In this document: positions 1 through 64,000 of the stretch, piece after piece | How positions within the stretch are numbered: position 1 is the first letter of the stretch | Layout: each line of letters opens with the position of its first letter | From: Nitrospirota bacterium | GTDB taxonomy: Bacteria > Nitrospirota > Thermodesulfovibrionia > UBA6902 | Length of the DNA stretch: 64,000 bases | Reading direction: 5' to 3' | Assembly: GCA_016214845.1 (NCBI GenBank) | Contig: JACRMS010000020.1 | Location: forward strand, 1 to 64,000 | Made by a program: the position numbers and the translations under genes | Notes under the pieces: model-generated | Seen by the model: only the letters and a program-made list of their open reading frames with translations | Databases searched by the model: none | What the model was told of the DNA's origin: nothing

Positions 1-144
1 ACTTTATTACAGATTCTGTCAGTTACTCTTTTCGAAAAAATGCCTTTACAACAAATAGTTCAGTATTCCAATTATGGTTTCAATATAACCGAAAATCAAA
101 ACCAGTTGAATCTATTCGATTCTTAACCGGACAGTAGTGATAAT
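1..144 (+). mobile_element. 3' end of an IS4-type insertion sequence (transposase C-terminus)
   Basis: Reading frame 1 is open from the first base to a TAA at 124-126. The peptide contains LLQILSVTLFEKMPLQQIV and ends NQLNLFDS, which resembles the C-terminal tail of IS4-family DDE transposases (typically ...NQLxLFDL). The bases just after the stop (CCGGACAGTAGTG, 127-139) look like the terminal inverted repeat such elements carry. The rest of the element lies outside the window. The exact right boundary is uncertain within a few bases. The element abuts the truncated hsdR directly, so its insertion probably removed the hsdR promoter and N-terminus. Confidence 0.7.
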
Positions 145-2736
145 GAGACATTAGATACTTCCTCACTTGGCTGTCATGCAGTCGAAGAATACCATACAGC
201 AAATGGACCTGCTGATTATGCATTGTTTGTACATGGCAAGTTGCTCGGTATTATCGAGGCAAAGAAAGTCGGGGTAGGCCCTCAGAATGTACTGGAACAA
301 GCAAAGCGATACTCACGGGGCTCTTTTAAAGGACCGGGCAACTGGAACGGCTACCATGTGCCTTTTCTTTATTCAACAAACGGTGAACTGATTTATCACA
401 TAGACGTCCGCGATGAGCAAAACCTCTCCCGCCAGATTGCCAATTTTCACACAGCCGATGCGCTGACAGAATTATTCAACGATGATAAAGCCGGCAGCGC
501 CGCGTGGCTTCAAGCTACTCCTAACAACATAGAGAGACTGCGTGATTATCAGAAAGACGCCATTGCGTCCATTGAGTTTGCAATGATCCAGGGGAAACGC
601 ACCATGCTGATCGCAATGGCAACCGGTACAGGCAAGACATATACGACAGTCGCGCAGATATATCGTCTCCTCGAATCAAAAGCAGCGAAACGCATCCTCT
701 TTCTGGTTGACCGGCGTGCGCTCGCCGCACAGGCTGTCAGCGCCTTTGCAGCATTCAATACTCCAAAAGGGAATAAATTCATTCAGGAATACGAAGTCTT
801 CAGCCAGCGATTTTACCGGGAGGATTTCGATGACGACAAACCGTTTGACCCCAAAGTTCTGCCCGGGGCTTATCTGACAGCCCCAAAACCCGCTCATACA
901 TTCGTTTACGTTTCTACGATACAGAGGATGTGCATCAATCTGTTCGGCTGGGAGAGCGCATTTCCTCAGGACGGCGGCGACCCCGACGATGAAAGCGATG
1001 CAGAAAAGATAGACATCCCTATTCATACCTTTGATGTAATCATTGCCGATGAATGTCACCGTGGTTATACCTCACGGGACACTGCAATCTGGCGCAACGT
1101 ACTGGACTATTTTGATGCCGTAAAGATCGGCCTCACCGCCACCCCGGCGTCTCATACCCTCGCATATTTCAGGGATGTTGTCTTCCGATATACTACCGAA
1201 CAGGCTATCCTTGACGGGTTCCTTGTAGATTATGATGCAATCCGTATTAACTCAAATGTTCGCATGAACGGAGCTTTCCTCAAAGAGGGCGAGCAGGTCG
1301 GTATAGTTGATACCAGTACCGGAAAGATTATTTAAGACGCCCTTGAGGATGAACGAGAGTTCGGCTCAGCAGACATCGAACAAAAGATCACATCGCCTGA
1401 GAGCAATCTTAAAATAATAACGGAGATAGCTGAATATGCTCGAAGGCACGAAGAAGAAACCGGACGCTTTCCAAAGACTCTCATTTTTGCCGTGAATGAC
1501 CCGCCGTTTACTTCCCATGCAGACCAGCTTGTGAAGATATGCCGTGAGGTATTTGGAAAGGGAGACGATTTTGTCCAGAAGATCACCGGCAGCAAGAGTG
1601 TGGACCGACCTTTGCAGAAAATCCGCGAGTTCAGAAACAGGCCGAATCCCAAGGTCGTTGTTTCGGTTGATATGCTCACTACCGGAGTTGATATTCCGAG
1701 CCTCGAATTTATCGTATTTCTGCGCCCCGTCAAATCACGTATCCTCTGGGTGCAGATGCTCGGTCGCGGAACGCGAAGATGTGACGCGATCAATAAATTC
1801 AAATTTGTCATCTTTGACTGTTTCAACGGGACGTTGATCGAGTATTTCAGGGACACCACGGACTTCGAGGTGTCCCTTCAGAAGGAGGCGCTTTCCCTTC
1901 CGCAGGTAATCGAAAATATTTATCAGAACATCGACCGTAATTACCATATCAAGGTCCTCGTCAAACGCCTGCGCCGCATAGAGAAAGAAATGAGCGGCGA
2001 GGCAAGGGAAAAGTTTTCTGCTTATATCCCCGATGGCGATGTGGGCAGGTTTGCATCTGAATTGGCTGACAGAATAAATAAGGATTTCAATAACACGATG
2101 ATGCTCCTGCGGGACAAGGATTTTCAGGACTTGTTGCAGAACTATCCAAGGCCGAAACGCTCTTTTATTATCGGTTACGATATCACGGATACAGTCAGTT
2201 CAGAGGTTATGATCCACAGGGGCTCTGAATATCAGAAGCCGGAGGATTATCTGGTTTCTTTTTCACGGTTCGTAAAGGAAAACCCGGAGCATATCGAAGC
2301 TATACGAATCTTGCTGGAAAAGCCAAGAGAATGGAAGACCGCTGTGCTGAACGAACTGGTCGATAAGCTGAAACAAAACAAGTTCCCTCCTGACGAACTC
2401 GAGAAGGCGCATAAGTATGTCTACAAGAAACCTCTCGTGGATATTATCTCCATGGTCAAACATGCGGCCAGGGAGCAGGAGCCGATACTGACCGCAGAAG
2501 AGCGTGTGAACAGGGCCATGAAGAAGGTTACGGACGGCAGGAGCTTTAATGATGAACAGCAGAAATGGCTCGGCCTTATCCGCGATCATCTGGTCAGGAA
2601 TCTCACGATAGAAGAAGCCGATCTGGACTATGCGCCGATCTTTGAGCGGAACGGCGGGTTGGGAAAGGCAAGAAGGGTATTTGATAAAGAACTATCGTCG
2701 CTGCTAACTGAGATCAATGCGGCCATAGCAGCTTAG
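145..2736 (+). pseudogene. hsdR: Type I restriction enzyme R subunit, decayed
   Basis: All of 145-2736 reads in one frame as a type I restriction translocase/endonuclease, with two lesions. The 5' end is replaced by the IS4-type element, so the gene begins inside the nuclease domain. A TAA at 1333-1335 then interrupts the frame between GKII and DALEDEREF, and the frame stays open and homologous on both sides. Visible motifs are the nuclease D (PADYAL) and ExK (GIIEAKK), Walker A (MATGTGKTYT), the DEAD-like box (ADECHRGY), motif III (GLTATP) and motif VI (QMLGRGTRR). Both halves look well preserved, which suggests recent inactivation. A remnant peptide could restart internally, for example near 1492, but would lack either the nuclease or the front half of the motor. 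hsdM starts 11 bp downstream. Confidence 0.85.
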
Positions 2737-2747
2737 AAAGGATTTTC

Positions 2748-4163
2748 ATGTCTGATATTGTTAACAAACTCTGGGGATTCTGTCACACGCTTCGTCATGA
2801 CGGAATAGACTACGGCGATTACATAGAACAGCTTACTTATCTGCTGTTTCTCAAGATGGCTGATGAGCGGGATATCGAAGTCCCCAAAGGATGCGGCTGG
2901 GCAAGCCTCAAGGAACTATCGGGAACAAGCCTGACTGATCATTATTCCAAAATCCTTCGCAAGCTCCGGGAGGCACAAGGAATCCTTGGTGACATCTTTG
3001 CCCAGTCAATGCCGCGCTTCAATAATCCCGTGAACCTTAAACGCATCATCAATATGATCGACGAGGAACACTGGTCGGAGATGGATGTGGATGTGAAGGG
3101 CGCGGCCTTCGAGGGTTTGCTTGAAAAAGCAGCGAGCGAAGGAAAGAAAGGCGCGGGGCAGTACTTTACGCCTCGTGTTTTGATCCAGTCCATCGTCCGG
3201 GTCATGAAACCGGACCCGCGCGATGTGCGTGATTTCACGATCTGCGACCCAGCCTGCGGTACAGGAGGTTTTTTAGTCTGTGCTTATGAATGGTTGATAG
3301 AGCAGACTAAAGGGGCCTTTGACCGCAAAGATATCAAGCGGATAAAGTCCGCGACCTATTATGGTCAGGATTTAGTACCGCGTCCCAGAAGGCTTGCGCT
3401 CATGAATCTCTTCCTTCATGGGTTAGAGGCGAAGATTTATTTAGGCGATACGATTTATGAACCTAACAGAGGAGAGCTTTATAATTGCGTGCTGACCAAT
3501 CCGCCCTTCGGCACCAAAGGCGCGAATCAGTCGCCCGTGCGGGACGACTTCACAATAGAGACAAGCAACAAGCAACTTAATTTCGTTCAACATGTAATGA
3601 ATATTCTCAAACCCGGCGGCAGGGCCGCGATTGTTCTGCCTGACAATTGCCTCTTTGAAAATAAGGCGGGAGAGGTTTTTGAAATCCTTATGCAGGACTG
3701 CAACCTTCACACTGTCCTGCGCCTGCCGAGAGGCACGTTTACGCCTTACAGCCAGGGAGTGAAGGCAAATGTCATTTTTTTCCAGAAGGGGGTGCAGACT
3801 GAAAACGTCTGGATTTTTGATGCCCGCTCCAACGTTCCCGGGATTACAAAGAAAGACCGGCCGCTGGCTTCGAAGCATTTTGAGGAATTTGAGAAGTGCT
3901 ACAGCAAAAACCCTAATGGTCAAAGTAAGCGGAAAGATTCAGGAGAGGGAGGCCGTTTCCGCAAGTTTCATGTAGATGAGATCAAAGAGCGAAACTTCAA
4001 GCTCGATATCACATGGCTCAAAGATGAATCGCTTGAAGACAGCGACGGGCTGCCCGATCCGCAGGACTTGGCCAGTGAAGCCATTACTGAGCTTGAGGCA
4101 ATGGTTGATGACTTAAGGGATATTGTTTCACTGGTAGAAAAAGAAGAGGGTGTGGAGAAATGA
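2748..4163 (+). CDS. hsdM: Type I restriction-modification system DNA methyltransferase subunit M
   Basis: N6-adenine methyltransferase subunit that uses S-adenosylmethionine and acts in an M2S1 complex with HsdS. The 471-aa protein has an N-terminal helical HsdM_N domain (about 1-130), then GQYFTPR near 138, SAM motif I (DPACGTGGF) near 166 and the catalytic NPPFG motif near 250. The length is normal and all core motifs are intact. The gene follows the broken hsdR by 11 bp, with AAAGGA as ribosome-binding site, and overlaps hsdS by 4 bp (ATGA), so M and S are probably translated in a coupled manner. M plus S alone should still methylate DNA. Confidence 0.95.
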   Translation: MSDIVNKLWGFCHTLRHDGIDYGDYIEQLTYLLFLKMADERDIEVPKGCGWASLKELSGTSLTDHYSKILRKLREAQGILGDIFAQSMPRFNNPVNLKRIINMIDEEHWSEMDVDVKGAAFEGLLEKAASEGKKGAGQYFTPRVLIQSIVRVMKPDPRDVRDFTICDPACGTGGFLVCAYEWLIEQTKGAFDRKDIKRIKSATYYGQDLVPRPRRLALMNLFLHGLEAKIYLGDTIYEPNRGELYNCVLTNPPFGTKGANQSPVRDDFTIETSNKQLNFVQHVMNILKPGGRAAIVLPDNCLFENKAGEVFEILMQDCNLHTVLRLPRGTFTPYSQGVKANVIFFQKGVQTENVWIFDARSNVPGITKKDRPLASKHFEEFEKCYSKNPNGQSKRKDSGEGGRFRKFHVDEIKERNFKLDITWLKDESLEDSDGLPDPQDLASEAITELEAMVDDLRDIVSLVEKEEGVEK

Positions 4164-5563
4164 GTGAGTTGCCGGAAGGGTGGGTGACAACACCACTTCA
4201 AACACTTGCAGCAAAGACGAAATATCCGATAGGAGACGGGGACCACGGTCAGATCAAGCCTGCCACGTACACTGACAAGGGGATTCCTTATATCCGTGTT
4301 GCTGACATGGGATGGGGAAAATTCGAGCCAAACGGATTGGTCTATATCCCAGAATCTGTCCACGAGAAAAATATAAAAAGCGAACTTCATCCAGGAGACA
4401 TTCTGATTGCCAAGACTGGCGCGACTATTGGGAAGTGTTGCATTATTCCTGATACGATTCCGACAGCAAACACCACGTCATCTGTAGGCAAGGTGACAGT
4501 CAATCAAGATATCACGTCGCCTCAATGGATTCTTTACTATTTTCTCAGTCGCGAATTCAAGGAACAGATGTGGGCAGTAAGCGAGAAAACAGCACAGCCA
4601 GGCTTTAACATTGCTGACCTGAAGATGTTTAAAGTCCCCCTCGCTTCTTTGTCCGAGCAAAACCGAATTGTGACAAAACTGGATAAACTATTAGGCAAAG
4701 TGGACGCCTGCGAGAAGCGGCTGACAAAGATTCCGGTCATCCTCAAACGCTTCCGCCAATCCATCCTCGCCGCCGCATGCTCTGGAAGATTGACAGCGGA
4801 GTGGCGAGAAGACGATAGTTACGAAAATGACTTGCCTGCTGACTGGCAATGGATACCGCTCGAAGAACTACTTCCTCGTGGCGGTATATTTGACGGGCCG
4901 TTTGGCTCAAACCTGAAGTCGTCCGACTACACAGACTCGGGCGTCCGTGTGGTTCGGTTGGAGAATGTCGGGCACCTTAGGTTTATCGGAGAAAAGGAAA
5001 GTTTTGTTAGTCGCAAAAAATATGAGACACTTAAGAAGCACACGGTCGGAATAGGCGACATTATCTTTGCTTCGTTCATCTCCGAAGAAATTCGCGTCTG
5101 CCTGCTTCCAGTGCTGGCAACGAAAGCCATTGCCAAAGCAGATTGCTTCTGTTTACGACCCAAGGCGGAGGTAGTAGATCGGCAATACCTTACTTACCAG
5201 CTTGTCAGCAGGGAATCCTATGATAAGCTGGTTGAAGAAGTTCATGGTGCTACGCGTCCACGAATCAATACAACTCAACTCCGCAAGGTAGAGATCAGGA
5301 TATGTCCGCTCCCCGAACAACAAGAAATCGTCCGCCGGGTGGAGGCGTTGTTTGCTCTGGCTGACCAGATCGAGGCCCGCTATACCAAGGCAAAAGCCTA
5401 TGTGGACAAACTCACCCAGTCCATCCTTGCCAAAGCCTTTCGTGGTGAACTTGTCCCGCAGGATCCAAATGATGAACCTGCGTCAGTGCTGCTGGAAAAG
5501 ATTAAGGCGGAGCGGGAGAAGAACGAAAAGACGAATGTTCGGTCTAAAAAAACCACTAAATGA
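4160..5563 (+). CDS. hsdS: Type I restriction-modification system specificity subunit S
   Basis: DNA-recognition subunit of the type I methyltransferase complex. The 467-aa protein shows the usual tandem architecture: target-recognition domain 1 (about 1-170), a conserved helical spacer (RFRQSILAAACSGRLTAEW, about 195-215), target-recognition domain 2 (about 225-400), then a second copy of the helical repeat (LTQSILAKAFRGELVPQ) near the C-terminus. The start ATG overlaps the hsdM stop. The gene is full length, so the modification activity appears intact although the restriction subunit is broken. Recognition sequence cannot be read from the protein. Confidence 0.93.
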   Translation: MSELPEGWVTTPLQTLAAKTKYPIGDGDHGQIKPATYTDKGIPYIRVADMGWGKFEPNGLVYIPESVHEKNIKSELHPGDILIAKTGATIGKCCIIPDTIPTANTTSSVGKVTVNQDITSPQWILYYFLSREFKEQMWAVSEKTAQPGFNIADLKMFKVPLASLSEQNRIVTKLDKLLGKVDACEKRLTKIPVILKRFRQSILAAACSGRLTAEWREDDSYENDLPADWQWIPLEELLPRGGIFDGPFGSNLKSSDYTDSGVRVVRLENVGHLRFIGEKESFVSRKKYETLKKHTVGIGDIIFASFISEEIRVCLLPVLATKAIAKADCFCLRPKAEVVDRQYLTYQLVSRESYDKLVEEVHGATRPRINTTQLRKVEIRICPLPEQQEIVRRVEALFALADQIEARYTKAKAYVDKLTQSILAKAFRGELVPQDPNDEPASVLLEKIKAEREKNEKTNVRSKKTTK

Positions 5564-5618
5564 AAACTGCTTTTTCTGATATAATAACCTCAAATTATTT
5601 CTTCGTTAAATGGGAACG

Positions 5619-6359
5619 ATGAGCAACTATCCAATCTTATCCAAGGCTCCTATCACAGAAGCAGTTATCGACTTTCGCGTAAAAATACGAGAAGACTTGC
5701 GTCTTGAGCAGATTGAGTCAATATACAATGCGGTCTCCGGTCAATACCCGGATAAAAAAGAAAGATTTAAATGGGAAGGGAAACTGGAATTTAAGAAAGG
5801 CGCTCCTCTTCTCTCAAATGCTGCAGAAGCAATTGATGGGTATATGTTTTATTCTGCTGATCAGAAACAGATCCTCCAGACAAGACTGGATGGTTTCACA
5901 TTTAGCAGATTGAAACCTTACGAAACGTGGGAAAGTTTCCGGGACGAAGCACACAGGTTGTGGCAAATCTACAGAGATGTCGTTTCTCCTGAAATTACAA
6001 GAGTAGCTTTACGATATATCAACAAAATAGAAATCCCCCTACCAATAAAAGACTTCGGCGATTATTTGACCGCAGCGCCAATCGTACCAGAAGAACTGCC
6101 GCAAGACGTCAGCAGTTTTCTGACACGTATTGTCATACATGAACAGGCAATTGATGCCGCAGCCATCATTACACAGGCCTTTGAGCAGATTGTTAATCCT
6201 AAGATTCTTCCTGTAATATTAGATATTGATGTATTCAGGCAAAAATCTGAAGGTATAAATGAAGATGATGCTTGGAGTACTATCGAACAATTACGCGATT
6301 TCAAGAATAATATATTCTTTAAAAGTATTACGCCGAAAGCAAAGGAGCTATTTCAATGA
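5619..6359 (+). CDS. TIGR04255 family protein, first gene of a four-gene coupled cassette
   Basis: The N-terminus (SNYPILSKAPITEAVIDF) and the central GFTFSRLKPYETWESF and TRVALRYINKIEIPLP stretches match what I recall of the sporadically distributed TIGR04255 family, which has no established function. About 246 aa, soluble, no signal peptide. An ATG at 5610 is also in frame, but 5619 gives the N-terminus typical of the family. A TATAAT hexamer lies at 5580-5585. The stop overlaps the next start (ATGA). It sits directly after the type I RM genes and is visibly AT-rich compared with the core genes. Confidence 0.75.
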   Translation: MSNYPILSKAPITEAVIDFRVKIREDLRLEQIESIYNAVSGQYPDKKERFKWEGKLEFKKGAPLLSNAAEAIDGYMFYSADQKQILQTRLDGFTFSRLKPYETWESFRDEAHRLWQIYRDVVSPEITRVALRYINKIEIPLPIKDFGDYLTAAPIVPEELPQDVSSFLTRIVIHEQAIDAAAIITQAFEQIVNPKILPVILDIDVFRQKSEGINEDDAWSTIEQLRDFKNNIFFKSITPKAKELFQ

Positions 6360-6853
6360 GTGTTGCAATACAATGTATTGACTGTCCAAGCTTTTTTGTT
6401 GGTCCAAGCAGTACTGGGTTCAGTGATGATTCAAGAAATCTGGTGACGAATCTTCTAAATCAATTCCGGGAAATCTGTGAACCATTAACCATTGGACGTC
6501 ATTTAGAGGAAGCAATGGAGTCGCTTATTGAAGTTTACACAGAATGTACAGAAGCAAACTGGGACGGCTATGGCGCTGAGCCAGTGTCGAAAGATTCATT
6601 TTTTGAGGCATCTAAATTTATAAATTTAATACCATCTTCCTTCCCAATGCCTCAAATTACGGCTGAACCTTCCGGGGAGATAGGGTTAGAGTGGTATAAA
6701 GATAAAAAATTAATATTCGTCATAAGCCTTAGCGGGAAAAACATTGTTACCTATGCCGGGATATTTGGGAGCAACAAGACGCATGGCACAGAATATTTTG
6801 GGGACACGATCCCACCGGTCCTTATAGAAAATCTCAGACGTCTCTATCCATAA
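6356..6853 (+). CDS. Conserved hypothetical protein with NWDGYG motif
   Basis: The 165-aa soluble protein has an N-terminal part without clear features, then ANWDGYGAEPVS near residue 74, AEPSGEIGLEWYKDKK near 108, and a C-terminal segment with GIFGSNKTHGTEYFGDTIP. From memory, proteins of this NWDGYG type recur next to TIGR04255-family genes, but I know of no assigned activity. Translation is coupled to the upstream gene by a 4-bp ATGA overlap. No catalytic motif is evident. The function is unknown and the cassette context is the main clue. Confidence 0.65.
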   Translation: MSVAIQCIDCPSFFVGPSSTGFSDDSRNLVTNLLNQFREICEPLTIGRHLEEAMESLIEVYTECTEANWDGYGAEPVSKDSFFEASKFINLIPSSFPMPQITAEPSGEIGLEWYKDKKLIFVISLSGKNIVTYAGIFGSNKTHGTEYFGDTIPPVLIENLRRLYP

Positions 6854-6864
6854 GATGAGGGGAA

Positions 6865-7248
6865 ATGGATTTAGAACAGGTACTCCCTGAAGAAGACTTA
6901 ACACGTTATATTCTTCATAAAAATCATTTCAGTGCTCTGCATAATAGAGTTAAATATGCAGCCTTCCTTCCCGCGCCTAACGGGGAGACTTCCGTATTTC
7001 GTATTTCAAATCTGTCTGATAATGAAATCTGGGAGACAGGTGACAAAGAAGTAGCGCAGAAACGCGGTATACCGCTGTTTGGACGGGCTGATATTTTAGC
7101 GTCTCAAATCCTTCGAAGACGATTGAGAATAGTGCCTGATGATAAACCACAGCGACATGCAAATATCATTGGATGGCCGGAGGAAAAGTCAGAGCAAAAA
7201 CTAATTGCAATCGAATTGGCCTATAATGCTCGGCTGTACATAAAATGA
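6865..7248 (+). CDS. Conserved hypothetical protein, third gene of the cassette
   Basis: The 127-aa soluble protein begins 11 bp after the preceding stop, with GAGGGG at 6856-6861 as ribosome-binding site. Its C-terminal half contains GRADILASQILRR, then RHANIIGWP and EQKLIAIELAYNARL, which looks like a small conserved domain; I do not recognise a named fold. The N-terminal part carries NRVKYAAFLP and SVFRISNLSDNEIW. The last codon overlaps the radC-like start (ATGA). The tight coupling to its neighbours argues that the three small proteins and the JAMM protein act together, but this is inference. Confidence 0.6.
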   Translation: MDLEQVLPEEDLTRYILHKNHFSALHNRVKYAAFLPAPNGETSVFRISNLSDNEIWETGDKEVAQKRGIPLFGRADILASQILRRRLRIVPDDKPQRHANIIGWPEEKSEQKLIAIELAYNARLYIK

Positions 7249-7904
7249 AAAAGCTGAGAGACATTCCAGAACCGGATCGTCCGCGTGAAAAACTCCGTCA
7301 AAAAGGGGCGGAAGCTTTAACCGACCTTGAACTGATGGCTATTCTTCTGGGCAGCGGAACAAAGACGCATGATGTTATGATGGTTGCAGACCGAATTCTT
7401 AAAGCCCTGGATGGTAATAATGCAAAGCTGGATATAGAAGAATTGCAGAAGATTGACGGCGTAGGATTAGCAAAGGCAACTCTTATTGCAGCGGCCCTCG
7501 AATTTGCCCGCCGTCGCATTCGTCCTGAAGGATTAAGGATCTCTTTCCCTGCCGACGTACTTCCATTGATCCAGCATTATGCCGACCGCAAGCAGGAGCA
7601 TTTTATAAGCATTTCAATAAATGGCGCTAATGAAGTGATCGCAAGTCGTGTGGTGTCTGTCGGGTTGGTTAATAAAACACAGGCACATCCACGAGAGGTA
7701 TTTGCAGATTCAATTACAGACAGGGCGTCAGCAATCATCATTGCTCATAATCATCCATCCGGTGGATTGACGCCAAGTAAAGAAGACACCGAGATTACCA
7801 GACAACTGAAGTCCGCAGGCGAAACCCTCGGCATCCGCCTGCTCGATCATATAATCTTTAACCATAATGGATATTACAGTTTCCTTGAGAACGGAGAAAT
7901 GTGA
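7245..7904 (+). CDS. radC: RadC-like JAB/JAMM domain protein
   Basis: The 219-aa protein has a helix-hairpin-helix region (about 20-95, including LQKIDGVGLAKATLIAAALE) followed by a JAMM metalloprotease-like domain. The metal-binding signature HNHPSGGLTPSKED begins near residue 167, and an upstream acidic residue is present in AHPREVF. RadC family members were once linked to recombination repair, but their biochemical role is unresolved, and they often sit on mobile or defence islands. It overlaps the 127-aa gene by 4 bp and so is the fourth gene of the cassette rather than an isolated chromosomal radC. Confidence 0.88.
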   Translation: MKKLRDIPEPDRPREKLRQKGAEALTDLELMAILLGSGTKTHDVMMVADRILKALDGNNAKLDIEELQKIDGVGLAKATLIAAALEFARRRIRPEGLRISFPADVLPLIQHYADRKQEHFISISINGANEVIASRVVSVGLVNKTQAHPREVFADSITDRASAIIIAHNHPSGGLTPSKEDTEITRQLKSAGETLGIRLLDHIIFNHNGYYSFLENGEM

Positions 7905-7934
7905 ATAGTGACGTATGATGTATCAACAAGCCCT

Positions 7935-8396
7935 TTACGTTCCACTTAATGTCGATAGCAATTCTTTAATCCTCTTCTTCAAAACCGGATGCAATTTCTC
8001 CGGCGCGATCTCTGCAAGTGGCTTCAAAACAAATTCCCTCTCGCTGATATGAGGGTGAGGTATCTCTAATTCAGGCGTCTTCATTATCAGATCATCATAG
8101 AGCAGGATGTCGAGGTCTATGACACGGGGGCCCCAGCGTTTTGCCGGGCGTCTGCCGATCTCGACCTCTATCTTTTTTAAAACAGACAATAACTCGTCAG
8201 GCCCAAGATCGGTCTCAATCTCAACAGCCATATTGATGAACTTCGGCTGGTCTTCAACTCCCCACGGCTCTGTCTCTAAAAGCGAGGAGCGTTTTGTAAC
8301 TTTGATGTTGTTTGCTTCGAGGAGCCTTATCGCCTTCCCGCAATTGTTTTCTCTGTTGCCGAGATTGGATCCGATGCCGATGTACGCTGTGGGCAT
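7935..8396 (-). CDS. folK: 2-amino-4-hydroxy-6-hydroxymethyldihydropteridine diphosphokinase
   Basis: HPPK transfers pyrophosphate from ATP to 6-hydroxymethyl-7,8-dihydropterin in folate synthesis. The 153-aa protein shows the N-terminal GIGSNLGNRENN, the conserved Trp-Gly region (ETEPWGVEDQPKFIN), the substrate/ATP loop RPAKRWGPRVIDLDILLYDD and the family tail IPHPHISEREFVLKPL. Length is normal. It marks the return to core chromosome after the RM and RadC cassette. Confidence 0.95.
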   Translation of the reverse strand: MPTAYIGIGSNLGNRENNCGKAIRLLEANNIKVTKRSSLLETEPWGVEDQPKFINMAVEIETDLGPDELLSVLKKIEVEIGRRPAKRWGPRVIDLDILLYDDLIMKTPELEIPHPHISEREFVLKPLAEIAPEKLHPVLKKRIKELLSTLSGT

Positions 8397-8534
8397 ATCC
8401 CCGGTATTTTATCACAAACTATTTTCTCCGCGTTTTTCTTTAATCTTCCTTTAATCGACCGTCTGGTAAAGTGAAGTCAAAGATTGGGCAAGAAGTTCAA
8501 TCTTAATTTTATAAAAAGAAGGCGGTTGCCGGTT

Positions 8535-9107
8535 ATGAGACACTCACTATTTTTTAGAAACGTTCAGCCTTTCCTCTTCAAGTTCATCCTGCTGATACTC
8601 ATGACCCTGATAATAGACTTCATGCTGCATGAATCCGGACTGCTCTGGATCGGAAGGTATCTTGGCATCCCCGGCACTTTTCTTATCGCAGTCTCTTTTG
8701 CCTATTCAGCGAGAAAGAAAAAAATAATTACGCATGGCTCACCGGCCCTCTTCCTGAGACTGCATGAGTACCTGGCGTGGACGGGCGCCCTCATGATTCT
8801 CGTACACGGGGGAATTCATTTTAACGCTCTATTGGCATGGGCCGCTTTGATCGCAATGCTTGTCGCGGTAATAAGCGGCCTGGTCGGCAAATACCTTTTA
8901 AAGGAATCGAGAGAGACACTGACCGCTAAGAAAAACCTGCTCTTAAAGAACGGTATGAAAGAGGAAGAAGTTGAAAAGGAACTGTTCCTGGAGTCCTTGA
9001 CCGTAAAGGCCATGACTAAATGGAGGTCCGTGCACAGGCCGATAACAATTGTCTTTGCGATCTTTACATGCCTGCACATTGTAACAATCATTTTTTTATG
9101 GAGGTGA
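8535..9107 (+). CDS. Integral membrane protein, probable b-type cytochrome-like partner of the multihaem cytochrome
   Basis: About 190 aa from ATG 8535; an in-frame TTG at 8484 would add 17 residues but lacks a good ribosome-binding site. Hydrophobic segments lie near residues 14-35, 40-58, 75-95, 97-117 and 165-185. Histidines sit in or near helices: RLHEYLAWTGALMILVHGG and, near the C-terminus, HRPI and CLHIVTI. They resemble haem b ligand pairs of cytochrome b561 or ferric-reductase-type proteins. A charged Lys/Glu-rich loop separates the last helix. The stop lies 3 bp before the multihaem cytochrome start and contains its ribosome-binding site (GGAGGTGA), so the two are coupled. A quinol-oxidising role is inferred. 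Confidence 0.65.
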   Translation: MRHSLFFRNVQPFLFKFILLILMTLIIDFMLHESGLLWIGRYLGIPGTFLIAVSFAYSARKKKIITHGSPALFLRLHEYLAWTGALMILVHGGIHFNALLAWAALIAMLVAVISGLVGKYLLKESRETLTAKKNLLLKNGMKEEEVEKELFLESLTVKAMTKWRSVHRPITIVFAIFTCLHIVTIIFLWR

Positions 9108-9110
9108 TTT

Positions 9111-10418
9111 ATGATAAAAACAACTTTCATTGCAATAACACTGATACTGACTGTCCTGTTACTTTCAATATTTCCTAAGCAGATGCTCAGCCCCGGCGAC
9201 CTTTTGAAAGGCCACCGGCACATGGACAATGATTGCCTGAAATGCCATGTCCTTTTAACCGGCAGCATGGGAGAAAAGTGCGTCTCGTGCCACAAGCTTT
9301 CCAGCATAGGAAAATTTCTGGTATCAGGTGCCGCGGTCAATGCGGACTCAAGACCCGGGAAGGCGCACTTTCACCAGCTTTTTTCAAACGAGTCATGTTC
9401 ATCTTGCCATAGTGAACATACGGGGAGAAAGGTAGATGCCGCCCCGAAATTTTCTCACACATTACTGCCGGTCAAGAATATAGGGAATTGTTTAAGCTGC
9501 CACCAGAAACCTTCCGACGCGCCGCACCAGCGGTATGGTCAAAACTGCGGGCAGTGCCATAATACAACCGGCAACTGGCGCGCGGCAAAGGTCGCTCACG
9601 ACTACTTCCGCTTTGACAAAAATCACACGCCTGACTGCCTGAAGTGTCATCCGTCAAACAACAACTATAAGGAATTTACCTGTTACGGCTGCCATGACCA
9701 TACGCCTGAAAAGGTCCGGCAGGCGCATCAGCAAAAGGGCATTTTAAGTTATAAAAATTGCACGGTCTGCCATCCAAGCGGCGACGGAAAAGATGCTGAA
9801 CGCATCTTGATGCTGGTGAAAAACCAGCATGTCACTGAGAGTGGCTCACAAGGGGATGGTTACAGGCAGCTTGCAAGTTACAAAAATATCGCCCCTGCTG
9901 TGATAAGGGACAACAGCATAAGCAACTGCCTGTCATGCCACCAAAGGCCGTTTGACACCTTGCACCAGAACAACCAAAGCTGCAATCAGTGCCACTCCAC
10001 AAACAGTTGGCGCACCGCGAGGATCGACCACGCGCAGTTTTTCCGTTTTGACAGAAACCATAATTCCGACTGCAAGACATGTCACCAGAGCGGTAACTAC
10101 AAAGAATATACATGCTACGGCTGTCATGAACATTCGCCGTCAAAGATCCAGCGGAAACATCAGAAAGAAGGCCTGTTCAGTTATCAAAATTGTTCGGCCT
10201 GTCATCCAAGCGGCAATGAAGACGATGCCAGGCGCACGGCAAGGTCAATAAGAGATCAGCATGGTATGGAAAGCAGCTTCAGCGGCGGGGCTTATAACCC
10301 GTCAGAAGGCTACGGGCAAGCCGGATATAATTACATCGAAGCCCGTGATAACCAATATGGCGGTTACGATAAACGTCAAAAACATCAGAAGGATGATGAG
10401 GAAGAGGATGATGACTGA
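9111..10418 (+). CDS. 13-haem c-type cytochrome with duplicated five-haem module
   Basis: The 435-aa protein has an N-terminal membrane anchor or uncleaved signal (about 5-22) and 13 CxxCH haem-binding motifs. Haems 1-3 lie in the first 110 residues. Haems 4-8 and 9-13 form two copies of the same order: CLSCHQ, C(G/N)QCH, C(L/K)xCH, CYGCH, then C(T/S)xCHPSG. The FRFD(K/R)NH and YK(E)xTCYGCH contexts also repeat. The tail is Tyr/Gly-rich and ends in an acidic run (DDEEEDDD). It is periplasmic and likely carries electrons from the membrane protein upstream to other periplasmic or outer-membrane acceptors; the acceptor cannot be inferred. Translation is coupled to the upstream gene. Confidence 0.92.
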   Translation: MIKTTFIAITLILTVLLLSIFPKQMLSPGDLLKGHRHMDNDCLKCHVLLTGSMGEKCVSCHKLSSIGKFLVSGAAVNADSRPGKAHFHQLFSNESCSSCHSEHTGRKVDAAPKFSHTLLPVKNIGNCLSCHQKPSDAPHQRYGQNCGQCHNTTGNWRAAKVAHDYFRFDKNHTPDCLKCHPSNNNYKEFTCYGCHDHTPEKVRQAHQQKGILSYKNCTVCHPSGDGKDAERILMLVKNQHVTESGSQGDGYRQLASYKNIAPAVIRDNSISNCLSCHQRPFDTLHQNNQSCNQCHSTNSWRTARIDHAQFFRFDRNHNSDCKTCHQSGNYKEYTCYGCHEHSPSKIQRKHQKEGLFSYQNCSACHPSGNEDDARRTARSIRDQHGMESSFSGGAYNPSEGYGQAGYNYIEARDNQYGGYDKRQKHQKDDEEEDDD

Positions 10419-10420
10419 GT

Positions 10421-11596
10421 TTAAATTGCCTTCCCTATCCTCTGCACAGCTTCTTTCATTCTCTTTGCCGGAACTGTCAGCGCAAAGCGGATGTAGCCTT
10501 CTCCCGGCGCGCCAAAACCGTTGCCGGGAGTGCCAAGCACTCCGGCGTTTTCAAGGAGATGAGCAACGAAGCTGGATGAATTGAAACCCTTCGGCACTTT
10601 TGCCCAGAGGTAAAAAGTCGCGCGCGGTTTCTGGACTTTCAGGCCGATGTTCTTTAAGCCGTTGTACAGGACATCTCTTCTTTCCTGGTAGGTGTCCCTT
10701 ATTTTTTTGAGGACGGCATCGCCGGTATTCAGCGCCTCAATTCCGGCCTCCTGCACTGCCTGAAAGATACCGGAGTCGAGATTAGTCTTTATCTTTCCAA
10801 GCCCCGCTAACGCGTTTGCGTTTCCCGCTGCAAAGCCGATCCTCCATCCCGTCATGTTGTATGTCTTTGAGAGCGAGTGGAACTCGATGCCCACGTCTTT
10901 GGCCCCGGGCATTTGAAGAAAGCTCATGGGTTTTTTGCCGTCATAATAAACCTCGGAATACGCGGCATCATGGCATACAAGAATATTGTTCTTTGCTGCA
11001 AACCCGATCACGTTATTATAAAAATTCCTGTCCGCAACGGCAGACGTAGGATTATTGGGATAGTTGATAAACATGAGCTTTGCCTTTTTCAGGACATCCC
11101 GGGGAATTGCCTTTAAGTCAGGAAGATATTTGTTCTTCTCGATCAGCGGCATGATGTGGCTCTTTCCGCCCGCAAAGAGCGTGGCAACGGGGTAGACAGG
11201 ATATCCCGGAGACGGCACAAGCACAAAGTCGCCGGGATTTATAAACGCAAGGGGTATGTGCCCGATGCCTTCTTTTGAGCCGATGAGCGAAAGGACCTCG
11301 GTCTTCGGATCAAGCTTCACGTTAAATCTCCTCTTGTACCAGTCCGCCACCGCCTGCCTGAAAGAAAGCATTCCTTCATACGACGGATAACGGTGGTGCG
11401 CGGGATTTTCAACGGCCTTCTTCATCCTCTGAACAATGTTTTTCGGGGTCGGGATGTCAGGGTCGCCGATGCTTAGATCTATTACGTCAATGCCCTTTTT
11501 CAGGGCCTCCTGCTTCATCTTGTCAATCGCCGCAAAGAGATAGGGCGGCAGGCCCTTTACCCTTCTGGCAAGGTCAATGGAAATTTTTTTATGCAA
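10421..11596 (-). CDS. dapL: LL-diaminopimelate aminotransferase-type PLP enzyme
   Basis: Class I/II PLP aminotransferase of 391 aa. It contains [44 protein letters not shown] and the PLP-lysine motif [15 protein letters not shown], with a C-terminal arginine in [10 protein letters not shown]. The GSKEGI and IGDPD contexts fit the DapL family, which converts tetrahydrodipicolinate directly to LL-diaminopimelate for lysine and peptidoglycan. Substrate specificity cannot be proven from the sequence; related aminotransferases look similar. It is convergent with the multihaem cytochrome, with only 2 bp between stops. Confidence 0.85.
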
Positions 11597-11722
11597 TTTA
11601 TTCCTCCTGAAAGTTTTGTAAACTAAAAAAGTCCTCTATTATACGGAGTTTGACGGAATTATTTCAAAACCTGTTCAATCAATGTATAATTTAATCTTAT
11701 AAAAAACATACTGGAGGAAGAT

Positions 11723-12523
11723 ATGAAACATTTAACGAAATACATTTTACTATTATTGTGCGGGTTGATTATAGCCTGCGCGCAAAAAAGTGAGATGCGC
11801 AGCGGGCCGGTTGAATATAAATCGGACAACGTAACATTGAAAGGATATCTTGCCGTTGATAATAAATTCAAAGGGAAGAGGCCCGGCATACTCGTTGTGC
11901 ATGAATGGTGGGGGGCCGGCGATTTCGTACGCGACAGGGCGAAGAAGCTTGCGGAGCTTGGCTATACAGCCCTTGCCGTTGACATGTACGGAGACGGTAA
12001 ACAGGCAACCACGCAGGAAGAGGCGGCGGGATACGCAAAAGGGATTTCTTCTGATCCTGAGCTCAGGAAGGCGCGGTTTCTGGCGGCGCTGAATTTATTG
12101 AAACAGCAGGAGACCGTGGACCCTGACCGCATTGCTGCAATCGGATATAGTTTCGGAGGCAATGTTGTGCTGGAAATGGCCCGCGCGGGTGTCGATCTCA
12201 AAGGCGCTGTCACTTTTTATGGAGGCCTGTCAACCAACAATCCGGCCCAGCCAGGAGTTATAAAGGCAAAAATATTAGTGTGCCAGGGGGACAAGGATTG
12301 GTATGTACCGGCCCTCTATGTCACTGAATTTGATCAGGAGATGAAAAAGGCAAATGTTGATTACAAACTCATTACGTATCCAGGCGCCGAGCACGGTTTC
12401 TCCAATCCTGATTCCACGTCAATTGAGCAAAAGTTTAAGATGAAGGTTGCATACAATGCCGAGGCCGATAAAAAGTCATGGGCCGACATGCAGGAATTTT
12501 TCAAAACGATTTTCAAAAAATAA
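11723..12523 (+). CDS. Dienelactone hydrolase family lipoprotein
   Basis: The 266-aa alpha/beta hydrolase has a lipoprotein signal: hydrophobic residues 5-18 followed by a lipobox ending at Cys19 (LIIAC). The dienelactone hydrolase fold is indicated by VHEWWG near residue 59, the nucleophile elbow IGYSFGG near 141, DKDWYVP near 192 and the catalytic His in GAEHGF. The nucleophile is Ser rather than the Cys of classical dienelactone hydrolase, so the substrate is open. A TATAAT at 11685-11690 and GGAGGA before the ATG support the start. Likely located in the periplasm on a membrane. Confidence 0.88.
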   Translation: MKHLTKYILLLLCGLIIACAQKSEMRSGPVEYKSDNVTLKGYLAVDNKFKGKRPGILVVHEWWGAGDFVRDRAKKLAELGYTALAVDMYGDGKQATTQEEAAGYAKGISSDPELRKARFLAALNLLKQQETVDPDRIAAIGYSFGGNVVLEMARAGVDLKGAVTFYGGLSTNNPAQPGVIKAKILVCQGDKDWYVPALYVTEFDQEMKKANVDYKLITYPGAEHGFSNPDSTSIEQKFKMKVAYNAEADKKSWADMQEFFKTIFKK

Positions 12524-12595
12524 CCACAGAGACACAGAGTCACGGAGGAAATAAAAATTGTTTTTGTTATACATTTCCTCTGTGTCTCAGTGACA
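12522..12595. repeat. Dispersed intergenic repeat, ACCACAGAGACACAGAG type
   Basis: The left part (AACCACAGAGACACAGAGTC, 12522-12541) and the right part (CCTCTGTGTCTCAGTGAC, 12577-12594) are imperfect inverted copies of each other. The left part matches 22562-22598 and 44042-44060 as a direct repeat, including the CACGGAGGAAA extension at the first of these. It overlaps the stop region of the hydrolase gene and could form a hairpin in the transcript. Confidence 0.75.
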
Positions 12596-12617
12596 GTGAT
12601 ATGTAATGCGGGATAGT

Positions 12618-13982
12618 TTATTTTGATACGGAAAGCACGCCTGCTAATTCCTTTGCAAAGTCCGATAGCGTTTCATCGCGCGCGCCGAAGATGATATATG
12701 CCTTGTATTCATGAGACCTCTTTAAAATATCTTCCCTGTGCTCGATAACTTCAACAGACTTTCCCGCAGCGCTTATCTCCTCCGCGAGGTCGCGGCTTGA
12801 TATGTCTTTGCCTGCTGTGCCTCCGGCGTAGTAAATCGGCAGGAGCATGAGGTGGTCCCGGTCGCGCAGGTTTTGTATGAAGGCTTCTATGTATTCATTT
12901 TTCATGAGCCGCGTAGGGCCAAACCCGTGCGGCTGGAATATGTAGCAGATATTCTCTTTCAGTTGCCTTACTGTCTTCATCATGGACGAGATCTTATGCG
13001 GATTGTGGGCGTAATCGTCAATGACAAGCCTTTCACCGTCATTCAGGTGAACGTCGAATCTTCTCTCTATCCCTTGGAACTCATGGAGAACTTTGGCAAT
13101 AGCATTCAAAGACACCCCTGTCTCCGAAAGCAAAGCAATACATGAAAGCGCGTTGTAGAGGTTGTATTCTCCGGGTAGTGAAAGAATGAATCTCGTTTCA
13201 TGAACTGAGAACTCCGTGATGAACGGTTTGTAGCTTATTTTTTCTGCCCTGAAATCAGATGGGCTATGGATGGAAAAGGTGATCATGTTTTTATCAGCTA
13301 TTCCAACGAGGTTTGTGTCATCAGCGTTGAGGACAATCTTGTCCTTTGTATTTTTTGCGAGTGTCATGAACATCTTCGCGGTCTCATTGACTGCGTGATG
13401 GTCGAGGGCGAGGTTTAAGATAATGGAGTGCTGCTGCCTGTAATTTACGATAGTGCCGTCCGATTCACAAGCCTCTATAACGAGATATTTGGAATTCCCC
13501 GTGAGCGAATTGCCGGGATTGGAGAAAGATTTAAACTGTTTCACCCTTCCGCCGCCGATGAAATTAGGCTTAAGCCCGAGCTTCTGCATCAGAAATGCAA
13601 GCAGCCCGGACGTGGTTGATTTTCCGCTTGTCCCCGCAACGGCGATCGTGCTGAATGAGGCGGTGATCTCGGCAAGATATTCGGGACGTGTCTTTACCGG
13701 GATTCCAAGCGACCGGGCCTTTATGACTTCGGGCTTGTCAGGCTCCACCGCCGTGCTGAAGACCGTAAGATCAAATGTAGCATCTATTCCATTCCCGTCC
13801 TGGGGCACGATGTTAATACCTCTTGACTGAAATGTTTTTTTCAGCGGATGCAGAGGGTCCATATCAAAGGCCCTGTCAGAGCCGACAATGATATGCCCCT
13901 TGTCTGCCATGAAACAGGCTATGGCAGACATTCCGCTGCCTGCGATCCCGGAGAAAAATATTTTCGATGGCTTGAGGCGCAT
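12618..13982 (-). CDS. murC: UDP-N-acetylmuramate ligase (MurC/Mpl type)
   Basis: Mur-ligase family ATP-dependent amide ligase, 454 aa. The N-terminal UDP-binding Rossmann domain has FFSGIAGSGMSAIA, the ATP P-loop GTSGKSTT lies near residue 118, the central motif EACESDGT near 170, and the C-terminal domain carries DDYAHNP near 325 and QPHGFGPTR. These features fit MurC (adds L-Ala to UDP-MurNAc) or the peptidoglycan-recycling enzyme Mpl. The gene stands alone, outside a division cluster, so I cannot decide between the two. The gene runs opposite to the upstream hydrolase. Confidence 0.8.
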   Translation of the reverse strand: MRLKPSKIFFSGIAGSGMSAIACFMADKGHIIVGSDRAFDMDPLHPLKKTFQSRGINIVPQDGNGIDATFDLTVFSTAVEPDKPEVIKARSLGIPVKTRPEYLAEITASFSTIAVAGTSGKSTTSGLLAFLMQKLGLKPNFIGGGRVKQFKSFSNPGNSLTGNSKYLVIEACESDGTIVNYRQQHSIILNLALDHHAVNETAKMFMTLAKNTKDKIVLNADDTNLVGIADKNMITFSIHSPSDFRAEKISYKPFITEFSVHETRFILSLPGEYNLYNALSCIALLSETGVSLNAIAKVLHEFQGIERRFDVHLNDGERLVIDDYAHNPHKISSMMKTVRQLKENICYIFQPHGFGPTRLMKNEYIEAFIQNLRDRDHLMLLPIYYAGGTAGKDISSRDLAEEISAAGKSVEVIEHREDILKRSHEYKAYIIFGARDETLSDFAKELAGVLSVSK

Positions 13983-14011
13983 TGTCGCGGTATTTTAACA
14001 TTTATAAAAAA

Positions 14012-14043
14012 ATGTAGAGACGCCATTAATGGCGTCTCTACAT
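14012..14043. terminator. Perfect 32-nt palindrome between two minus-strand genes
   Basis: The sequence ATGTAGAGACGCCATT is followed at once by its exact reverse complement. It can form a 16-bp stem in either strand. It lies between the MinD-like gene (ending at 14072) and the MurC-like start. There is no strong U-tract on either side, so it may be a palindromic repeat (similar TGTAGAGACG palindromes are common in other genomes) rather than a classical terminator. Confidence 0.6.
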
Positions 14044-14071
14044 GATCTGAAGATTTATTTTCTAAGGTTCT

Positions 14072-15025
14072 TTACCTGTTGACTGGAGACACGGGGGGAC
14101 AAGCGGTAGTAGGTCTCAAATAGTTCTTCATAATATTGCTGGCCATTTCATAGAAATTAATGCTTGCCAGACTGTCGCGCCTCTTGGCCAGAAAATCCGC
14201 CATATTGTTTATTGACATGCCCAGCACATTGTCGTATTGCACGACCCCGAGATCTTCCATATTAAGGGCAAGGTAATTCTTTGCGACCGACTTGACGATA
14301 TTGCCGACATTTCTTTCTTTTGCGTCCCTTACCATGTTTACGATCAATTTTATTTTTATGTTGTCAATGCACTGGAGCATTTTCTCCTGGTACTCTTCTC
14401 CCAGGGCCTTAAATGAATCGTAGAGCTTGGATATGGAATCAATTGCCTCGCCCTGGACTGAATTGCCGGCCCGTTTAATGAGCTCAGCGGCATTCTCGTC
14501 TTTGCCGAAGGTCTCGTTCAACTGGCGGTAAAGGCTTGCCTTGATAAAGCCGTACGCATTCTGTATTGAGGTTATCTGCGGGGTAAGCACAACTATTTTG
14601 TTCGGGGCATAAAGGAAAAAATCCACTGTAGTAAAAGACGTACCAGCACCGAGGTCCAGAAGGATCAGGTCCGCATCGAGCCTCTTTAAGTGATTGAAGA
14701 GCTTTGTCTTCTGCGTATATTTAGGATTGGCCATTCCCAGTATATCGTCAGCGCCGCAGATTATTCTCAGGTTTTCCACAGGCGTTTCCATTACCACTTC
14801 ATCAATCGTCTCCACTCTCTTATTGATGAAATCCGCCAGGGTATTTTTAGGGTACCGTATGCCGACGAGAGTGTGCAGATTGCTGCCGCCGAGGTCCGCA
14901 TCTACAAGTATGACCTTGTTGCCAAGCCTTGCCAGCGAGGTCCCAAGCAGCAGGGTGACGATGCTCTTTCCGACGCCACCCTTGCCTCCGCCGACTGCCC
15001 AGAATTTATTTTTTATTTCATCCAT
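14072..15025 (-). CDS. MinD/ParA-like P-loop ATPase (FleN/FlhG type)
   Basis: The 317-aa SIMIBI ATPase has a deviant Walker A motif GGGKGGVGKS near residue 12, VILVDADLGGSN (Walker A' type) near 38 and LILLDLGAGTS near 122. The C-terminal part carries LGMSINNMADFLAKR, typical of the MinD relatives that regulate flagellar or pilus number and placement. There is no C-terminal amphipathic MinD helix; the tail is proline-rich. It precedes murC-like and follows a PilZ gene (15 bp apart) in one direction, which is compatible with a surface-motility or c-di-GMP-linked role, but this is inference. Confidence 0.8.
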   Translation of the reverse strand: MDEIKNKFWAVGGGKGGVGKSIVTLLLGTSLARLGNKVILVDADLGGSNLHTLVGIRYPKNTLADFINKRVETIDEVVMETPVENLRIICGADDILGMANPKYTQKTKLFNHLKRLDADLILLDLGAGTSFTTVDFFLYAPNKIVVLTPQITSIQNAYGFIKASLYRQLNETFGKDENAAELIKRAGNSVQGEAIDSISKLYDSFKALGEEYQEKMLQCIDNIKIKLIVNMVRDAKERNVGNIVKSVAKNYLALNMEDLGVVQYDNVLGMSINNMADFLAKRRDSLASINFYEMASNIMKNYLRPTTACPPVSPVNR

Positions 15026-15040
15026 ATAATAATCCCCCGC

Positions 15041-15592
15041 TTATTTTTCGTACTGCTCCCAGAGATTCCACATCATGTTGTGGTCCTTGTTTCTCATTCC
15101 GATCAATTTCTCGATGGCCTCCATCTGCCAATTCTCAACGTCCTGGAATTCGATCCCCAGCTTGATGGAAAAGCTCCGGGGGTCAATCTTTTTTATCCAG
15201 CGGATCAGGGCCAAAATACTCGCCTTGCCTCCGTGAGGAATGCTGAAAGTGATCTTGATTTTTGCGTTATTCAGGTCTTTCAGGCTGAGCCTGCCGTATT
15301 TATCTTCAAACTGCATGCAGGCGCCGCTTAAAGAAATATCTTTTAACTCTCCGTTGTAAGACACGTGTTCGGTGCTTTGTGAAAACAGCTTGAATTCGAC
15401 CGGATAGGTAAAGACAGCGCGCGGGAATTTTCTTCTGTCCGCAAGGTCGTCTTCACTCGCATTATCATCCTCTTCCTGTTCCGTTAATTCTTCTACACGC
15501 GGAGATATGTTATGAGAATGGAGCTTTTCTATTGTTAGATCGATGATATCCCCATCAAGTGAAGATGTTTTTTCCGGCTTCTCTTCCTGCAT
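15041..15592 (-). CDS. PilZ domain protein, probable c-di-GMP receptor
   Basis: The 183-aa protein has an acidic, low-complexity N-terminus (about 1-50) followed by a PilZ domain. The c-di-GMP-binding signatures are both present: RRKFPRA (RxxxR) near residue 53 and DISLSGA (DxSxxG) near 85. The rest of the beta-barrel is visible as ASILALIRWIKK and KLGIEFQDV. It lies 15 bp upstream of the MinD-like ATPase on the same strand, so the two may be co-transcribed. Partner and output are unknown. Confidence 0.88.
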   Translation of the reverse strand: MQEEKPEKTSSLDGDIIDLTIEKLHSHNISPRVEELTEQEEDDNASEDDLADRRKFPRAVFTYPVEFKLFSQSTEHVSYNGELKDISLSGACMQFEDKYGRLSLKDLNNAKIKITFSIPHGGKASILALIRWIKKIDPRSFSIKLGIEFQDVENWQMEAIEKLIGMRNKDHNMMWNLWEQYEK

Positions 15593-15634
15593 ATCAATAT
15601 ATACGGCAGGAAGACATGAAATCTTTAGACGGGG

Positions 15635-16177
15635 TTAAGCAGGCAGTTTCCTCAATCTTGCAAACCTGGTGAATAAGGTTTTATGCTCCGATTCCTTCTT
15701 GAAACCGGCATTCTCAAACATCCCGACAGTCCTCTCCATCTTTACTTTATTCACCTCGACTCCCGGTTCATAGATGGCAAGGATTCCGCCGGGTTTAATG
15801 GCCCTGCTGATATTTATTACAGCGCCATCCTGGTTTTTTATTTCGTGGAAACAGTAATACAGAAGGCACACGTCCGCAAACGAATCCCCAGCGCTGTGTG
15901 AGGCTATGTCGGCAGTAACAAGCTTAACCTTGCCGCCAAATTTCATTACCCTCTTGTTCAGTTTTTTTACCATGCCGGGCTGTAATTCAACAGAGACGAC
16001 TTTTCGCGCGCGCCCGGCAATCGCCTCTGTCAGAAAACCGTTACCCGGCCCGATCTCAAGCACCACGGAATCCGCTCTGATCCCAGATTCATCAAGGACC
16101 TTTTTCCTGTCGGTAAAGGTCTTTCTGATGGGATTATAGAGTACAAATGACAGCCATGAAGGACAGACGTGACTCAC
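15635..16177 (-). CDS. Class I SAM-dependent methyltransferase
   Basis: The 180-aa protein has the SAM-binding motif I VLEIGPGNGFLTEAI near residue 38, an acidic motif II (VVSVELQPGM), a post-I VTADIAS and a motif IV-like region LLYYCFHEI. The C-terminal half contains KPGGILAIYEPG, which is typical of small-molecule or isoprenoid-type methyltransferases. The substrate is unknown. Its start overlaps the PhoH-like stop by 4 bp (ATGA), so it is translated with the upstream gene. Confidence 0.85.
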   Translation of the reverse strand: MSHVCPSWLSFVLYNPIRKTFTDRKKVLDESGIRADSVVLEIGPGNGFLTEAIAGRARKVVSVELQPGMVKKLNKRVMKFGGKVKLVTADIASHSAGDSFADVCLLYYCFHEIKNQDGAVINISRAIKPGGILAIYEPGVEVNKVKMERTVGMFENAGFKKESEHKTLFTRFARLRKLPA

Positions 16178-17439
16178 AACAACTCTGCCGCGCGTTCTGC
16201 GAGGACGGACCGCGCGCTGTGCTTAAGGTTCAGATAGCAGAAGTTCTCTTCCTGTATGAACTTATTTATCAGGTGGGCCAGGCCGTTAGACGCGGCATCA
16301 AGAAAGGGGGAATCGATCTGCTCCAGGTCCCCGGTGAAAACAACCTTTGTCCCCTCCCCGCATCTCGTGATAATAGTCTTGACGTCAAGGGGCCTCAGGT
16401 TCTGCGCCTCGTCAATAATGAGAAAACGCCTCGGCAGGCTTCTGCCCCTGATGTAGGTAAGTGGTTCGATGTGGACGATCCCGGATTCAATCAGGTAGTC
16501 CGCGCTCCGGTAATCGCTTTCTTTGTCATCGCCGTGCTCGTTTGGCGTGCCGACAATGAAGTCCAGATTGTCGTATATCGGCTGCATCCACGGGTGGAGT
16601 TTTTCTGTCACGTCTCCGGGCAGAAAACCCAGATCATTGCCAAGCGGGACGATTGGCCTTGCCACCATGACCTGCTCGTATCTCCTTGAATACTCCGGCG
16701 AGCCTTTGTGTACGGGTTTTGTGCAGAAGTATAAACCGGCGGCGATAGCAAGCAGGGTTTTCCCTGTGCCCGCCCTTCCGGTAAGGGCTATCACGCTTAT
16801 CTGGGGCGACAGGAGGGCATCGATCGCGCATTCCTGCTCTATATTTTTCGGCGAGATGTTCATGACAGAGCGCTGTCTCCTGATAAGCTCCATGTTGCTT
16901 TCGCCATAGACCCTGAATATTTTGTCCCCGGATTTCAGATACCGTACGGATTTAATGCCGTTTGTGACTTCCCCTCCATCGACGATACTCCCGTACCGCT
17001 GGAACACCGTGGTTTTGTCTTTCAGATAATCCTGTGTAACAAGTCCGAGCGCGTCAGCCTTGATCCTGACAGACGTGTCCTTTGACACGAGTATTACGGG
17101 GTGTGGCGCGTTATCGACGTTTGCAAGAGAGACGGCTGCGGAAATGATCCTGTTGTCGTTTGAAGGCCTGGTCAGATGCATGTTCTCTTCGATCATTACA
17201 CGGAGCGAGCCGCCGTTTGGGGTTTTGACACCGGCTGACAAGTTGCCCTGCTCCCTGAAAGAATCTATCAGCCTCAACGCCTGCCGCGCAGAGTACGGGA
17301 TTTCGCCGTTGCCTCTCTTTAATTTATCTAATTCCTCGATGACGGTTATCGGCAATATGATATCGTTGTCTGCAAATTGAAGGATGGCTTCCGGGTCGTG
17401 AATTAATACGTTTGTATCAAGGACAAAAGATTTTTTCAT
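16174..17439 (-). CDS. PIN domain-PhoH fusion protein (PhoH2-like RNA helicase/ribonuclease)
   Basis: The 421-aa protein fuses an N-terminal PIN nuclease domain (DTNVLIHDP near residue 7, with further acidic residues in VIEELDKLKR and the SNDNR region) to a PhoH ATPase domain. The Walker A GRAGTGKT lies near 222 and the Walker B LIIDEAQNL near 345. PIN-PhoH fusions couple RNA unwinding to cleavage and are sometimes linked to toxin-antitoxin loci; no antitoxin gene is seen here. Length is normal for the family. Confidence 0.92.
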   Translation of the reverse strand: MKKSFVLDTNVLIHDPEAILQFADNDIILPITVIEELDKLKRGNGEIPYSARQALRLIDSFREQGNLSAGVKTPNGGSLRVMIEENMHLTRPSNDNRIISAAVSLANVDNAPHPVILVSKDTSVRIKADALGLVTQDYLKDKTTVFQRYGSIVDGGEVTNGIKSVRYLKSGDKIFRVYGESNMELIRRQRSVMNISPKNIEQECAIDALLSPQISVIALTGRAGTGKTLLAIAAGLYFCTKPVHKGSPEYSRRYEQVMVARPIVPLGNDLGFLPGDVTEKLHPWMQPIYDNLDFIVGTPNEHGDDKESDYRSADYLIESGIVHIEPLTYIRGRSLPRRFLIIDEAQNLRPLDVKTIITRCGEGTKVVFTGDLEQIDSPFLDAASNGLAHLINKFIQEENFCYLNLKHSARSVLAERAAELL

Positions 17440-17484
17440 TCCTGTTTATTATAACGGATATTTATTTCTCCGGCTTAAGTTTTT

Positions 17485-17514
17485 TTGCATATTCACGTTG
17501 ATTCCTGATATTAT
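17485..17514 (+). promoter_or_regulatory. Possible promoter upstream of the HAD gene
   Basis: TTGCAT (17485-17490) and TATTAT (17509-17514) are separated by 18 bp in the divergent gap between the PIN-PhoH gene and the HAD gene, about 30 bp before the HAD start. Each hexamer matches the sigma-70 consensus only partly. Confidence 0.35.
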
Positions 17515-17544
17515 TTATTCAAAATTTTTCAGCGGGGGGAAGTT

Positions 17545-18015
17545 ATGCTTGAAATTGACATACCTAATTTCGGCGCAGTAAGGCTCCAGCATCTTGTCAC
17601 AGATTTCACCGGGACCCTATCATTCAACGGGACGCTTATCCCTGGCGTTAAAGAGCGCTTCCTCAAGATATCGGAATTCCTGGACATACATGTGCTGACA
17701 TCCGATACGTTCGGCACCGCGTTGCTGGAATTAAAGGGACTCCCCTGTAAGGTGCATATACTTGAAGGAGAGTACCACGATCTCCAGAAAGAAGAATATG
17801 TTGAAAAGCTCGGCCCGTCTTCCGTGATCGCGTTCGGTAACGGCAACAATGATAGGAAAATGCTGCGGGTCGCAAGGATCGGGGTGGCAGTCACCGAAGG
17901 AGAAGGCTGCGCGGTTGATATACTGATGGCGGGGGACATACACGTCACAAGCATAACTTCAGGGCTTGATCTGCTTCTCAATCCAAAACGGATCAAGGCG
18001 ACGCTGAGATACTGA
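17545..18015 (+). CDS. Small HAD-superfamily hydrolase (soluble P-type ATPase-like)
   Basis: The 156-aa protein keeps the HAD motifs: DFTGTLSFNG near residue 20 (motif I, DxxGTL), LTSDTFG near 51 (motif II) and GNGNNDRKML near 97 (motif IV). It resembles the isolated phosphorylation/nucleotide domain of P-type ATPases seen as a stand-alone protein in archaea and some bacteria; the substrate is unknown. A GGGGGGAAG ribosome-binding site precedes the ATG. The MITE-like element begins 6 bp after its stop. Confidence 0.8.
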   Translation: MLEIDIPNFGAVRLQHLVTDFTGTLSFNGTLIPGVKERFLKISEFLDIHVLTSDTFGTALLELKGLPCKVHILEGEYHDLQKEEYVEKLGPSSVIAFGNGNNDRKMLRVARIGVAVTEGEGCAVDILMAGDIHVTSITSGLDLLLNPKRIKATLRY

Positions 18016-18020
18016 CAAGC

Positions 18021-18190
18021 TTACAATGATGCAAACATTGTTCAAAAATTTATTTAATCCGATAAATTTTTTAAAGCACACCGGGTTTGAAAAATCTTCA
18101 AGCATGTTTGCAAATTACAGATTAAATATATCTGTTGCAGGACCAAGGTATCGGTAAATAATTTTTTTCACAACATTTGCATCATTGTAA
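18021..18190. mobile_element. 170-bp MITE-like element with 36-bp terminal inverted repeats
   Basis: 18021-18056 and the reverse complement of 18155-18190 match at 31 of 36 positions, starting TTACAATGATGCAAA. The interior is AT-rich with smaller hairpins (AAAAATTTAT...ATAAATTTTT at 18044-18071). No open reading frame is present. Size, long terminal inverted repeats and the intergenic position fit a miniature inverted-repeat transposable element; a large structured regulatory RNA is an alternative. Confidence 0.6.
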
Positions 18191-18219
18191 AAGTGTCTTT
18201 CGGAAGAAGGGGAGAGACG

Positions 18220-19191
18220 ATGGATATATTCGAGTTCATTTTTCCAGTATCAGGGGTCAAGACCTCGATCTTCATCCCGCCGCTTGTTGCGCTTGTTGTC
18301 TCTTTTTTCACATCAATGGGAGGCGTGTCTGGCGCGTTCCTGCTCCTGCCTTTCCAGATGAGCGTTCTTAAATATACCAGCCCTTCTGTGAGCGCAACAA
18401 ACTTTGTCTTCAACATTGTCGCCATTCCAAGCGGGGTGTACCGCTATTTAAAAGAAGGCCGCATGGCATGGCCACTGACCTGGATTGTTATTGTCGGGAC
18501 CCTGCCGGGTGTGTTTATAGGTTACTATCTCCGGGTCCTTTATCTTCCTGATCCGCGGACGTTCAAGCTCTTTGTCGGGTGTGTATTGCTGTATATCGGG
18601 AGCCGTCTTTTTTATGAAGTGACCGGCAAGGCAGCGGCAGGGAAAAGCAAGAGCAAGGCGCTGGAAGATAAATTTAAACAGCGGGCGGAAGAAATTAAAA
18701 AACAGCAGAACGCGCGCCTCGCATCGGGGCTGCCGAAAGACGCGGTTGTCAAGACAATCTCTTTCACTCTCTCAAGAGTGGAATACGAATTCTGGGGGGA
18801 GAGGTTTTCATTCAGCACGCCGGCAATGTTTGTCCTTGCATTTTTCGTGGGCGTTATCGGCGGCACTTACGGGATCGGCGGCGGCGCGATCATCGCTCCT
18901 TTCTGCGTGGCGGTCTTTCATCTGCCTGTTTACACAGTTGCCGGGGCCGCGCTGATGGGGACCTTTTTAACGTCCATCGCCGGAGTGACCTTCTACAGCA
19001 TCATGCCCGTAAGGGAAGGGCTTGCCACGTCGCCTGACTGGCTGCTGGGCTCTCTCTTCGGCGCGGGCGGTTTTGCAGGTGTGTACCTGGGCGCGAGGTT
19101 CCAGAAGTTTGTGCCTCAGAAATTTATAAAGATGATACTCGGGCTTGCGATCCTGTTTTTGGCGGTCAAATATATTGTTCAGTATTTTTAG
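18220..19191 (+). CDS. TauE/SafE-family sulfite exporter or anion permease-like protein
   Basis: About 323 aa from ATG 18220, which has GGGGAGA as ribosome-binding site; upstream in-frame starts lie next to the MITE-like element. The protein has two related membrane halves, each with a Gly-rich segment (FFTSMGGVSGAFLLLP near residue 28 and FFVGVIGGTYGIGGG near 208), as in DUF81/TauE proteins. A soluble Lys/Glu-rich loop of about 65 residues (near 140-200) separates them. Substrates in the family are sulfonates, sulfite and other organic anions; none can be assigned. Confidence 0.85.
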   Translation: MDIFEFIFPVSGVKTSIFIPPLVALVVSFFTSMGGVSGAFLLLPFQMSVLKYTSPSVSATNFVFNIVAIPSGVYRYLKEGRMAWPLTWIVIVGTLPGVFIGYYLRVLYLPDPRTFKLFVGCVLLYIGSRLFYEVTGKAAAGKSKSKALEDKFKQRAEEIKKQQNARLASGLPKDAVVKTISFTLSRVEYEFWGERFSFSTPAMFVLAFFVGVIGGTYGIGGGAIIAPFCVAVFHLPVYTVAGAALMGTFLTSIAGVTFYSIMPVREGLATSPDWLLGSLFGAGGFAGVYLGARFQKFVPQKFIKMILGLAILFLAVKYIVQYF

Positions 19192-19272
19192 TTTTAATCC
19201 ACATTTCATCAACCTGCTTTGCACAGTAAAACCTCATTAAAATCAACGAGTTTTAAAATATGTATTTTCCTC

Positions 19273-19301
19273 TTGACTTATACTACATATTGTGGTTTAA
19301 T
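19273..19301 (+). promoter_or_regulatory. nrdJ promoter with candidate NrdR box in the spacer
   Basis: TTGACT (19273-19278) and TTTAAT (19296-19301) are spaced by 17 bp; each matches the sigma-70 consensus at 5 of 6. The 16-mer 19280-19295, ATACTACATATTGTGG, matches the NrdR consensus ACACWATATATWGTGT at 13 of 16 positions by my count. NrdR boxes usually occur as tandem pairs; I do not see a convincing second copy one or two helical turns away. A small palindrome CCTCTAAATAGAGG follows at 19311-19324. Confidence 0.55.
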
Positions 19302-19398
19302 TGCAGTGCACCTCTAAATAGAGGGTAAAATTAAGCTGGATAAATTTTGAAAAATCGTATTAAATAAATGGCCTTTTAATCAAAAAAAGGGAGGAATT

Positions 19399-21684
19399 AT
19401 GGCGGAAATGGTCACGACACATCTTGAGTTAACACCGAGTGCATTAAAGGTCCTGGAAAAGAGATACCTCAGGAAAGACGAGGAAGGGCGGACCGTTGAA
19501 GCCCCGGAGGACATGTTCAGGAGAGTCGCAAAGACCGTTGCCTCTGTAGAACTGAACTACGCGAAATCCGAGGCCGAAGTCAAAACCATAGAAAATGAAT
19601 TTTATAATCTGATGACGGCATCAAAATTCCTCCCAAACAGTCCGACTCTCATGAACGCGGGAAGACGGCTTGGACAGTTGTCCGCGTGTTTTGTGCTTCC
19701 GGTTGAAGACTCCATGGAATCCATTTTCGAGGCGGTAAAAAACGCGGCATTGATCCACAAATCAGGCGGCGGCACAGGCTTTTCATTCTCCAACCTCAGG
19801 CCCAAGGGCGACATCGTAGGCTCTACAAAGGGGATCTCTTCGGGGCCCCTTTCATTCATGACGGTCTTTGATTCAGCGACCGAGGCCATAAAACAGGGCG
19901 GCACAAGAAGGGGCGCGAACATGGGCATTCTCCGTGTGGACCATCCTGATATCCTCCAATTCGTTTCCGCCAAAGAAAACAATTCCAGGCTGAATAATTT
20001 CAATCTCTCAGTCGGCATAACGGACACCTTCATGAAGGCGCTCGAAAAAGATGAAGAGTACGATCTGATAAATCCCCACACCAAACAGCCCGTGCGCAGG
20101 CTCAAGGCAAGAGAGGTTTTCAACCTGATAGTACAGCACGCGTGGAAAAACGGTGAGCCGGGCGTTGTTTTTATAGACAGGATGAACCAGTATAATCCTA
20201 CTCCCTCGGTCGGGCAGATCGAAAGCACCAATCCCTGCGGCGAGCAGCCCCTTCTGCCGTACGAGTCCTGCAATCTCGGCTCGATCAATCTTGCAAAACA
20301 CATAAGGTATGACGCGTCCCGCGCCGCTGGTGTGGACTGGGACACCCTGAGGGAGACCGTGCACCGCTCCGTGCATTTCCTTGATAACGTCATTGTCATC
20401 AACAGATATCCGCTGAAGAAGATCGAAGAATCAACAAAGGCAAACCGTAAAATAGGGCTCGGTGTAATGGGCTGGGCTGACATGCTGATACAGCTTGGCA
20501 TCCCCTACAATTCGGAAGACGCCTCAAAGCTCGCGACCGAGGTGATGAAATTCATACAGACCGAAAGCAAAAAGCAGTCGTCATTTCTGGCCGATGAAAG
20601 GGGGACCTTCCCTAATTTCGAGGTCAGCATTTACAGGGACAAAACCCCTTTAAGGAACGCCACTACAACAACCATCGCGCCAACCGGGACTCTCTCGATA
20701 ATCGCGGGATGTTCAAGCGGCATTGAGCCGCTGTTTGCGGTAGCGTTTGTGCGCAACGTCCTTGAAGGCACAAAGCTCTATGAGGTCAACCCCATCTTTG
20801 AAAAGATCGCGAAAGAGCGCGGCTTCTGGAGCAGGGAGCTTATCGACAAGATCGCGGAAAAGGGAAGCCTTCAGGGGATCACTGAGGTTCCCGATGATGT
20901 GAAAAAGTTTTTTATCACGGCGCACGACATATCCCCGCTGGACCACATCAGGATGCAGGCGGCCTTTCAAAAACACGTTGACAACGCGGTCTCAAAGACC
21001 GTCAACTTTTCTCACAACGCGACCCCGAAAGAGGTGGAAGACGCGTATTTCCTTGCCTACGGCCTCGGCTGTAAAGGCGTCACTGTCTACAGGGACGGTT
21101 CAAGGGAAGAGCAGGTGCTCTCCACCGGAAAAACAGAGCAGGGAACAAAGGGTAAAGAACAAAAAGAACAGGTCGTGGACCATAAAATAACGCCGAAGAA
21201 AAGGCCCGAGGTCATCACGGGCACAACAAGGCTCATGAAGACCGGCTGCGGCAACCTGTATGTCACCATCAATGAAGATGAGGAGGGAAACCTCTTTGAG
21301 CTCTTCACTCAGATGGGCAAGGCAGGCGGATGCGCATCAAGCCAGGCAGAGGCGATCGGAAGGCTCGTGAGTCTCGCGCTCAGGAGCAACATAGAACCCG
21401 AAGAGCTTGTCAAAAATCTCAAAGGCATCAGCTGCCACAGCCCCGCGTGGGCCAACGGCGGGAAGATCTCATCCTGCTCCGACGCCATATCAAAGGCCAT
21501 CGAAAGATACGCTGAACGCGGCGCCAAGAAAAACGGCAACGGCAACGGCTCGCATCACGAAGAGCATAAAGAGAGCAAAGAAAATATAATGCTCTGCGGC
21601 GCCTGCCCCGACTGCGGAGGGGCCGTAGAACACGAAGGCGGCTGCGCAGTGTGCAGAGACTGCGGGTTTACGAAATGTTCATGA
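19399..21684 (+). CDS. nrdJ: Adenosylcobalamin-dependent (class II) ribonucleoside-diphosphate reductase
   Basis: Reduces ribonucleotides to deoxyribonucleotides using a B12-derived radical, independent of oxygen. The 761-aa protein has the N-terminal Cys in GQLSACFVLP, the Gly-rich GGGTGFSFSNL, the active-site NPCGEQPLLPYESCNLGS near 277, and APTGTLSIIAGCSSGIEP near 433. It continues into a TSCPD domain (TGCGNLYVTINEDEEG near 614, ISCHSPAW) and ends with a Cys-rich zinc-ribbon-like tail (CGACPDCGG, CAVCRDCGF). A strong GGGAGGAATT ribosome-binding site precedes ATG. A predicted NrdR-type box lies in its promoter and a terminator follows. Confidence 0.96.
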   Translation: MAEMVTTHLELTPSALKVLEKRYLRKDEEGRTVEAPEDMFRRVAKTVASVELNYAKSEAEVKTIENEFYNLMTASKFLPNSPTLMNAGRRLGQLSACFVLPVEDSMESIFEAVKNAALIHKSGGGTGFSFSNLRPKGDIVGSTKGISSGPLSFMTVFDSATEAIKQGGTRRGANMGILRVDHPDILQFVSAKENNSRLNNFNLSVGITDTFMKALEKDEEYDLINPHTKQPVRRLKAREVFNLIVQHAWKNGEPGVVFIDRMNQYNPTPSVGQIESTNPCGEQPLLPYESCNLGSINLAKHIRYDASRAAGVDWDTLRETVHRSVHFLDNVIVINRYPLKKIEESTKANRKIGLGVMGWADMLIQLGIPYNSEDASKLATEVMKFIQTESKKQSSFLADERGTFPNFEVSIYRDKTPLRNATTTTIAPTGTLSIIAGCSSGIEPLFAVAFVRNVLEGTKLYEVNPIFEKIAKERGFWSRELIDKIAEKGSLQGITEVPDDVKKFFITAHDISPLDHIRMQAAFQKHVDNAVSKTVNFSHNATPKEVEDAYFLAYGLGCKGVTVYRDGSREEQVLSTGKTEQGTKGKEQKEQVVDHKITPKKRPEVITGTTRLMKTGCGNLYVTINEDEEGNLFELFTQMGKAGGCASSQAEAIGRLVSLALRSNIEPEELVKNLKGISCHSPAWANGGKISSCSDAISKAIERYAERGAKKNGNGNGSHHEEHKESKENIMLCGACPDCGGAVEHEGGCAVCRDCGFTKCS

Positions 21685-21699
21685 TGAGTTAACCTTTAG

Positions 21700-21724
21700 A
21701 GGCGAGGCGATGCCTCGCCTTTTT
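21700..21724 (+). terminator. Rho-independent terminator after nrdJ
   Basis: AGGCGAGGC (21700-21708) and GCCTCGCCT (21712-21720) form a 9-bp stem with a 3-nt loop, followed by TTTT. It begins 15 bp after the nrdJ stop. Confidence 0.88.
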
Positions 21725-21777
21725 CTAAAATGTCAGAAAATATTTATAAAACGTCATACGAACATAAGAAGACATCA

Positions 21778-21810
21778 AACAGGAACATGGGAAACTATGT
21801 TCCTGTTTTT
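21778..21810 (+). terminator. Second hairpin terminator downstream of nrdJ
   Basis: AACAGGAACAT (21778-21788) and ATGTTCCTGTT (21797-21807) form an 11-bp perfect stem with an 8-nt loop and a following T-run. It stands between the nrdJ terminator and rlpA, so it may back up the first terminator or serve an unseen short transcript. Confidence 0.7.
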
Positions 21811-21846
21811 GTCTCCCCTCTATCAAGAGGGGACAAAGGGGTGTGT
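21811..21846. repeat. Palindromic repeat, CCCCTC-loop-GAGGGG type (intergenic copy)
   Basis: CCCCTC (21815-21820) and GAGGGG (21827-21832) form a hairpin, followed by ACAAAGGGGTGTG. The hairpin and the AAGGRGG-like trailer match three copies inside the glycosyltransferase gene at 37.2, 37.9 and 38.6 kb. Confidence 0.65.
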
Positions 21847-21896
21847 TTCCATCATCTGCTGACGACAGTACATCGTTTCAATTAAAATAAGATAAT

Positions 21897-22556
21897 ATGC
21901 AAAGCAAACTTTCCATAATCATCCTCCTCACCACCCTCCTCTTCTCCTGCGCCCCTTTCCCTCACAGGGAAAACAAGCCCCGTACAGGGGAAGATTATCT
22001 CACAGCCTCGTGGTACGGGCCGGATTTTCACGGGAAGCCGACTTCATCGGGCGAGAGATACGATATGTACGGGATGACGTGCGCGCACAAGACTTATGAT
22101 TTCGGGACGAAACTGCGGGTCACAAATCCTGATACCGAGAAATATGTTGAGGTGGTCGTCAATGACAGGGGGCCGTTTATCTGGGGCAGGGACCTCGATC
22201 TCTCCTATGGTGCCGCAAAAGAGATCGGCCTCATGGGAAAAGGCGTCGGCGCTGTGAAGATAGAATATCTCGGAAGGGACATGCGTTACGCCAAGCGATT
22301 GCCCTTTGAACCTGTAGCGTCATCCGGCGGCCTGACCATCCAGGTGGGTTCATTCATTGAGCAGCCAAACGCCGACCGTCTTAAGAAGGGCCTCGAATTT
22401 AAATACAGCGATGTCTACATTACAACCGCCAATGTTAACGGGCAGAAATTCTTCAGGGTGAGAATGGGTGAATTCAGGGAATACAAGAACGCCTATTCCG
22501 TCGCGGCAAAACTTGCCGATGAAGGGTACAGCACGATTATAGTTGCGAATAACTAA
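21897..22556 (+). CDS. rlpA: RlpA-like septal ring lipoprotein (DPBB and SPOR domains)
   Basis: The 219-aa lipoprotein has a hydrophobic signal with a lipobox ending at Cys18 (LLFSC). A double-psi beta-barrel follows (TASWYGPDFHGKPTSSGE near residue 37, VVVNDRGPFIWGRDLDLS near 92), and a C-terminal SPOR domain that binds denuded peptidoglycan (GGLTIQVGSF near 148 to the end). RlpA family members are septal lytic transglycosylases that cleave glycan strands lacking stem peptides. The region holds the conserved catalytic-site Asp (DLDLS). Confidence 0.9.
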   Translation: MQSKLSIIILLTTLLFSCAPFPHRENKPRTGEDYLTASWYGPDFHGKPTSSGERYDMYGMTCAHKTYDFGTKLRVTNPDTEKYVEVVVNDRGPFIWGRDLDLSYGAAKEIGLMGKGVGAVKIEYLGRDMRYAKRLPFEPVASSGGLTIQVGSFIEQPNADRLKKGLEFKYSDVYITTANVNGQKFFRVRMGEFREYKNAYSVAAKLADEGYSTIIVANN

Positions 22557-22560
22557 GAAT

Positions 22561-22693
22561 TAACCACTGAGAGCACTGAGGCACGGAGGAAAATAAAAAC
22601 TGAATTAGCCACGGATTACCCGGATTCACACGGATTTATGTAGAAGTTTATTTTTTTAATCTGTGTTTATCTGTGAAATCTGTGGCTAATTCT
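22561..22693. repeat. Composite intergenic repeat with inverted AATTAGCCAC arms
   Basis: The block starts with AACCACTGAGAGCACTGAGG (copy of the repeat at 12522) and then has GAATTAGCCACGGATT (22602-22617) whose inverted counterpart AATCTGTGGCTAATTC lies at 22677-22692. Inner ACACGGATTT and AATCTGTGTTTATC also pair. The right arm overlaps the region where an upstream start of nth could be drawn. Confidence 0.75.
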
Positions 22694-22711
22694 CATGTCT
22701 GTGATTTTATA

Positions 22712-23377
22712 ATGGACACTCGCGCAATACATAAGTTGTGGCCTCAATTGAAAAAGCAGGTGAGCGGGCTTGATGTGCCGTGGCTTGAGAACATGGTGCA
22801 GCAATCCTTCAGGGACAGGGACCCGTTTAAAGTCCTCATCTCCTGCATACTGAGCCTGCGCACACAGGACAGGACAACAGGCGCAGCCTCTGAAAGGCTT
22901 TTCAATCTTGCGCCTGACGTGAAGACAATGTCAAAGCTTCCAATGAAGACAATTGAGAAGGCGATCTATCCGGTCGGGTTTTATAAAGTAAAGGCGCAGA
23001 GGATAAAAGAACTGTGCAAGGCGCTGATCAAGAATTGCAATTCAAAAGTCCCTGATGATCTGGATGAGTTGATGAAGCTAAAAGGCGTCGGCAGAAAGAC
23101 CGCGAACCTCGTCATCACCCTCGGCTATCAGAAACCTGGAATATGCGTTGATACCCATGTGCATAGAATTACAAACAGATGGGGCTATGTAAAAACAAAG
23201 ACGCCTGAACAAACCGAATTCGCACTCCGGGAAAAAATCCCTCAGGAATACTGGCTCGAAATAAACGGCCTGCTCGTCGCATTCGGCCAGGGCATCTGCA
23301 GGCCGGTCTCTCCATTGTGCAGCAAATGCAGCATTGAAAAATATTGCGAAAAAGTTGGAGTGACAATCCATCGATAG
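22712..23377 (+). CDS. nth: Endonuclease III (DNA glycosylase/AP lyase)
   Basis: Base-excision repair enzyme for oxidised pyrimidines. The 221-aa product from ATG 22712 has the helix-hairpin-helix LKGVGRKTANLV with the catalytic Lys near 125, the catalytic Asp in GICVDTHVHRI near 143, and the [4Fe-4S] cluster ligands in CRPVSPLCSKCSIEKYC near the C-terminus. An in-frame GTG at 22673 would extend the protein into the AATTAGCCAC repeat, so I prefer 22712. A TATAAT hexamer overlaps the start codon. Confidence 0.93.
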   Translation: MDTRAIHKLWPQLKKQVSGLDVPWLENMVQQSFRDRDPFKVLISCILSLRTQDRTTGAASERLFNLAPDVKTMSKLPMKTIEKAIYPVGFYKVKAQRIKELCKALIKNCNSKVPDDLDELMKLKGVGRKTANLVITLGYQKPGICVDTHVHRITNRWGYVKTKTPEQTEFALREKIPQEYWLEINGLLVAFGQGICRPVSPLCSKCSIEKYCEKVGVTIHR

Positions 23378-23382
23378 AAAAT

Positions 23383-23411
23383 GCAGGGGCGGGTTTAAAA
23401 CCCGCCCCTGC
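23383..23411 (+). terminator. Near-perfect hairpin after nth
   Basis: GCAGGGGCGGGTTT (23383-23396) pairs with AAACCCGCCCCTGC (23398-23411). It has no U-tract but sits 5 bp after the nth stop and just before the polX promoter. The GGGGCGGG stem resembles the palindrome at 50785-50816. Confidence 0.55.
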
Positions 23412-23422
23412 CGCAGAATGGA

Positions 23423-23431
23423 TGCTATACT
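23423..23431 (+). promoter_or_regulatory. Extended -10 element giving a likely leaderless polX mRNA
   Basis: TGCTATACT (23423-23431) is an extended -10 (TGn then TATACT). The polX ATG begins 7 bp after its last base, so transcription would start at or within a base or two of the start codon. No ribosome-binding site is present upstream of the ATG. Confidence 0.5.
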
Positions 23432-23437
23432 TTATCT

Positions 23438-25171
23438 ATGAAAAATCAGGAGGTCGCCAGGATCTTCAACGACATTGCTGATATTCTTGAGATCAAAGGT
23501 GACAACCCTTTCAGGATTCGCGCGTACAGGCGCGCGGCGCAGAACATTGACGGGCTTGCCAAAGACGTCACGGAAATATCCGCGGAAGAATTGCAAAAGA
23601 TTCCGGGCATCGGGGCTGACCTTGCAAACAAGATTCATGAGTATGTCGGGACAGGTCATTTAACATTCTATGAAGAATTAAAAAAGGAAGTGCCCTCCGG
23701 CCTCGTTGACCTCCTCTCCGTTCCGGGTCTTGGCCCGAAGACTGCGAAGCTCCTCTTTGACAAGCTTCATGTTAAAGATGTGGACGACCTTGAGAAATAC
23801 GCGAAGGAAGGAAAGCTGAAAGGCCTTCCCGGCATTCAGGCAAAGACAGAAGAGAACATCCTCAAAGGGATCGCGATGATCAAGCGGCACACTGGACGTT
23901 TCCCCCTGGGGCGAGTGCTGCCTGTTGCCGAAGGGATTGTGGAGAAGCTGAAGGGAAAACCTTTCATTAATAAATTGAGCATTGCAGGAAGCCTCAGGCG
24001 CTGGAAGGACACGATACATGACATTGACATACTTGCAACTTCAAAAGACCCTCATAAAGTGATGGACGTGTTCGTCCATCTGCCGCAGGTAAAGGAAGCG
24101 CTTATGAAGGGGCCGACGAAATCAAGCGTTATCACCGCTGAAGGAATTCAGGTGGACTTGAGGGTTGTGGAGGAAGACTCGTTCGGCGCGGCGTTAGCTT
24201 ATTTTACCGGCAGCAAGGAGCATAACATAAGGCTCCGCGAGATGGCTGTGAAAAAGGGAATGAAGATAAATGAGTACGGCGTCTTCGATGTCAAGACGGA
24301 CAAGAAATTAGGCGGAGAGCATGAGGAAGATGTCTATAAAATACTTGGTATGCCGTACATCCCGCCTGAAATACGTGAGGATACTGGAGAGATCGAAGCG
24401 GCCCTTACAGGCAATCTGCCGAAGCTTATCGAGTTGAAGGACATAAAAGGCGACCTCCATGTGCATACCACTGACAGTGACGGGAGCCACGACATAGAGG
24501 AACTTATTGAAGCCGCGAAGGCGAGGGGCTACGAATATCTTGCTGTAACAGACCATTCAAAAGGACTCGGCGTAGCCGGGGGATTGAGCATCGAGCAGGT
24601 GCTTGAGCAGAATAAAAAGATACAGGCTCTGAACAAAAAATTAAAAGGCTTCAAAATCCTTTCCGGCACGGAGATGGATATCAAAAGTGACGGGACACTG
24701 GACTATCCCGATGATGTTTTGAAGAAGCTTGATATTGTCATCGCCTCCATACATTCAGGGTTCAGGCAATCTAAGGAACAACTCACAAAGCGGCTTGTCT
24801 ACGCCATGAAGAACCCGTACGTCAACATCATCGCCCATCCGACCGGAAGGATCATCGGAGAGCGCGAGGCATATGAAGTAGATATGGAAGAAGTTTTAAA
24901 GACAGCAAAAGAAACAGTCACAGCAATCGAGATAAACGCCTATCCGCTGAGACTCGACTTGAGTGACATGTATGTCAAGAAGGCAAAAGAAATGGGGATC
25001 GCGCTTTCGATCAATACAGACACCCACGTCACGTTCCAGTTTGACTTTATGACCTACGGCATAGGCACTGCGAGAAGGGGCTGGGCTGAGAAGAAGGATG
25101 TCTTGAATACGCTGGGGTATGAGGCGTTGATGAAGAGATTGAGAAAAAAGAAAAGTGCAAAAGCGCAATAG
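23438..25171 (+). CDS. polX: Family X DNA polymerase/PHP exonuclease
   Basis: The 577-aa protein has helix-hairpin-helix motifs (LQKIPGIGADLANKI near 49, LLSVPGLGPKTAKLL near 92), a polymerase beta-like nucleotidyltransferase domain (AGSLRRW near 183 and DIDIL near 193) and a C-terminal PHP phosphoesterase domain (DLHVHTTDSDGSH near 340, HPTGR near 466, NTDTHV near 526). Bacterial PolX acts in gap filling and repair. A small insertion or loss is not evident; length is typical. Confidence 0.93.
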   Translation: MKNQEVARIFNDIADILEIKGDNPFRIRAYRRAAQNIDGLAKDVTEISAEELQKIPGIGADLANKIHEYVGTGHLTFYEELKKEVPSGLVDLLSVPGLGPKTAKLLFDKLHVKDVDDLEKYAKEGKLKGLPGIQAKTEENILKGIAMIKRHTGRFPLGRVLPVAEGIVEKLKGKPFINKLSIAGSLRRWKDTIHDIDILATSKDPHKVMDVFVHLPQVKEALMKGPTKSSVITAEGIQVDLRVVEEDSFGAALAYFTGSKEHNIRLREMAVKKGMKINEYGVFDVKTDKKLGGEHEEDVYKILGMPYIPPEIREDTGEIEAALTGNLPKLIELKDIKGDLHVHTTDSDGSHDIEELIEAAKARGYEYLAVTDHSKGLGVAGGLSIEQVLEQNKKIQALNKKLKGFKILSGTEMDIKSDGTLDYPDDVLKKLDIVIASIHSGFRQSKEQLTKRLVYAMKNPYVNIIAHPTGRIIGEREAYEVDMEEVLKTAKETVTAIEINAYPLRLDLSDMYVKKAKEMGIALSINTDTHVTFQFDFMTYGIGTARRGWAEKKDVLNTLGYEALMKRLRKKKSAKAQ

Positions 25172-25211
25172 CGCAGAAGTGCAATAGAACAAAGGTGCGG
25201 GCGCGGGGTTG

Positions 25212-25232
25212 TGTTATAATCATGTTATAACA
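25212..25232 (+). promoter_or_regulatory. Palindromic operator/promoter of the toxin-antitoxin pair
   Basis: TGTTATAA, a 5-bp spacer TCATG and TTATAACA form a perfect 8-bp inverted repeat immediately upstream of the mazE-like gene. It contains a TATAAT hexamer (25215-25220). Such palindromes are typical of operators at which the antitoxin, alone or in complex with the toxin, represses its own operon. Confidence 0.65.
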
Positions 25233-25248
25233 TTTTGAGGAGGTGTTG

Positions 25249-25497
25249 ATGCACAGGAAAATATGTTCAATAGGAAACAGCCGGGGGGTTTCCATCCCCG
25301 TTGACGTCCTTGAAAAGCTTGATCTGTCAGTCGGCTCGGATGTGGATGTAAAACTTGACGAGAACAAATCAAGGATAATAGTAGAGCCCGTCAGGAAAAA
25401 GAAATATCCTAAAGGTGTTGACAGGGAATTTGTTTCTCAGGTTAACGAATTTATAAAGAAGTATGAGCCTGCGCTCAAAGAGCTTGCAAAAAAGTGA
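25249..25497 (+). CDS. AbrB/MazE-type antitoxin
   Basis: 82 aa from ATG 25249, preceded by GAGGAGG five bases upstream; a GTG at 25243 lies inside that ribosome-binding site. The N-terminal swapped-hairpin domain (ICSIGNSRGVSIPVDVLEKL) binds DNA and the acidic/basic C-terminus (VSQVNEFIKKYEP) would bind the toxin. Its stop overlaps the Doc-like start by 4 bp (GTGA). MazE/AbrB domains paired with Doc toxins are common in environmental genomes. Confidence 0.85.
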   Translation: MHRKICSIGNSRGVSIPVDVLEKLDLSVGSDVDVKLDENKSRIIVEPVRKKKYPKGVDREFVSQVNEFIKKYEPALKELAKK

Positions 25498-25877
25498 AAT
25501 GTCTTTCCGCGGAACAGGCGCTGTTTATTCACAGCAGGCTTATTGATGAAACAGGCGGCGCTCACGGCGTCAGGGATTTAGGTCTCCTTCAATCCGCCGT
25601 ATCAAGACTACAGGCAACATTCGAAAGCAAAGACCTCTATCCCGATATCTTCCATAAAACTGCCGCGCTGATGGAATCACTCATAAAAAACCATCCCTTT
25701 ATCGACGGCAATAAGAGGACCGCTATAACAGCTTCAGGTATTTTTTTGAGAATTAACGGTTACTCACTGGAAGCCTCGCAGAAGGAGCTTGAGCGATTCG
25801 TACTCAGAATGGCTACCGGGAAAATTTCCTTTGAAGCGGCTGTTAAGTGGTTCAAGATCAATTCCTTAAAACAATAA
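25494..25877 (+). CDS. doc: Doc-type Fic family toxin
   Basis: The 127-aa protein has the Fic/Doc active-site motif HPFIDGNKRTA near residue 61, preceded by GVRDLGLLQSAVSR. Doc enzymes phosphorylate elongation factor Tu and stop translation. The start is GTG overlapping the antitoxin stop, an arrangement that links production of the two. The catalytic His, Asp and Lys/Arg residues are all present, so the toxin appears active. Confidence 0.9.
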   Translation: MKCLSAEQALFIHSRLIDETGGAHGVRDLGLLQSAVSRLQATFESKDLYPDIFHKTAALMESLIKNHPFIDGNKRTAITASGIFLRINGYSLEASQKELERFVLRMATGKISFEAAVKWFKINSLKQ

Positions 25878-26021
25878 TACCCGGCAAGAGCCATAGTACG
25901 AAAGACCAATAGCGCGCTTTGAAAAATTTACGTCGTTCTTCTTTTGTTATGCGCTGCGGTACTTATGCACTATTTCAGCTTTTGCTCTTCTGCAATATGG
26001 AAAATGTGGCATTGGATAGTG

Positions 26022-27767
26022 TTATGTCAGAGGGGGTGCTTCTGAACTCTCCTCCATCGAGTTTAATTCTTTGAGTTGCAAAAGTTTATACCAGAAAAAC
26101 GGTGCCACTGGAGTACGAAAATGCCTGCATGCAATCAAGTCGATTGCTGAAATTCCTGCCTTACCCGCCGTTGACGAAGCGATGACATTGTGGCGTTCTG
26201 ATTTAAGAATGCCTTCCATCCGAGCGCGAAACTCTCTTGCATCATCTGGCAAAACAATCGGGGCTTCAGACTCTCCGCAATGATGATAAGCAGTCCAATA
26301 ATAAAGATGTTTGAAAAAGTCTTGATTTGTTGGATGCCATAGCTGAAGACATATCTCAGCGTAGTCCTTTTTTGAATTTTTCGTCAGCACATCATAGAGA
26401 TCGTGCCGTTCTAAAATTACAGACCATCCTGCAATCGTCGGTAGCAGCCAAGATGTGCTCATAAGACGAGTAGCAATCTCATCATCTCCGAAAACAGTTG
26501 CTTTGACCAAATCATCTGTTGAATCGGTACAGATTGGGAAATCTCGCTTGCGCTTAAAAGTGTAGTCAACGCGCTTGACTAGTTCAGCAAGCCAATTTTG
26601 AGCTTGAGAGATATTTCCTGTAAGAACCAACAGGAGCATTCCAAGCACAATGTCTACTATCTGGATATCAAGTCGAGGAGAGCCTGAAACAGGATTGTCT
26701 TTAAGCAATGCTGTCAGCCCGTCGGCAACAATAGCTGCGTTATTAAGCTCGGTCTTCCGGGTCTCCTCATCTCCTGCAGCGGCTAAAATTCGACAGAGTC
26801 CAATTGATGCAAGCAGACCAATTTGCTCAAAAACTACCAGAGAAAATTCAGCGTTTTCCCGGCAGTATCCGGATAACCCATCTTGCACATATAGATGCCC
26901 TTGAAGTTTCTCAAAGTACCGGTGAGCGACCGCATTATAGCTTTGAAATAGATCACTAAATTCCTGGTAATAACGACGTCTGTCGTTTTCTTCTTCTTGC
27001 TGTATTCGATGCCAGGACCAAAGCAAGGCGCGTTCTGAGGCTACAAGCGCCTGCTTCAAGTTGCCCTCTTCCTCTGACCATCGTGAAAAAACCTGTGCAG
27101 AAAGATTAATAACTCGTAAAGCTTTTACTATATATTGCGATCCGTTGCCGGTGTCCACCCGCTCACCTTCATCCGTCAATCTTAACTGCCGATGGAACAA
27201 TCGATATAAGTCCTTCTGGTCATAATCGAGTTCGCCCGCTAAGGCGAGGGCTTTCCTAAGATGCGCTCTATCTTCCGTGTTGAAAATATTTTCATTCAGC
27301 ATGTGTTGCTCAATGAGTGATGCAATCATGTCGCCACCCCAAAAGCTGAAAAGAGCCCGCATAGAGTGTTCCTTTGCGTAGTTATCCCAGTTGATCTGAG
27401 TATCTTGCTTTAAGTCACCTGTCGTAGCAAGGACGATTCTTTTCCTAATTGACTCGTGGGCGGGTTCAATATGCGTTTTCAAGTAAACATCAATAACTTC
27501 GTTCAAGCTCTGTCGAACAGACTGTGGGCCTGAATCCCACTCGCTACGGCCTATATCCCCACGCTTGATTACCAATAACAGCAATTCCTGAATGCCATCT
27601 TCAGGCGCAAGACCTACTGCTGCCAAATCAACACCGAATTGACGAATTCCGGTTTGCGGTTTTGAAATTGGAACGTAACCCATCACCATCAGAAGGTCTG
27701 GGAGAAGCTTATCAAATTCGTCCCGTTCCTTGAGACTTCGCAGGTACTGTGCAAGAATCAATTTCAT
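26022..27767 (-). CDS. Unknown protein with nuclease-like N-terminal domain, second gene of a two-gene operon
   Basis: The 581-aa protein has an N-terminal domain (about 1-165) with features reminiscent of restriction-endonuclease-like folds: a small-residue-rich segment with Asp (RQFGVDLAAVG) near residue 46, then strand-Lys (LLLLVIKRGD) near 68, a conserved-looking PQSVRQSLNEVIDVYL and RIVLATTGDLKQD. A canonical E/Q-x-K is replaced by V-x-K, so nuclease activity is unproven. The middle and C-terminal parts (about 180-560) are helix-rich with tetratricopeptide-like spacing and no known motif. It starts inside the stop of the upstream gene (4-bp overlap), is AT-rich relative to polX and uvrB, and lies between toxin-antitoxin genes. 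I do not recognise a named family. Confidence 0.5.
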   Translation of the reverse strand: MKLILAQYLRSLKERDEFDKLLPDLLMVMGYVPISKPQTGIRQFGVDLAAVGLAPEDGIQELLLLVIKRGDIGRSEWDSGPQSVRQSLNEVIDVYLKTHIEPAHESIRKRIVLATTGDLKQDTQINWDNYAKEHSMRALFSFWGGDMIASLIEQHMLNENIFNTEDRAHLRKALALAGELDYDQKDLYRLFHRQLRLTDEGERVDTGNGSQYIVKALRVINLSAQVFSRWSEEEGNLKQALVASERALLWSWHRIQQEEENDRRRYYQEFSDLFQSYNAVAHRYFEKLQGHLYVQDGLSGYCRENAEFSLVVFEQIGLLASIGLCRILAAAGDEETRKTELNNAAIVADGLTALLKDNPVSGSPRLDIQIVDIVLGMLLLVLTGNISQAQNWLAELVKRVDYTFKRKRDFPICTDSTDDLVKATVFGDDEIATRLMSTSWLLPTIAGWSVILERHDLYDVLTKNSKKDYAEICLQLWHPTNQDFFKHLYYWTAYHHCGESEAPIVLPDDAREFRARMEGILKSERHNVIASSTAGKAGISAIDLIACRHFRTPVAPFFWYKLLQLKELNSMEESSEAPPLT

Positions 27768-29719
27768 GATTCACCTCTTTTCGCAAGCCGAAACAATAGC
27801 CGACTTATTTCATACCCCACCGTATCGATTGCATGTCGTCTGGGTACCGCAACTTGATGTGAGAACGACTGGAGATAACTAGTGTCAGTATAGCCTCCGT
27901 CGTGAAAACTGAACGACCCGATTCCAGCTTTTATTGGTATATGAGTTACAAGCTGATGAAAGATGGATTGCTTTTGAGATTCCTCTGCCATTGTGTTCAT
28001 CTGCTTTGCACGTGCTTTTGCAAATTGACGCTGGAGGCTGGGTGGAGGTCTTAATTCTGAAAGACGCGGCAATGCTTCAAGTTTTCTAATACGGCTTTCG
28101 ATAGCTTCAATTATACTTGAGTAAAAAGCAATCAATTCACTCTCTTCTGTTAGCTTTTTTGCTGCCTCAAGTGCTTCGACTGTCGACTCCGGGAAGTCTT
28201 GTCCTATCTCTTCAACGAATAAGGAACGAACAATTCCGAATGTGCGATGCTCTGCATCTTTAGTTTTGAGAAAAGACATCGTGAGCGATAGAAGGTGATT
28301 CTCAGAGTAAACATACCCAAGCGTACGTCTTGCCAAAAACAGCAGATCGCTTAGCTCCGAGAGATCGAGCCGCGAACTGCTGTACTCTGGGTTTTTTAGT
28401 CCATGCACCCCTAAATAAGACAGTAATCCGGCAGCAGCGGAGGCAAGTCGTCTACTGTCTGAAAGAAACCAGTCAGTAATTATCTGAGAAAGCAATGCCG
28501 GGTGTTTGATCAGTTTAGATGTTGTCGAGTCAAACAACTTTGTCATCGACTTATCTTTCGGCGAGTTATCTGCGTTAGCTTGGACCCAATCAGTTAAGCA
28601 AGAGATAACAAACTGCTGCTGCGATTCGTCACTGATCAACTGATAAAGAACAGAATCGAAATTATCAATACCACCTTTTGTCTCCGGTAACAGTTTACAT
28701 AGCAATCGAACCCATTTGTTGAAGCTATCCGTCCCTTTCATCCCATTTGTATTCATCATCAACATACCAGCAATTGCGGCAAGAACATCTTGATCACCAG
28801 ACTCTCCAAGCTTAGTCAGGGTGTCATCAAATGCACCTATGACTGGAACGGCATGGGCTGCAACGGTTATAGCGGCATGACGAACTCGCTCAACGGGATT
28901 CGACATATTCATGATGACGATAGCTGATACTGCTGGAATTGCATCTGCTGTGATTATTGTCAACGCAAGCAGTCGCCCAAGAGTCCACAAGGCGGCACTC
29001 TTAAGAATTATGTTTGCGGCTTGCGTGTCTTCGAGTGCGAGTTTGACAGCTTCATTGGGTAATGATTTAGCAAGCGCCGAGAATACGACTGTATATAGGC
29101 CAGCCGTTGCTTCTGATATTTCAGATCTGAGGCGGACATGGATTGATTTACAGGTATCGGGCTGAACAACCAAAACCTTTTCAATGTTATTGAAAAACAT
29201 ACCAGCGGCAAGATCATTCTTGGTTTGTTCGTGTTGTGCAGAGCAGAGCGTAAAAATCCCGTCTACGGGTAAATTACTTATATAAGGCAGCGCAGCCTCT
29301 ACTACATGAAGAACATCAAATACCTGCATTGATTCATTTTCAATTGCGCTTGCAGCAATGGAAAATATATCTTCTGATTCATTGACAAAAGAGAGCAGGC
29401 CGCCTGATGCACTATCAGCCATGCCAATCTCGCATCGCCAAAGGTCATATGCTGTCCCAATCCACTTTTGAGCATCATCTGAGAATGCCTGCCGATTCTT
29501 CTGGAATACATACGCGGCAACGCAACGGTTCCGTGCCTCTATCGAGGGAAAGCGAAGAGTGTTACCATCGATGACGAAATCATCTGTTTCCTTGTGTGAT
29601 GATTTCAGATTTTCCGCATCTTCAACAGGTAGGTCGCAGATCAATTCCTCAGATTGTTTCATGTGAAGGTCAAACGCGCATTCACCGACTATTATCATTG
29701 ACTGATCTTTATCCTCCAT
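27764..29719 (-). CDS. Unknown large helical-repeat-like protein, first gene of a two-gene operon
   Basis: The 651-aa protein has no signal peptide and no catalytic motif that I can see. Many segments read as amphipathic helix pairs (for example AALWTLGRLLALTIITADAI, VRHAAITVAAHAVPVIGAF, LASAAAGLLSYLGVHGL), consistent with a HEAT/ARM-like solenoid between about 200 and 480. The last 70 residues are different: HQLVTHIPIKAGIGSFSFHD and DTVGYEISRLLFRLAKRG. Its gene overlaps the downstream nuclease-like gene by 4 bp, so they are expressed together. It may be a scaffold or sensor of a two-protein system; this is inference. Confidence 0.5.
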   Translation of the reverse strand: MEDKDQSMIIVGECAFDLHMKQSEELICDLPVEDAENLKSSHKETDDFVIDGNTLRFPSIEARNRCVAAYVFQKNRQAFSDDAQKWIGTAYDLWRCEIGMADSASGGLLSFVNESEDIFSIAASAIENESMQVFDVLHVVEAALPYISNLPVDGIFTLCSAQHEQTKNDLAAGMFFNNIEKVLVVQPDTCKSIHVRLRSEISEATAGLYTVVFSALAKSLPNEAVKLALEDTQAANIILKSAALWTLGRLLALTIITADAIPAVSAIVIMNMSNPVERVRHAAITVAAHAVPVIGAFDDTLTKLGESGDQDVLAAIAGMLMMNTNGMKGTDSFNKWVRLLCKLLPETKGGIDNFDSVLYQLISDESQQQFVISCLTDWVQANADNSPKDKSMTKLFDSTTSKLIKHPALLSQIITDWFLSDSRRLASAAAGLLSYLGVHGLKNPEYSSSRLDLSELSDLLFLARRTLGYVYSENHLLSLTMSFLKTKDAEHRTFGIVRSLFVEEIGQDFPESTVEALEAAKKLTEESELIAFYSSIIEAIESRIRKLEALPRLSELRPPPSLQRQFAKARAKQMNTMAEESQKQSIFHQLVTHIPIKAGIGSFSFHDGGYTDTSYLQSFSHQVAVPRRHAIDTVGYEISRLLFRLAKRGES

Positions 29720-29834
29720 ACCTCACCCCCTGCTCCCTCACAATCATCTCCTTCTCCCTCTCAATCTCTTCTATGAGTTGCCGTTCGCTGGGCAGATAGA
29801 GTTTATATCTTGAAGCGAAGAGCTGTTTGTTTTC
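29716..29834 (-). pseudogene. C-terminal remnant of a DUF1016/YhcG-like nuclease
   Basis: On the minus strand 29834-29716 reads KENKQLFASRYKLYLPSER followed by QLIEEIEREKEMIVREQG and a stop. This resembles the C-terminal tail of DUF1016 (YhcG-type PD-(D/E)XK) proteins, which often end with LP-S/T-E and a charged helix. No ATG lies upstream in frame; the frame continues directly from the zinc-ribbon gene's stop. I interpret it as a fragment left by recombination. Identification is from memory of the family and not proven. Confidence 0.45.
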
Positions 29835-29840
29835 CTTGCC

Positions 29841-30119
29841 TCATATCTCCGCTTCAGGGACCGCAACCTCTTCCCCGCACCCCGGACAGCGATAACGCCC
29901 TTTCCGCTCATCAACTGCTGAAAATCTCATTCCTGTGTCAACACCCGGTGTTGCTCGATTACTGACGATCAGAAATCCCTCGAAAGTTACGTCTTCCTCA
30001 ATATCGCAGCGAGGGCATGAGAGCAGCTCTCTGTCTTCACAAAACAATCCCATCTGTCTTTGCTGTTTTTTAATTGCCTGTATTTGTCTGGTCAGGGCGC
30101 GAATTTCTGATGACAACAT
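29841..30119 (-). CDS. Small zinc-ribbon protein paired with an RHH-like gene
   Basis: The 92-aa protein begins with a basic helix (MLSSEIRALTRQIQAIKKQQ), then has two CxxC pairs (SCPRCDIEED near residue 34 and YRCPGCGEE near 76) that can bind one zinc ion. The stretch between includes DTGMRFSAVDERKG. I do not recognise a function. It follows the RHH-like gene by 10 bp on the same strand, in the place where a toxin gene would be expected. Confidence 0.6.
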   Translation of the reverse strand: MLSSEIRALTRQIQAIKKQQRQMGLFCEDRELLSCPRCDIEEDVTFEGFLIVSNRATPGVDTGMRFSAVDERKGRYRCPGCGEEVAVPEAEI

Positions 30120-30129
30120 ACTTCCCCTT

Positions 30130-30420
30130 TTACGCTATCTTCAACTCTTTCCGGATATGCTCGGCGACCCACTGACGCACCAGGGTTTGATACGGGATAC
30201 CTTTTTGCGTAGCGACTTTTTTTATTGAGACAAGATACATCGGGTCGATCTTGATAGTTACGTTCCGCAGTTTTCTCTTCCGCTTTCGCGTTATGATGTC
30301 TCGTTTGAGTGCCTCGTCGAGGCTGACCGCAACGTCCTCTTCGATGATCTCGCCCAGGACGCCCCGTTTGTCGTAATATTCTTCGTCCGTTATTTTCTTT
30401 TTTGCCGCTCTGACTTTCAT
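30130..30420 (-). CDS. CopG/RHH-type DNA-binding protein (antitoxin-like)
   Basis: The 96-aa protein has a basic N-terminus, an acidic middle (EIIEEDVAVSLDEALKRD) and a C-terminal ribbon-helix-helix candidate (NVTIKIDPMYLVSIKKVATQ then GIPYQTLVRQWVAEHI). This resembles CopG-family antitoxins. The usual BrnT or RelE-like partner is absent and a zinc-ribbon gene follows. GGAG upstream of ATG supports the start. Confidence 0.7.
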   Translation of the reverse strand: MKVRAAKKKITDEEYYDKRGVLGEIIEEDVAVSLDEALKRDIITRKRKRKLRNVTIKIDPMYLVSIKKVATQKGIPYQTLVRQWVAEHIRKELKIA

Positions 30421-30565
30421 AAGTTTATCTCCTTCCGGGCATTACCTCCGATTGTATTACTTTGATTTATCTATGTCAAAGGTTTCAGAGTCGTGAACGG
30501 CAACTACTTCTTTGTTATTTTAAACATGCTACAATAATTCTGAATCTTTACAAAGAGGAATTACC

Positions 30566-32575
30566 TTGTTAGCTCAGCGTAAAAACTCCGGCACTTTTAA
30601 ACTGACCTCGGACTTCAAGCCCACGGGTGATCAGCCGAAAGCGATTGAGATGCTTAATGAAGGCATCCTGAAAAACCACAAGCACCAGGTGCTGTTAGGC
30701 GTCACGGGGTCCGGCAAGACATTTACGGTTGCTAACGTCATTGAGAATGTGAACAAACCGACTCTCGTCATCGCCCACAACAAGACCCTTGCTGCGCAGC
30801 TTTATGGCGAATTCAAGTCCTTCTTCCCTGAAAACGCGGTGGAATATTTTGTGAGCTTCTACGACTACTATCAGCCTGAAGCCTACCTGCCATCCACCGA
30901 CACGTATATTGAAAAAGACTCCATGATAAACGAGGACATTGACAGGCTGAGGCACGCGGCGACACGCTCCGTGCTGGAGAGAAACGACACTATTGTTGTC
31001 GCCTCGGTCTCGTGCATTTACGGCATCGGCTCGCCTGAGGATTATATGGGGATGCATCTTTTAATTGAGGAGGGGATGCGCACCGAGAGGGACGCGTTTT
31101 TGAGAAAGCTTGTGGACATGCTTTATGACCGCAGCGAGGATTTCAAACGCGGGACATTCAGGGTGCGGGGAGATGTTGTCGAGATATTTCCGTCGTTCTC
31201 CGGCGACAACGCGCTGAGGGTGGAATTCTTCGGCGACGACATTGACGGTTTGCATGAGTTTGATTCCCTCTCGGGCAGGGCCATCAGGCGTCTTGAAAAG
31301 ATCGCACTCTACCCGAACAGCCACTGGATAACGCCAAGGCCGAGAATTGAGCGTGCCATGAAAGAGATCAACAAAGAACTTGATGAACGGCTCACTTTTT
31401 TTCTCAGGCAGGACAAACACCTTGAGGCAAAGAGGCTTGAGCAGAAGACGCGCTTTGACATGGAGATGCTCAAGGAATTCGGATACTGCCACGGGATTGA
31501 AAATTATTCGCGTCACTTAAGCGGAAGGGCCCCGGGGGAGCCGCCGTTCTGCCTCATTGATTATTTCCCGGAAGACTTTCTCCTCATCATTGACGAATCT
31601 CACGCGACAGTCCCGCAGATCGGCGGGATGTACGAAGGCGACAGGTCGAGGAAACAGACGCTTATTGATTACGGCTTCCGCCTGCCGTCTGCGCTTGATA
31701 ATCGCCCGCTCAGGTTCAACGAATTTGAGCACAGGGTGAAGCAGGCGATCTACGTGTCTGCGACACCGGCTGAATATGAGATCAAAAAATCAAACCTCAG
31801 GATAGCGGAGCAGATCGTCAGGCCCACAGGTTTGATGGACCCCGTCATTGAAGTGCGTCCCGTTGCCGGGCAGATCGATGATCTACTCGGTGAGATCAGA
31901 ACGAGGGCCGAAAGAGGAGAAAGGGTCCTTGTGACCACGCTGACAAAGAAAATGGCCGAGGACATCACTGAGTATTATTCTGAATTGAATTTGAAGGCCC
32001 GTTATCTGCATTCGGACATTGACACCCTTGAGAGGGTGGAGATACTCAGAGACCTGAGGCTTGGAAAATTTGACGTGCTCATCGGGGTAAACTTACTGAG
32101 GGAAGGACTGGACATCCCGGAGGTATCGCTTGTCGCGATATTCGACGCTGACAAGGAAGGGTTTCTCCGTTCCACACGCTCACTGATCCAGACAATGGGC
32201 AGGGCAGCGAGAAACATTAACGGCATGGTCATATTCTACGCTGATAGAATTACAGGCTCGATGAAAAATGCCATGGACGAAACCAACAGACGGCGAAAGA
32301 TCCAGGAGGCCTACAACAAAAAGCACAACATAACGCCGACGTCTATCAAGAAGGAGATAACGAACATCCTCAGTTCAATCTACGAAGCGGACTACTGGAC
32401 CGTGCCTGTTGTGGCGGAGGAAAAGGTTGAATACGGCGATGAAGCAGCGATCAAAAAGCTTGAAGATGAAATGAAGCAGGCCGCGGCGAAACTCGATTTC
32501 GAAAAAGCCGCGGAGCTGAGAGACCGGATAAAGGCGATCAAGAACAAACTGATCGAACTGGGGATAAAGGCGTGA
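30566..32575 (+). CDS. uvrB: Excinuclease ABC subunit B
   Basis: Damage-verifying helicase-like subunit of nucleotide excision repair, 669 aa. Walker A is GVTGSGKT near residue 45, the beta-hairpin that probes DNA is [19 protein letters not shown] near 96, the motif [13 protein letters not shown] follows, and helicase motifs VI (QTMGRAARN) and IV-V are present. The C-terminal UVR domain ([20 protein letters not shown]) that binds UvrC closes the protein. The start is TTG preceded by GAGG; the next residues [12 protein letters not shown] fit family N-termini. Confidence 0.97.
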
Positions 32576-32637
32576 GTCGCTGGTAACAGCCAGTAATTAT
32601 TTTGAAACCTATCATCATTAAATCCAACATCTTTTTA

Positions 32638-32667
32638 ATGACAACAGAAATTCCTGTAAGGTATAAT
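32638..32667 (+). promoter_or_regulatory. proB promoter, likely near-leaderless transcript
   Basis: ATGACA (32638-32643, 5 of 6 to the -35 consensus) and a perfect TATAAT (32662-32667) are 18 bp apart. The proB ATG begins only 9 bp after the -10, so the mRNA would start within a few bases of the codon. No ribosome-binding site of usual strength is visible before it. Confidence 0.55.
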
Positions 32668-32675
32668 CTTCTCAC

Positions 32676-33770
32676 ATGAAACGCCTTGTCATAAAAATCG
32701 GCAGTAACATCCTCGCCTCTGCGGAGCGGGGGTTGAATATTGAGCGGCTTCACGCGCTGGCAAAAGATATTTCTGAAGTAGTGGACGCCGGGCATAAAGT
32801 TGTGATCGTCTCCTCCGGCGCGGTTGCGGCGGGACTTAAGAAACTCGGGCTGAAGGAAAAACCCAGGGACATCAAACTCAAACAGGCCGCCGCCGCAATC
32901 GGTCAGTCCAGCCTGATGTGGGCGTATGAACAGAACTTCGCCGGATTTCAGAAAAAGGTCGCGCAGGTGCTTTTGACGAGAGACGATATCGAAAACCGCC
33001 AGAGGTATATCAACGCGAAAAACACCTTATTCACCCTGCTGAGTTACGATGTGATCCCAGTTATCAACGAAAATGATCCCGTAGCAGTTGATGAGATAAA
33101 GTTCGGGGACAATGACATGCTTGCCGCGCTTGTTGCAAGTCTTGTAGAAGCGGACATGCTGATCATCCTGTCGGATGTCGATGGGCTTTATTCAAAGAAC
33201 CCCGCGCACAAGGACGCGGAGCTCATCGGGTGTGTTAATGAGATCACATCCGGCATTGAAAAGATCGCGGGCGGCGCCGGCAGCGCCGTCGGTACCGGGG
33301 GGATGTATTCAAAAGTACTTGCCGCGAAACAGGCGAACAGCCACGGCATTCCCGTGGTGATAATGAACGGGAAAAAGGGCGGGCTTATCACGCGTCTTAT
33401 TAACGGTGAGAAGGCCGGGACATATTTTCAGCCCAAGGCGCAGCGCATCTCTTCAAAGAAAGGCTGGATCATATACGGGGTGAAATCAAAAGGCGTTATC
33501 CATCTTGATGACGGAGCGGTGAACGCGCTGACCACGCAGGGCAAGAGCCTTCTGCCTTCCGGCATTATAAAAATAGAAGGCGACTTTGAGGTCGGCGATT
33601 ACGTGAGGTGCGTTAATCAAGAGGGAAAGAAAGTCGCCAAAGGGCTGACCAACTATTCCTCAAAAGACCTCGAACGTATCAAAGGTAAAAAAACCTCCGA
33701 GATCGAGAAAGTCCTGGGATATAAATACTCCGACGAGGTTGTGCATAGAAACAACCTCGTTTTAGTTTAA
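32676..33770 (+). CDS. proB: Glutamate 5-kinase
   Basis: First enzyme of proline synthesis, phosphorylating glutamate. The 364-aa protein has an amino acid kinase domain (KIGSNILAS near 7, VSSGAVAAG near 46, NENDPVAVDEIKFGDND near 131, GTGGMYSKVLAAKQA near 208) and a C-terminal PUA domain (LLPSGIIKIEGDFEVGDYV near 288). Length is normal. The transcript is predicted to be leaderless or nearly so. Confidence 0.96.
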   Translation: MKRLVIKIGSNILASAERGLNIERLHALAKDISEVVDAGHKVVIVSSGAVAAGLKKLGLKEKPRDIKLKQAAAAIGQSSLMWAYEQNFAGFQKKVAQVLLTRDDIENRQRYINAKNTLFTLLSYDVIPVINENDPVAVDEIKFGDNDMLAALVASLVEADMLIILSDVDGLYSKNPAHKDAELIGCVNEITSGIEKIAGGAGSAVGTGGMYSKVLAAKQANSHGIPVVIMNGKKGGLITRLINGEKAGTYFQPKAQRISSKKGWIIYGVKSKGVIHLDDGAVNALTTQGKSLLPSGIIKIEGDFEVGDYVRCVNQEGKKVAKGLTNYSSKDLERIKGKKTSEIEKVLGYKYSDEVVHRNNLVLV

Positions 33771-33778
33771 CGACAAAG

Positions 33779-34000
33779 CTACTCTGAAGCGGCCCCGTTA
33801 ATGCAGTAGTAAATATTCCGGTTAAAATATTTTTTCTGCACATCACAGACGCCGCAGTTACATCCCTGCTTATCCGGCTTTGCAGCGCTCTTTCCCCTGG
33901 CGCAGAACAGCGCCTCTCCGCCTCCGGGATAAGTCAGGCACGAGCCGCAATATTTCATGCAGATATCTGCGTTCTCCTGGTTATCTTCTATTTTTGGCAT
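33779..34000 (-). CDS. DUF2769 small cysteine-rich protein
   Basis: The 73-aa protein has eight Cys spaced as in DUF2769: MKYCGSCLTYPGG, FCARGKS, GCNCGVCDVQKKY and YYCINGA. The family is small and common in methanogens and anaerobic bacteria; a metal or cluster site is likely but unproven. It sits immediately upstream of the 3' end of proB, convergent, and 11 bp after the pgl stop on the same strand. Confidence 0.85.
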   Translation of the reverse strand: MPKIEDNQENADICMKYCGSCLTYPGGGEALFCARGKSAAKPDKQGCNCGVCDVQKKYFNRNIYYCINGAASE

Positions 34001-34010
34001 GATATCCTCC

Positions 34011-34760
34011 TTAAATTTTCTTTTGCTTTAAAAGCGATGCCGCTCCTTCGTCTAACAGAAAACAAAGTTTTCCTTTTTCGGGTCTAACCATAGCTGCAGG
34101 AAGTGAAATATTTCCGCCTTCAATTACATCCTTAACAATTTTCGCCTTGCTGCTGCCGCTGACAAAAAACATGATATTTTCTGAATTATTGATCAAAGGA
34201 AAAGTTATCGTGATCCTTTCGTATAAGACAGCCTGCGATTGCGGGACCGGGATTGCCAGCCGCTTTGTTTCCTGAAGCGCGGTCGAATCAGGGAAAAGAG
34301 AGGCGGTATGTCCGTCTTCACCGATGCCGAGTAATACCAGGTCAAACCCCGGCAGCTTCACGTGCCATTTTTTAAAAAAGGCATTTAACTCTTCTTCATA
34401 TTTTCTGGCTACATCCTCCGGAGATGTGTCCGAGGTCAAAATCGGATGGATATTTTTTGGAAGTATGGGAATGTGCCGCAGGAGCGTCCGGTTGATCATG
34501 CGATGATTATTCCAGTCGTTTTCATAAGGGACAAAACGCTCATCGACCATGAATATGTGCGTCATGCCCCAAGGAAGGGTTTTATTCCAGGATAGTTTCT
34601 GATACAGGACCGCAGGGCTCTTGCCTCCAGACAGGGCAGCGGTAAAATATCCTCTTTCCTGAATTGCCGCTTGAGAGATCTCTTTCCATTTTTCGATGAC
34701 GAATTCAGCCATTTCGTCATCGTCCTTGAAGATGAGGACTTCCCTTACCATATCCTCCAT
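34011..34760 (-). CDS. pgl: 6-phosphogluconolactonase
   Basis: Second enzyme of the oxidative pentose phosphate pathway. The 249-aa protein has ALSGGKSPAVLYQKL near residue 42, the family motif VDERFVP near 71, LLGIGEDGHTASLFP near 147 and a Gly-rich SGSSKAKIVK. An in-frame ATG at 34751 with GGAGG just upstream is an alternative start. Its reading frame overlaps the zwf stop by 16 bp (from 34760), so the two enzymes of the same pathway are co-translated. Confidence 0.93.
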   Translation of the reverse strand: MEDMVREVLIFKDDDEMAEFVIEKWKEISQAAIQERGYFTAALSGGKSPAVLYQKLSWNKTLPWGMTHIFMVDERFVPYENDWNNHRMINRTLLRHIPILPKNIHPILTSDTSPEDVARKYEEELNAFFKKWHVKLPGFDLVLLGIGEDGHTASLFPDSTALQETKRLAIPVPQSQAVLYERITITFPLINNSENIMFFVSGSSKAKIVKDVIEGGNISLPAAMVRPEKGKLCFLLDEGAASLLKQKKI

Positions 34761-36292
34761 TGCCTGCCTTCGCTTCTGAGCAGGTCATCGGCCTTTTCAG
34801 GCCCCCATGACCCTGCTGAATAGTTGGGAAGCTCAGGCGCGGGGGTCTCTTCCCATCTTTTTATTATCGGGTCCACTACGGCCCACATCGCCTCAACGCC
34901 GTCCTGACGGGCAAAAAGGGTCTGGTCCCCCTTCATACAGTCGATCAGCAGGCGCTCATAAGGCAGGGGGAAATGGACATTGCCCTGAAAATCACGTTCA
35001 TAATTGAAGTCCATACTGACCGGATAAAGCTGGTTGCCGATGCCGGGATGCTTGACGCCGAAATTCAGGGTTATATTTTCATGGGGCTGGACCCCGAGCA
35101 CAAGGACGTTGGGCTCGGATATTTCACATACGGCGCTGAAAAGTTTCAGGGGCGGCTGTTTGAAATGTATGCTGATCTCGGTTATGCGTTTTTTTAAACG
35201 TTTCCCGGTCCGAAGGTAAAAAGGGACCCCCGCCCACCGCCAGTTGTCTATGTGAAATTTGCCAGCAAAGTACGTCGGTGTGTTTGAATCACGCGCAACA
35301 TCTTTTTCTTCGCGATAGCCCGGGACCTCTTGCCCGTCTATCACCCCGGCCCCGTACTGGCCGCGTACGGTGAACCTGTCTATGTATTCATTGTCCATCT
35401 GGCGGACAGTCCGGTACACCTTTGCCTTCTCATCGCGGATATAATCCGCCTCAAAACCTATCGGAGGCTCCATCGCGACCAGCGACAGGATCTGCATCAT
35501 GTGGTTTTGCACGATGTCCCTGATGACGCCTGCCTTCTCGTAAAACCGCGCCCTGTTCTCAATGCCGATTGCCTCGGACACTGTGATCTGCACGTGGTCG
35601 ATGTAGCGCCTGTTCCAGAGCGGCTCAAAGATGCTGTTGGCAAAGCGGAAGAACATTATGTTCTGCACCGTCTCCTTGCCGAGATAGTGGTCAATGCGGT
35701 AGATCTGGCCCTCGTCAAAGGCCCTGCCGATGGTCCTGTTCAGCTCGATGGCGGAGGCCCTGTCGCTGCCGAAAGGCTTCTCAACAATGAGCCGCGTGCT
35801 GAACACGCCTTTGCAGAGCTTGCAGACTGAAAGCCTGTCAATTATCCCCGGCATGGACTGCTGGGGCACGGCCATGTAATAAATTATTTCTCTTGTGCCT
35901 TTGTCCGTAGTCTTTGTTATTTCTTCAAGCCGCAGGGAAAGTCTCCTGTAACTGTCTTCATCCTCAAAGCCCCCGGAGAGGTAAAAGATATGCCTGCTGA
36001 AATTTTCCCAGCATCCCCAGTCGATGGCTTCTTCGCTGTATTCTTCGATGGCCTTTCTGACGAACTCGCGGTATTCATCGTCAGAGCGGGGGCTGGACGC
36101 GAACCCGATTACCGAGAACTCTTCCGGCAGGTGCTGGTCTTTGCAAAGGTGATACAATGTCGGCAGGAGCTTCCTCCTGCTCAGGTCCCCTGTGCCGCCG
36201 AATATCACCATCGTGAAGGACTGGATATTTACCTTCTCAGGCAATATCTCACAGAAAAACGCGTTTGAGAAACCGGTTTTTTCAGCCGTCAA
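34745..36292 (-). CDS. zwf: Glucose-6-phosphate 1-dehydrogenase
   Basis: First enzyme of the oxidative pentose phosphate pathway. The 515-aa protein has the NAD(P)-binding GGTGDLSRRKLLP near residue 32, the active-site RIDHYLGKE near 198 and the GVPFYLRTGKRL segment near 353. The N-terminus carries about 25 residues ahead of the Rossmann motif. It overlaps pgl. The pair is in one operon with DUF2769 downstream. Confidence 0.96.
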   Translation of the reverse strand: MTAEKTGFSNAFFCEILPEKVNIQSFTMVIFGGTGDLSRRKLLPTLYHLCKDQHLPEEFSVIGFASSPRSDDEYREFVRKAIEEYSEEAIDWGCWENFSRHIFYLSGGFEDEDSYRRLSLRLEEITKTTDKGTREIIYYMAVPQQSMPGIIDRLSVCKLCKGVFSTRLIVEKPFGSDRASAIELNRTIGRAFDEGQIYRIDHYLGKETVQNIMFFRFANSIFEPLWNRRYIDHVQITVSEAIGIENRARFYEKAGVIRDIVQNHMMQILSLVAMEPPIGFEADYIRDEKAKVYRTVRQMDNEYIDRFTVRGQYGAGVIDGQEVPGYREEKDVARDSNTPTYFAGKFHIDNWRWAGVPFYLRTGKRLKKRITEISIHFKQPPLKLFSAVCEISEPNVLVLGVQPHENITLNFGVKHPGIGNQLYPVSMDFNYERDFQGNVHFPLPYERLLIDCMKGDQTLFARQDGVEAMWAVVDPIIKRWEETPAPELPNYSAGSWGPEKADDLLRSEGRQWRIW

Positions 36293-36326
36293 GACAGTCT
36301 CCCGGACTTAATAAACCTGTCCGCAT

Positions 36327-36863
36327 TTATTTACCCGTGACCTTGCCTGTAAAGATATAATCATTGTCCTGCACAGTGCTGTGACATTTTATGCAGTCTT
36401 CAACCTTCCCCTCTGCGAGGATGTTGAACTGAGGATCAAACTTTGCCCAGAACCAGTCGCCGCCTTCAGGATTGTAATCCTTCGCCTTATACATAACCGT
36501 GATTGCCATCAATTGCTTGTTTGCATCATAGTTTTCTTTTACGATTATGGACTTGCCGGCCATGCCCTTTCCCTTTTTGATTGAATCAAGCGCAGCGTCA
36601 TTTACATACGTTGTTAAAAGCGCCCCGTGAGGTTCTTTACCCTGATACATCTCTCCTTTGCCGGGCCATTTCTTCCATTTCTTGTACGGCTTGTGGGTTG
36701 TAATGTGATAGCGCACGTCTCCGCCTGCAGGCCAGGGCGTATGCTTCATGATTGCCTCATAAGGAATTGCCGCGATACCTTTCTCAGGATGCATGGCATA
36801 GGCAGCAGACACCACAGCCACGGCAAATAATAATACCGATAGAATCAGCATCTTCTTTCTCAT
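36327..36863 (-). CDS. Cytochrome P460-like protein
   Basis: The 178-aa protein has a signal peptide (hydrophobic residues 5-21, cleavage near SAAYA). Conserved P460-type segments include HGALLTTYVNDAA near residue 79, SIIVKENYD, GDWFWAKFD near 135 and one CxxCH motif (CIKCH) near 157. P460 cytochromes carry a modified haem cross-linked by Lys and act in hydroxylamine or nitric-oxide-related chemistry; here the chemistry is not predictable. Exported to the periplasm. Confidence 0.85.
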   Translation of the reverse strand: MRKKMLILSVLLFAVAVVSAAYAMHPEKGIAAIPYEAIMKHTPWPAGGDVRYHITTHKPYKKWKKWPGKGEMYQGKEPHGALLTTYVNDAALDSIKKGKGMAGKSIIVKENYDANKQLMAITVMYKAKDYNPEGGDWFWAKFDPQFNILAEGKVEDCIKCHSTVQDNDYIFTGKVTGK

Positions 36864-37040
36864 TTCTTTTCTCCTTTCAGTCTTAAAAAGGTTAGCATGG
36901 ACAGGTTACTATTAGTAAATACTGCCCGGGTTCTTTTCTTAAATAAAATATAGCACATCTTTTTTGCGTCCGCATTATTTTTATGAAATATAGTGTCCAT
37001 ATCTTGAGCGGCCGTGATGCGTGGCATATCCTGAAAAATG

Positions 37041-38846
37041 TCACTGAGGGGTGTATATCGTTACAACAGGTTCGAAGCTGAATATCTCCATCGCAGAGTC
37101 AAACACCTTGGCCTTTTTATGGCCCTTTATTTTCTCCTCAATATTCCCCGGCAGCCTCTGCACGGTCCCGTTGGATATAACGACTACAGGTGAATGCAAC
37201 CCCTCTTTAATTCCCCCCTTGCTAAGGGGGGACACAGGGAGGTCTTCATAATACCGCGGATTCCTGTACTCCCACGTAAATCTGAGCGCGGATTCTTTTA
37301 TCTGTTCAAAAGGCAAAGTAAAGCTCGCGTCGTAATTATATTTGATGTCTTTATCTGTGAACATATCAAGCATAGGTACCGTGACCGCGATATTGACGAT
37401 TGTATCTGTCGCGGGGATTGTGAAGGCCTCTATCCGATCAGCCTCAATTGAGTTTAAAAACTCCCCAGCGTCTTTTATGTTTACCAGATTCATCTTTTGC
37501 AGAAACGGCAGGTAGGCCGCGATTGCCACGGTAAGCGAAGCAGCAACTACGCAATAGACAGTAAACCTTCTGAGCTCAGCGGTTTTGATTTTCTGTAGAC
37601 CATATGAAGCCATCAGCGTCAACATCGGAAAGGCCACCATTACATATCGCGCCCTCCTTATTTGCAGAAGTATGATAAGGAACAACAGCCAGCCGACAAT
37701 GATAAACTTTAAATCCCTTTTCCGTATGGCCTCAAAGACGGAATACACTGCCGCAAGTGTAATGAACGGATGGACCTGAAATAGGAAGGTCGAGACAAAG
37801 CTCTCCCCCCACCTTCTTAATCCCGGGGCCTGATATTCCCGGAGGAATTTTATCTGTGCAAATATGACATCGTATTTGATCCAGACCATAATGGCAATGA
37901 GTAATCCTGCAATGAAGAAGACCGTGATACCGCGACAGATAACCCCACCCAACCTCCCCTTATCTAAGGGGAGGAGCAAGGAGGGGTTATCTTCTGTGCT
38001 CTGTCTTCTGTCTTCTGTCTTCTGTTTTCTGTCTTCTCTGCTCTGCACAAGGAATATCACAGGCAACACCGAAAGCATCACCCACGTCGAATACTTGGAG
38101 AAGACAGCGCAGAATATGGCAATGGATGAGACTGTGACCCATATCCCGCCTTTGCTCAGGGCGTTAATGAACGTAAAGATCGAGAGCATGAGAAAAAACA
38201 TTGTGGGCACATCAACGAGCATAAGAGGAACCTGCGGGAAAAAATAAGGGATTCCAAGAAGAAGTAATCCCGCAAGAAACCCCGTCTCCTCATCCCAGAG
38301 TTTTTTCCCGGTGAGACAAGTAAGCACAACGGTCATCGAGAATAAAAAAGTCGTGAAGGCCTCAATGTATATTCTCGCTTCCCCAAAGATTCTGAAGATC
38401 AGCCCGTAGAAAAAGGACATGAGCGGCAGGTCCGTCCACGCGTTGATCTCCCTGCCCCATTCACTGATGAAATACTTTATCCCGTACAGTTCAAGATGCT
38501 TGGCCTGGGTGAAATACCTCGAAGCATCCACTAAAAGCTCCGGCTCGCCCCAAAAAACCGCGCTCACTGCAAACGAAAGAAGAAAGAGGAGTCCTCCTTT
38601 GTAAAAGGGGGATGCAGGGTGATTTCCAGATGATAACCGTGACAGGAAATACGCAGCCGCTATCCCGCAGATCAGGACAACAGCAAACCGGACCAAATCA
38701 GCATCTGCAAAAGCCCACTGCCAGCTTGTCAGCCTGTTGTCGTCAAAGGCGCGGCAGGCGTATTGAACAAAAAATGTTGAGAATGTCAGAAGCGCTATGA
38801 GGATGGAGGCGAATATATTTTTGCGAGATTGTTTGCCGGGAAACAT
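37041..38846 (-). CDS. Family 39 (ArnT/PMT-like) integral membrane glycosyltransferase with in-frame repeat insertions
   Basis: The 601-aa protein has about 12 membrane helices and an early acidic motif (DADLVRF near 47), followed by LLVDASRYFTQAKHLELYG and REINAWTDLPLMSFFYG, typical of lipid-phosphate sugar-dependent glycosyltransferases. Three hairpin-type repeat copies are read in frame: PASPFYKGGLLF (about 77-88), LLLPLDKGRLGG (about 288-299) and PVSPLSKGGIKEG (about 533-545). A CT-rich tandem repeat gives REDRKQKTEDRRQSTED at about 268-284. The reading frame stays open through all of them. Confidence 0.8.
   Translation of the reverse strand: MFPGKQSRKNIFASILIALLTFSTFFVQYACRAFDDNRLTSWQWAFADADLVRFAVVLICGIAAAYFLSRLSSGNHPASPFYKGGLLFLLSFAVSAVFWGEPELLVDASRYFTQAKHLELYGIKYFISEWGREINAWTDLPLMSFFYGLIFRIFGEARIYIEAFTTFLFSMTVVLTCLTGKKLWDEETGFLAGLLLLGIPYFFPQVPLMLVDVPTMFFLMLSIFTFINALSKGGIWVTVSSIAIFCAVFSKYSTWVMLSVLPVIFLVQSREDRKQKTEDRRQSTEDNPSLLLPLDKGRLGGVICRGITVFFIAGLLIAIMVWIKYDVIFAQIKFLREYQAPGLRRWGESFVSTFLFQVHPFITLAAVYSVFEAIRKRDLKFIIVGWLLFLIILLQIRRARYVMVAFPMLTLMASYGLQKIKTAELRRFTVYCVVAASLTVAIAAYLPFLQKMNLVNIKDAGEFLNSIEADRIEAFTIPATDTIVNIAVTVPMLDMFTDKDIKYNYDASFTLPFEQIKESALRFTWEYRNPRYYEDLPVSPLSKGGIKEGLHSPVVVISNGTVQRLPGNIEEKIKGHKKAKVFDSAMEIFSFEPVVTIYTPQ
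37199..37243. repeat. In-frame palindromic repeat copy 1 (CCCCCC-TTGCTAA-GGGGGG)
   Basis: A 6-bp stem (37213-37218 with 37226-37231) flanked by an ACACAGGGAGG trailer; on the minus strand it codes PVSPLSKGGIKEG near residue 533 of the glycosyltransferase. Confidence 0.75.
37943..37990. repeat. In-frame palindromic repeat copy 2
   Basis: CCTCCCCTT (37953-37961) pairs with AAGGGGAGG (37966-37974), followed by AGCAAGGAGGGG. On the minus strand it codes LLLPLDKGRLGG near residue 288. Confidence 0.75.
37991..38046. repeat. CT-rich tandem repeat (TGTCTTC units) inside the glycosyltransferase gene
   Basis: About six imperfect 7-bp units (TGTCTTC) run from 38001 to 38037, directly beside repeat copy 2. 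On the minus strand they read as charged residues. A similar tract is at 63500-63598. Confidence 0.7.
38588..38626. repeat. In-frame palindromic repeat copy 3
   Basis: TCCTCCTTTGTAAAAGGGGGAT with a GCAGGGTG trailer; weaker stem than copies 1 and 2. On the minus strand it codes PASPFYKGGLLF near residue 77. Confidence 0.65.
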
Positions 38847-38954
38847 TTCTGAGTATATTACATGAAAGGCCCGGTTCTGTCATTCAATGCTTGGTGCGGT
38901 GGAACTGCAAGCGCTGCTGTTTATGAACGAATTTATATAGTGCCAGTGTATAAT

Positions 38955-39060
38955 TGTCATTCCGGCAGTTCTTAAGCCGGAATCCAGTTTTTTTAAAGTC
39001 CTGGATGCCCGATTAAAGACCCCCGATTACGAAATTCGAGGGCAGGCTTCGGGCATGACA
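38955..39060. repeat. 106-bp palindromic repeat with TGTCATxCC ends
   Basis: It begins TGTCATTCCGGC and ends GGGCATGACA, an inverted terminal pair. Inner CCGGCAGTTCTTAAGCCGG (38962-38980) is a hairpin and GGCAGGCTTCGGGCAT pairs weakly with GGATGCCC. The layout (GTCATTCC...GGAATCCAG...CTGGATGCCC...GCATGACA) is that of a widespread bacterial intergenic palindrome. It lies between the glycosyltransferase and the DsrE pair. Confidence 0.7.
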
Positions 39061-39109
39061 AAAAAATAAATGGCAATTTATGGACAGACTCTAAACAACT
39101 GCCGGCACC

Positions 39110-39280
39110 CTACCACGAGATCACTCTGTCATGAGAGAATATCTCATCAACAATTTTTTCATAGGAGACTTTTTTTTTGGAAAGCTCGATAACTTTCACT
39201 TCATGGGCCTTTGACTGGGCATCTATGATCTTCTTCGATAACCCCGTCGGCTTATCGTTTATGATATGGAGGACCTTCAT
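39110..39280 (-). CDS. 56-aa protein coupled to a DsrE-like gene (short TusB/DsrH-like candidate)
   Basis: Minus-strand ORF of 56 codons plus stop. Its sequence starts MKVLHIINDKPTGLSKKI, contains AHEVKVIELSKKKVSYEKI and ends HDRVISW. Its ATG overlaps the stop of the DsrE-like gene (ATGA), so translation is coupled. The VLHIIND and EVKVIEL stretches fit a Rossmann-like small protein; TusB/DsrH proteins are about 95 aa, so this would be a short version. The pairing and strand order are the main evidence. Confidence 0.6.
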   Translation of the reverse strand: MKVLHIINDKPTGLSKKIIDAQSKAHEVKVIELSKKKVSYEKIVDEIFSHDRVISW

Positions 39281-39579
39281 AGCACGATCACCCTGTCGGC
39301 CTCGTGGTTCATCATGGCATTGTTATACTGGCTTCCGCAGACCATCTCCCCGCAGGCCCCGGTTTTCGGCACATTAAGCTTCTGGGTGGAGTAATCGCAA
39401 TAGCTCATGCTGACTCCAGGCAGCTTGCACAGCGCGGCTATTTCCTTCTTTGAAAGAAGCTTAACCCCGTCATCCATGAAAAAGACAATGACCTCATGCC
39501 CTTTTGATTGCGAAGCCTTTGTTAAGCCGATCAGGTCCTTTGCGTGCCTGTCTGTATTAACGAAAATGCCGAGTTTCAT
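39277..39579 (-). CDS. DsrE/DsrF-like small sulfur-relay protein
   Basis: The 100-aa protein has a Rossmann-like start (LGIFVNTDRHAKDLIGLTK), HEVIVFFMDDGVKLL near residue 29, a Cys in CKLPGVSMSYCDYS near 51-61, and a Cys in GACGEMVCGSQ near 75-81. This pattern fits the DsrE/TusD family, where a conserved Cys carries sulfur. The gene is followed by the overlapping 56-aa gene and lies 70 bp downstream of the periplasmic rhodanese on the same strand, with a terminator between them. Confidence 0.75.
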   Translation of the reverse strand: MKLGIFVNTDRHAKDLIGLTKASQSKGHEVIVFFMDDGVKLLSKKEIAALCKLPGVSMSYCDYSTQKLNVPKTGACGEMVCGSQYNNAMMNHEADRVIVL

Positions 39580-39605
39580 GTCAGTAAATATTATACACGA
39601 AAAAA

Positions 39606-39637
39606 AAGCCCGGATGATCTGTCAACCATCCGGGCTT
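39606..39637 (-). terminator. Rho-independent terminator of the rhodanese transcript
   Basis: AAGCCCGGATG (39606-39616) and CATCCGGGCTT (39627-39637) form an 11-bp stem. Read on the minus strand it is followed by a run of T, so it terminates the upstream rhodanese gene. Confidence 0.88.
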
Positions 39638-39649
39638 CATTGTAAATTC

Positions 39650-40555
39650 CTATTTCTCTACAGGATACTTCTCATTATTGCCCCACTCCATCCAGGAGCC
39701 TATGTAAATTTTGACATCCGGATAACGTAAGACCTCTTTGAGGACAATATACGTGTCAGCAGCACGCGGACCGCCTTCGCAGTAGGTGATCACTTCTTTA
39801 TCAGGTGTGACTCCCGCTGCCTCATAAGCGGCTTTAAGGTCAGCAACTGATTGATAAACTCCGCCTTCACCACGGTTTGTCGGATAAAAATTCAGATTGA
39901 CCGCCCCGGGAATGTGGCCTTTACCTTTTATATATGGAATGTCCTTTTCCCCTGTATATTCATCTTCAGCGCGGGTGTCTACAACAACAACTTTGGGGTT
40001 CTTGAGATTTGCCAATATGTAATCCGCATTTGCCATCATGGACTTGTCGCCTTCACCTGCCACGTAAGTAGCCGGGGAAATTTTTACTGGGTCAGCTGAT
40101 GTCTTGCGGCCCTCTTTCTCCCATTTGTCTAGAGAACCGTTCAGTATAGTCACATATTTATGGCCGAAATATTTCATCAGCCAGTATGCGCCGGAAATAA
40201 AAGGGTTCGCGGCAGGTGTGCTGTATAAAACCACATGCGTGTCATTTCTGCTTATGCCGAGTTTGCCCATCAAGGCTTCGAATTTTGCCTTGTCAGGGGC
40301 GCCGTTATTATTCATGGCAGCCATAAGATCGCCCATCGGGAGATAAGCGGAGTCTGCGATGTGTTTGCCTTCATATTTCTTCACATCATCATCTCCGACA
40401 AAACCTACGTACACCAATTTGGCCTTCTCAATGTTATCTCCCAGCCACTGGGTCGAACCAAGCGGGTCCGCAAATGCATTCTGGTTCACGCTGACAAGCG
40501 CTGTCAGAAGCATCAGTGCGATAAAACCAAACACGATTTTTTTGCGTAAAAACAT
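39650..40555 (-). CDS. Exported two-domain rhodanese (thiosulfate sulfurtransferase-like)
   Basis: The 301-aa protein has a signal peptide (hydrophobic residues 6-23, cleavage near FADPLG). Two rhodanese domains follow: the N-terminal one (about 35-155) lacks the active-site Cys (VVLYSTPAANP), and the C-terminal one (about 165-300) keeps it (TYCEGGPRAADTY, Cys near 262). This is the usual layout of thiosulfate/mercaptopyruvate sulfurtransferases. Periplasmic location fits sulfur oxidation or detoxification. GAGGAAGT precedes the ATG. Confidence 0.92.
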   Translation of the reverse strand: MFLRKKIVFGFIALMLLTALVSVNQNAFADPLGSTQWLGDNIEKAKLVYVGFVGDDDVKKYEGKHIADSAYLPMGDLMAAMNNNGAPDKAKFEALMGKLGISRNDTHVVLYSTPAANPFISGAYWLMKYFGHKYVTILNGSLDKWEKEGRKTSADPVKISPATYVAGEGDKSMMANADYILANLKNPKVVVVDTRAEDEYTGEKDIPYIKGKGHIPGAVNLNFYPTNRGEGGVYQSVADLKAAYEAAGVTPDKEVITYCEGGPRAADTYIVLKEVLRYPDVKIYIGSWMEWGNNEKYPVEK

Positions 40556-40721
40556 ACTTCCTCCTTTTGAATGAAAGTTATTTTTGATGATAGCGGAAAA
40601 TAATCCTCCATATTAAATAATACGTGCTTGTTTTATGTCAAGTGTTCTAATAACAGTTTAAAAAGAAATTATGCCATCTTTCTCACCATCTTGTTTTTAG
40701 TTTAAGTTAATATATCAATTA

Positions 40722-41648
40722 ATGGAGAAAACCTGTTATACCGTCACAGCGGGATCGAAACCGGAAAGAATCGATACATATGTTTCCCTGAAAAGCGGCC
40801 TCACGCGTTCGAATGTTCAAAGGCTCATTGCAGAAGGTCATGTCCTGGTCAATTCATCTTCGGCAAAAGCAGGCCATAAAGTTAAAGTAGGCGACCGGAT
40901 CGAGTGGACGTTGCCGGCCGCGCTGGAAGGTTTACTCATTCCGGAAGACATACCATTAGACGTCATCTACGAAGACGAATATATGATAGTCATAAACAAA
41001 CCTCCCGGCATGGTAATGTATCCCGGCCTGGGCCATGACAGCGGCACACTCATGAATGCCGTGGCCTCAATAACAGGGAAACTCTCCTCGGTCGGGGCCC
41101 CTTTGCGGCCGGGCGTTGTACACCGCCTGGACCAGGACACCTCAGGGCTGATAGTAATAGCCAAAGACGACACAGCCCATCATGATCTTGTAAAACAATT
41201 CAGGGAGCGCGAAGTTGAAAAGCATTACCTGACCCTCCTGTATGGAAATTTAAAAGCTGACAGCGGTGAAATAAAGACCCTTATCGGCAGGTCCGCGTCA
41301 AGCAGAAAGAAGATGTCGGCAAAACCCAGAAGCGGCAAGGAGGCTGTTACCCGATACGAAGTGGTTAAAAGATTTAAATTCGCCACGCTGACAAAGGTCA
41401 GGATCATCACCGGTAGGACCCACCAGATCAGGGTCCATTTCGCGTCAATTGGGTTCCCTGTGTTAGGCGATAAAACTTACGGCAAGAAAACCGCGATCAC
41501 GTTCGCGCAAAAAACTATCAGCTTTCCCCGCCAGATGCTTCACGCATACAGTTTAAAACTCAAACACCCTGTCAGCGGAGAGGTCATGGAATTCACCGCC
41601 CCCATGCCGGAAGATATAAAAAAGGCGATGGAGGAGTTTGAGGGATAG
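40722..41648 (+). CDS. rluD: Pseudouridine synthase, RluD/RluA family
   Basis: The 308-aa protein has an N-terminal S4 RNA-binding domain (about 12-75, LTRSNVQRLIAEGHVLVN) and a catalytic domain with HRLDQDTSGLIVIAK (active-site Asp near 139) and GRTHQIRVH near 227. It forms pseudouridines in 23S rRNA in known members. The exact target position is not predictable. Confidence 0.92.
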   Translation: MEKTCYTVTAGSKPERIDTYVSLKSGLTRSNVQRLIAEGHVLVNSSSAKAGHKVKVGDRIEWTLPAALEGLLIPEDIPLDVIYEDEYMIVINKPPGMVMYPGLGHDSGTLMNAVASITGKLSSVGAPLRPGVVHRLDQDTSGLIVIAKDDTAHHDLVKQFREREVEKHYLTLLYGNLKADSGEIKTLIGRSASSRKKMSAKPRSGKEAVTRYEVVKRFKFATLTKVRIITGRTHQIRVHFASIGFPVLGDKTYGKKTAITFAQKTISFPRQMLHAYSLKLKHPVSGEVMEFTAPMPEDIKKAMEEFEG

Positions 41649-41684
41649 GCCCAGTAAGAAAAAAAGACATTATTTGATACTTCG

Positions 41685-43946
41685 CTAAACTTCTTCAGCA
41701 GGCTGTTCGCTGTCGACCGGCTGCAATTCTTCTTTGTACCCGCACTCTTTTTTCAGGCACGCGAGGACTTGTTCCTTCTTTGTCTTCTTCTCTATTAAAA
41801 TGCTTGCGCCGCATTTGGGGCACTGTTTATTTACCGGTTTATACCATGTCGCGAATTTGCATTTCGGATAATTGCCGCAGCTGAAGAACACCTTGCCCTT
41901 TTTCGTCCTTTTCTCGACGATCTCTCCGCCGTCTTCAGGGCATTTGACGCCGATGCTCAGGGCCTTTGTTGTCTTGCACTCAGGATATTTACTGCATGAA
42001 ATGAACTTCCCGTACCTGCCTGTCCTGAGCACCATCGGTGAACCGCATTTTTCGCACTTCTCATCCAGTTCCTGCAGCACGGCATTTTGCGCTGCATTGC
42101 CGGCGCCTTCCTGCTCAAGGGGTTTGGTAGTTTTGCATTCGGGATATCCAGTGCACGCGATGAACCTGCCGTGCCTGCCCCATTTGATCACCATCGGCTT
42201 GCCGCATTTTTCACAGACCTGGTCCGTTGGAATGTCCTGGGGCTTTACCTTGCCGATGATTGCCATTGCCTCCGCGAGGTCCTTGTCAAAAGGCTTGTAA
42301 AAATCATTCACGACATCAACCCACTTGAAGCCGCCTTCTTCTATCTTGTCGAGATTGTCCTCCATGTTCGCGGTAAAGTTATAGTCCATGATATCAGCGA
42401 ACCTCTCAACAAGCAGGTCGCTTACAACAACGCCGAGTTCTGTCGGCTTGAATTTGCCTTCGGCCTTTTCCGCGTATTTTCTGTCCTGTATCGTTGAAAG
42501 AATAGAGGCGTATGTGCTCGGCCTTCCGATGCCCCTGGCCTCAAGCTCTTTTACAAGCGAAGCCTCAGTGTATCTTGGAGGAGGCTGGGTGAAATGCTGT
42601 TTCGGGATAATGCCGTGAGACTTCAGTGTCTCATTCTCTGATAATGAAGGCAGGAGCCCTTCTTCTTCTTTTCCGTTATCTGTGCTTTCAATATACAGCG
42701 TCATAAATCCGGGGAATATAACTACTGTGCCTGATGCGCGGAAGGTGTATTTGTCCGCGCCTATATCGATTGAGGTCTGCTCAAGCTGCGCCGATTCCAT
42801 CTGGCTCGCGACAAAACGCTCCCAGATGAGCTTGTAGAGTTTGTACTGGTCCGGTTCAAGAAATTTCTTTACGGCGGCAGGCGTCCTGTAAGCAGACGTC
42901 GGCCTGATCGCCTCGTGCGCCTCCTGCGCTGATTTCTTGCTTTTGTAAACCGGGGGTTTTGGCGGGGCATAATCCTTGCCGTATTCCTTGACGATGAATT
43001 CCCTTGCCTCCTGCTGCGCCTCGGCTGCCGTCCGCACGGAATCAGTTCTCATGTAGGTTATAAGTCCGGTTGAGCCTTCTTCGCCGAGTTCAATACCCTC
43101 GTAGAGTTTCTGCGCCAGCATCATGGTCTTTTTCGCCGTGTACCTGAGCTTCCTTGCGGCATCCTGCTGAAGTGTGCTTGTGATAAAAGGCGGTGAGGGC
43201 GAGCGTTTCCTCTTTTTCTTTTCAATCTTGGTGACAATAAAGCTCTTGCCCTGCAGATCTTCAACTATGCCCCGCGCCTGTTCTTCATTTTTAATGTCAG
43301 CCTTCTGCCCGGCTACCTGGAAAAGTCTCGCCTCAAACTGCGGCGGCGTTTTGCCCTCCAGGGCAGCGGTGATGCTCCAGTATTCTTCCGACTTGAACGC
43401 CTCTATCTCTCGCTCCCTGTCTACTACGAGCCGGACCGCAACAGACTGCACCCTTCCGGCGCTGAGGCCGCGTCGCACCTTGCGCCACAGAAGCGGAGAG
43501 AGTTTGTAACCGACGAGCCTGTCAAGGACCCTTCGCGCCTGCTGGGCGTCAAAAAGATTTGAATTGATCTTCCTCGGGTGCTTGATGGCCTCTGTCACGG
43601 CCTTTTCCGTTATCTCATTAAATTCCACCCTGAATACTTTTGCGGAATCGCCGTTCAGCTCTTCGGCAATGTGCCACGCTATCGCTTCACCCTCTCTGTC
43701 GGGGTCGGGACCGAGAAACACCTGATCAGCCGCCTTTGCCGCCTTCTTCAGGTCCTTCATTACCTTCTCTTTCCCCTCGATCACAACATATGTGGGGGCG
43801 AAGTTATTTTCAACATCAACGCCTATATCTTTTTTGGGAAGGTCTTTGACGTGGCCGATTGACGCCTTGATGGTAAAATCCTTGCCGAGGAATTTACTGA
43901 GCGTTTTTACCTTGGCAGGAGACTCAACTATTAAAAGTGATTTCAT
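41685..43946 (-). CDS. topA: DNA topoisomerase I
   Basis: Type IA topoisomerase of 753 aa that relaxes negative supercoils. The Toprim domain carries IVESPAKVKTLSKFLG near residue 6 and DPDREGEAIAWH near 115; the active-site Tyr lies in GLITYMRTDSVR near 300. The C-terminus has four zinc-ribbon units, each with a CxxCG/CPxxG pair and a distal Cys pair (for example CEKCGKPMVIKW with CTGYPEC). Family members usually carry three or four. Confidence 0.96.
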   Translation of the reverse strand: MKSLLIVESPAKVKTLSKFLGKDFTIKASIGHVKDLPKKDIGVDVENNFAPTYVVIEGKEKVMKDLKKAAKAADQVFLGPDPDREGEAIAWHIAEELNGDSAKVFRVEFNEITEKAVTEAIKHPRKINSNLFDAQQARRVLDRLVGYKLSPLLWRKVRRGLSAGRVQSVAVRLVVDREREIEAFKSEEYWSITAALEGKTPPQFEARLFQVAGQKADIKNEEQARGIVEDLQGKSFIVTKIEKKKRKRSPSPPFITSTLQQDAARKLRYTAKKTMMLAQKLYEGIELGEEGSTGLITYMRTDSVRTAAEAQQEAREFIVKEYGKDYAPPKPPVYKSKKSAQEAHEAIRPTSAYRTPAAVKKFLEPDQYKLYKLIWERFVASQMESAQLEQTSIDIGADKYTFRASGTVVIFPGFMTLYIESTDNGKEEEGLLPSLSENETLKSHGIIPKQHFTQPPPRYTEASLVKELEARGIGRPSTYASILSTIQDRKYAEKAEGKFKPTELGVVVSDLLVERFADIMDYNFTANMEDNLDKIEEGGFKWVDVVNDFYKPFDKDLAEAMAIIGKVKPQDIPTDQVCEKCGKPMVIKWGRHGRFIACTGYPECKTTKPLEQEGAGNAAQNAVLQELDEKCEKCGSPMVLRTGRYGKFISCSKYPECKTTKALSIGVKCPEDGGEIVEKRTKKGKVFFSCGNYPKCKFATWYKPVNKQCPKCGASILIEKKTKKEQVLACLKKECGYKEELQPVDSEQPAEEV

Positions 43947-44040
43947 CTGATATTACCTCTTGTATAAAAAATACTGCCCGTTAAGTGCGATGCTTATGCC
44001 GTTTATCTAATCGGCAGTTCAAGGGAAACCTTTACATCGA

Positions 44041-44160
44041 AAACCACAGAGGGCACAGAGAGAAATTTTTTGTTTTATTAATCCACAGATTACACAGATG
44101 CGCACAGATTGTTTTGTTTAAATTCCATCTGAGTAATCTGCGAAATCTGTGGATTCAATT
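44041..44160. repeat. Composite intergenic repeat with inverted AATCCACAGATT arms
   Basis: Starts AAACCACAGAGGGCACAGAG (relative of the repeats at 12522 and 22561), then TTAATCCACAGATTACACAG (44079-44098) whose inverted partner AATCTGCGAAATCTGTGGAT lies at 44135-44154. Confidence 0.75.
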
Positions 44161-44184
44161 TTTTATCATTCTCTGAGCGCTCTT

Positions 44185-45282
44185 TCAATTCAGGGAAAAG
44201 TTCTTACCCTGTAACTGTCTTACAACTCCTTTTAGTTCAAGACTCAATAGTACTGACAACGCCTTGCTTGTGGGCATTTTTATCTCTCTGATAATAGAAT
44301 CTACATGCTTCGGCTCACTGCCCAGATAATTGTAAAGCGCCTTTTCGTCGTCGCTCATCGCGGGCAGCGATTTTTCAGCGCATACTTTATCTTCTTTTAA
44401 AATGCCTTTTATCTGGGGGCGGAGTTCCTCCAGCACCTCTTCAGCGCTTTCCACGAGCTTTGCGCCTTTTTTAATAAGGTCATTTGTGCCCTTAGAATTT
44501 TTTGACGTGACGTTCCCAGGGACCGCAAAGACCTCTTTGCCCTGCTCAAGTGCATAGGCTACTGTAATGAGAGAACCGCTGTCAAGTGCGGCTTCTACAA
44601 CAATGACGCCAAGCGATAACGCGCTGATGATCCTGTTCCTCCTTGGGAAATTCTCTCTGTTAGGCAAGGTGCCGAATGGGAATTCGCTGATAACGGCCCC
44701 GGACGAGGCGATCTCATCAACGAGTTTTTTGTTCTCCGGCGGATAAGGGACGTCGATGCCTGAGCCTAACACGGCGATCGTCCTGCCGCCTGCCTTCAAC
44801 GCGCCTTTGTGAGAAACGCTGTCTATCCCTCTTGCCATGCCGCTTACCACTGTCAATCCTGACGCAGACAGTTTATAACTCATTTTTTCCGCCATCTGCA
44901 TTCCATAATTAGTTGAGGTCCTCGAACCTACCATTGCTATAGCATACTTGTCAGTGTCTTTCAACTCGCCCTTGACATAAAGCACGGCAGGGGCCCCGTG
45001 GATGCGTTTCAATATTTCGGGATAGGATTTATCATTGCGGGTTACAAGACGCACATTGTTTTTTTCCGCCTTCTCGATTTCCTCCTGCACCTTCTGCCAC
45101 TGATTAAAAGCTGCGATGTTACCCGCCCTGTTTTCGCCGATGTCCTCTACCTGTCTCAATTCCCTGACAGACATACGGAAGATATTTTCAGGGCTGCCGA
45201 ATGCAGCAAGCAACCGCCCCGCGGAAACAGGGCCAATGTCGGGAACGAAATTCAGGGCAAGCCAGTATTTCAGGTCAGGCAT
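44185..45282 (-). CDS. dprA: DNA processing protein DprA
   Basis: Loads RecA on incoming single-stranded DNA during natural transformation. The 365-aa protein has an N-terminal helix-hairpin-helix region (1-75), the Rossmann-like core with VGSRTSTNYGMQ near 110, SGMARGIDSVSHKGAL near 147 and VLGSGIDVPYPPEN near 171, and a C-terminal winged-helix domain (DEKALYNYLGSEPKHVDSII near 306). Length is normal. Confidence 0.93.
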   Translation of the reverse strand: MPDLKYWLALNFVPDIGPVSAGRLLAAFGSPENIFRMSVRELRQVEDIGENRAGNIAAFNQWQKVQEEIEKAEKNNVRLVTRNDKSYPEILKRIHGAPAVLYVKGELKDTDKYAIAMVGSRTSTNYGMQMAEKMSYKLSASGLTVVSGMARGIDSVSHKGALKAGGRTIAVLGSGIDVPYPPENKKLVDEIASSGAVISEFPFGTLPNRENFPRRNRIISALSLGVIVVEAALDSGSLITVAYALEQGKEVFAVPGNVTSKNSKGTNDLIKKGAKLVESAEEVLEELRPQIKGILKEDKVCAEKSLPAMSDDEKALYNYLGSEPKHVDSIIREIKMPTSKALSVLLSLELKGVVRQLQGKNFSLN

Positions 45283-45330
45283 AATTTATATAATGCAAAA
45301 TGAGAAAGGAAAAATGCAAAAGCAGGATTT

Positions 45331-46530
45331 TTATTTCCCGCTCCGCAGCTTCCGCATTTTCAAACGCAGCGCATTCAGTTTTATAAATCCCTCCGCGTCC
45401 TTCTGGTTGTAAACAGTCTCAGCCTCAAACGTCGCAAGCTGCGGATTGTACAAAGACCTCGGGGATTTTCTGCCGGCCACCATGCAATTGCCTTTATAAA
45501 GCTTTAAACGCACAGTCCCAGACGCGCCTTTCTGCGACTCGTCAATGAGGCTCTGCAGTGCCAGTCTTTCAGGAGAGAACCAGAAACCGTAATAGATCAT
45601 CTCCGCATATTTGGGCATCAGGGAATCTTTCAGGTGCATGACCTCCCTGTCGAGGGTGATCGATTCGATCGCGCGATGGGCGATCTGAAGCACTGTGCCG
45701 CCCGGTGTCTCGTACACGCCCCTGGATTTTATGCCGACAAACCTGTTTTCAACCATGTCCAGCCTGCCGATGCCGTGTCTTCCCGCGATGTCGTTGAGTT
45801 TTTTCAGGAGGTTTGCGGGCGAGAGCTTTTTCCCGTCAACGGAGACCGGGTTGCCATCCGCATAACCGATCTCGATATACTGGGGTCTTGACGGGGCTTT
45901 CTCAGGAGATACGCTCAATGTAAACATGTCAGCGGGAGGCTCAGCCCACGGGTCTTCCAAAATCCCTCCCTCATAACTTATGTGAAAGAGGTTCATGTCA
46001 GAGCTGTATGGTTTCTTTTTCGTCACTGGCACAGGTATGCCGTTTTTCTTCGCATAGTTTATCAATGATTCCCGTGAATCGAATTTCCATTCCCTCCACG
46101 GGGCGATGACCTTTATGTCGGGTTTTAATGCATAGTACGTCAATTCAAATCTCACCTGATCATTGCCCTTGCCGGTTGCTCCGTGAGCGACCGCGTCCGC
46201 CTTTTCCTTTTGTGCAATTTCAATCTGCTTTTTAGCGATGAGAGGACGCGCAATTGACGTGCCCATGAGATAAGCGCCTTCGTACACCGCGTTTGCCCTC
46301 AGCATCGGGAACACATATTCCTTCACAAACTCTTCCCTGAGGTCTACGACATAAGCCTTTGAGGCGCCTGTCTTCAGGGCCTTGCTTTTTACTGCCTTAA
46401 GATCTTCACCCTGTCCGAGGTCTGCGCAGAAGGCGATAACTTCGCAATCATAAGTCTCCTTCAGCCATTTGATAATTACAGATGTATCAAGCCCCCCGGA
46501 ATATGCGAGCACTACTTTTTTTATCTTCAT
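45331..46530 (-). CDS. argG: Argininosuccinate synthase
   Basis: Joins citrulline and aspartate in arginine synthesis. The 399-aa protein has the ATP pyrophosphatase P-loop [11 protein letters not shown] near residue 7, [15 protein letters not shown] near 114, and [18 protein letters not shown] near 172 with the conserved substrate-binding residues. Length and motifs are normal. Confidence 0.96.
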
Positions 46531-46601
46531 TGCTTTCTCCTGAAATTGTTTTTTGATGAAACATTATACCTCAACATAGGTTGAAATGTTAAAATCTATT
46601 C

Positions 46602-46829
46602 ATGAGAAAAAACGCTTCTTTCATCGCGATCTTCTTTTTCGTGGCAGTCCTCCTGTATATGCTCTCAAGAAAGGAATTCGCGCCCATCCCTGCCGACGAA
46701 AGACACGTCAGCGTAACTGCCAAGGAAAGATGCCTCGATTGTCATGCAAAGGACAAAGAGGCGCCCCTGAAAAAAGAACACCCTCCAAAAGACCAGTGCT
46801 TTGAATGTCATAAAAGAGCGAAGAAATAA
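46602..46829 (+). CDS. Small dihaem c-type cytochrome
   Basis: The 75-aa protein has a membrane segment (residues 6-21) and two CxxCH motifs (CLDCH near 44, CFECH near 65), spaced by a Lys/Pro-rich linker. It starts just after argG on the opposite strand and 5 bp before the FliK-like gene. It may be a membrane-tethered periplasmic electron carrier; no partner can be identified. Confidence 0.75.
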   Translation: MRKNASFIAIFFFVAVLLYMLSRKEFAPIPADERHVSVTAKERCLDCHAKDKEAPLKKEHPPKDQCFECHKRAKK

Positions 46830-46834
46830 TTCAT

Positions 46835-47956
46835 ATGACCAAAGACATCGGCATAGTTGACACGCGCAGCGTTTCGCCCACTGTAAGCGCTGCCGGTAAA
46901 GGCGTCAATGTAAAAGCAGGCACTGTTGTTAAGGCGGAGGTCGTGGATTTTACGAAAGATGGGAATGCCCTCCTTCGCATCATTCCTGCCGGTACAAATA
47001 AAGATGCTATGGCTGAAACGATCATTAAAGCCTTCTCCGGGGTCCCTCTTGTCAAGGGACAGAGCGTGTTCCTTGAAGTCCTCGGGTGCAAAGACAATAT
47101 CAGGATGCAGCTTGTCGGAGACATGAAAGGCCCGGCAGCGCCTTTACAGCAAAACATCCCGGTGAAATTTCTCGATATGCTTGCCGGGCTTTCCGAATCA
47201 AAACTCGGCAACCTGGAATTCAAAGACCTTGTGAGCATGCTCAAGTCCCTGCCTGAGAGCATAAAGGCGGCCATCCCGGAATTCGAAGGTCTTGAAAAAC
47301 TTCTGCTTAACGCAAAGGAGCTGGACGGCAACCTCCTCCGCGCCTTTGTAGAGACATCAGGAGTGGCCTTTGAAACAAAATTAAAGATTGCCGTGCAAAG
47401 TGATCCCAAATCATTTCTCCGGAATCTTATTGCGCTCCAGGCTGGAGGAGACCTGAAAGGGCTGCTCATCAGGCTTGCAGATCTCCTGAAAGACAAGGAT
47501 GTCATTCAAGCCCTCAGGAAGGGAGGTGTTAAGATCTCGCAGCTCTCTGACATGGTCGAAAAATTTACCCGGAATATAGAGTTCTTCCAGTTGACGTCAA
47601 AGATCGAAGATATGTTCTACACCTTCCTGCCGCTCCTGTGGGACGGCTTGAAAGACAGTGAATTCCTGTTCAGAAAAAATAAAGATGGAGAAAATGATTC
47701 GTATGCCTGCGATATAAACCTGGACCTCGAAAAACTGGGGAAACTCTCCGTTTCAGTGACAACCCTTGATAAGGCATTTTATGTTTCTTTTTTTGTTGAG
47801 CAGCCGGAGATCGCGGCAATCATAAGTTTGGAAAAGAAAGCGCTCAAGGACCGTTTTGCGGCACAGGGACTTAAGCTGAAGGCAATTCATGTCAATCAAA
47901 AAAAGGACATATCCTTTGGTAAAGCCCAGTGCCGGGGGATTAATTTAACAGCATAA
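46835..47956 (+). CDS. FliK-like hook-length control protein (C-terminal domain homology)
   Basis: The 373-aa protein has an OB-like N-terminal region ([19 protein letters not shown]), a helix-rich middle, and a C-terminal part (about 270-373) resembling the hook-length-control domain: [35 protein letters not shown]. It is followed 2 bp later by an FlhB-C-like gene. No other flagellar genes lie in the window, so the pair stands apart. It could control type III export substrates. Confidence 0.65.
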
Positions 47957-47958
47957 CC

Positions 47959-48240
47959 ATGAAAGAAAAAACCGGAAAAGCCGCGGCATTAAAATATATA
48001 CACGGAAAAGACCCCGCTCCACAACTTGTGGCCAAAGGCAGGGGAGAAGCCGCAAAAAAGATCCTCGAGATCGCAAAGAAACACGATATCCCCATCCACG
48101 AAGACAAAGAACTCGTCGAACTCCTTTCAACGCTTGACCTGTACCAGGAGATACCGCCTGAATTATACAGGGCGGTAGCAGAGATCCTCGCCTTCATTTA
48201 TTTAATAGACAGGAAAGTCCCGCTCAATAAACCCCGTTAG
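47959..48240 (+). CDS. FlhB C-terminal-domain-like protein (EscU/YscU/HrcU family)
   Basis: The 93-aa protein resembles the cytoplasmic domain of FlhB-type export switch proteins: [20 protein letters not shown] near residue 7, [20 protein letters not shown] near 33, and [20 protein letters not shown] near 66. It has no NPTH cleavage motif and no membrane helices, as in stand-alone FlhB-C paralogues. It follows the FliK-like gene by 2 bp and overlaps the end of the convergent metalloprotease by 4 bp. Confidence 0.8.
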
Positions 48241-50159
48241 AATGCTTTCGTCCTTCTTATATAGGGCATGCATAAAACAAGCAGTCCGGGAAATAAGACG
48301 GCGCTCAGTGCCTGCAAGGGATATTTAATCACGAAAACCACCGGCGTCAACAAAAATCTTACCGCGGTTTTTAAGACAACATGCCTGCTTATGAAATCCG
48401 CAGCAGGAGGCGAGTATTTATAATAATAATGTACAAATGTCCTGCCTGCGGAGTTAGTCAATAGATGATGGTCTCTGAATTTTGTTAAGACCGTTACCTC
48501 CTCCGCAAGATAGCTTCCGTACGCAGCGGTCGCAATAAAACAACCGCCTCCTCCACCGCCGCCTCCTCCTCCACTACTAACGCAGGTCGTCCCTGTCTTG
48601 CCTGCTGAGATTGAATAAGCTGCGCTGTCCAGAGAAGACGATATATTCATGACTACCATCACTGCTTTGGAATAAGTCGAGGCAGTTCCAAAGAGGTCTA
48701 TCTGAGATGAAACACATGCGCTGCTTAATGTTACATCCTGTTCATCGTAGACGCCGGGGGCCTTTTGTAAGATAAGCCTTACAGCAAGGTTTCCCGAATT
48801 CATATTATTGAATGTTAAGGTGAGGGTTGACGATGTTTCGTCAGGCTTAAAGGCATAGAAGCGGCTGGACAAATGATCTATTGTGCCGCTTATGCTTTGC
48901 GGAAATGTCGCGTATGCTGCCTCATGACGGATTAGAGGATAAGAAGCCCCGTCAGGATAATCTCTCTTGTAATTTGCCGCCTGAAACAGGCTGAAGGCCG
49001 AGCTTAAATTTGTTCCCTGTGATACAAGTGCACCTGATATAGCATCAAGCGCTGTCGCGCCGCTGCCGATCCGGCCCCACACCGATTTTATTAAACCGCT
49101 GCCGAAGGTTTTTGAAAGATATTTTGCGAAGATAACAGTGCCGTATTCGTGAATGTTATCTGTTGAAGTCAGAGGAAGTTCAGGAGAGTCAAACCACCTG
49201 TTTGGCCTTCCGGCAGTGCCTGCTATCGTTACGCCGTCTATATCGTACCATGTCTCCCCGATGTCCCATTGACCGTTATCATTAATATCATCATACTTAA
49301 AGCCTTCGTAGTTGAGATAATCTTTTACCTCAGGATAGATGAGGTCTTCCATCCATGTGGCTGCAGCCTCCATCCACCATGCGTTTGCCGTCGTGTTTAC
49401 AGTGTATTGAAACTGGGATGTATGAAAGAATTCATGCGCGGCGGTCACCTTCTGCGCCCCGGTCTGGTTGCCAAGCGGGTCAAGGTTTTCAGGGAATCCA
49501 ACGAAATCATTTTCTATGACAATATAAACATCGGAAGGACTGGAATCGAAACTCGTATACCCGAAGGCATCCATATTAATCAGATACACGTCAAGCCTGG
49601 CATCACCGCCTGCCGTGCCGTCAGACGGCGGGGTAGTGTAGCCCATATTTGTAATTACCTGCGTCCAGGAATTATCAAGGTATCCGGCAAGGTCAATGAC
49701 ATATTGCGGAACTGTAAGCGCATTTCCGTCAAAACCGAAGACCGCATCTCCATTGGTGTTGTCTTCAGTATAATGGATTTTAAAATGCCCGCCTGCGCTG
49801 TCATAGGTCAGAACAGTTATGCCCAGCCCGTAGAAGTCCGGGTCGTTTGTGTCAGTCGGTCTTTGAAGGACGAAATGATTGTCTTTAAAAAGAAGATGAC
49901 TGTTCTCTTTGGCCTCAAGAATTACAGGAGTTGCTGATTTTACCGGCGCGTCTGATTGAAAAGCACTTGGGAGTCTCTTTTTGTTGAATATTGCGTCGAG
50001 TTTATAATTAAGTGCAGACTGATAATCCAGTTCTCCCTTCTCGTAAGCCTTCTGTAAAAGATTTATGCTGTCTTCTTCTGAATAGGAAGACGCGGGAAAA
50101 AATAAGATACACCCTGCAAGAAATAAAAGGCGGATGCTGTAAAAAAGTTTCCAGTTCAA
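48237..50159 (-). CDS. Exported MXAN_6640-like metalloprotease with CFI-box-CTERM
   Basis: The 640-aa protein has a signal peptide (residues 8-26). The central domain carries the zinc-protease motif [11 protein letters not shown] near residue 244 and [13 protein letters not shown] near 262, typical of MXAN_6640-like proteases. After about 530 residues a run of Gly (ten in a row) leads to the [10 protein letters not shown] box and a C-terminal membrane-like helix region. I assign a CFI-box-CTERM sorting signal from memory. The gene overlaps its upstream neighbour by 4 bp. Confidence 0.8.
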
Positions 50160-50755
50160 TCTCTCAACACTAACCCTTTCTGAATATTTTTAATTGTGGT
50201 CCTGCCTTTCGCAATATTCACTCTGCCAATATTTTCATTGTTGAAGACAATATCATAATCTCCGGGTGGAAGTTCAATCATGAATATCCCCTCATCATCA
50301 GTTGTTATCTCCGGAGACCACTTATCTTTGATCAGAGTTATCCTCTCTCCCTTAAACGTCTGGAAAATACCTTTGTGCTCCTTCAGCTTTCCCCCGGTAA
50401 CGGGTTTATAAACAACCCCCGTCAGGATTCCCTTTCCGGCGTCTTTCAGAGGAGAAAGTGAAACCTTGTCAACCTTCACCGATTTCTCCTGCGCCCTGAA
50501 AATTATCGCCTCTGGATAATATCCGTGCTTCGTGAAGAAAAGCGCCCCGTACTGCCCTGAGGTTACACCGTGCGCTTCTGCAAATTTATCATTTGCGGGG
50601 ATTGTTTTTAGAGCGGTCCCGTCAAATAAACTTATCTCAGTATGGTTGACGATGCGTCCCCTGATATCAGCCGGGGTTATTTCAACAAGGATTTCCGTGC
50701 CCGCGCAGGATGTGTTTATAAGCAACAGCAAAACAAAAATCATTAAAAAATGCAT
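50156..50755 (-). CDS. Carboxypeptidase-regulatory-like domain lipoprotein
   Basis: The 199-aa protein has a lipoprotein signal with the lipobox near Cys17 (LINTSC) and a C-terminal beta-sandwich region ([20 protein letters not shown] near 149) typical of carboxypeptidase regulatory-like or CARDB-type domains. It overlaps the metalloprotease start by 4 bp (ATGA), so the two are translated together; a role as a protease partner or surface anchor is inferred. Confidence 0.7.
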
Positions 50756-50784
50756 GGAGCTATTTTATCATGTTCTCAGGATAA

Positions 50785-50816
50785 AAAAAGGGCGGGGCTT
50801 AAGCCCCGCCCTTTTT
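50785..50816 (-). terminator. Perfect 32-nt palindromic terminator
   Basis: AAAAAGGGCGGGGCTT is followed directly by its exact reverse complement, giving a 16-bp stem with U-tracts on both strands. It lies 12 bp after the stop of the large lipoprotein and 29 bp before the next start on the minus strand. It terminates the large lipoprotein transcript; bidirectional action is possible. Confidence 0.88.
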
Positions 50817-50828
50817 GAGCAGATTCTT

Positions 50829-53219
50829 TTACTGAAGCTCTCCGCCTATTACAGCAGGAGCATTTGTAATTACCGGCTCATCACCGATAGCGGGGTCTTC
50901 CCATGTATCGATTGAGGGCAGGGCATAGGAAGTAAGCGTCAGTGTTGAACAATTGCTGATATCAACACTCTGCATCCTCTGTTCCTTCCTCAGGGCCTTT
51001 ATAAGATATTCATTGGTCCCTTCGCTGCAATCCGAACCGTCTGCGATTGTAATCTCAGGCACCCACCTTGTGTCGGGGCCGCAGTTTGTCGGCGCTCCGG
51101 TATCCATGTCTATGCATGTGCCCGGGATGCCGTGGAGATTTCCAAAACCGCTGTATTCAAGATAAAAGGAGACACCATCGTACTTGTGTCCAGCCTGTGA
51201 GTGAACATACTGCACCTGTAACGGCGGCTGAAATTCCAGAACTGCTCCGTTGGCATCTTTCAGTACAGTAAACTGGTTCCACTGGTTCGCGCCTGTCTCC
51301 CAGGTGTAGTACTCTGTTAATTCGCTCCACGCCTTCCATCCGCAGGTCCCTTCATTCGCTAATCCGTCCTGGTTCCAGTCATCGCATGCAAGCTTTGCAA
51401 GATTGGCTTCTGTTGGTTCAAACAACGCGCCGCTCATGAAACCCCACTGCTGGCCGCCTGTGCCGGTCCCCCAGAGAAGCGCATTGCCGCCTTCTTTGAG
51501 GATCATGTCATCAGCCGATGCGCTGAAAGTATAATTGTGGGACGAATCAACCTGAGGATCGTAACCAGGCTGATATGTCGGGTCAGAAGGCGAAATGCCG
51601 CCTGCGCCCGCACTGTATTTTGGACAATTGTCATAGCATTTGAAGCTGGCCGGCACAGTGTCTCCGGGGAACACAGCGTCTTCCTTAAAGAAAATTACGG
51701 AAGTTGCGTCTGTCGGGTTGTTGCAGCTAAAAGTGGGCTGGGCCGGAGGGGGATTGTTATTCCATGTGCAGGTCAATTTTACCCTTACCTGCCCCCCTAA
51801 TGACTGGGACCAGAAATTAAGCTCACCCTGATTAAGGGCGCTTAAGTCCATATTAGACTCGGCGGTGTTCTCCCACATATTATTTTGCTGGTTCATCTGG
51901 GCGAACTTTACGAAGTTCGCGCCGTTCCATTTTACACGGGCGCTGTTGCCGTTGTCCCACCAGTCCAGAGGGACATTCTTGATAGCGCCAAGCGTAGTTG
52001 TATTTCTTACGTGCTTTTTGAGCCTGCCGCCTATTTTAACTACAGTGTAAGGCACTGCTGTTTCTCCGCCCTGTCCGTATGAGACTTTATAAACGGTAGT
52101 GCCGTTAATTACGTTAGCTTCCTCTGGAAGCCATAAGCCGTAATAGCCGATCCATCCGTAGTAGTTGTCTTTCTTAATAGGGAACCCGGAATTGCGAGTC
52201 ACTCTGCTGCCGTCTGAGTTGTAAAGACCATAGTCCCAGGCGGTTTCGTCAAAAGACGACCTGCTGAAACACTTAGGGTCGGAATTGTCTGCGTTTGCCC
52301 TCATGAAATTTGTAGTGTTGAAGGCAATATTGAAACTTTTCTCCTGGGATTGGCCGTTCCAACTATCCAGGGTATAGGCGGTCCCGCTGCCACTCGATCC
52401 GTCTGCAGCCCTGTTTAATACTGTCTTCTCGCTGAAGGTCCCGCCTTCATTGCCTTCATTGGCGAATTTCAAGAGCACCTGTCCGGTGATATCTACCTCT
52501 GTTTTCAGGACCCCCTTGAACGCGGCAACGTCTGTGTTTACAACACCGTTAACCACAGGATGTCCTATAAAGTTCATTGTAAATATACCGTAAGGGTTCG
52601 TGTCGCTTTTGCCTTCAGTTATCGCAACCTTGACATAGATCACTTTTTCAGGCATGTCCTTGTCCGCCTCTTCATGGACCCAAACTTTGACAATGTGAGG
52701 CGAACTGCTGTCGGCCCTTGAAGAGTTGACGGTCCACATCTCATAGTCAGGCGCTGTAGAGCCGGACGACTGGTTCTGTGAGCTTTCCCCGGCGCTTGCG
52801 GCGTCGTCTTTACTTTTACTGCATTGATTCATGTCGATCTGGGCTTTATAATCGCCCTTGTTGATCATGACGTCGTATTTGGTTTGGGCCATCGCGCAGA
52901 GTATTTCATTAATAATGCTGAATGCTTCTGCGGAACGCTCATGTACATAAACTTCCTGCTTGTCATTGTTGTAATCTGAATTTGACGGGATGTCTGAAGG
53001 ACTGAGATAGAGTTTTCCTATCATCAACGCCGCTACCTTACTCGTTGATGCTTTAGCTTCCACAACACTTACTTCTTCGGCCACAGTTAATGCCGTGACA
53101 CTTCCGCTGCTTCCGCTGCTGCTGCCGCCGCCCCCGCCCCCTCCGCTGCATCCCGCGAATACCACAAGGGCAGTGGCCATCAAGATAAAACAGATTGCTG
53201 AAAGAAGATTTTTTTTCAT
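50829..53219 (-). CDS. Large secreted lipoprotein of unknown function with Gly/Ser linker
   Basis: The 796-aa protein has a lipoprotein signal (hydrophobic 8-22, lipobox ending at Cys24, FAGC) followed by a poly-Gly/Ser linker (about 25-40). The mature part is rich in Asn, Gly, Trp and Tyr with no enzyme motif that I recognise; segments such as WKTRWVPEIT-like and CIDMDTGAPTNCGPD show at least eight Cys. It is probably an outer-membrane or surface structural lipoprotein. A 32-nt palindromic terminator follows. Confidence 0.65.
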   Translation of the reverse strand: MKKNLLSAICFILMATALVVFAGCSGGGGGGGSSSGSSGSVTALTVAEEVSVVEAKASTSKVAALMIGKLYLSPSDIPSNSDYNNDKQEVYVHERSAEAFSIINEILCAMAQTKYDVMINKGDYKAQIDMNQCSKSKDDAASAGESSQNQSSGSTAPDYEMWTVNSSRADSSSPHIVKVWVHEEADKDMPEKVIYVKVAITEGKSDTNPYGIFTMNFIGHPVVNGVVNTDVAAFKGVLKTEVDITGQVLLKFANEGNEGGTFSEKTVLNRAADGSSGSGTAYTLDSWNGQSQEKSFNIAFNTTNFMRANADNSDPKCFSRSSFDETAWDYGLYNSDGSRVTRNSGFPIKKDNYYGWIGYYGLWLPEEANVINGTTVYKVSYGQGGETAVPYTVVKIGGRLKKHVRNTTTLGAIKNVPLDWWDNGNSARVKWNGANFVKFAQMNQQNNMWENTAESNMDLSALNQGELNFWSQSLGGQVRVKLTCTWNNNPPPAQPTFSCNNPTDATSVIFFKEDAVFPGDTVPASFKCYDNCPKYSAGAGGISPSDPTYQPGYDPQVDSSHNYTFSASADDMILKEGGNALLWGTGTGGQQWGFMSGALFEPTEANLAKLACDDWNQDGLANEGTCGWKAWSELTEYYTWETGANQWNQFTVLKDANGAVLEFQPPLQVQYVHSQAGHKYDGVSFYLEYSGFGNLHGIPGTCIDMDTGAPTNCGPDTRWVPEITIADGSDCSEGTNEYLIKALRKEQRMQSVDISNCSTLTLTSYALPSIDTWEDPAIGDEPVITNAPAVIGGELQ

Positions 53220-53574
53220 ACTTAATTACCTCCTTTAGGTTTATTTTTTTTCGGTGTGCTTCTTTTGAAGCGCCCAAGCTAAATTATTAGCCCGTATCTT
53301 CCAACAGCATTTTTTTCGGCATTTTTAGAGAAATCTTTAGCTCCAAGCTCCAAAAAAAAATTATGACCTTATTGTAAATTTTCATTCTGAGGGCGAAATA
53401 TTTCATGAAACACTTATTAAGTGGCAGAGTTTAATGGAAAAATAGGCAGGCCATCTCTTAATAGCGGATGGAATTAATTATTTAAGGAGACTTTTTTTTG
53501 TTCTGATTCTCCCTGACGCAGGATTGCTTTGGCAAGCGGGAGTTTCAAGGAGGGTGCCCTCTTTCGTGCCGGCA
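53220..53574. other. Gene-poor intergenic stretch
   Basis: 355 bp between the lipoprotein start and a small weak ORF. AT-rich at first (TTTAGGTTTATTTTTTTTCGG), then an unexplained GC-richer segment at 53507-53575 with ACGCAGGATTGC and GAGGGTGCCCTC near-palindromes. I found no CDS, tRNA or riboswitch that I could support. Confidence 0.6.
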
Positions 53575-53907
53575 TCAAGCAAAGGAATTCACGCGCATCC
53601 CCTTGTCCTGGGAATATTGAACTGATCTGCCTTCCCTGTCATAGGTCTTGTTTGCTTCAAAAGGAGTAATAAAATTGACATGCTTGCGAATATCTAAAGA
53701 TTGAAGACTTGGCCCTTTACCACCAACTGCCATTAAATGATTATAAGACGTTATATCAATGATATCTACAGTTGCTTCCTGTTCTGTTGGATAATTTTGT
53801 CTCCTGTTGTCGAAATACTGGTTATGCGTACGAATGTCATTTATTGTATAGTTGTCAAGCTTCAGTTTGAAGAAATTAAGAAAGTTCAGATTGATTACCG
53901 TTGTCAT
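53575..53907 (-). CDS. Hypothetical 110-aa protein (weak)
   Basis: Minus-strand ORF with ATG preceded by AGAGAG at modest spacing. The protein (NLNFLNFFKLKLDNYTIND..., ending DKGMRVNSFA) has no signal, no motif I know and an AT-rich composition. It lies in a gene-poor stretch. Its reality is uncertain; the tail looks more protein-like than the start. Confidence 0.35.
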   Translation of the reverse strand: MTTVINLNFLNFFKLKLDNYTINDIRTHNQYFDNRRQNYPTEQEATVDIIDITSYNHLMAVGGKGPSLQSLDIRKHVNFITPFEANKTYDREGRSVQYSQDKGMRVNSFA

Positions 53908-54227
53908 AAAGCTCTCTTTTTTAAATAGCCCGGCAAATTCTGAGGTTGTTAGTTTGGAATTTATTATACCAAGTCATGAGAAGAATATAAATACAGCGAA
54001 CATACTTGAGACCGTTAATGCATTGTTGACCTATTTGGATGCAGCATCTACAATATACTTAACTCAAAGGGAACAAACTTGCTTTAATTCAAATTAAGTA
54101 ATAGTCGTGATACAATTTTGTAATTCAGGGAACACGCGCTTAATAAATAGTTGACAACCGGTTGATTTAATATTGTTCCTTGGTTGCCTTGTATAAAGAG
54201 GTCGGAAAAGAATTGTTACGGTCAATT
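53908..54227. other. Gene-poor stretch before the glycosylphosphotransferase gene
   Basis: 320 bp, AT-rich, with a possible -35 (TTGACA at 54151-54156) but no good -10 at standard spacing. No RNA gene, repeat or CDS could be supported; one plus-strand ORF (53852-54097) looks like a shadow. Confidence 0.5.
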
Positions 54228-55649
54228 ATGATAAGAAAAAGATTAGGAGTGTTTTTGCTGTTTCTCATTGACATCGCAGTAGTCTTTCTTGTGCTGGAGA
54301 GCGCGATGTTTATCAGAAAGAACACCCTGCCGTATTTCGTGCGGTTCCCGGAGTATCCCTCAATAGATTTCATTTTTTTCTGGTGGATTTTCCCTGTATG
54401 GGTGTTTTTTTTCGCATATGAAGGACTGTATACAAGAAGGTTCTCTTTCTGGGATGAGGTTAAGGTATTGTGGAAGGCGATCTTTTTTTCATCGCTCGGG
54501 GTATTTACGATACTCTATTTAGGCAAGTTTGGTGAGCAGGTATCCAGGACCACTGTAGTATTAATGGGCATCATTTCATTTCCTGTCCTCCCTGTTATCA
54601 GGATTAGCGTCAAGAGGCTTTTAATAAATATCGGATTACTTAAAAGCAAAGTCCTTGTTCTGGGGGCCGGAAAAACCGGAGCGCTCATTGCAAAGGCATT
54701 AAAGAGAGATGTAAACCTCGGTCTCAATGTCGTCGGCTTTCTTGATGACGACCCGGAGAAGATAGGCAAGAAACTGGAAGGGATAAAGATACACGGAGGG
54801 GTTGATAAGGCACAGAAATATATCGGCAGGTGCGGTATAGAGGATGTTGTCATCGCGATGCCGGGTTTCGATAAAGCGAAAACCATATCGTTAATCAACA
54901 AGCTGCAGCACAAGACCCATAATATCCTGCTTATCCCCGACCTCTTTGGGATCACGGTGCTCGGTACGAACCTCCAGCACTTTTTCCAGGAACAGGCTAT
55001 CGGGCTTGAAGTCAAGAATAATCTTGCACAGCCAGTAAATGTCCTTATGAAGAAAATATTTGATATAGCCGCCAGTATTTTGTTTCTATTTCTCCTTGCA
55101 ATACCGATGTTGTTAATCGTTATTCTTATTAAGACCACCTCGAATGGCCCTGTAATATTTTCACAGGAGCGAAGGGGCAAAAAAGATGTGCCTTTCAGGT
55201 GCTACAAATTCAGGACCATGTATAACGGTGCTGAGGAGAGGCTTGAGGCACTGTTTGAAAGCCATCCGGAGGCCCAAAGCGAGTGGAAAAACAATTGGAA
55301 ACTCAAGGATGATCCGAGGGTAACCAGGATCGGCAGATTTTTAAGAAAGACTTCTCTTGATGAACTGCCGCAGATATTCAATGTCTTAAAGGGCGATATG
55401 AGCCTTGTTGGCCCAAGGCCGGTCACAAAGACGGAGATAAATGAATACTATAAAGATGCCGCAGCGCTTTGTTTCTGTGTCCCCCCCGGTCTTACGGGTT
55501 TATGGCAGGTGAGCGGCAGGAGCAATACGGATTATGATTACAGGATCACTCTTGATTCGTGGTATGTCAGGAATTGGAATATATGGCTGGATATTGTTAT
55601 CCTATTCAAGACCGTAAGGGTGGTGCTCAAGATGGAAGGGGCTGTTTAG
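54228..55649 (+). CDS. Polyprenyl glycosylphosphotransferase (exopolysaccharide/WbaP-type)
   Basis: The 473-aa protein from ATG 54228 has several membrane helices (to about 130), a Rossmann-like domain (VLVLGAGKTGALIAKALKRD near 143, FLDDDPEKIGKKL near 170), another helix (about 280-300), and the catalytic domain with SQERRGKKDVPFRCYKFRTM near 320 and TSLDELPQIFNVLKGDMSLV near 382, GPRPVTK and PGLTGLWQVSGRS. It transfers a sugar phosphate to undecaprenyl phosphate to start polysaccharide or glycan assembly. An in-frame TTG at 54180 or 54213 is an alternative start. It is the only obvious glycan-initiation gene here. Confidence 0.88.
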   Translation: MIRKRLGVFLLFLIDIAVVFLVLESAMFIRKNTLPYFVRFPEYPSIDFIFFWWIFPVWVFFFAYEGLYTRRFSFWDEVKVLWKAIFFSSLGVFTILYLGKFGEQVSRTTVVLMGIISFPVLPVIRISVKRLLINIGLLKSKVLVLGAGKTGALIAKALKRDVNLGLNVVGFLDDDPEKIGKKLEGIKIHGGVDKAQKYIGRCGIEDVVIAMPGFDKAKTISLINKLQHKTHNILLIPDLFGITVLGTNLQHFFQEQAIGLEVKNNLAQPVNVLMKKIFDIAASILFLFLLAIPMLLIVILIKTTSNGPVIFSQERRGKKDVPFRCYKFRTMYNGAEERLEALFESHPEAQSEWKNNWKLKDDPRVTRIGRFLRKTSLDELPQIFNVLKGDMSLVGPRPVTKTEINEYYKDAAALCFCVPPGLTGLWQVSGRSNTDYDYRITLDSWYVRNWNIWLDIVILFKTVRVVLKMEGAV

Positions 55650-55681
55650 GGTTGGAATCTAATCAGTAACAGGAGGAGAAC

Positions 55682-55840
55682 ATGGAAAAATGGAAATGTA
55701 CAATTTGCGGCTATGTATATGACCCTGAGGCAGGAGACCCCGATGGGAACATCCCGCCTAATACACCTTTTGAAAAAATACCTGATGACTGGGTATGCCC
55801 TGTATGCGGGGCAACAAAAGACCAGTTTGAAAAGGTTTAG
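55682..55840 (+). CDS. Rubredoxin
   Basis: 52-aa ORF below the usual length cut-off: [19 protein letters not shown]..., ending [14 protein letters not shown]. Two CxxC pairs (CTICG near 6 and CPVCG near 39) bind one iron, as in rubredoxins, and the AGDP and [13 protein letters not shown] stretches match the family. An AGGAGGA ribosome-binding site lies 5 bp upstream of the ATG. It is a small cytoplasmic electron carrier typical of anaerobes, following the glycosyltransferase by 32 bp. Confidence 0.94.
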
Positions 55841-55894
55841 CCCGGTTTATTCGTAATGCGTTATGAGTAATGTGTGAAAGAATAACAGATTGCT

Positions 55895-56074
55895 CTACTC
55901 AATATTGAATACTGCCACTTCCTTTATTCCCGGCAGATATTCACCTACAGGCACAAGTTTCTTGCCATCGCTGGCACAGCCTATAATTATAGTCCACAAT
56001 TGATTAAGCTCTTTCTTTTCCCTGTCATTCTCCGGGGTCATTTTAAGAAGTGAGCCGTCAAGTTCTATTTTCAT
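55895..56074 (-). CDS. Small conserved-looking protein, 59 aa
   Basis: Minus-strand ORF: MKIELDGSLLKMTPENDREK..., ending EYLPGIKEVAVFNIE. An AGGAGG ribosome-binding site precedes the ATG and the composition is protein-like. It shows no motif I recognise; the LWTIIIGCASDGKKLVPVG segment looks conserved. It sits between rubredoxin and the DUF1059-like gene and may be part of the same redox neighbourhood. Confidence 0.6.
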   Translation of the reverse strand: MKIELDGSLLKMTPENDREKKELNQLWTIIIGCASDGKKLVPVGEYLPGIKEVAVFNIE

Positions 56075-56299
56075 TATTAACAGCCTCCTTTGCTACTTAA
56101 ATTTATCAGGGTCTACCACAAACCATGCATTTCCGACTTTATCGCCGGGTGTGTCTCCGGGTTTTTCTTGTCCTTGAAGTAGTAGTAAAGCGGAAACCCG
56201 TTTCACTCAAAATAATTCTCGATACAAAAAAGAGGGATAAACGCCAGGGCCTTTATCCCTTTATGACTTATAAGCATCTTCTGTTTCTTCCTCAAGGTG
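56075..56299. other. Intergenic stretch with no assigned gene
   Basis: 225 bp. Short open stretches on the minus strand such as GDKVGNAWFVVDPDKFK and FPLYYYFKDKKNPETH look peptide-like in two different frames, which suggests a decayed gene, but no complete CDS can be supported. Confidence 0.45.
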
Positions 56300-56473
56300 T
56301 TATTCATTGTGGACGTGTTTCTTCCAACTGTCCAGATAGTCTTTTGTAACTCTCTTTATCCCGTGGTGGGTTTTTGCATGATCTGCCGCCTTCCTTAAAA
56401 CGTCGCCAGATGTCTTGCCTTTGGCCACAAAGTCACATTCAACACCTATGTCTTTGCATCCGAGTACCTTCAT
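56300..56473 (-). CDS. DUF1059-like small protein
   Basis: 57-aa ORF: MKVLGCKDIGVECDFVAKGK, then TSGDVLRKAADHAKTHHGI and a C-terminal helix ending HNE. The CKDIGVECDF and DHAKTHHG patterns match DUF1059, a small family of unknown function. GGAGGTG precedes the ATG at good spacing. Confidence 0.85.
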   Translation of the reverse strand: MKVLGCKDIGVECDFVAKGKTSGDVLRKAADHAKTHHGIKRVTKDYLDSWKKHVHNE

Positions 56474-56528
56474 ATCACCACCTCCTTCAACTCACTCTCT
56501 AATTAAATTATAGCAGACAAAAAACAGA

Positions 56529-57500
56529 TTACAACTGCCTTGTAAACTCCTCTTCCGCCTCTTTTATCAGCGCTTGCGACTCATAAATATATCTTGGTGA
56601 AAAATGAACAGCTTCAATCCTCCCCGCTCCCGCCTCCCTTGCAATTCTCCCCGCCGCTTTCGCGGTAAGATGGCAGCGCTCTTTTGCCCTGTCTTTGTCC
56701 TTGTCCATGAAAAAAGTCTCTATATAAAGGACATCCGAGCCTTTTGCAAGTTTAATAATTTTTCTTATATTTTCCTCGCTGCCCGACGCATCCACAACAT
56801 AGGAGATCTTCTGCCCTTTTGTAATTGTTGCTATTGCCCGTAGTTCTTCAAATGTGCGGGATTTGCCGTCAATTGAAAAAATACTTTCAGTCAGGCCTTC
56901 CCTTATTGCCTTTTTGAATTCTCCCAGCCACGGGCCGACCGGGAGATCCATTTTGTTCAGCTTGTCCTTGTCAATGTTTATATGAAAGTCTTCATCAAGA
57001 CTGAAGGCGAGGCAGGGGATCTGATGATCAAGGATCGTAGATGACACCCTGAAAAATGAACCTTTCATTATTACGCCGTCAAACAATTCAGCCCCTGATT
57101 CTTCACGTTTAAAAGAGTTCTGCGCCTTAAAGGAAGTTTTTTTAATGAACTTGTCCGTAACCTCCGAGACTTCGAGCACAAGCGGATAGTCCCCGATAAG
57201 GTTCCATGTATAGCTTCTCAATTTCCCCTCAACGCGGTCGGTAAATCCTTCGGGTCCGTAAAGTCTTAGAGGTGTTTCTTTTTTCAGGCTGACCCTGAGG
57301 ATATTATCGAAACCGATGAAGTGGTCAATGTGAGTATGCGAAATAAAAATATCGGTTGTCTTTAGAATGTCCCTTGCCGAAAGGTTTTCAGTGGATCCAG
57401 CGTCAAACATCAGCGCCAGTCCTTCCCTGAGCATCCTCACGTAAAGACAGGGGTCATCAAAGGGACCGTTGAGAAGCCTTGCATGGAAAGAAGGTTTCAT
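56529..57500 (-). CDS. Ribonuclease Z-like MBL-fold protein
   Basis: The 323-aa protein has the metallo-beta-lactamase metal motif SHTHIDHFIGF near residue 54 (HxHxDH), the conserved FSIDGKSRTFEEL segment, VVDASGSEENIRK and ETFFMDKDKDRAKERCHLT near 258, with final histidines in VHFSPRY. It resembles the RNase Z/ElaC branch, which matures tRNA 3' ends, but other MBL roles are possible because the exosite is not identified. Confidence 0.78.
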   Translation of the reverse strand: MKPSFHARLLNGPFDDPCLYVRMLREGLALMFDAGSTENLSARDILKTTDIFISHTHIDHFIGFDNILRVSLKKETPLRLYGPEGFTDRVEGKLRSYTWNLIGDYPLVLEVSEVTDKFIKKTSFKAQNSFKREESGAELFDGVIMKGSFFRVSSTILDHQIPCLAFSLDEDFHINIDKDKLNKMDLPVGPWLGEFKKAIREGLTESIFSIDGKSRTFEELRAIATITKGQKISYVVDASGSEENIRKIIKLAKGSDVLYIETFFMDKDKDRAKERCHLTAKAAGRIAREAGAGRIEAVHFSPRYIYESQALIKEAEEEFTRQL

Positions 57501-57654
57501 GTTTAAAATAATAGCTTAATTAGTGATATAATAACACTTGTCATTGATTGTTAATCATTTTTTTGGCCGGCAGCTAAATATCTGCCATAGAATTGCCGAT
57601 TTAGTATGTGGGACACATTTGAATTTCTATTACTATTAATGGACGGAGGATTGA

Positions 57655-58647
57655 ATGCCTGAGTTAAGAAAGGACCCGGTATCCGGCAGATGGGTTATTA
57701 TTTCAGTTGAACGGGGCAAGCGCCCTACTGATTTCGGTATGAGGACCCTCACAAAAAAAGGAGGCTTCTGCGCCTTCTGCGAGGGGAATGAGCGCACAAC
57801 GCCCCCTGAAATATTGGCCTTCAGGCCGGATGGAAGCAAGCCCAATACACCGGGGTGGACCCTCAGGGTTGTCCCGAATAAGTTTCCAGCCCTGCATATT
57901 GAAGGGAATTTAAACAGGGCCGGCGAAGGCATATTCGACAGGATGAACGGCATCGGCGCGCATGAGGTAATTGTAGAAACTCCCAACCACAGCCTGACGC
58001 TTTCATCTATGCCGCTGAAGTCAATTGAGGACGCCCTCTGGGCGTTTCATCACCGGATCACGGACCTTAAAAGAGACCCGCGCTTTAAATATGTGCTCGT
58101 CTTTAAAAATGAAGGCGAGGAGGCAGGCGCTTCGCTTGAACACACACATTCGCAACTGATAGCCCTCCCCATTGTCCCTCATCTGGTAGAGGAAGAAATT
58201 GAGCAGGCAAAGCAATACTACAGCTATAAAGAGCGCTGCATTTTTTGCGACATTATGCGTCAGGAACTAAACAGCAAGACACGCGTCATCTCCGAGAATG
58301 AAGATTTCATCGCTCTTGCTCCTTTTGCTCCGCGTTCGCCGTTTGAGACAATGATATTGCCCAAGAAACATGAATCCAGCTTTATGCCTGACGGCAAGTT
58401 CACGCTCCTGGCGCAGATCCTTCAAAAAACGCTGAAGCAGATTGACAAGGTGCTTGAGATGCCGCCGTATAATCTGATGATCCACACATCGCCGTTTAAA
58501 ATCGAGACGAATGAATATTACCACTGGCATATAGAAATAATACCCAAACTTACAAAGATTGCAGGTTTTGAATGGGGGTCGGGTTTTTACATTAATCCCA
58601 TGCCGCCTGAAGACGCCGCGAAATTCATGAGAGAAGCGGAGATATAG
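57655..58647 (+). CDS. galT: Galactose-1-phosphate uridylyltransferase
   Basis: The 330-aa protein has the first zinc-type Cys pair CAFCEGNE near residue 40, the catalytic region GASLEHTHSQL near 153 (HxH) and KEHSQ-like HWHIEIIPKL near 288. It interconverts UDP-glucose and galactose-1-phosphate. The H-T-H arrangement fits the family although classic GalT has HPH. A GGAGGATTG ribosome-binding site precedes ATG. Confidence 0.9.
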   Translation: MPELRKDPVSGRWVIISVERGKRPTDFGMRTLTKKGGFCAFCEGNERTTPPEILAFRPDGSKPNTPGWTLRVVPNKFPALHIEGNLNRAGEGIFDRMNGIGAHEVIVETPNHSLTLSSMPLKSIEDALWAFHHRITDLKRDPRFKYVLVFKNEGEEAGASLEHTHSQLIALPIVPHLVEEEIEQAKQYYSYKERCIFCDIMRQELNSKTRVISENEDFIALAPFAPRSPFETMILPKKHESSFMPDGKFTLLAQILQKTLKQIDKVLEMPPYNLMIHTSPFKIETNEYYHWHIEIIPKLTKIAGFEWGSGFYINPMPPEDAAKFMREAEI

Positions 58648-58680
58648 CTATTAGCTATTAGCTGATAGCCATTAGCTTAA
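58648..58680. repeat. TAGCTATTAGCTGATAGC-type repeat
   Basis: Tandem units of AGCTATTAGCTGATAGCCAT directly precede the kinase start. A related copy lies at 62374-62416 (GGTAGCTGATAGC, GTAGCTGTCAGCTGAT). Confidence 0.7.
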
Positions 58681-61600
58681 ATGGCTGAGATAGCGGAAAA
58701 CAAACAGCACAGCGCAAAGTCCCCTGAGGCGGAGGTCTTGATCAGAGTCTCCCAGATTGCGAGTTCAACTCTTGAACTCAGGGAGATTCTCGACACGATC
58801 TCGCATGTCATAGTAGATACCCTCAACAAGGACCTGTGTTCCATCTGTCTTTTAAAACCTGAAAAAAAGGTCATCTGCATTGAATCCTCAAAAGGCAGCA
58901 CCAAGGAATCCGTTGTCGCCTTCTGCATTAAAGACCAGGACGGCATTATTAATAAGCTGTTTAAAGAGGCGCAGCCGATTGCTATAGACGACATCAGAAA
59001 AGAGCCAGATGTAAAGGCGATCCTCAATCCCGAGACAGAAGATATGCTGTCTCTTCTGGCAATCCCGATAGTAAAAGACAACACGGTTACCGGGATCCTC
59101 ATGGTCCAGACCAGGCAGCCTTATGTTTACAGTGATGATGAAATCAACATTTTCATCATTATCTCTCACAGCGTCAGCGCCGCCATACGGAATGCGGAGC
59201 TTTACAGGAGTGTTAAGTCCCAGCTTGATGAGCTAAAAGTAATACACGAAGTCGGCAAGGCAATAACCTCCATCCTGAACATCGATGAACTCCTTCCATA
59301 TATTTGCGAAGAGGTATCGAAGGTCTTTAATGTGACCGGATGCATTCTCAGGCTCCTTGAGGGAGAAAACCTCCAAATAAAAGCCTCCTACGGACTGCCT
59401 GATATGATCAAACAAAAAATGACTCTTCGCACAGGTGAAGGCGTAGCAGGCCATGTCGCGCTTACAGGCGAGCCGCTTGTTATCGACGACGTATCCACTA
59501 TGCCTGAAAATTTGCACGTGCCCGAGATACAGGCAACCTCCGTGCTCTGCGTACCGCTCACTATCGGCGAGAATGTAATCGGCACCCTTGGGCTCTATGA
59601 TAAAAAAGACGAGTGGGGAATTACGACATTCACAAAGGATGATGTAAATACACTGATAACATTCGCCTCCGCCTCATCCATTGCCATAGAAAACGCGAGG
59701 CTCTACAGGGCCGAGATCGAAAAAGAAAAAGAAGTGACCCAGACAAAAGATTACCTGAAAGGCCTTATTGATAATTCCGCCGACGCTATTGTCACATCGG
59801 ATTTAAACGGGGTGGTCACCTCGTGGAATAAAGGGGCCGAGATAATTTACGGATTTAAACAGGACGAGGCAATGAACACGTTTCTGCCGATGATCCCGCC
59901 GTTTCTTGTAGAGGAAGAAAAGGCGTTTATGGAAAAAATCCATCAGAAAGAGACCTTGAGGAATGTAGAGACAATAAGGCAGACAAAAAACGGCAGGCTT
60001 ATTGAAGTAAGCCTTACCCTTTCGCCGATACTGGATCCGTCAGGGAATGTTACCGGCATAAGCGGCATATCCAGGGACATCTCCGAAAAGAAGATGGTCG
60101 AAAAGGAGCTGATCAGGAAGAACCAGGAGCTGTCCAGGCTGTTCTTCATAAATTCCGTTGTAAGGAGCACGCTTGAATTAGACAAGCTTCTCAAGATGGT
60201 GCTTACGGTAGTTACAATGGGCGACGGACTCGGGTTTAACAGGGCCATTCTTTTTCTCGTTGACGAATCCAGGGATGAGCTTTACGGAACAATGGGAGTA
60301 GGGCCTGGAGGGCCTGAGGAAGCAAGAGAGATATGGCTTTCCATGGAAGGCAAAAGCCTTGGAGCTATTATAGAGGACATTGAAAAAGGCCCCATATATC
60401 TCGACTCATATCTCGATAAACTGAGCCAGAACCTGACCATACCCCTTGACTCGGATTGTATTCTTACCCGCTGCATACAGGAGAAGAGGCCGTTCAATAT
60501 CCAGAACGCAAAACTGGAACCACTTGTAACGCCATACCTTATCCAGATGACCGGCGCCGCGGCCTTCGGCATCGTGCCTCTTATATCAAGAGACAAGGTA
60601 ATCGGAGTAATCTGGGTTGATAATCTTTTCACCGGGAAACCCATTAAGGATGAAGACCTGCAGTTCCTGATGGGCTTTTCAAGCCATATTGCCTCAGCCA
60701 TCGAAAACGCGAGGCTCTTTGAAAACGTGTCACTCGCAAGGGCGGAGCTTAAAAATATCTTCGAATCAATATCCGACATGGTCTATTTTACGGACAACGA
60801 TTACAACATAAAGCGCATAAACCAGGCGGTGGTCAACAGGATCGGGAAACCGGAACAGGAGATCATAGGGAAGAAATGCTACGAAATATTTCACGGAAAA
60901 GACAAACCCTGGGACACCTGCCCTCATGCCAAGTCGGTAAGTTCAAGGAAATCCTTTGTGGGGGAACTGGAAGACCCGTACCTCGGCGCCACATTTGTTG
61001 TTTCAAACTCGCCTATCTTTGATTCAGCAGGGAATTTTGTTGGAACGGTCCATCTGTCACGCGATATAACGGAGCTCCGCACTCTGAGAGAGCGGGTGGC
61101 CCATTCCGAAAGAATGGCGGCCCTCGGAGAGCTGGCAGCAAGGGTAGCCCATGAGATAAGAAACCCGCTTATCTCCGTTGGCGGTTTTGCCAGAAGGCTG
61201 GAGAAAAAACTTTCGGGCGACACACAGGAATACGCAAAGATCATCGTCAATGAAGTAGCCAGGCTCGAAAATATCCTGAAGGAAATTTTAGGTTTTGTAA
61301 AGAGCTCAAGGGTAAACAAGGTCAATGTAAATATAAATGAACTTGTAAACAGCATCGTGGATTTTATTTCTCCTGAAATACTCGAAAAAGAAAACATAAT
61401 AATCAAGGAAATATCAGAGGCCCCGATAATGACCGCCGTGGACCCTGACAGGATAAAGGAGGCCCTCCTGAACATTATTACAAACGCCTCTCAGGCAACA
61501 GACCACGGAACGATTACCATAAAAACAAGACAGGAAGATAAAGAGGCAATTATAGAGATGATGGATGACGGCTGCGGCATAAGGGTTGATGACCTTAAAA

Positions 61601-61773
61601 GTATTTTCAACCCGTTCTTTACGACAAAACCTCACGGGACAGGTCTCGGCCTCGCAGTGACCCACAAGATTATTCAGGAGCATAACGGCAAGATCAAGGT
61701 CGAAAGCGTATGGGGCGGCGGCACCGCTTTCAAAATATGTCTGCCGGTTGAAGAAAAAGATGATAAAAAATAA
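58681..61773 (+). CDS. Multi-GAF/PAS sensor histidine kinase
   Basis: The 1030-aa protein is soluble. Domains in order: GAF (about 20-175), GAF (185-345), PAS (355-470), GAF (500-690), PAS (700-810), HisKA dimerisation with the phospho-acceptor HEIRNPLISVGG near 823, and HATPase (NIITNASQA, MDDGCGI, PHGTGLGLAV). It likely senses small molecules or redox in the cytoplasm. The next gene is its probable response regulator. The repeat immediately upstream leaves no obvious ribosome-binding site. Confidence 0.93.
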   Translation: MAEIAENKQHSAKSPEAEVLIRVSQIASSTLELREILDTISHVIVDTLNKDLCSICLLKPEKKVICIESSKGSTKESVVAFCIKDQDGIINKLFKEAQPIAIDDIRKEPDVKAILNPETEDMLSLLAIPIVKDNTVTGILMVQTRQPYVYSDDEINIFIIISHSVSAAIRNAELYRSVKSQLDELKVIHEVGKAITSILNIDELLPYICEEVSKVFNVTGCILRLLEGENLQIKASYGLPDMIKQKMTLRTGEGVAGHVALTGEPLVIDDVSTMPENLHVPEIQATSVLCVPLTIGENVIGTLGLYDKKDEWGITTFTKDDVNTLITFASASSIAIENARLYRAEIEKEKEVTQTKDYLKGLIDNSADAIVTSDLNGVVTSWNKGAEIIYGFKQDEAMNTFLPMIPPFLVEEEKAFMEKIHQKETLRNVETIRQTKNGRLIEVSLTLSPILDPSGNVTGISGISRDISEKKMVEKELIRKNQELSRLFFINSVVRSTLELDKLLKMVLTVVTMGDGLGFNRAILFLVDESRDELYGTMGVGPGGPEEAREIWLSMEGKSLGAIIEDIEKGPIYLDSYLDKLSQNLTIPLDSDCILTRCIQEKRPFNIQNAKLEPLVTPYLIQMTGAAAFGIVPLISRDKVIGVIWVDNLFTGKPIKDEDLQFLMGFSSHIASAIENARLFENVSLARAELKNIFESISDMVYFTDNDYNIKRINQAVVNRIGKPEQEIIGKKCYEIFHGKDKPWDTCPHAKSVSSRKSFVGELEDPYLGATFVVSNSPIFDSAGNFVGTVHLSRDITELRTLRERVAHSERMAALGELAARVAHEIRNPLISVGGFARRLEKKLSGDTQEYAKIIVNEVARLENILKEILGFVKSSRVNKVNVNINELVNSIVDFISPEILEKENIIIKEISEAPIMTAVDPDRIKEALLNIITNASQATDHGTITIKTRQEDKEAIIEMMDDGCGIRVDDLKSIFNPFFTTKPHGTGLGLAVTHKIIQEHNGKIKVESVWGGGTAFKICLPVEEKDDKK

Positions 61774-61860
61774 GCGATTAACAATTGTGCTATACTTCAA
61801 AATAAAAGTAACGGAAACCTTGGCAAATAAAAAACACCAAACAGGAAAGGGGGAAGCTAT

Positions 61861-62208
61861 ATGAGGCTTCTTGTAGTTGATGACGATTTAAATATACAAC
61901 GTCTTTATAAGGAAGAGTTGGAGGAAGAAGGATACGAGGTTGTCATTGCAAGCACAGGGAAAGAAGCCCTGGAGATTTTTGCAAAAGAGAAATTCGACGT
62001 AGTGACGCTTGATATACTCATGCCCGATATTGACGGGATAAGCCTCCTGCGGAAGATGAAGGAACAGCGCCCGGCCATCCCCATTATAATGTCTACTGCT
62101 TATGATTACAGGGACGACTTCGCAGTATGGGCGTCTGAGGCATACATTGTGAAATCATCCGACCTCAGTGAGTTAAAGAGCACTATTAAAAAGCTTATGA
62201 CCGCGTAA
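61861..62208 (+). CDS. Single-domain response regulator
   Basis: The 115-aa receiver protein has the acidic pair VVDDDL near residue 5, the phospho-acceptor Asp in TLDILMPDIDG near 51, the switch Thr/Ser in IIMSTAYDY near 82 and the Lys in YIVKSSDLS near 99. It has no output domain, so it acts through a partner, probably in a phosphorelay from the upstream kinase. A GGAAG ribosome-binding site is present. Confidence 0.93.
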   Translation: MRLLVVDDDLNIQRLYKEELEEEGYEVVIASTGKEALEIFAKEKFDVVTLDILMPDIDGISLLRKMKEQRPAIPIIMSTAYDYRDDFAVWASEAYIVKSSDLSELKSTIKKLMTA

Positions 62209-62373
62209 TTCTTAACCGCTGTAAAACTTTTAAAAGTGGTTCCATTCTTTTTCTATCACTGCAGGGCCGGGGATTTAATGAAAATCTTCAGGCCTGCATC
62301 TTATTTTCGCTTTGGAAAAAATGTTGAGTGTCTGAAAAGGTTTACAAAATAAGCAGCTATTGGGTAATATTCA

Positions 62374-62416
62374 ATGGTAGCTGATAGCAGGCAAGCGGGT
62401 AGCTGTCAGCTGATAA
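62374..62416. repeat. TAGCTGATAGC-type repeat copy
   Basis: GGTAGCTGATAGCAGGCAAG and GTAGCTGTCAGCTGATAACT match the copy at 58648-58680. It lies just upstream of the tRNA-Ser gene. Confidence 0.6.
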
Positions 62417-62424
62417 CTTTTTTT

Positions 62425-62517
62425 GGAGAGGTGGCCGAGCCGGTCGAAGGCAGCCGCCTGCTAAGCGGTTGTGGGGGTAATACCTCACCCAGGGTTCGAA
62501 TCCCTGCCTCTCCGCCA
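62425..62517 (+). tRNA. tRNA-Ser (anticodon GCT)
   Basis: GGAGAGG (62425-62431) pairs with CCTCTCC (62507-62513), the discriminator is G and CCA is encoded. The anticodon loop reads CTGCTAA around 62459, giving anticodon GCT (Ser, AGC/AGU codons). The long variable arm (GGTTGTGGGGGTAATACCTC) is typical of type II serine tRNAs. TTCGAAT lies in the T arm. Confidence 0.95.
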
Positions 62518-62547
62518 TTAACCTTAACTTTTAGCAGGAGGATTTGC

Positions 62548-62844
62548 ATGCAGGAGAACAAAATTTATGTAGGAAATCTCAGCTACTCTGTAACCAATGA
62601 TCAACTGGCAAAGTTATTTGCCGATTACGGAGAGGTTAAACAGGTAACTATAATTGAAGGCAAAGGCTTTGGATTTGTTGAAATGTCAAACGCCTCAGAA
62701 GCAGATAAAGCGCGGGAGGCCTTAAACGGGACCGATTTTAACGGAAGGGCCCTGAAGGTTGATAAAGCCCGCCCGCCCAAAAGCACCGGACCAAGGAGAG
62801 ATTTCCCGAGAAGGGACAGGGATGACAGAAGGGGGAGATTTTAA
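62548..62844 (+). CDS. RRM-domain RNA-binding protein
   Basis: The 98-aa protein from ATG 62548 (GCAGGAGG upstream) has one RNA recognition motif: RNP2 IYVGNLSY near residue 6 and RNP1 KGFGFVEM near 41, with a basic Arg-rich tail (RRDFPRRDRDDRRGRF). It resembles the cold-induced RNA-binding proteins of cyanobacteria and other bacteria. An upstream in-frame start would run into the tRNA-Ser gene and is rejected. Confidence 0.93.
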   Translation: MQENKIYVGNLSYSVTNDQLAKLFADYGEVKQVTIIEGKGFGFVEMSNASEADKAREALNGTDFNGRALKVDKARPPKSTGPRRDFPRRDRDDRRGRF

Positions 62845-63408
62845 ATGAAAAAAACATTATTGATAATATTAGCGGCCGTCGTACTTTTTTCATTCTTGTC
62901 ATGCAAGAGAAAAGAAGAGCAGAAACCAGTGCCTCAACAAAGCACTGCCGCCCCAAGAGGGCCGATCGTGGATTCTCCACTGACCCCTCCGCCCGGACAT
63001 GGCACTTCTGGTCAGGGACAAAAGGTTGAGTTTCAGGTGGTAGTCCCTCCTGAAGTGAGCGCTAAATGGTCTGGCGTAAAATTCATTGTTGAGGACCGGA
63101 AGGAGAATAAGAAGCTGGAGCTTACCGCTACTGTTGGCGGTGAGTTTAAAATTCCCGACTCAAGCTTAGTTGTCAAGGTAGGCCCTTTTCTACCCGACTT
63201 CAAGATGAACGGCCCGGTCATTACATCGGCCTCAAACGAGCTGACCAATCCCGCAGTTGGCGTGACGGTCCTTGAAAACGGCTCCCAGATATTCCCGGCG
63301 CCGGGAGGGACCGCAAAGTGGGGATGGCTCTATCAGAAATTCCCGGCAGTTCACGCTTTTCAGCATGAGCGCTTTGCCCTGGCTTTGAAAGAAGGGATAC
63401 AGAAATAA
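62845..63408 (+). CDS. DUF2155 lipoprotein
   Basis: The 187-aa protein has a lipoprotein signal (hydrophobic 5-17, lipobox ending at Cys20, SFLSC), a Pro/Gln-rich linker and a C-terminal domain with VGPFLPDFKMNGPVITSASN near 117 and GWLYQKFPAVHAFQHERF near 159, characteristic of DUF2155. It starts immediately after the RRM gene stop. Function unknown. Confidence 0.85.
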   Translation: MKKTLLIILAAVVLFSFLSCKRKEEQKPVPQQSTAAPRGPIVDSPLTPPPGHGTSGQGQKVEFQVVVPPEVSAKWSGVKFIVEDRKENKKLELTATVGGEFKIPDSSLVVKVGPFLPDFKMNGPVITSASNELTNPAVGVTVLENGSQIFPAPGGTAKWGWLYQKFPAVHAFQHERFALALKEGIQK

Positions 63409-63414
63409 AAGGAT

Positions 63415-63488
63415 GCGCCCATAGCTCAATTGGATAGAGTGCCGGACTACGAATCCGTAGGTTGCAGGTTCGACTCCTGCTGGGCGCG
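63415..63488 (+). tRNA. tRNA-Arg (anticodon ACG)
   Basis: GCGCCCA (63415-63421) pairs with TGGGCGC (63481-63487), discriminator G at 63488; CCA is not encoded. The anticodon arm GGACTACGAATCC gives ACG (Arg CGU/C/A after inosine formation). D arm AGCTCAATTGGATAGAGT and T arm GTTCGACTC are normal. Confidence 0.95.
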
Positions 63489-63499
63489 CTTTAGTAAAG

Positions 63500-63598
63500 A
63501 CAGACTTAAGAAGAGCACAGAAGTCAGAGAACAGAAAACGGAAATAAACCTTGCAACTCTTTAGTCTGTCATCTGTGTTCTATGTTCTGTGTGTCTGA
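63500..63598. repeat. Degenerate CAGA/TCTG inverted repeat overlapping the end of hypD
   Basis: Left half AAGACAGACTTAAGAAGAGC and the reverse complement of the right half (TTTAGTCTGTCATCTGTGTT...) share many CAGA words. The right half encodes the last residues of HypD on the minus strand (SSDTQNIEHR). It resembles the CT-rich tract in the glycosyltransferase. Confidence 0.55.
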
Positions 63599-64000
63599 AC
63601 TTGTCTTGTACCAGATATTGCACGCCCCTTCAAAAGAGACCATGCACGGGCCCTTCGGTGTTTTCGGAGTGCATACTTTCTTAAACAGTTTGCAGGCAGA
63701 GGGATAAGCCTTCCCTAATATTATCGTCCCGCAAATGCAGCCGGGGATTTTCGCCTCTTTCACTTCTTCAAGCTCAAAGACCTTCCTCGCATCCCTTGAA
63801 GAATATTCGTCCCTCAATTCGAGTCCCGAACCGGGGATATGTCCGATGCCCCTCCAGTTTACATCCGCTACTTCAAAATACTTCTCCATAAGTCTCTGCG
63901 CCTGAGTATTGCCTTCCGGTTTCACCACGCCTTTATACACATTTCCTGTTTGCGCCTTTCCGCTCTTCAACTGCCGGAGTATTTCCACAATGCCAAGCAA
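63569..64000 (-). CDS. hypD: Hydrogenase maturation protein HypD, C-terminal part (5' end outside window)
   Basis: The visible 143 residues match the C-terminal part of HypD: VKPEGNTQAQRLMEKYFEV, NWRGIGHIPGSGLELRDEY, CICGTIILGKAYPSACKLF, and GPCMVSFEGACNIWYK, including the Cys residues of the [4Fe-4S] site. HypD works with HypC in building the Fe(CN)2CO group of [NiFe] hydrogenases. The last dozen residues derive from the repeat at 63500-63598. The gene continues beyond 64000. Confidence 0.9.
   Translation of the reverse strand: MLGIVEILRQLKSGKAQTGNVYKGVVKPEGNTQAQRLMEKYFEVADVNWRGIGHIPGSGLELRDEYSSRDARKVFELEEVKEAKIPGCICGTIILGKAYPSACKLFKKVCTPKTPKGPCMVSFEGACNIWYKTSSDTQNIEHR

What the first reader, a model, noticed from the sequence alone, without database searches (positions are those of the whole stretch)
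5619..7904. Four-gene coupled cassette: TIGR04255-like, NWDGYG protein, 127-aa protein and RadC-like JAMM protein
Seen: four genes in one direction, joined by ATGA overlaps (first to second, third to fourth) and an 11-bp gap (second to third), right after type I RM genes on an accessory block. Family knowledge: TIGR04255 proteins are sporadic and unassigned; JAMM domains can be metalloproteases or deubiquitinase-like. Inference: the four may form a system, possibly anti-phage or conflict-related, in which RadC-like JAMM processes or regulates a partner. I know of no published assignment for this combination.
Basis: partly seen in the sequence, partly recalled or inferred. Interest (0 to 1): 0.75.

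Follow-up and report, generated by a model that had tools for sequence, protein, structure and literature searches.

The report
Three-gene toxin-antitoxin unit, new kind
Next to a DNA-restriction locus this bacterium carries three tightly linked genes that look like a toxin with an ADP-ribosyltransferase shape, its antidote, and a third protein (TIGR04255) that is found beside many different toxin-antidote pairs in other bacteria; the fourth gene, RadC, is only a neighbour.

Summary
The four coupled genes exist as described, but the conserved unit is the first three. P1 (TIGR04255), P2 (WDGYG protein) and P3 (127 aa) stay adjacent and in order across phyla. RadC follows in only 3 relatives and is broken in all 3. 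Among 141 TIGR04255 loci with enough downstream sequence, 120 have two tightly coupled downstream genes; only 17 of 131 are coupled upstream. The third gene varies: P3-like in 76 of 156, an unknown 'TQSCD' family in 31, and in a few cases Pfam-recognised toxins: MazF/PemK, PIN, HEPN, zeta. Second-gene and third-gene families change together, while P1 stays one family. AlphaFold models P3 confidently; its structural matches are nearly all ADP-ribosyltransferase-fold proteins (Tpt1/KptA Z 8.2), and Arg14, Ser43 and His98 are conserved. Best reading: a tripartite toxin-antitoxin system in which P1 is the common partner of exchangeable antitoxin-toxin pairs, like SecB-based TAC modules but without detectable similarity to SecB. 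Toxicity, P1's mechanism and a defence role are inferred, not shown; a small defence-neighbourhood test found no clear enrichment.

The parts
5619..6359 (+). P1: TIGR04255 family protein, 246 aa (alternative start 5610); constant component, proposed antitoxin partner or sensor
   Evidence: NCBIfam TIGR04255 1.9e-41; AlphaFold pLDDT 94.5; E14, R128, R132, N135, D202, D204 conserved in 79-89% of 150 relatives
6356..6853 (+). P2: WDGYG-domain protein, 165 aa; proposed antitoxin (variable N-terminal part, more conserved C-terminal domain)
   Evidence: P1-P2 overlap -4 as in 82 of 141 loci; weak C-terminal match to PADLOC PDC-M32A 2e-4; N-terminal 60 aa less conserved
6865..7248 (+). P3: 127-aa protein with predicted ADP-ribosyltransferase fold; proposed toxin
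   Evidence: AlphaFold pLDDT 96.3; VIA Z 8.2 to KptA/Tpt1, rmsd 2.9-3.0 over 94 residues; R14/S43/H98 conserved in 66, 76 and 72 of 76
6904..6906 (+). codon of P3 Arg14
   Evidence: 66 of 76
6991..6993 (+). codon of P3 Ser43
   Evidence: 76 of 76
7156..7158 (+). codon of P3 His98
   Evidence: 72 of 76
7245..7904 (+). RadC family protein (JAMM motif intact here): neighbour, NOT part of the conserved unit
   Evidence: PF04002 1.1e-39; near TIGR04255 in 3 other loci only, broken in all 3
2748..5563 (+). type I RM hsdM (2748-4163) and hsdS (4160-5563): neighbours, not part of the unit

Best explanation
A three-component toxin-antitoxin system. P3 is an ART-fold, NAD-dependent toxin. P2 is its antitoxin: its C-terminal domain neutralises P3 and its N-terminal part docks on P1. 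P1 (TIGR04255) is the common partner that keeps the antitoxin stable or active. When P1 is titrated or altered by a trigger, P2 fails (probably by proteolysis) and P3 is freed to modify a cellular target and stop growth. Shown computationally: the conserved three-gene unit, exchange of second/third-gene pairs around one P1 family, known toxins in the third slot of some loci, and the ART fold of P3 (predicted model). Inferred: toxicity, neutralisation, P1-P2 contact, the trigger and the biological role.
For: Coupling: 120 of 141 loci have both downstream genes within 30 bp, against 17 of 131 coupled upstream; in the genome-drawn subset 66 of 78. Third-gene types, of 156 rows: ART-like 76, TQSCD 31, HEPN 6, HicA-like 3, zeta 2, MazF 1, PIN 1, DUF7689 4, NlpC-like 2, C6/10 8, other 7, none 15. 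Pfam: PemK 1.1e-18, PIN 6.8e-11, zeta 3.1e-12, HEPN 4.2e-6; HicA only 0.025, below its cut-off. Second- and third-gene clusters pair off (e.g. C2.1 with C3.2 in 11 of 11). Third-gene type changes at least 24 times on the P1 tree (132 labelled of 150; shuffled mean 53.5). P3 fold: the first 17 structural rows are 16 Tpt1/KptA entries and AvrPphF ORF2, followed by TreX/TreTu, SdeA, RES and other ART toxins (their class is recalled). R-S-H conserved. Profile links among the P3-like families. PIN case: 29 of 29 other PIN homologues examined lack TIGR04255; 26 of the 29 have an upstream ORF ending in the same R-x-x-[IL]-Y motif (counted by eye) but with a different N-terminus, whereas the TIGR04255-linked antitoxin keeps the C-terminal motif and has an unrelated N-terminus. 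P3 was not seen away from P1 in 349 genomes of a second phylum (4 genomes, all adjacent). Of 71 loci, the third gene is split between frames in 2 and P1 or the second gene in none.
Against: No experiment. Foldseek alone gives P3 only E 0.053, and Z 8.2 is near the level unmatched models can reach. The usual third ART catalytic residue (Glu) is replaced by His. TQSCD, C6/10 and DUF7689 third genes are of unknown function. In MazF/PIN/HicA-type loci a standard TA pair could have landed next to P1, though the N-terminal swap and overlaps argue against it. P1 has no detectable SecB similarity, and its conserved charged residues could mean an enzyme or ligand-binding protein. Defence context: 10 triad neighbourhoods (125 ORFs) show no clear excess of PADLOC genes over 10 control stretches (132 ORFs). 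The locus set leans towards window-like P1s (49 loci from one close-relative scan).
Confidence: 0.6

Rival explanations
1. P1 is a ligand- or nucleic-acid-sensing enzyme, or the true signal receptor, and P3 its effector; P2 is an adaptor rather than an antitoxin.
For: P1 keeps a polar set (E14, R128, R132, N135, D202, D204) in 79-89% of 150 diverse relatives. Its weak structural matches are enzymes or ligand folds (AdoMetDC 1.5e-4, RNA triphosphatase, START, guanidino kinase Z 8.8).
Against: Second-gene families co-vary with the third gene as cognate antitoxins do. One TIGR04255-linked second gene ends in the motif seen in PIN antitoxins. None of the P1 structural matches is convincing.
Confidence: 0.2
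2. The operon is not toxic: P3 is a small Tpt1-like RNA 2'-phosphotransferase or another housekeeping ART, and P1/P2 are accessory subunits.
For: The closest solved folds are Tpt1/KptA.
Against: Sporadic distribution (TIGR04255 in 34 of 198, 28 of 349 and 21 of 194 genomes and 0 of 14 controls); third slot interchangeable with MazF, PIN, HEPN and zeta.
Confidence: 0.12
3. Four-gene JAMM-regulated defence system as proposed by the first reader.
For: RadC overlaps P3 by 4 bp here and lies next to three close relatives.
Against: RadC was not found at the other TIGR04255 loci examined and is broken in 3 of 3 linked copies.
Confidence: 0.03
4. Chance adjacency of unrelated short genes.
For: None beyond the accessory setting beside RM genes.
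Against: Order and coupling conserved.
Confidence: 0.01

Closest known systems
CmdTAC (PMC11618068) and SecB-dependent toxin-antitoxin-chaperone (TAC) modules
   Same: Three genes: toxin, antitoxin and a third common protein. In CmdTAC the toxin is an ADP-ribosyltransferase and chaperone loss leads to antitoxin degradation (abstract and passages read).
   Different: The third protein there is a SecB homologue; P1 is TIGR04255, 246 aa, with no SecB profile similarity. In the window the order is P1-antitoxin-toxin. The CmdT family was not compared with P3 directly.
Tpt1/KptA RNA 2'-phosphotransferase and ART toxins (RES, TreTu/TreX, AvrPphF ORF2)
   Same: Predicted fold of P3 (Z 8.2 down to about 4).
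   Different: P3 is one 127-aa ART-like domain with an R-S-H set instead of the usual motifs (motif comparison from memory); no sequence similarity to any PDB chain.
PADLOC candidate PDC-M32
   Same: PDC-M32A has a C-terminal domain like P2-type proteins (best 7.3e-9 for L129; 2e-4 for the window).
   Different: No P1 or P3-type protein tested matched PDC-M32A or B.
Type II TA (MazEF, VapBC, HicAB, HEPN, zeta)
   Same: Third genes of some TIGR04255 loci are these toxins.
   Different: A third gene, TIGR04255, leads the operon, and the antitoxin N-terminus is not the usual one in the PIN case.

Membership tests
TIGR04255 | score above NCBIfam cut-off (30 bits) | tested here: met
   142.5 bits, 1.9e-41
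SecB-type TAC module | SecB-family chaperone by sequence | tested here: not met
   no PF02556 hit at E<=1; hhalign probability 0.16% against 29 SecB sequences, positive control 100%
SecB-type TAC module | SecB fold of the third protein | tested here: inconclusive
   SecB not among the rows shown
Tripartite toxin-antitoxin (general) | conserved three-gene operon | tested here: met
   120 of 141
Tripartite toxin-antitoxin (general) | third gene is toxic and neutralised by the second | not testable with these tools
   needs expression tests; toxin-family identity of some third genes only
ADP-ribosyltransferase superfamily (P3) | ART fold | tested here: met
   predicted model only; Z 8.2, rmsd 2.9-3.0 over 94 residues to KptA; Foldseek E 0.053, prob 0.98
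ADP-ribosyltransferase superfamily (P3) | NAD-binding catalytic triad (R-S-E or H-Y-E) | tested here: inconclusive
   R14 and S43 conserved, H98 in place of Glu; residue roles not mapped in 3D
RadC family | RadC JAB domain and JAMM motif | tested here: met
   (window copy)
Known PADLOC defence system | model hit to a named system | tested here: not met
   P1, P3 and RadC: none at E<=1; P2: only the weak PDC-M32A candidate hit

The most novel reading that the evidence does not exclude
TIGR04255 defines an undescribed class of tripartite toxin-antitoxin systems: one constant partner, unrelated to SecB by sequence, that has taken control of many exchangeable antitoxin-toxin pairs by replacing the antitoxin's N-terminal domain, with an R-S-H ART family as its main toxin.
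Probability: 0.4. Interest if true: 0.85.

Novelty: new variant of a known kind. Interest (0 to 1): 0.7.

Why it matters
TIGR04255 is a named but unexplained family; no open-access paper held mentions the accession. If right, it becomes a toxin-antitoxin controller present in roughly 8-17% of the genomes sampled in three phyla, gives function to several unnamed small-protein families at once, adds a candidate ART toxin family, and offers a second, independent example of a shared third protein governing many TA pairs, which can be tested in E. coli.

Tried and rejected
RadC as a component: rejected. Type I RM as a component: few other copies have RM genes nearby.

P1 as a SecB chaperone by sequence: no signal (an earlier try, used a SecB set contaminated with antisense frames and was redone). 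SecB is absent from the structural rows shown, which is inconclusive. Internal duplication of P1 by profile: no signal. PDB sequence search with P1, P2 and P3 profiles: nothing useful.

A hydrophobic N-terminal tag as the general P1 dock of second genes: rejected as general (7 of 31 TQSCD-type, 1 of 76 ART-type). PDC-M32A as a P1-P2 fusion: not supported.

Defence-island enrichment: 10 triad neighbourhoods (125 ORFs) against 10 control stretches (132 ORFs; ORFs over 700 aa left out, at most 14 ORFs per stretch) showed no clear excess; most of the 59 models matched in the triad set belong to few proteins, such as one DNA methylase. MazF antitoxin comparison: the L148 second gene found nothing in plasmids.

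Rows dropped before counts: L194 (broken P1, two rows) and L047 were left out of clustering; 15 of 156 rows have no usable third gene; 15 of 156 rows had under 1.3 kb downstream and were left out of the coupling count.

Full report
What is there. The window (G000, contig 20, bases 1-64000) carries hsdM and hsdS followed by four co-directional genes exactly as described: P1 5619-6359, P2 6356-6853, P3 6865-7248 and RadC 7245-7904. P1 is a clear TIGR04255 member. P2 and P3 match no Pfam, NCBIfam or PHROG family at the thresholds used, apart from a chance-level SeqA_N row for P3. RadC is a normal full-length RadC protein.

Which genes belong together. P3 was found in 12 of 198 genomes of the same phylum (13 matches; the phylum is Nitrospirota as judged from contigs of the same length in the named set). 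P1 and P2 lie upstream in the same order in 11 of the 13 matches; one match is at a contig end, one is a 42-residue partial hit. None of the ten other triads had RadC or the window's RM genes within the stretches read, about 3-20 kb. A scan of named genomes with P1 gave 49 loci in many phyla, most again with P2- and P3-like genes. RadC occurs beside only three close relatives (L046, L047, L049) and its frame is broken in all three; in L047 P3 is also reduced to its first 28 codons while P1 and P2 stayed open. RadC is therefore a hitchhiker.

The general rule. I collected 156 P1 rows from Nitrospirota, Pseudomonadota, Cyanobacteria, named genomes, viral contigs and plasmids (extraction; of the 182 loci examined, L167 was missed by my P1 profile, and L022 and L026 are P3 seeds without P1). 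Of 141 rows with at least 1.3 kb downstream, 135 have a gene within 30 bp of P1 (exactly -4 in 82) and 120 have two such coupled genes; only 17 of 131 have a coupled gene upstream. So TIGR04255 is the first gene of a three-gene unit. In the genome-drawn subset the figure is 66 of 78.

The third gene varies, the first does not. The third genes fall into 28 sequence clusters (143 proteins). Profile comparison joins several into a P3 superfamily (C3.0, 2, 3, 9, 12, 23, 24; best link probability 94%), three into a 'TQSCD' superfamily (C3.1, 4, 5) and two into a HEPN group. Counts over 156 rows are. Pfam identifies PemK/MazF, PIN, HEPN, zeta toxin and DUF7689 among ten representatives scanned, with a sub-threshold HicA hit; four of the ten had no hit. 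Only one of the six HEPN-group members was scanned with Pfam and hit; a second (L164) had no Pfam hit and is linked by profile only. Second-gene clusters follow third-gene clusters closely, as expected for cognate antitoxins; some carry a helix-turn-helix (HTH_3 3.2e-4, below cut-off). On a quick maximum-likelihood tree of 150 P1 proteins the third-gene type needs at least 24 changes among 132 labelled rows (least possible 9, shuffled mean 53.5), so pairs have been exchanged repeatedly around one P1 family. The tree is a quick one with long branches.

A natural comparison for the antitoxin. The PIN toxin of L187 has homologues in 25 of 194 cyanobacterial genomes. I read 30 loci. Only the L187 locus itself has TIGR04255. 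Of the 29 others, 26 have an upstream ORF ending in an R-x-x-[IL]-Y motif (counted by eye), like the SRESIY end of the L187 second gene, but their N-terminal halves are different, in several cases of ribbon-helix-helix type by eye (recalled, not tested). The TIGR04255-linked antitoxin thus keeps the toxin-facing end and has a different N-terminus, the natural candidate for a P1 docking segment. This is one case and is an inference.

P3 is ART-like. With 26 sequences in the alignment AlphaFold gives pLDDT 96.3. VIA-align ranks 16 Tpt1/KptA entries and AvrPphF ORF2 in the first 17 rows (Z 8.2 to 5.8), then TreX/TreTu, SdeA, RES, NarE and classical ART toxins (that these are ART-fold proteins is established knowledge recalled here). 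Foldseek alone is weak (best E 0.053, probability 0.98). Across 76 superfamily members Arg14 (66), Ser43 (76) and His98 (72) are the standout residues, which suggests an enzyme. ARTs usually have Glu at the third position (recalled); the roles here are unmapped.

P1. The model is confident (pLDDT 94.5) but no solved fold stands out (AdoMetDC 1.5e-4 with TM 0.27; guanidino kinase Z 8.8 at rmsd 3.6 over 180). A viral predicted protein scores 8.1e-7 without a name. E14, R128, R132, N135, D202 and D204 are conserved in 79-89%. There is no SecB similarity by profile. I therefore propose the TAC-like role by analogy only and keep a ligand-binding or enzymatic role open.

Mechanism, with status. (1) P1-P2-P3 are one unit: shown. 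(2) P2-type and P3-type genes are a cognate pair: supported by co-variation. (3) P3 is an ART-fold protein: supported by prediction. (4) P3 is toxic and P2 neutralises it: inferred from MazF, PIN, HEPN and zeta occupying the same slot, and weakly from frame breaks in the third gene (2 of 71 loci, against 0 in P1 or the second gene). (5) P1 holds or senses through the P2 N-terminus: inferred. (6) Trigger and role (phage defence, addiction, stress): open; a small neighbourhood test gave no clear sign of defence-island enrichment.

Relation to known systems. CmdTAC is the nearest analogue (ART toxin, antitoxin, chaperone; PMC11618068, abstract and passages read). Membership in SecB-type TAC fails on the tested SecB sequence criterion; working like one is not excluded. 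The P2 domain also occurs at the C-terminus of PADLOC's candidate PDC-M32A; I saw one paper listing PDC-M32 in prophages (PMC12429752, passages). Searches for print: 'TIGR04255' 0 papers; 'PDC-M32' 1 and 'PDC-M32A' 1, the same paper; combinations on tripartite toxin-antitoxin and ADP-ribosyl returned reviews and CmdTAC (listings only). The library holds no preprints and few subscription papers.

Verdict. Observation confirmed; interpretation corrected from a four-gene JAMM cassette to a three-gene TIGR04255 unit, most likely a new variant of tripartite toxin-antitoxin system with an ART-fold toxin.

Noticed in passing
window 1333-1335: hsdR is interrupted in frame by a TAA; helicase/HSDR_N part before it and EcoEI_R_C part after it, so restriction may be inactive or the draft has an error.
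   Followed up: partly
L268:3456-4761 (Acetobacter persici plasmid): A protein with two tandem P2-like WDGY domains overlaps a gene for an SspB (ClpXP adaptor, PF04386 2.5e-11), without TIGR04255 annotated nearby: hints that the P2 domain is tied to ClpXP proteolysis.
   Followed up: partly
31 third genes, e.g. L063:7025-7546, L103:1-822, L094:1-804: 'TQSCD' superfamily (QGD ... TQSCD/SHDCD motifs), the second most common third gene of TIGR04255 units, no Pfam or PADLOC hit in the members tested.
   Followed up: no
L058:11187-11618, L069, L097, L106: DUF7689 proteins (conserved Cys and His, protease-like by eye) in the third slot of TIGR04255 units (for L058; the others by clustering).
   Followed up: no
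L047, L051, L157: P3 genes truncated or frameshifted; P1 and P2 open in L047 and L051, and no break flagged in L157, as expected for loss of a toxin.
   Followed up: partly
L036, L037 (viral contigs): TIGR04255 units directly followed by phage structural genes (by eye), so some are carried by prophages.
   Followed up: no
L044 (Thermus brockianus plasmid): TIGR04255-HEPN unit on a plasmid region with an argonaute gene and cas6 within about 7 kb.
   Followed up: no

Follow-up and report, generated by a model that had tools for sequence, protein, structure and literature searches.

The window, a 64,000-nucleotide stretch of a contig from a Nitrospirota bacterium, carries on its reverse strand an operon of two large genes, oloA and oloB, whose open reading frames overlap by 4 bp and have the places and sizes (651 and 581 codons) given in a preliminary description of the sequence. 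That description recognised neither protein family, because Pfam and NCBIfam have none for the OloA or OloB of this locus. In PADLOC the two proteins match OloA (E 1.6e-93, residues 89-649 of 651) and OloB (E 1.9e-160, residues 1-563 of 581). Family match and gene order show that the oloA-oloB pair is the Olokun anti-phage system, and by this membership our copy is predicted to protect against phage. Both protein families have already been described, and the pair is not a new system; Olokun, made up of OloA and OloB, was reportedly described by Millman et al. in 2022. The features of the locus to which we refer are the following.

27764..29719 (-): oloA, first gene of the operon, 651 aa, HEAT/ARM-like helical solenoid (PADLOC OloA, structural model and PDB fold matches)
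26022..27767 (-): oloB, second gene, 581 aa, its start overlapping the oloA stop by 4 bp (PADLOC OloB)
27288..27767 (-): OloB residues 1-160, predicted PD-(D/E)XK-type (Mrr/MspJI-like) domain (topology, fold matches, Mrr_cat profile match with controls)
26088..27287 (-): OloB residues 161-560, helical, weakly TPR-like region (model and weak fold matches to the LGN and KLC1 TPR domains)
27711..27713 (-): codon of OloB D19, helix-1 acid aligned with the Mrr glutamate (D in 24/24; profile alignment)
27627..27629 (-): codon of OloB D47, conserved Asp in strand 2 (D in 24/24)
27564..27566 (-): codon of OloB K68, conserved Lys at the end of strand 3, V-I-K (K in 24/24; residue 66 never D/E/Q)
27522..27524 (-): codon of OloB Q82, candidate relocated active-site residue at K68+14 (Q in 23/24, N in 1/24)
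27498..27500 (-): codon of OloB E90, in the helix after strand 3, alternative candidate to Q82 (E in 24/24)
25243..25877 (+): genes of a MazE-type antitoxin and a Fic/Doc toxin, flank of the operon (Pfam; kept in sister genomes without OloAB, from comparison with G002 and G006)
29841..30420 (-): 92-aa protein with two CxxC (zinc-ribbon-like) and CopG/BrnA-like antitoxin, other flank (conserved in G004 and G008)
30130..30420 (-): the CopG/BrnA-like antitoxin of that flank

Scans of the oloAB region for promoters and terminators found sites no more numerous than in shuffles, and the list of open reading frames holds no methyltransferase gene linked to oloAB within the window.

The polX-uvrB slot and the distribution of Olokun

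The operon lies between two core genes, polX and uvrB (25171-30566 of the window), an interval that is a variable slot in the genus, holding toxin-antitoxin genes together with differing defence modules, or nothing. The defence contents found across the genus (this window and loci L064-L072) are Olokun, SoFic and DNA methylases. Two genomes have no insert, polX and uvrB being about 0.2 kb apart in G003 and their matches 13 bp apart in G001. Genome G002 is missing the OloAB stretch, since its MazE-Doc region is followed, about 33 bp on, by the sequence that starts at 29839 in the window; its slot holds a SoFic protein and another toxin-antitoxin pair. The slot of G006 holds the start of a C5 cytosine methylase, and that of G008 a type II DNA methylase and then a gene for a 546-aa protein (L072:2579-4216), which lies directly after the methylase, has no Pfam or PADLOC family and is perhaps its restriction enzyme. 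The CopG/BrnA-like antitoxin beside the Olokun operon looks orphaned, because no BrnT adjoins it and in G008 the corresponding position is taken by a BrnT-like gene (L072:406-696). No direct or inverted repeats of 8-15 bp are common to the two flanks of the insertion. The accessory island with toxin-antitoxin genes that had been noticed at this locus therefore stands, with MazE and Fic/Doc, the CopG/BrnA-like antitoxin and a variable slot between polX and uvrB, which we regard as a chromosomal site of defence-module exchange among sister species.

Olokun is rare in the phylum: OloA is found in 3 of the 396 genomes sampled, and the same three have a strong OloB match; none of the nine other genomes of the same genus has OloB. 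A fourth OloB match among the 396, in G381 (L008), is weak, partial and without OloA, and it was set aside, the N-terminal domain being absent. This protein of 495 aa has near its C-terminus a GIRIELKAE stretch that resembles an ExK nuclease motif, and its gene adjoins a 443-aa helical-repeat-like open reading frame. The closest homologues of our OloAB are from Gallionellaceae (72% and 67% identity) and the copy in a genome of the same family, G026, is only about 30% identical, which makes horizontal acquisition most likely; the enterobacterial copies of Olokun show 23-26% identity. In G026 (C90:31471-33191; L109, L110), oloA is broken into two overlapping frames, through a frameshift or an assembly error, and the oloB downstream of it is intact. 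The assembly that holds our copy yielded no 16S gene.

Beyond the phylum, oloA stands directly before oloB, mostly with the 4-bp overlap, in plasmids of alpha- and gammaproteobacteria, in Gallionellaceae, on E. coli chromosomes and in prophages; in Tolypothrix, a cyanobacterium, the two are separated by an insertion sequence. That the pair recurs in the same order across proteobacteria and prophages marks both as real genes. Phage records gave no relative; viral contigs gave none with a single-sequence query and nine with a family-alignment query. In P2-like phages, the prophage copies L025 and L031 occupy the interval from the replication gene to the portal gene (gpA-gpQ), which is where old and tin are found and is a described anti-phage hotspot (PMC9122126). 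Plasmid and chromosomal copies have as neighbours a CD-NTase with ThiF (CBASS-type), NACHT, restriction genes, AbiEii, Borvo and a retron. The association with defence genes is strong but not universal, because the two Gallionellaceae copies are set among housekeeping genes. These neighbourhoods do not place the pair mainly outside defence islands, in agreement with the defence role first suggested for it.

Predicted structures of OloA and OloB

OloA is modelled, with a mean pLDDT of 80, as a solenoid made up entirely of helices that spans roughly residues 60-550. PP2A PR65 and importin alpha are its best fold matches in the PDB (E from 1.6e-4, prob 1.00), so that the HEAT-like solenoid that had been read from the letters is also the predicted HEAT/ARM-like structure. 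Few residues of OloA are invariant, and these are in its C-terminal part; the variability elsewhere would be in keeping with a region that contacts phage triggers as they change. On Klebsiella plasmids and at two E. coli loci OloA is short (300 aa) and matches the C-terminal half only, suggesting that OloB requires this half in particular. The OloA of this locus is in turn extended at its N-terminus by about 90 aa, as are L001, L002, L010 and L025. On two E. coli chromosomes (L023:6847-11680 and L024:6700-11680) Borvo (BovA, CHAT domain) is immediately followed by the short OloA and OloB. We considered whether Borvo and the short OloA form one system and rejected it: the two are adjacent at these two loci, but they are not annotated alongside each other on two Klebsiella plasmids.

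In the model of OloB (AlphaFold2, 10 sequences, mean pLDDT 78.8), residues 2-156 form two helices, three strands, a helix and a strand, then a further helix-strand-helix, with D47 opening strand 2 and K68 closing strand 3. This arrangement is predicted to be the alpha-beta-beta-beta-alpha-beta core of a PD-(D/E)XK nuclease; the loop of residues 74-81 has pLDDT <50. In the PDB the three best fold matches are all MspJI chains (E 0.014-0.026, prob 1.00, none passing E 0.001); this enzyme carries an Mrr-type catalytic domain (PMC3874153), and the matches span the catalytic part only, about 170 columns. Among viral proteins, a phage restriction endonuclease gives the best fold match (E 3.3e-3, prob 1.00). 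Beyond this domain OloB consists of helices, and in the fold search that region shows a weak TPR likeness (LGN and KLC1 TPR domains).

Independently of the model, we compared a profile of 24 OloB N-terminal domains with Mrr_cat domains from related genomes. The alignment by hhalign covers OloB residues 16-152 with a score of 36.3 (E 1.2e-5), more than twice that of every control (at most 16.3 in 40 column shuffles, at most 15.6 for UvrB/PolX segments and 10.5 for the reversed profile). The signal is present in the mixed profile only, subsets of QxK and of ExK sequences giving probabilities of 18% and 0.5%, and none of 16 OloBs matched Pfam nuclease families, including Mrr_cat (PF04471), above cut-off. 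Searching PDB sequences with the OloA and OloB profiles returned noise only, and the profile comparison of OloA with OloB found no domain in common. We detected neither an SRA-like domain nor another reader of modified bases, and in OloA and OloB no catalytic motif was recognised besides the OloB N-terminal domain. The likeness to PD-(D/E)XK folds proposed earlier for the N-terminus of the 581-aa protein thus agrees with its topology, its fold matches and the Mrr_cat profile match, residues 1-160 being predicted to adopt a restriction-endonuclease fold.

Conserved residues of the OloB active site

The segments GVDLAAVG, VIKRGD and LATTGDLKQ, from which that likeness had been drawn, are present where described. 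In 24 distinct, non-redundant OloBs the invariant residues are E14, E17, D19, P23, G40, G45, D47, K68, R74, S87, E90, G117 and W143. The Asp and Lys of a PD-(D/E)XK site are therefore in place in all of them, and the D, E or Q that the canonical site has two residues before the Lys is absent from all: 13 of them have S at residue 66, 6 have V, 2 each have T and I, and 1 has L. V-x-K instead of E/Q-x-K, remarked on in the preliminary description for this protein, is accordingly a trait of the whole OloB family. In the profile alignment, D19 is paired with the glutamate in helix 1 of Mrr. Q82 (Q in 23 of the 24, N in the other) lies 14 residues past K68, just ahead of the helix formed by residues 84-99, and may be a relocated ligand that completes the active site. 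There are precedents among restriction enzymes: Cfr10I, NgoMIV and their relatives have lost the strand-3 acid and replaced it from elsewhere ('PD-XXK-E') (PMC551604), and in Kpn2I the relocated active-site residue is a glutamine (PMC6344858). Q82 or E90 may take the place of the missing E/Q.

With no member of the family having the E/Q of the motif, we can only infer that OloB is an active nuclease, and the domain could be catalytically dead. OloB would then be a nucleic-acid-binding sensor, acting on the phage by binding (through a replication block or the recruitment of a host nuclease) or through an activity elsewhere in OloB or OloA. Such a loss would account for the substitution in 24/24 sequences, and PD-(D/E)XK folds without nuclease activity exist (PMC551604). 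However, a domain that only binds would have no need of D47, K68 and the helix-1 acids, all of which are strictly conserved, and neither protein offers another recognisable catalytic motif, so we hold a purely binding OloB to be unlikely.

Proposed mode of action and comparison with known systems

We consider it probable that OloA senses or restrains, and that OloB, an Mrr-related PD-(D/E)XK nuclease with a TPR-like region, cuts DNA, either that of the phage or all DNA. OloA, as a HEAT/ARM-like solenoid, would sense phage infection or keep OloB inactive, and OloB, once released or activated by infection, would cut through its variant site. This is the sensor or scaffold with a nuclease-fold effector that had been suspected here, and it agrees with the PADLOC match to Olokun, the predicted folds and the defence context. 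OloA would then be the sensor and DNA the substrate of OloB. Since no methyltransferase gene adjoins the pair, self-protection is more likely to come from infection-dependent activation than from host methylation. As a more detailed proposal, which we put forward tentatively and do not favour as it stands, OloB could belong to an Mrr-related subfamily with a permuted site (D19, D47, K68 and Q82; PD..xxK..Q) and be an infection-activated, methylation-independent DNA nuclease gated by its HEAT-repeat partner.

Two other activities were weighed against a DNA nuclease controlled by OloA. OloB might be an RNase or a general toxic nuclease that acts in abortive infection, gated by OloA as in a toxin-antitoxin pair; the two-gene unit with translational coupling through the 4-bp overlap, and its place among toxin-antitoxin genes, would suit this. 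But the nearest folds of OloB are DNA restriction enzymes and Mrr_cat, and the 651-aa OloA is far larger than typical antitoxins, and we judge this reading improbable. That OloB is a modification-dependent (type IV) enzyme, cutting phage DNA with modified bases as MspJI does, seems very improbable to us, for all that MspJI is its best PDB fold match and no methyltransferase gene is linked to the pair within the window, as the match is limited to the catalytic part, no modified-base reader was detected and OloA is left unexplained.

PMC10121019 cites Olokun as a defence system described earlier. A 2026 review lists its mode of action as unknown (PMC12926258), and a 2025 paper describes it as not thoroughly characterised (PMC12592470). 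The suggestion of a nuclease role is not itself new, since a table from 2024 puts Olokun under nuclease activity (PMC10855318); what is new here is the prediction at the level of residues. The conserved OloB residues, together with the predicted folds, provide specific point mutants for work on the mechanism of Olokun.

As in other Olokun systems, OloA and OloB match their family models over almost their whole length, in the same gene order and with the short overlap of most relatives; this copy differs in being far from the enterobacterial ones and in the N-terminal extra part of OloA, of about 90 aa. With the Mrr and MspJI endonucleases, OloB shares the core topology, the placement of the Asp and Lys, the aligned helix-1 acid and a profile alignment over the whole domain. 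Unlike them, it lacks the E/Q two residues before the Lys, has no detected reader of modified DNA, and has a TPR-like region and a HEAT-like partner. The enzymes of the CCGG family (Cfr10I, NgoMIV, Kpn2I and PfoI) resemble OloB in that the strand-3 Lys is kept, the acid of the motif is lost and a conserved polar residue is found on the next helix. In OloB that candidate residue is Q (N once) and not E, and the likeness meant here is one of motif layout; within this family Kpn2I offers a precedent for a glutamine at the relocated place (PMC6344858).
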